From Gammaproteobacteria bacterium (GTDB lineage Bacteria; Pseudomonadota; Gammaproteobacteria; Pseudomonadales; Azotimanducaceae_A): a DNA stretch of 12,200 nucleotides. Location: NCBI GenBank assembly GCA_012960755.1, contig DUAT01000174.1, positions 1 through 12,200 of the forward strand, given 5' to 3'. This document shows, piece by piece, positions 1 to 12,200 of the stretch. Within the stretch, counting starts at the first letter, position 1; every line of letters starts with the position of its first letter. The translations under genes and the position numbers were made by a program. The notes below the pieces were generated by a model. The model searched no databases, was not told the origin of the DNA, and saw nothing but the letters and a program-made list of their open reading frames with translations.

Positions 1-624
1 ATGATCAAACTATATGGCCTTCGCATGAGCAACTACTACAGCTTAACCAAAGCACTACTCATTGAGAAAGGATTAGAATTTGAAGAAGTGAAAACGCCAC
101 CCAGCCAAGAGGAAGGTTTCCTGGCCAAGTCTCCGATGGGCAAAATGCCCGCTATCGAAGCTGACGGGGTGTATCTATCCGAATCGTTAGCGATCGCCCA
201 TTACCTTCAAAGCATTCAACCAGACCCCGCGTTGCTACCTGCCGGCTCAATACCGGCAGCAAAAGTGATGGAGTTGGTGTGCCATTTAAAGTTAGATGTT
301 GATCTAGTTGCCCGTCGCCTGCTCCCCGAAGTGTTATTCAAGCAACCGGTATCAGAGGAAACTAAGACTTATGTTAAAGCAGATCTAGCTAAGGGTATGA
401 AAGCGGTTGGGCGCCTCTTTGTTGGTGCACCATACGCTGCTGGCGAACAATTCACTCTGGCAGACCTCTATACTTTTTACTGTTTCGGGTTCTCCAACGG
501 CATGGTCAGCGCCATATACGGTGAAGATTTACTAGCCAATTACCCTAATATTCAGAAAGTTATGGATTTGATTGCCCAGCGCCCAAGCGTGAAGCAGGTA
601 GAGACAGAAAAATCGACTCGATGA
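1..624 (+). CDS. Glutathione S-transferase family protein
   Basis: A cytosolic GST-fold protein of 207 residues, the usual family length, predicted to conjugate or reduce electrophilic compounds with glutathione. The N-terminal thioredoxin-like domain (about 1-78) opens with MIKLYG, has the cis-proline loop MGKMPAI (Pro50) and the glutathione-contacting Glu61-Ser62 in the SESLAIAHYL segment. The C-terminal helical domain (about 85-200) carries the conserved FTLADLY N-capping box (Thr152, Asp155). Ser10, Tyr12 and Ser14 near the N terminus are the candidates for the residue activating glutathione; I cannot choose between them. The ATG is the first base of the window, so its ribosome binding site is not visible, but the N terminus matches the normal GST beginning and the gene appears complete. 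It stands alone, followed by a 480-base gap. The exact GST class and substrate are unknown. Confidence 0.93.
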   Translation: MIKLYGLRMSNYYSLTKALLIEKGLEFEEVKTPPSQEEGFLAKSPMGKMPAIEADGVYLSESLAIAHYLQSIQPDPALLPAGSIPAAKVMELVCHLKLDVDLVARRLLPEVLFKQPVSEETKTYVKADLAKGMKAVGRLFVGAPYAAGEQFTLADLYTFYCFGFSNGMVSAIYGEDLLANYPNIQKVMDLIAQRPSVKQVETEKSTR

Positions 625-793
625 ATGGCTCACCGAGGCAACCGTTAAACCGTTGTTATGAATCAATTGGATTATTAGTTTTTCGTTAATTAGGGCTCCA
701 GAGACAAGATGGGATCATGCAATAGATCTAAAAAGAGTCACGGACAGGTCGAAGACTAGTTTAAAAGAATAAATAGATAATTAAATCGATAAC

Positions 794-1003
794 TTAAATG
801 GTGCCCCGGGCCCGAATTCGAACGATATAAGTATAATTGTTTAAAAACAAAGGCAGCCATTCCCTGAGATCCTTAATGCACGGCTGTTGCTCCAGGACCC
901 GAATCAGATGCTTAAGTTCATTGGAATCGTTGCCCTGATCCCATAGCTCGTTCCGGGCGTCAGGATGGCGGTGAACCTATATCCATTTCCTGGTTTGAAT
1001 CAT
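794..1003 (-). pseudogene. Possible degraded small gene with an in-frame amber stop
   Basis: Reading the minus strand from an ATG at 1003-1001 gives eight codons (MIQTRKWI), a TAG at 979-977, then 60 open codons to a TAA at 796-794. The part after the stop looks protein-like, with NELWDQGNDSNELKHLIRVL followed by a tryptophan- and leucine-rich stretch and a basic end. It has no start codon of its own directly behind the TAG. A single C-to-T change (CAG to TAG) would explain the interruption. I do not recognise the family. Its last codons run through the GC-rich 16-mer at 799-814. It may also be chance open sequence; the case rests only on amino-acid composition and uninterrupted length. Confidence 0.22.
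799..814. repeat. GC-rich 16-mer, copy A of a possible attachment-type repeat
   Basis: This GC-rich block (TGGTGCCCCGGGCCCG) lies in AT-rich sequence and matches 13 of 16 positions of a block at 5828-5843 in the same orientation. Both copies also have ACTTAAAT next to them, before the block here and after it at the other copy. Because the core GCCCCGGGC is nearly self-complementary, the pair can also be aligned as an inverted repeat. Read on the minus strand it resembles a tRNA 3' end (GTTCGAATTC, then CACCA), as integrase target sites often do, but no tRNA body is present. Confidence 0.3.
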
Positions 1004-1038
1004 GCAGCAGAATCCATAATCGTCATGTTAGCCATGAT

Positions 1039-1070
1039 ACAGGTACCTGTTGCGCATGAACCAGTATAAG
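1039..1070 (+). promoter_or_regulatory. Palindrome and -10-like element before the GH30 gene
   Basis: A perfect 12-base palindrome, ACAGGTACCTGT, occupies 1039-1050. A good -10 candidate, TATAAG, lies at 1065-1070, 35 bases before the GH30 start codon. The palindrome falls where the -35 element would be expected and no good -35 hexamer is present. This suggests a promoter that depends on, or is blocked by, a DNA-binding protein. The regulator is not in the window. Confidence 0.4.
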
Positions 1071-1104
1071 CTAGTCTAGCAACCCGGATAGATAATCGAA
1101 CAGC

Positions 1105-2706
1105 ATGTTAAACACCTTCCTGCGGATTATATTGCTGATTGTCGGCGTCGCGCTTCACGGTGAACTAAGCGCCATGACTCATGTCCAGATTAATCTCCAG
1201 GAAGTCCACCAGCGTATTGACGGATTTGGTGCTTCCGATGCCTGGTCTGTTAATCCAACCATTAACTTATGGCTGAGCGAAAATGAACCAGCCCAGATTG
1301 AAGCGCTAGCCAGGATATTGTTTTCTGTTGATACTGGCATTGGCCTGTCGGCCTGGCGGTTTAATATCGGTGCCGGCAGCTTCGAGCAGGGCAGCGGCAG
1401 TCAGATTAACGACGCTTTGCGTAGAACTGAACTCATGGTACCCAGGCCCTATGGCAAGATAACTAAGGGCAAGCAACTTGGCCAGATAAAGCTGCTGCAG
1501 GCGGCTCGGGCTATGGGTGTTAGACAATTTGTAGCCTTCGCCAATAGTCCGCCAGTATGGGCGACGAAGAACGGGCTGGCGCACCCAGGAGATGGCACTG
1601 AAATTGGTTCCACAAATCTGTCGCCACGCCAACTGAAGCAGTTCGTGAGGTTCCTGGTTGATGTTCTATTATACCTGCGTGGCGATAGCGTCGGTGTCCC
1701 GGTGAACCATATAAGCCCGGTAAACGAGCCGAGCTGGTCCTGGCAGAATAGCTCCCAAGAAGCTAATCGATATAACTTGCAGGACCTTAAGAATGTGTAT
1801 AAAGCGCTGTATGCCGAGCTTAAATCGGCCGGCCTTGAAACCGATATCAGCATCGATGCGGGCGAAGTTGCGGAATACAGCAGCGCGTTAAGCGATGCCA
1901 TCAAGAAAAGTTTCGATGGAAATATTTACCAGGTCGCAATGAATGCAAGGGGACTTGGCGTTTACAGAAATTACATAGATGAATTGCTCGGAGATGTTCA
2001 GCTAAACCCGATAATCCACAATAAACTGTCTTTGCACGGGTACTGGTCTGATGCTGACGAACGCCGCCTGGGGGATCTGCGCGATGCGGTACGGGACAAC
2101 GTTCGCTCAGTCGCACCGAAGGCAACCCTTTGGATGAGTGAATTCTCTATTCTTGGAGAGGCAAGTAGTCTCAGGCCATTCTCGGGGCACGGATTTAATG
2201 TGGAAGATATGGACTACGCTATTCATGTCGCCCGGGTCATTCATCGTGATTTGATACGCTTGGAGGTTTCTGCTTGGTTCTGGTGGTTAGCACTTACGCC
2301 CTATGATTATAAAGATGGTTTGTTAAAAATAGCGCCCTCCCTGGAATTCAAAACATTACAGGCTTCTAAGCTGATGTGGACCCTGGGTAATTTCAGTCGT
2401 TTTGTTCGCCCTGGATACTCGCGGGTCACGCTCACTGGTGCGGACCACTTAAATGAGGTGATGGCGTCTGCGTACAAGGATCCCAGCAGTACTCGTCTGG
2501 TCGTAGTCGCCATTAATGCGAGCGGCTCTGAGCAGAATTTGGCACTCAGTATTACGGGAATCAAGTCGTCTCAGGAGATTAAGAATTTCGACATTTATGT
2601 CACGAATGCAGATCATAACCTGACCTTGATGGCATCTACCAATGCACCGGGCCCCTACCTTTTACCCAGCCGATCTGTGGTGACCCTGATTGGTCGCATT
2701 CAATAG
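1105..2706 (+). CDS. Secreted GH30-type glycoside hydrolase
   Basis: A predicted exported glycosidase of 533 residues resembling the endo-beta-1,6-galactanase/xylanase side of family GH30, retaining enzymes with a (beta/alpha)8 barrel and a side beta domain. Residues 1 to about 23 form a signal peptide (hydrophobic core FLRIILLIVGVAL). The entry motif QRIDGFGASDAWS (36-48), the strand FANSPPVWATKNG (145-157), the acid/base segment SPVNEPSW (Glu208) and the nucleophile segment WMSEFSIL (Glu346) all fit the family. The C-terminal part (about 430-533) is the beta-rich side domain. Start: ATG at 1105 keeps the signal peptide; no strong ribosome binding site is visible. It is a lone gene with a palindrome in its promoter region, and it converges with the hydrolase behind it, 48 bases apart. 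The substrate polysaccharide cannot be fixed from sequence; galactan or xylan are the best guesses. Confidence 0.85.
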   Translation: MLNTFLRIILLIVGVALHGELSAMTHVQINLQEVHQRIDGFGASDAWSVNPTINLWLSENEPAQIEALARILFSVDTGIGLSAWRFNIGAGSFEQGSGSQINDALRRTELMVPRPYGKITKGKQLGQIKLLQAARAMGVRQFVAFANSPPVWATKNGLAHPGDGTEIGSTNLSPRQLKQFVRFLVDVLLYLRGDSVGVPVNHISPVNEPSWSWQNSSQEANRYNLQDLKNVYKALYAELKSAGLETDISIDAGEVAEYSSALSDAIKKSFDGNIYQVAMNARGLGVYRNYIDELLGDVQLNPIIHNKLSLHGYWSDADERRLGDLRDAVRDNVRSVAPKATLWMSEFSILGEASSLRPFSGHGFNVEDMDYAIHVARVIHRDLIRLEVSAWFWWLALTPYDYKDGLLKIAPSLEFKTLQASKLMWTLGNFSRFVRPGYSRVTLTGADHLNEVMASAYKDPSSTRLVVVAINASGSEQNLALSITGIKSSQEIKNFDIYVTNADHNLTLMASTNAPGPYLLPSRSVVTLIGRIQ

Positions 2707-2754
2707 CAGCACCTTCAAAACAATACGATTTTCAGGCACGCTGGCTCACTCGCA

Positions 2755-4599
2755 TTACTGGCTTTCAATAATAACTGGCAAGACCAGGTGTGATGGATAG
2801 ATGGCTGAGTGATAAATGGTGTTCTGTGCCGTCTTCCAATTAGTTTCATCGTAATTATTACCGCCTGTATTTAGGTTTCTCTCCCAACGTGGGAAATTTG
2901 AACTTGAGATCTCTACGCGAAGTTTATGCCCTCCTGCGAAGTAATTACTGGTTACATTCAGAGCCACTTCCACCTGATAAATCTTACCCGGTTCAATCAA
3001 CTGGCTGTCGGATAAGCTGTTTCTATATCTCATCCTGATGGCGCCTTCCTGGATATTATAGGCTTCTCCGGTTGGATAAACGTCAACGAGTTTGACGGTG
3101 AAGTCAGTATCAAGGGCTGAAGAAGATACATACAGCACCGCTTTGAGTTCACCGGTCACTTCAAAGCCGTGTATTAATACAGGAGAGGTGTAGACCAACA
3201 CGTCCTGTCTCAGTTCAATCTCTGATTGATCATAGCCGCCAGCTTCGGTATCACTACCCGTGCAGCAGGTGTGTCCACCGAGTGAGGGTACTGGGTCGGC
3301 TGGATCATAGACATAACTGTCCCGACTGTCATTGTCTGGCAGATTTAGGCTTAACAGCCCATCTCCTGTTCTGGATTGGGCTTTGCCCTTACCACTTAGA
3401 TACCATTTCTGGTAGTTCGTTGATGCCAGTGGCCAGACTTCGCTGTTTCGCCACTGGTTCTTGCCCATCACATAATACTGAATATGGGGCATCTCTGTGA
3501 TTGCGTTCTCTTTGCCTTTAAGCCAGTAGTCGTACCACTGCAGCTGCAATGCAGAATAGTTCAGAGAGGCATCACCCAAATTGCGTGCACCAACGATGGC
3601 GTCATCGGTGGATTCCGTATAGTCGCAGTGAGTTCCTGGGCCAATGATTAAGAATTGATTATTACGAGCTTGCTCGCTCTGCGCATTTCTCTGAAAAGTC
3701 TTAAACATTTCGATGGTTTCTGCGGGACCATAGTCGTACCAGGAGTCCATAAAAAGAGACGGAACATTAAAGGTGTCAGATGGCTTAGCCAGGTCTTTGT
3801 TTCGAAAGAACTTCCCATCCGGTGCGCTGGTAATCCAGGATTTGTACTCCGAAGGTGGCAGCTGCGCACGCTCAAGTAGTGAGTGGGTCGGCAGAGTCGA
3901 CAGCAATTCAAGATAGGCAGCAAAGTCAACCTCCGGGGCCATTTTGAACAGTCGTGATTGCGGAGTTTTAAACCACTGGCCACGATCAATATGTGCGGGA
4001 GGCCCATAGAATAATTGCGAACCACTAGCGGCGAACCATCCGGCAGTTTGAGCCAGTTCAAAAACACCGCCACTGAAAGATTGCCAGGCTCGACCGGGCA
4101 TATAAAAGCCGGAAGCTGCAGACATTGGAACAGCTGCCACATGGTTAGGGTGTTTTGCTGCGGCTAATATCACTTGTGTCTCGCCTAGATAAGAGCATCC
4201 TGCACTGCCTACTTTCTGATTGGACCAACCCTGCGAAATCAACCAATCAACAGTGTCGTAACTATCTTCCCGCCGATGCTCTGCAACCACATATGAACCC
4301 TCAGATTCGTACCGTCCTCTGACATCCTGGATCACCACCACGTAACCCTGCTCAACTAACAATTGGTGAACACCGCTCCAACCGAATGTTTTGTTTTTAC
4401 CGTATACCGTTCGTAGTAACACCGCGGGAAGCTGCCCCTTGGCTTCTGCTGGGAAATACAGATCAGTTGAAAGTTTCACCCCATCCCGCATAGGGATCAT
4501 AATACTTGGTTCAAGGCGCACCTGGTAATCTTTCCCGAACACACAAGAGGCAGTAAGAATGGGTACCAGCCACATGACGAGTGTTCGATTTAATTTCAT
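2755..4599 (-). CDS. CocE/NonD-type serine hydrolase (S15-like), exported
   Basis: A 614-residue member of the CocE/NonD hydrolase family (alpha/beta hydrolase, cap, and C-terminal jelly-roll as in X-Pro dipeptidyl peptidases and cocaine esterase). Residues 1 to about 22 are a signal peptide; the LTASC segment ending at Cys19 is a poor lipobox, so a periplasmic or secreted protein is as likely as a lipoprotein. The strand MIPMRDGVKLSTDLYFP (34-50) is the typical entry. The nucleophile elbow is GCSYLG with Ser136, the acid is probably Asp289 in SWYDYG, and the histidine is His324 in IIGPGTHC. The beta-sandwich follows from about residue 385 and includes HTCCTG. Length is normal. The ATG at 4599 has no clear Shine-Dalgarno, but the signal peptide supports it. 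A 17-base dyad lies 21 bases upstream. Acyl ester or amide substrates are likely; the exact one is unknown. Confidence 0.88.
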   Translation of the reverse strand: MKLNRTLVMWLVPILTASCVFGKDYQVRLEPSIMIPMRDGVKLSTDLYFPAEAKGQLPAVLLRTVYGKNKTFGWSGVHQLLVEQGYVVVIQDVRGRYESEGSYVVAEHRREDSYDTVDWLISQGWSNQKVGSAGCSYLGETQVILAAAKHPNHVAAVPMSAASGFYMPGRAWQSFSGGVFELAQTAGWFAASGSQLFYGPPAHIDRGQWFKTPQSRLFKMAPEVDFAAYLELLSTLPTHSLLERAQLPPSEYKSWITSAPDGKFFRNKDLAKPSDTFNVPSLFMDSWYDYGPAETIEMFKTFQRNAQSEQARNNQFLIIGPGTHCDYTESTDDAIVGARNLGDASLNYSALQLQWYDYWLKGKENAITEMPHIQYYVMGKNQWRNSEVWPLASTNYQKWYLSGKGKAQSRTGDGLLSLNLPDNDSRDSYVYDPADPVPSLGGHTCCTGSDTEAGGYDQSEIELRQDVLVYTSPVLIHGFEVTGELKAVLYVSSSALDTDFTVKLVDVYPTGEAYNIQEGAIRMRYRNSLSDSQLIEPGKIYQVEVALNVTSNYFAGGHKLRVEISSSNFPRWERNLNTGGNNYDETNWKTAQNTIYHSAIYPSHLVLPVIIESQ

Positions 4600-4620
4600 T
4601 GTCGCACCATAATGAGCCCT

Positions 4621-4637
4621 GATTACTAACAGTAATC
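4621..4637. promoter_or_regulatory. 17-base perfect dyad upstream of the CocE-type gene
   Basis: GATTACT-AAC-AGTAATC is a perfect inverted repeat with 7-base arms and a 3-base centre. It ends 21 bases from the minus-strand start codon at 4599, the usual place for a repressor operator or for a stem in the leader. There is no run of T after it, so it is not a terminator. Confidence 0.45.
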
Positions 4638-4748
4638 GTTTCAGAGCTATGAAGTGAAGTGCTAAGTCCTGTTATTATGTACTCGTCTATCGAATTTAGT
4701 GTCGGTGGCCCCAAATGGTCTGGCGACGCACAGGGTTGACATCACACA

Positions 4749-4806
4749 TCGGTTAACAACCGAAAGATTCCCTTTCGAATAGATTTGGGTCAAGAGTGTA
4801 TACTCT
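4749..4806. promoter_or_regulatory. Cluster of three inverted repeats before the nitroreductase gene
   Basis: Three dyads follow each other: TCGGTT-AAC-AACCGA at 4749-4763, CGAAAG-ATTCC-CTTTCG at 4761-4777 (overlapping the first), and AGAGT-GTAT-ACTCT at 4793-4806. The last one contains TATACT (4799-4804), a good -10 hexamer for plus-strand transcription, about 38 bases before the GTG start at 4842. A TTGACA at 4736-4741 lies too far upstream to pair with it. A regulator bound to the third dyad would cover the promoter. Confidence 0.45.
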
Positions 4807-4841
4807 GGCCTCTTATGAATTGAGTTGGTGGAGTAGTCGTT

Positions 4842-5453
4842 GTGCCTGAGCAAATGACCCTTAATGAGGCGATGTACAATTGTCGCGCTATGCGACGACT
4901 GGAATCGCGTGATGTTCCTGAAGCCGATCTAATCCAGCTGATTGACGCTGCAAACCAGGCACCTTCTGGCTCGAACTCCCAGAACGCGCGTTGGGTAGTC
5001 GTCAGGGACGCCGCACAGAAACAGAAACTGGCAGATCTTAATCGCAAACATGCAGAACCCTATATCGCGCCGCAGCGAGCGAATCCACCTAATGAAAAAC
5101 ACAAACGGCTAGTTGATGCGGTGGTATGGCAAATGGACCATATGCATGAAATCCCCGCATTGATAGTGGCTTGCTTTGACTATCCGGAAAAGGTTGAAGG
5201 ACTGGGCGTTTATCGAAGTGCTGGTTCAGTCTGGCCGGGTATTCAAAATCTGTTACTCACAGCGCGGTCATTAGGACTAGGCGCAGCACCTACGACACTG
5301 GCTTTGCGGGACCAGCATGCTGTCAGGGATGTGTTGAACCTGCCAGAAACTTTTGCGGCGCTCTGCCTGATTCCCGTTGGCTATCCCAAGGGGAAATTTG
5401 GGCCGGTCAGCCGAAAGCCGGTTGCCGACGTTATGCGCTTCGATCGCTGGTAG
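4842..5453 (+). CDS. Nitroreductase family protein (FMN-dependent)
   Basis: A 203-residue flavoprotein of the nitroreductase fold, normally a cytosolic FMN homodimer that uses NAD(P)H to reduce nitro groups, quinones or similar acceptors. The N-terminal FMN phosphate site is CRAMRRLES (Arg15, Arg18, Arg19), followed by the APSGSNSQNARWVVV segment (40-54). The dimer helix WPGIQNLLLTARSLGLGA (131-148) and the late GYPKGKFGPVSRKPVADV segment (180-197) are also typical. Length is normal. The start is GTG: GGAG at 4830-4833 sits 8 bases in front of it, whereas the next ATG (4854) would lose a conserved-looking N terminus. It is transcribed away from the CocE-type gene across a dyad-rich region of about 240 bases. 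Subfamily and substrate are not determined. Confidence 0.88.
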   Translation: MPEQMTLNEAMYNCRAMRRLESRDVPEADLIQLIDAANQAPSGSNSQNARWVVVRDAAQKQKLADLNRKHAEPYIAPQRANPPNEKHKRLVDAVVWQMDHMHEIPALIVACFDYPEKVEGLGVYRSAGSVWPGIQNLLLTARSLGLGAAPTTLALRDQHAVRDVLNLPETFAALCLIPVGYPKGKFGPVSRKPVADVMRFDRW

Positions 5454-5456
5454 GCA

Positions 5457-5472
5457 TCTCGACCCGTCGAGA
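5457..5472. repeat. 16-base palindrome after the nitroreductase stop
   Basis: TCTCGAC-CC-GTCGAGA is a perfect inverted repeat with 7-base arms and a 2-base centre, starting four bases after the nitroreductase stop codon and 13 bases before the end of the integrase fragment. The 2-base centre and lack of a following T run argue against a classical terminator. It may be a protein-binding site or a scar at the junction where the integrase gene is cut off. Confidence 0.35.
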
Positions 5473-5484
5473 GAGTCAAGATCA

Positions 5485-5757
5485 TCAAACTAAGGACCGC
5501 CATCGTAAAACGCGAGCGCCTTTGGTGACATTTGGGCGTAGACCCACCTCGGCCTTTGAGTGATAGTGATCCTCTAACTTGGATGCAATATGTTTTGCAG
5601 CGAAGGATGCCCTAGTAGAAGATTCAGTCCGTAGCGACTTAACAAACCTTAGTCGAGAATAATATGGCTCTAAATCTTTGGGGATCACACGACAGAAATA
5701 ATAAACGCCCTCTTTCGCGTATGTATATTTTAGGTGTGCTTTTACCTTCGGTTCCAT
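5485..5757 (-). pseudogene. Truncated tyrosine recombinase, N-terminal DUF6538-like part only
   Basis: These 90 residues match the N-terminal DNA-binding region (DUF6538 type) of phage-like integrases: YTYAKEGVYYFCRVIPKDLEP (11-31), then RLRFVKSLRT (35-44) and a helical AAKHIASKLEDHY segment (53-65). Complete relatives have several hundred residues with a core-binding domain and a catalytic domain carrying the Arg-His-Arg-Tyr residues. None of that is present: after about residue 70 the frame ends in unrelated sequence and the nitroreductase gene begins. The start looks usable (a GGGGG stretch six bases before the ATG). It is therefore the surviving 5' end of an integrase gene, a sign that a mobile element once sat here. 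A functional small protein is possible but I consider it unlikely. Confidence 0.72.
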
Positions 5758-5827
5758 CTACTACCCCCGCCTTATTCAGATAATTTCGATACTTATCAAT
5801 CGGTTAGTGGGATCTAACAATCTGACA

Positions 5828-5843
5828 TGGCGCCCGGGGCCGG
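5828..5843. repeat. GC-rich 16-mer, copy B of a possible attachment-type repeat
   Basis: TGGCGCCCGGGGCCGG matches 13 of 16 positions of the block at 799-814 in the same orientation and is followed by CACTTAAAT. It lies about 70 bases upstream of the truncated integrase start, a common place for an attachment site relative to its integrase. The surroundings (5758-5989) are AT-rich and otherwise non-coding, with a further dyad CGATAT-N9-ATATCG at 5878-5898. Confidence 0.3.
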
Positions 5844-5974
5844 CACTTAAATAGCTCATTTTTGCTGGGCTCAGCACCGATATGCTGCAATGATATCGCT
5901 TATTGGCGCATTCGATAGTATTTAAGAATTGGAGGTGGCTCGAACAATCAACTGAACCAGTTAGTCTCGCAATA

Positions 5975-5989
5975 ACCTCAATCTGAGGT
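5975..5989 (-). terminator. Short hairpin directly after the RdhA-like stop codon
   Basis: On the minus strand the TAG stop (5992-5990) is followed at once by ACCTCA-GAT-TGAGGT, a perfect 6-base stem with a 3-base loop. Only a short T-containing stretch (TATTGCG) follows, so it is a weak intrinsic terminator or an mRNA end-stabilising stem. Confidence 0.35.
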
Positions 5990-6982
5990 CTATTCGCTAT
6001 CCGCAGCTGCTAGTCTGGTTGCTCTTCGAGCGAGTTTCTGTGCGAGATTCGGACCCACACCAGGCAGAGACCAGGGACAAACAGCCATACAGATGGCGCA
6101 GCCCGAACTTTCGGCAAAGAAAGGAATACATCGATCGAAATTGACGTACCACTTGTCTTCTCCTCGTACGGTTTGCTTTTCTGACTTTATCGCCAATGGC
6201 GGGCAGGCGTTCTCACAAACACGACAGCGACTGCAGAAGTCGTCAATACCGAATTCGCGACGGGAGGTGAGCGCAAAGGGCGCGTCGGTAAGTACTGCCC
6301 CTAAACGAAACGCCGATCCAAATTCTGGGTTGATGATCGATCCATGCTTGCCCAGCTCTCCAAAGCCGCATTCCAATGCCGGCGGGATCATCAGAATCTT
6401 GCCAGTCATAGGCCCCGTCACCGCATCAGCACGATAACCTTGGTCACGCAGCCAAGCCGCTACCTTCTTACTCACCTCTGCTGCACGCACATACTGACGA
6501 GTCACATCCTTACCACCACGTATAGCGGGTACATGTTTCAACTCTTCGTAGTCGTGTTTTACCCCTAGAACGACAACATGCGGCAAGTCGACTTCTTCCT
6601 GGTCAAATACCCACTCAGGTTTTAGATGCGCAACGCCTGTCATTTCGCAATCGCCCGCCTCGACGAAGGATTGCAGCGCAGCAGTCCATGCTTCGGGACT
6701 GCGCTCAACAATCTGCTCTGCAACGGCCGGCAACGGAGCCTCCACCGCCGTGCGCCGGCTGGCACGTAGCGCATTCATCTCTTCATCAGGTTGTTCATGA
6801 CCGTAGAACCACTTCTGAGCCTCGCCGAAGACTGCACTGCCCATATCGGGAGCCCACCACACCATGCGCGGTGCCCGGATCTCAGATTCACCCAGGCCAT
6901 TCACATCGTTACCGCTGTAGTCTCCAAGTAACTCAATGAAATCAGGATCGGGCGTATAGGGCCTGTAGGGGTTTTTTGGCAC
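5990..6982 (-). CDS. RdhA-like reductive dehalogenase homologue (corrinoid, two [4Fe-4S])
   Basis: A 330-residue protein of the reductive dehalogenase/epoxyqueuosine-reductase-like group, predicted to hold a corrinoid and pass electrons from two [4Fe-4S] clusters. The corrinoid-binding half shows VVVLGVKHDYEEL (136-148), QYVRAAEVSKKVAAWLRDQGY (163-183; Tyr164 is my candidate catalytic tyrosine) and the GFGELGKHGSIINPEFG segment (206-222). The ferredoxin part has Cys250, 253, 256, 260 followed by Pro, then Cys285, 295, 298, 302 followed by Pro. Unlike respiratory RdhA it has no twin-arginine signal and no RdhB anchor gene beside it, and it lacks the fused flavin/ferredoxin reductase part of NpRdhA-type enzymes, so it should be soluble and need an outside reductant. 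Start: GTG at 6982, with GAAGGGAGGT ending four bases before it; an ATG 96 bases upstream lacks such a site. Dehalogenation itself is inference; another reductive corrinoid reaction is possible. Confidence 0.82.
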   Translation of the reverse strand: MPKNPYRPYTPDPDFIELLGDYSGNDVNGLGESEIRAPRMVWWAPDMGSAVFGEAQKWFYGHEQPDEEMNALRASRRTAVEAPLPAVAEQIVERSPEAWTAALQSFVEAGDCEMTGVAHLKPEWVFDQEEVDLPHVVVLGVKHDYEELKHVPAIRGGKDVTRQYVRAAEVSKKVAAWLRDQGYRADAVTGPMTGKILMIPPALECGFGELGKHGSIINPEFGSAFRLGAVLTDAPFALTSRREFGIDDFCSRCRVCENACPPLAIKSEKQTVRGEDKWYVNFDRCIPFFAESSGCAICMAVCPWSLPGVGPNLAQKLARRATRLAAADSE

Positions 6983-7148
6983 AGTTACCTCCCTTCTAGT
7001 GAGCAGTCGCGCTCGTTCAGCATAACAATATTCCCGGGGATGGCACGAATTAACGATGTTTTTTGCAATGGTTACCAAGTCATTCTCGCCTCAGCGATTG
7101 GGCATTTAGCCTGGAGTCGAACGAAATCCATGGTTAATCAGAGGTAAG

Positions 7149-7177
7149 CTAATAAGCACCCTTGTCAAGCCAGTCAA
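7149..7177 (-). promoter_or_regulatory. Sigma70-like promoter for the RdhA-like gene
   Basis: Read on the minus strand: TTGACT (7177-7172), a 17-base spacer, then TATTAG (7154-7149). The hexamers match consensus at five and four positions. A second TTGACA lies inside the spacer at 7168-7163, and GTCA(A) is repeated three times in this stretch. The leader to the GTG at 6982 would be about 160 bases. Confidence 0.4.
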
Positions 7178-7358
7178 AGTCAGATAACTGAGAAACACAT
7201 GAGAAGATTTTTAGAGTCACAAGTAGTAGCGCAAAAAAACCAGAAATACAATGAGAAACCAATTAAACAACTACCTTTCCATTAAAACTATCTGTTAATG
7301 ATCAGCCGCGTTTCGGAAAGTGCATGTGGCGAGGTGTTAGAAAAAATATTCACCCCAA

Positions 7359-7388
7359 CCAGTTTGCAGTGGTCGCTGCAAATCCTGG
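7359..7388. promoter_or_regulatory. Operator-like dyad between P450 and RdhA-like genes
   Basis: TTTGCAG-TGGTCG-CTGCAAA (7363-7382) is a perfect inverted repeat with 7-base arms. Outer CCAG (7359-7362) and CTGG (7385-7388) can extend the pairing past a 2-base bulge. There is no T run, so a protein-binding site or a processing stem fits better than a terminator. It is about 175 bases behind the P450 stop and about 380 bases ahead of the RdhA-like start. Confidence 0.4.
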
Positions 7389-7556
7389 ATAACTCCCTAT
7401 GATGGCGATTCGTGGTCCTAACGACCGAGCAAGGAACACGTACCAGGGAGCTTACCTACGGTGGCTGGCGAACTCCTCGTCGCTCAGGAGGGCATGCTTG
7501 AACTGATCGAAAGCGGGGTCATCGGTGCAGGAGGCTGATTTCAGGGCACTGCAGGT

Positions 7557-8804
7557 TTAAGCCACTATCCTTACCGGCAGGTCAGCATATCCACGCAGTA
7601 CATTTGATCGAATCCTGACAGGTTGCCCCACCACTTCCACTTTGAACCGTGGCAGGATTTCCTCCCACAAAACTCGTAATTGCATTTCCGCCATACGGTT
7701 GCCCATGCATCTGTGAATACCATAACCAAACGACAGGTGGGAGCGGGCATTTTTCCGATCAATAACCAGACGTTCCGCATCCTTAAACTGCGTTTCATCC
7801 CGATTACCGGAAATGTACCACATGATAACCTTGTCGCCTTTGCTGATATGTTCGCCGCCAATTTCCACGTCTTTCAGCGCGGTTCTTCTCATGTGGGGTA
7901 TTGGTGTTTGCCAGCGAATAATCTCCGACACCATGTTGCGTATCAAGCTAGGGTTATCGATTAGTTTCTCATACTCGGCCGGGTACTGATTTAGCGCCAA
8001 CACGCCGCCTGAAATACTGTTACGTGTTGTGTCGTTACCGCCGACGATCAATAGTACCAGATTACCCAGATATTCAAGGGGTGGCATATTCCGGGTGGCA
8101 TCACCGTGCACTAGCATTGATATCAAATCATTATTAGGCGCCATTGCTTGTCTTTCTTTCCAGAGGTTCTGGAAGTATTCGAGGCATTCCATCAGCACTT
8201 TTCTTCGGTGGTTGGCCGAATCCACCACGCCTGATATTCGGCCACCACCGGCCACATCAGACCAGTAAGTCAACTTTGTACGGTCTTCGAATGGGAAGTC
8301 AAGCAGGGTTGCCAACATCTGCGTGGTTAAATCGATGGACACCCGCTCCACCCAGTTGAAAGTTTCATCAAAAGGTAAATTATCCAGGATTGCGATGACA
8401 CGCTGCCGAATCGTATCTTCGAGCTTCGCCAGATTTCTTGGCGCGACCACGGGGCTAACCACTTTACGCTGGGCGTGATGTCTTGGCTGATCCATGGCGA
8501 TAAACATGGGCAGCTCGAATTCATCGGGCTGGTCGAATATGGTGATGTCGCGATCAGATGAAAAAAGATCAGCATGGGAGTCTACCCACTTGATATCCTT
8601 GTAAGCGGACAAGCTCCAGTACGGCCCGTAGCGGCTCTCAGCGCAGAAGTGAACCGGCGCCTCGTTTCTCAGGCGTTCAAAATAAGGCCAGTGTGAATCA
8701 GTCCGATATAGTTCCGCCTCGCTGACGTCGAACTGGTCCAGCGGTAAATCGGCTGCACGTTTTACGGCCAACGCGAGTTCGTTATTCTGGTATGGGTTGT
8801 TCAT
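7557..8804 (-). CDS. CYP153-like cytochrome P450 (alkane/fatty-acid hydroxylase type)
   Basis: A soluble bacterial P450 of 415 residues. All hallmarks are present: I-helix GGNDTT (255-260), the ExxR motif Glu294-Arg297, the PERF-like region near 344, and the haem loop FGYGIHRCMG with Cys366 as iron ligand. Long stretches fit family CYP153, notably LPMFIAMDQPRH (98-109), VSPVVAPRNL (116-125), WVERVSIDLTTQMLATLLDFPFE (151-173), HLSFGYGIHRCMGNR (356-370) and the RGYADLPVRI end. CYP153 enzymes hydroxylate terminal carbons of alkanes, fatty acids and related chains, taking electrons from a ferredoxin and its reductase. Neither partner is encoded nearby, which is unusual for this family, so an unlinked redox chain is implied. 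I chose the ATG at 8804 (GAGG just in front); a GTG at 8813 is an alternative. It is divergent from the esterase gene. Confidence 0.92.
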   Translation of the reverse strand: MNNPYQNNELALAVKRAADLPLDQFDVSEAELYRTDSHWPYFERLRNEAPVHFCAESRYGPYWSLSAYKDIKWVDSHADLFSSDRDITIFDQPDEFELPMFIAMDQPRHHAQRKVVSPVVAPRNLAKLEDTIRQRVIAILDNLPFDETFNWVERVSIDLTTQMLATLLDFPFEDRTKLTYWSDVAGGGRISGVVDSANHRRKVLMECLEYFQNLWKERQAMAPNNDLISMLVHGDATRNMPPLEYLGNLVLLIVGGNDTTRNSISGGVLALNQYPAEYEKLIDNPSLIRNMVSEIIRWQTPIPHMRRTALKDVEIGGEHISKGDKVIMWYISGNRDETQFKDAERLVIDRKNARSHLSFGYGIHRCMGNRMAEMQLRVLWEEILPRFKVEVVGQPVRIRSNVLRGYADLPVRIVA

Positions 8805-8863
8805 CTGCCTCACTCACTGTTGCGGGCTTTCTCGCAAGTTCTGCACTATTTGTCCAAAGTATG

Positions 8864-8878
8864 CTGGTCACGGACCAG
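8864..8878. promoter_or_regulatory. 15-base dyad upstream of the P450 gene
   Basis: CTGGTC-ACG-GACCAG is a perfect inverted repeat, 60 bases ahead of the P450 start. Its right part reads CGGACCAG (8871-8878) and the reverse of that word, CTGGTCCG, recurs at 8934-8941. On the minus strand TATAGT lies a few bases upstream of the dyad and could be a -10 element, though no good -35 accompanies it. Confidence 0.4.
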
Positions 8879-9132
8879 ACTCACTATATCAGAATGATCT
8901 CGCTTAGTTCGTATCACCTGGGAAGAGAAGTTTCTGGTCCGATTGCGTGAGTTGACGGTAAACGCTTAAGGTCCATCAGCACAAGAGTCAGCCACGACGA
9001 TGATTCAATGCACCCTGATAGAGGATAGTGAGCACAAACCAGCTTTTCGGGCATACAGTCATGCACATCAGCGCACGAAACGTAGGACCGATCGTAGCTC
9101 CCCCTCAGAATCCGGTCCGGGAAATGAATCAG

Positions 9133-9167
9133 GCACCAGGGGCTGGTTGAACTACCCTACCTGGTGC
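9133..9167. repeat. Inverted repeat in the P450/esterase gap
   Basis: GCACCAGG (9133-9140) and CCTGGTGC (9160-9167) are perfect reverse complements separated by 19 bases; two further G-C pairs can form across a small bulge. It could be a two-site operator or an RNA stem ahead of the esterase gene. Confidence 0.35.
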
Positions 9168-9374
9168 GCTAGATCGTGTATATTCCGTCAGGCACTCAAG
9201 CCTCAGAAAAGTTTTGTCGAATTATCGAACAGACGACTTAGAGGCGACCGAATTCAGACCAGCGATGCTTGGGGGATTATTTTCAACGCGGCATCATCAC
9301 TATTCTGCTGCCCGTGTGAAGCTGGTACAGTGGGCAAAATAGACATCTGCATCACATCAATTAAAGGAGAACGA

Positions 9375-10508
9375 ATGTCCGTAGAAATTTATGGGACCTG
9401 TGATGAGAAGTTTTCATCGGTCCGCGAGCTGTTCCAGAAGAATATCCAAGAGGAACAAGATGTCGGCGCTTCTTTTGCCTTAACTGTCGAGGGTGAGATG
9501 GTTATCGACATCTGGGGTGGCCATAAGGATGAATCACTTACAGAAGAGTGGGCCGAAGACTCCATGGTCAATGTCTACAGCACTACCAAAACGATGTCTT
9601 TTTTGTGTGCATTGCTGTTAGCCGATCGAGGTCAGCTTGACTTTGACGGCAACGTTGGCAGGTACTGGCCCGAATTTGCTCAAAACGGTAAAGATGAAGT
9701 GAAAGTCTGGCATCTAATGAATCATGCCTCGGGCCTTTCCGGAATGGATGAAATTATGTCGCCTGAAGATCTCTATGACTGGGACAAGATCTGTAGTTCC
9801 TTGGCCGCGCAGGCACCGTGGTGGGAACCGGGTACAGCCTCTGGTTATCACGCAATCACACAAGGCTATCTGATTGGTGAAGTTGTTCGCAGAATAACTG
9901 GCAAATCGTTAGGAACCTATTTTCGCGAAGAGATTGCCAAACCACTGGGCGCAGATTTTTATATCGGTGTTCCAGATTCTGAGTTTGACCGGATTGTTAA
10001 GCTGATTCCAGTGGGAGATGGTGAGGCACCATCTGACAGCGACGACGATTCGATTGCTGCTCGGACGTTTGCCAGCCCTTTCTCTCCCGCACATTATTCC
10101 GCAACAGCAGATTGGTGCCGTGCAGAAATTCCAGCTGCTAATGGCCACGGCAACGCTCGCTCGGTGGCCAGATTACAGGCACCACTTGCTTGTAAGGGTA
10201 GTGCGTTCGGCGTTGACTTGCTGTCAAAATCAATGGCTGAGTCAGTGATGGATGCTCGGATAAGCGGCGTCGATCTAGTACTTGGCGTGCCAATTTCGTT
10301 TGGGCTTGGCTTTGGGCTTAATTCTGACGTGATGCCTATTTCTCCGAATAAGAATGCCTGTTTCTGGGGTGGCTGGGGCGGTTCGAGCATCATTGTTGAC
10401 CAGGATGCGGCACTGTCTGCATCGTTTGTGATGAACAAGATGCATGAGGGACTTATGGGTGATCCGCGCTCTATGGGGCTTGTCCAGCAGGTGTATCAGA
10501 ACCTCTGA
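9375..10508 (+). CDS. Family VIII (EstB-like) serine esterase / beta-lactamase fold
   Basis: A 377-residue cytosolic hydrolase with the class C beta-lactamase fold, of the family VIII carboxylesterase type; these usually cleave short-chain esters. The catalytic SxxK motif is STTK (Ser69, Lys72), just after VNVY. The second motif Tyr158 lies in SGYHAITQGYLIGEVVRRITG (156-176), where the family has Tyr-x-x rather than the lactamase Tyr-x-Asn. WGGWGGS (331-337) stands in for the KTG box. The AEIPAANGHGNARSVAR segment (250-266) is very typical of EstB relatives. There is no signal peptide. I start the gene at ATG 9375 because AAGGAG (9364-9369) precedes it at the right distance; the open frame from 9000 adds 125 residues without family features. 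It is divergent from the P450 gene and may help process ester compounds, though no link is shown. Confidence 0.9.
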   Translation: MSVEIYGTCDEKFSSVRELFQKNIQEEQDVGASFALTVEGEMVIDIWGGHKDESLTEEWAEDSMVNVYSTTKTMSFLCALLLADRGQLDFDGNVGRYWPEFAQNGKDEVKVWHLMNHASGLSGMDEIMSPEDLYDWDKICSSLAAQAPWWEPGTASGYHAITQGYLIGEVVRRITGKSLGTYFREEIAKPLGADFYIGVPDSEFDRIVKLIPVGDGEAPSDSDDDSIAARTFASPFSPAHYSATADWCRAEIPAANGHGNARSVARLQAPLACKGSAFGVDLLSKSMAESVMDARISGVDLVLGVPISFGLGFGLNSDVMPISPNKNACFWGGWGGSSIIVDQDAALSASFVMNKMHEGLMGDPRSMGLVQQVYQNL

Positions 10509-10701
10509 TTAAATAGACCAGGCTGTCGAACGCGTTTGGCGCTAGCCAGGAAGCGAACTGAATCCCTGTTAACTGGTGTTGCGCGCCTTTTCACGATGGT
10601 TTCTGCGGCCGGTTTCCTCAACCACCACTAGGGTGCAGCGGCGATACTCTTTGCTTTGTTACTCAGCAAAGCGTTGAACTTCCTCTGCGCAAGCACGGAT
10701 A
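10509..10701. other. Gap between convergent esterase and phosphatase-like genes
   Basis: The gap is 193 bases. It holds a stem CTTTGCT-N9-AGCAAAG (10649-10671) that could end transcription of either gene, but neither side has a T run. On the minus strand, codons continuing past the phosphatase-like stop in a shifted frame read SNIRACAEEVQRFAE and then stop, possibly an old extension; this is weak. Confidence 0.35.
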
Positions 10702-11262
10702 TTACTTAGATGTGGTGAAACGATAGGTTGTCGGCTTCGAGAGATAACCCTCCAGCGGTACACGGCTGAAGTTGGCCGCCCTACCCAGCCTGACGGCGTC
10801 CTCAATATCCATTCCCTGGTGAGTCACCAGGTAGGCGACCCATAGATGGGCTGCCCTGACACCACTGTTACAGTGGAGTAGAACCTTACCTGAAGTATTT
10901 CTAAGAATGTCGGCGAATGCAGCGACCGTCTCGGTGGCGTAAGGGTGGTCTTTACCGCCGGATGGCAGGTGATGGTATGTCATGCCGAGTGCTTTGCTCA
11001 GAACTTCTTCGGCGATGGGGGTTGATTTTTTGTTTTCGACTTCAGGTGTGGTGCGCAGATTGACAATAGTCGTCACCTCTGCCGATTGGAGACCTTGCAA
11101 GGCTGCTTCAGATAGAGGTTGACCGGCGATATACAGGTCACCCGACTGATAGATGCCACCTCGAAAGTCAGGCCATTTCAATTCCCTGGGCATTTCTGCA
11201 GCACTGGCAAAGACAGGAAGTACAATAAGAAGGGCGCAACCAATGTTAGTCAATGTATTCAA
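10702..11262 (-). CDS. Exported DUF442-type phosphatase-like protein
   Basis: A 186-residue protein of the DUF442 (beta-lactamase-hydrolase-like, dual-specificity-phosphatase fold) group. A signal peptide (1 to about 22, ending ASAAE) predicts a periplasmic place. GGIYQSGDLYIAGQPL (35-50) and VTTIVNLRT (63-71) are the typical entry. The active loop is LLHCNSGVRAAHLW with Cys131 and Arg136; the Cys-x4-Arg spacing, one shorter than classical Cys-x5-Arg phosphatases, is what DUF442 members show. It is therefore a phosphatase or sulfur-transfer candidate whose substrate is unknown. In other bacteria the domain is often linked to metallo-beta-lactamase and rhodanese parts of sulfide oxidation; none is seen here. 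Start: TTG at 11262 with AAAGG eight bases upstream; no ATG occurs before residue 24, and starting there would remove the signal peptide. It is divergent from the cupin gene. Confidence 0.8.
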   Translation of the reverse strand: MNTLTNIGCALLIVLPVFASAAEMPRELKWPDFRGGIYQSGDLYIAGQPLSEAALQGLQSAEVTTIVNLRTTPEVENKKSTPIAEEVLSKALGMTYHHLPSGGKDHPYATETVAAFADILRNTSGKVLLHCNSGVRAAHLWVAYLVTHQGMDIEDAVRLGRAANFSRVPLEGYLSKPTTYRFTTSK

Positions 11263-11342
11263 CGCTATAGCCTTTGTCAGTACCAGAGAGGACTTACTCT
11301 AGCTGATCGGACAGGCAAGCGGAAGTACAGCAATTACCTTAC

Positions 11343-11372
11343 TTGACCGCTCTTCGGAAAATGTGGTTTATT
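11343..11372 (+). promoter_or_regulatory. Sigma70-like promoter for the cupin gene
   Basis: TTGACC (11343-11348), an 18-base spacer, then TTTATT (11367-11372). The hexamers match consensus at five and four positions. Predicted start of transcription is near 11379, giving a leader of about 28 bases before the ATG at 11407. Confidence 0.4.
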
Positions 11373-11406
11373 CGCCTTTTCGCGATGATGCAAGTAGGGG
11401 AACCCT

Positions 11407-11856
11407 ATGAACCTGTTTGAAAACGATGATCTGAGGTGGAAGCATTTTACCGGCAGCGACAAATTTGACTACCCCATTGATTACGCCGCTGCGCTGCTTT
11501 CGGCAAGAGACAACGGTCATGTCGACCTTCTGTATCGCTGGGCACCCAATGCTTACTGCCACTTCCACAAGCATACTGGTTTCATCACTTCCACGGTGCT
11601 CGCTGGCGAACTCCACGTCATTGACATCGATCTCGAGACCGGTGCCGAAACAGGCCGACGCGTCAGAAAAACTGGCGACTATGCTGCCAAGGCCCCCGGC
11701 GATATCCATATGGAAATGGGTGGGCCAGAAGGTGCTCTCGTTCTGTTTAACCTGTTTACTACGGACGATCAATTGGCCGATACATTAGCACAAGACGGCA
11801 CTGTTTTATCTTCCTCTACCCTGAGCCAGATACTGCGCGGACGTAGCGCCCGCTAA
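11407..11856 (+). CDS. Small cupin-domain protein
   Basis: A 149-residue single-domain cupin, cytosolic. The first cupin motif is APNAYCHFHKHTGFITSTVLAGEL (46-69), where His52, His54 and His56 are metal-ligand candidates, and the second is PGDIHMEMGGPEGALVLF (97-114) with His101. The HKHTGF pattern is also found in the cupins annotated as 2,4'-dihydroxyacetophenone-dioxygenase-like and in ChrR-type sensor cupins, so a metal-dependent dioxygenase or a small-molecule sensor are both open; I do not assign one. The ATG at 11407 is preceded by AGGGG at a suitable distance. The gene is the first of two plus-strand genes, 166 bases ahead of the RidA gene, and divergent from the phosphatase-like gene. 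Confidence 0.82.
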   Translation: MNLFENDDLRWKHFTGSDKFDYPIDYAAALLSARDNGHVDLLYRWAPNAYCHFHKHTGFITSTVLAGELHVIDIDLETGAETGRRVRKTGDYAAKAPGDIHMEMGGPEGALVLFNLFTTDDQLADTLAQDGTVLSSSTLSQILRGRSAR

Positions 11857-12022
11857 GGGCTCATAAAACGACAACCCGACGAAAGCCCATGAGCGGATTA
11901 TTGACTGGCTGCAGGTACACGTAGCACCACTGTAAAGGCTGCCTGCCCAAATGACCGTTATCCCTTGATGGGTTAACATCTGCGAAAGCGCCACAAACTG
12001 AAAATTGAAACAGGGAAATATC

Positions 12023-12200
12023 ATGCTAACTAAAGAATTTATCCATCCTCACCCAATGGGCTTTACCAACACGGTTGCTTACACCGCTCAGGGCGTTAAA
12101 ACTATTGTCGTTTCGGGCCAAGTGGGTTACGCCGACGGGCGGTTTGGGGAAACCTTTGAAGAACAGGCAGAAATGGCTCATCGTAATTTAGTTGGCGAAC
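12023..12200 (+). CDS. RidA (YjgF/UK114) family protein, 3' end outside window
   Basis: The first 59 codons of a RidA-type protein. Visible family features are the N-terminal HPHPMGFTNTVAYTAQG stretch, the strand TIVVSGQVGYADGRF and the start of the helix FEEQAEMAHRNL. RidA proteins form trimers and hydrolyse reactive enamine/imine intermediates from PLP enzymes; some relatives act in catabolic pathways instead. The conserved late arginine that separates true RidA deaminases from other subgroups lies beyond the window, so the subgroup is not decided. The ATG at 12023 has AGGG eight bases upstream. About two thirds of a normal 115-130 residue protein is missing. Confidence 0.87.
   Translation, partial: MLTKEFIHPHPMGFTNTVAYTAQGVKTIVVSGQVGYADGRFGETFEEQAEMAHRNLVGE

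Follow-up and report, generated by a model that had tools for sequence, protein, structure and literature searches.

A compact stand-alone member of the RdhA/QueG superfamily in mainly marine bacteria, possibly an accessory reductive dehalogenase

Computational analysis of the window (the whole 12,200-nucleotide stretch of DNA examined) identified a gene for a 330-residue protein that has the fold, the cluster cysteines and the Tyr/Arg pair of reductive dehalogenases (RdhA), is separate from QueG, and has no export, anchor or reductase modules. On balance, if narrowly, we read it as a cytosolic stand-alone class III cobalamin enzyme of the RdhA/QueG superfamily that serves as an accessory reductive dehalogenase. 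It represents a large, apparently uncharacterised group of ~330-residue proteins, mainly from marine bacteria. The gene and its main features are as follows:

5990..6982, minus strand: compact RdhA-superfamily coding sequence, 330 aa, GTG start (open reading frame, TIGR02486 and PDB matches, AF2 model)
6987..6993, minus strand: Shine-Dalgarno-like GGGAGGT, 4 nt 5' of the GTG (read from the sequence)
6491..6493, minus strand: Y164, equivalent of PceA Y246, NpRdhA Y426 and QueG Y101, proposed proton donor (alignments)
6401..6418, minus strand: T189-G194 'TGPMTG' loop, with T193 at the position of PceA N272 and QueG D130 (alignment)
6305..6307, minus strand: R226, equivalent of PceA R305 and NpRdhA K488 (alignments)
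6200..6235, minus strand: first [4Fe-4S] motif, C250-x2-C253-x2-C256-x3-C260-P261 (PF12838, alignment)
6074..6130, minus strand: C285 and second [4Fe-4S] motif, C295-x2-C298-x3-C302-P303, with F289 at the NpRdhA R552 position (alignment)

Protein architecture and relationship to RdhA

Homology of the query to reductive dehalogenases was confirmed at a level far above chance. It matches the reductive dehalogenase profile TIGR02486 with 97.6 bits (E 1.2e-27), its best sequence relatives in a phmmer search of the PDB are PceA (8q4h, E 1.6e-29) and NpRdhA, and fold comparison shows it to be of RdhA type, far nearer to RdhA than to QueG, with PceA (8q4h, 4uqu) as the best structural match. The AF2 model of the 330-aa protein has a pLDDT of 93.2 and is of high confidence all along the chain. 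The search against the reductive dehalogenase profile had been proposed in the initial annotation; 'RdhA' is nevertheless too strong as a family name because the score lies under the curated cut-off of 160.35 and the Dehalogenase domain PF13486 had no match in a Pfam scan of the query, which returned 4Fe-4S models only. In control scans PF13486 was present in all three stand-alone ~400-aa proteins and in L112, and absent from the fused protein L082. Seventeen short proteins from 13 carrier genomes score 86-114 bits with TIGR02486, every one of them under the cut-off.

A 362-aa version of the gene with a TTG start was considered and is probably too long, since the GTG has GGGAGGT 4 nt upstream and relatives share the GTG residue, the first residue of close relatives (e.g. 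P0002) being this one, with ATG there. An Rfam scan of the window found no RNA at the gathering threshold, cobalamin riboswitches included, and the window contains no tRNA that could mark an island.

The picture of a soluble, minimal RdhA-like Fe-S protein that stands alone, given in the initial annotation together with the lack of a Tat signal, RdhB and fused reductase, agrees with our results. The 330 residues make up a single core, and a vestigial duplicated N-terminal core is absent. The query contains neither an RR among residues 1-40 nor a hydrophobic 19-mer, and the window has no ORF of 45-160 aa with at least two hydrophobic segments, so that a Tat signal, a membrane anchor and a candidate RdhB are all lacking. 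None of the 120 listed relatives has RRxF within its first 60 residues. A crude hydropathy scan flags 48 of these 120; the strongest windows all start at residues 280-299 and, being located in the Cys-rich cluster segment, are not a membrane helix. There is no reductase domain: the chain ends 27 residues after P303, with which the last cluster motif closes. No low-potential donor (ferredoxin/flavodoxin plus reductase) is encoded in the window. The choice of NpRdhA to exemplify fused-reductase enzymes in the initial annotation has to be corrected, as the available text of PMC10463259 describes NpRdhA as naturally truncated, with no fused reductase, and the BhbA/JtRdhA-type enzymes as fused.

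Conserved active-site positions

The two Cys-rich clusters noticed at the outset are both ferredoxin-type motifs of RdhA, CxxCxxCxxxCP and CxxCxxxCP, and alignment of the catalytic positions with NpRdhA, as proposed in the initial annotation, and with PceA identified the RdhA-type catalytic Tyr and its Arg/Lys partner as Y164 and R226. These two residues, K212, H213, W278, F289 and the eight Cys are identical in 201/201 conservation rows (the query, 80 loci and 120 proteins, sets that overlap in origin) and in 9/9 distant paralogues, for which nine of ten fetched regions were used and L138, with no ORF match, was left out. Residue numbers were taken from PMC4646009 for PceA (Y246, N272, R305) and QueG, and from PMC7565698 for NpRdhA (S422, Y426, K488, R552), whose ligands for the phenol hydroxyl are S422 and R552 according to the available part of that paper; the PceA and NpRdhA positions counted along our alignments agree with the published numbering. 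Since QueG has no counterpart of R305 in the available text of PMC4646009, and Y164 and R226 are invariant, the Tyr-Arg pair is RdhA-like.

The phenol-binding set S422/K488/R552 of NpRdhA is not kept in the query, where these positions are V160, R226 and F289, and position 193, corresponding to N272 of PceA and D130 of QueG, is T in 133 of the 201 rows, V in 41, A in 25 and S in 2. With S422 and R552 replaced and N272/D130 exchanged in this way, the query conserves no substrate pocket known from a dehalogenase; judging from the alignments, the pocket residues other than the Tyr-Arg pair are the short group's own. A QueG-like G-K-H motif is present at K212-H213, and is also found in three of the four QueGs aligned.

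Phylogeny and distribution

In a tree built from 177 core columns and 47 rows, with long branches flagged, the 23 short proteins fall on a single branch (98/100), as do ten fused or NpRdhA-type proteins (100/100), seven ~400-aa proteins (96/94) and four QueGs (100/100), while the three respiratory RdhA rows, the sole respiratory sequences in the tree, fail to group. The short and ~400-aa branches appear as sisters with support of only 43/45, and AU tests rejected neither placement of the short group with QueG (p 0.36) nor with the fused proteins (p 0.31). A position inside QueG, which the initial annotation had named as contrary to its proposal, was not found, the short proteins having a separate branch and a fold nearer to RdhA. 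Nor did the alignment bear out the other contrary case named there, a lack of the corrinoid-contact residues, since it shows the Tyr/Arg pair in place.

Of the 7998 candidates scored in the first search, 2170 had E<=1e-3; the set need not cover the whole short group. The 120 listed relatives of the query are 296-357 aa in length (median 331), and a distant paralogue used as query gave 120 listed relatives of 300-356 aa, out of 5074. A scan of GTDB-representative contigs located relatives of the short protein in 264 stretches; the best 80 of the 264 derive, by title, mostly from Rhodobacteraceae/Roseobacteraceae and Halieaceae (Luminiphilus), and also from Hyphomicrobiales, Woeseiaceae, other Gammaproteobacteria and one Acidimicrobiales MAG. 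Presence of the gene is patchy: it was detected in 16 of the 150 genomes in carrier G010's family (E<=1e-40, two of the 16 matches being partial), in 7/100 genomes of the family of G001 (E<=1e-60) and in 3/274 genomes of the class of G001 (E<=1e-60), prevalences that are slightly high because known carriers were counted (G009, G010 and G013; G001 and G002; G001, respectively). G280, a genome of the latter class, has four short-family matches (L117, L119, L121 and L122, one partial), a lineage-specific expansion. Eight of 13 carrier genomes searched with TIGR02486 also encode a more RdhA-like protein (six above the cut-off, two of fused length just under it), so dehalogenation may already be covered in these; in the other five the search picks up nothing besides the short protein(s) and QueG.

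Where relatives are named, they are called, among other things, '4Fe-4S dicluster domain-containing protein', 'iron-sulfur cluster-binding protein' or 'ferredoxin'. The last of these is misleading, as are 'PreA subunit', 'pyruvate/2-oxoacid:ferredoxin oxidoreductase delta subunit' and, for some JGI entries, 'epoxyqueuosine reductase QueG'. A literature search of titles and abstract openings, with little subscription literature, found no recognisable account of this ~330-aa group, which is weak evidence of absence.

Comparison with known RdhA and QueG proteins

Ros_A3X954 from Roseobacter MED193 is a 2,6-dibromophenol debrominase, reported as a reductive dehalogenase without Tat signal in a marine heterotroph (PMC13101508), and on the available text of that report it has in common with the query the missing Tat signal, an RdhA core, two [4Fe-4S] motifs and a marine bacterial host. 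The ~400-aa group is probably of the same kind, because the cluster motifs of L086-type frames (~400-455 aa, found in genomes that carry the short gene) nearly coincide in position with those given for Ros_A3X954, which is not itself among the tree rows; from these frames, and not from a published length, we infer that Ros_A3X954 is stand-alone. Measured from stop to stop, the ~400-aa frames are ~65-125 residues longer than the query, and they differ from it in containing PF13486 (3/3 scanned), in having an Asn that corresponds to N272 and a Trp instead of F289, and in branching apart from the short proteins.

Catabolic RdhAs feature a vestigial N-terminal copy of the core, and some of them a reductase domain as well, according to the available part of PMC10463259; unlike NpRdhA, BhbA and JtRdhA, the query has neither this N-terminal half nor the reductase domain of the fused forms, and relative to NpRdhA it has Arg for Lys488 and conserves neither Ser422 nor Arg552. 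Respiratory PceA, the best match in both structure and sequence, has Tyr246 and Arg305 in common with the query, which nevertheless departs from respiratory RdhA in lacking a Tat signal and RdhB, Asn272 being replaced by Thr, Val, Ala or Ser in the group. QueG belongs to the same cobalamin/two-cluster superfamily and shares the equivalent of Tyr101, but the query lacks its catalytic Asp (T193) and PF08331 and carries the Arg that QueG does not have in the published comparison, as far as available. T7RdhA from Acidimicrobiaceae TMED77 is an Acidimicrobiia RdhA-like protein with a corrinoid and two clusters (PMC10008544); by its description there it is probably of the longer kind, since its pocket residues are numbered to 343, beyond the 330 aa of the query. 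The Acidimicrobiales MAG mentioned above also encodes a near relative of the query (L003).

Gene neighbourhoods

The window contains the following genes around the short gene:

7557-8813, minus strand: cytochrome P450, same strand, 574 nt upstream of the short gene (SolI 421.8 bits, cut-off 850)
5485-5757, minus strand: 90-aa ORF with DUF6538 (Pfam)
4842-5453, plus strand: nitroreductase-family gene nearest BluB, downstream, ~540 bp away (56 bits, cut-off 150)
1105-2706, plus strand: GH30-family glycosidase (PF14587, 241.8 bits)
1-624, plus strand: GST-family gene, ~5.4 kb from the short gene

The nitroreductase, a CocE hydrolase and a beta-lactamase-like gene of the window have no match near relatives' loci. 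The P450 has one weak match (29%) within 2.5 kb of a relative's short gene, and the GST has four (31-36%) within the same distance, in the Luminiphilus-type loci L010, L013, L015 and L017. Neighbours of near relatives are unrelated, comprising an amidase and GH97 (L003), an ECF sigma factor (L004), NnrU and an enoyl-CoA hydratase (L005), and an acetyltransferase (L006). In L040 a phage-type integrase (177-1424) with an N-terminal DUF6538 lies 23 nt upstream of the short gene and hints at mobility.

Neighbour annotation covered 126 adjacent ORFs of 130-1000 aa from 80 loci, with shorter, longer and masked ones dropped, and the 25 commonest of 134 neighbour families were considered. No universal or conserved operon partner was found across the 80 loci. 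The most frequent neighbours are ubiquinone genes rather than dehalogenation genes: UbiE-UbiB is encoded directly upstream on the same strand in 13/80 loci by tblastn (L044, L049, L054, L055, L057, L059, L060, L062, L064, L074, L075, L077 and L079; at least 1800 nt of upstream sequence is available for 73 of the 80), and Coq4 upstream in seven (L007, L008, L010, L011, L013, L015 and L017). UbiB neighbours are confined to loci of Rhodobacterales type and Coq4 neighbours to loci of Halieaceae type, so the co-location may be inherited or positional. These are two separate placements of ubiquinone genes beside the short gene. On the family tree UbiB changes six times and Coq4 once, and the six UbiB changes are compatible with repeated placement and also with losses.

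GST lies downstream of the short gene in five of the 80 loci. In L023 and L029 a Rieske ring-hydroxylating dioxygenase (alpha nearest benzoate dioxygenase, plus beta) ends 8 nt before the gene, which is followed by a 4HBT thioesterase in L029, a protein with the same start in L023, and a zinc alcohol dehydrogenase in both, giving a tight same-strand array (L023:1581-6121, L029:8173-11483). A nitroreductase begins 18 and 27 nt past the short gene in L036 and L070, respectively; in L036 an iron alcohol dehydrogenase lies 40 nt beyond it, and an aldehyde dehydrogenase precedes the short gene.

Proposed function and alternatives

As an accessory reductive dehalogenase, the protein would bind a base-off cobamide and two [4Fe-4S] clusters within an RdhA core reduced to its essentials. 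A ferredoxin or flavodoxin and the matching reductase, as a separate low-potential donor, would reduce the clusters, and the clusters the cobalt; the substrate would sit above the cobalt in a pocket without the phenol ligands of NpRdhA, where a carbon-halogen (or another polar) bond would be cleaved with a proton from the Y164-R226 pair. The physiological role would be catabolic or detoxifying, in aerobic marine bacteria. Cobamide binding, electron donor and proton transfer are proposed here from homology, the cofactor set and the proton relay also from the fold. The halide as leaving group is the least certain step, because the residues that bind phenol in NpRdhA are missing and no gene for dehalogenation is linked to this one.

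A possible alternative, which we hold tentatively, retains the same cofactors and architecture for a cobalamin-dependent reductase that would serve quinone, aromatic or acyl metabolism and act on a non-halogen bond, that of an epoxide or of a quinone-like or aromatic oxygen substituent. It is favoured by the family-specific V160, TGPM loop, T193 and F289, all unlike the RdhAs aligned, by the QueG-like K212-H213 in every row, by AU tests that allow the group beside QueG instead of within RdhA, and by the UbiE-UbiB and Coq4 genes upstream and the Rieske dioxygenase or dehydrogenase genes that adjoin a few loci. However, R226, which pairs with the Tyr as in RdhA, is invariant, the fold lies much closer to RdhA than to QueG, and the ubiquinone-gene neighbours are confined to two locus types, other carriers being without them. 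It is also conceivable, if rather unlikely, that the group constitutes a distinct class III cobalamin subfamily with an RdhA-type Tyr-Arg pair, on a par with QueG and with the respiratory, catabolic and transmembrane RdhAs; its reaction in aerobic marine bacteria would then be its own, and its substrate no halophenol and possibly no organohalide.

An accessory, non-catalytic B12 protein such as a CblC/CblD-like chaperone, with the fold retained, seems to us very unlikely. We rejected QueG identity, and a QueG paralogue acting on tRNA (epoxyqueuosine) is more improbable still: a weak TIGR00276 match (47 bits, cut-off 200) and some JGI names speak for it, but the trees separate the two, T193 replaces the Asp, PF08331 is matched by the one control QueG scanned and not by the query, and the structural match to QueG is limited to residues 94-309. 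The C-terminal tRNA-binding part of QueG is presumably absent from the query, judging by length. Moreover, all 13 carrier genomes searched, which are those of relatives, have a QueG-like frame separate from the short protein, identified as QueG by the tree for four and by Pfam for one. A degenerate or truncated RdhA remnant might be suspected because the query is shorter than other RdhAs, but the length range of the 120 listed relatives, the high AF2 confidence and the strict conservation across relatives practically refute it.

Reductive dehalogenases without Tat signal were already known from marine heterotrophs, according to the available text of PMC13101508; new here are the size class, the separate branch, the pocket and the breadth of the short group. 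Screens that apply the TIGR02486 cut-off overlook the group (17/17 under it), and some members are misnamed as QueG or ferredoxin. Lacking export signal, anchor, duplicate half and fused reductase, such a compact soluble RdhA core would be attractive as a small system for class III cobalamin chemistry. Were a hitherto unrecognised reductase or dehalogenase of this kind at work in Roseobacters, Luminiphilus and further marine bacteria, this would shift estimates of which organisms turn over marine organohalogens aerobically.
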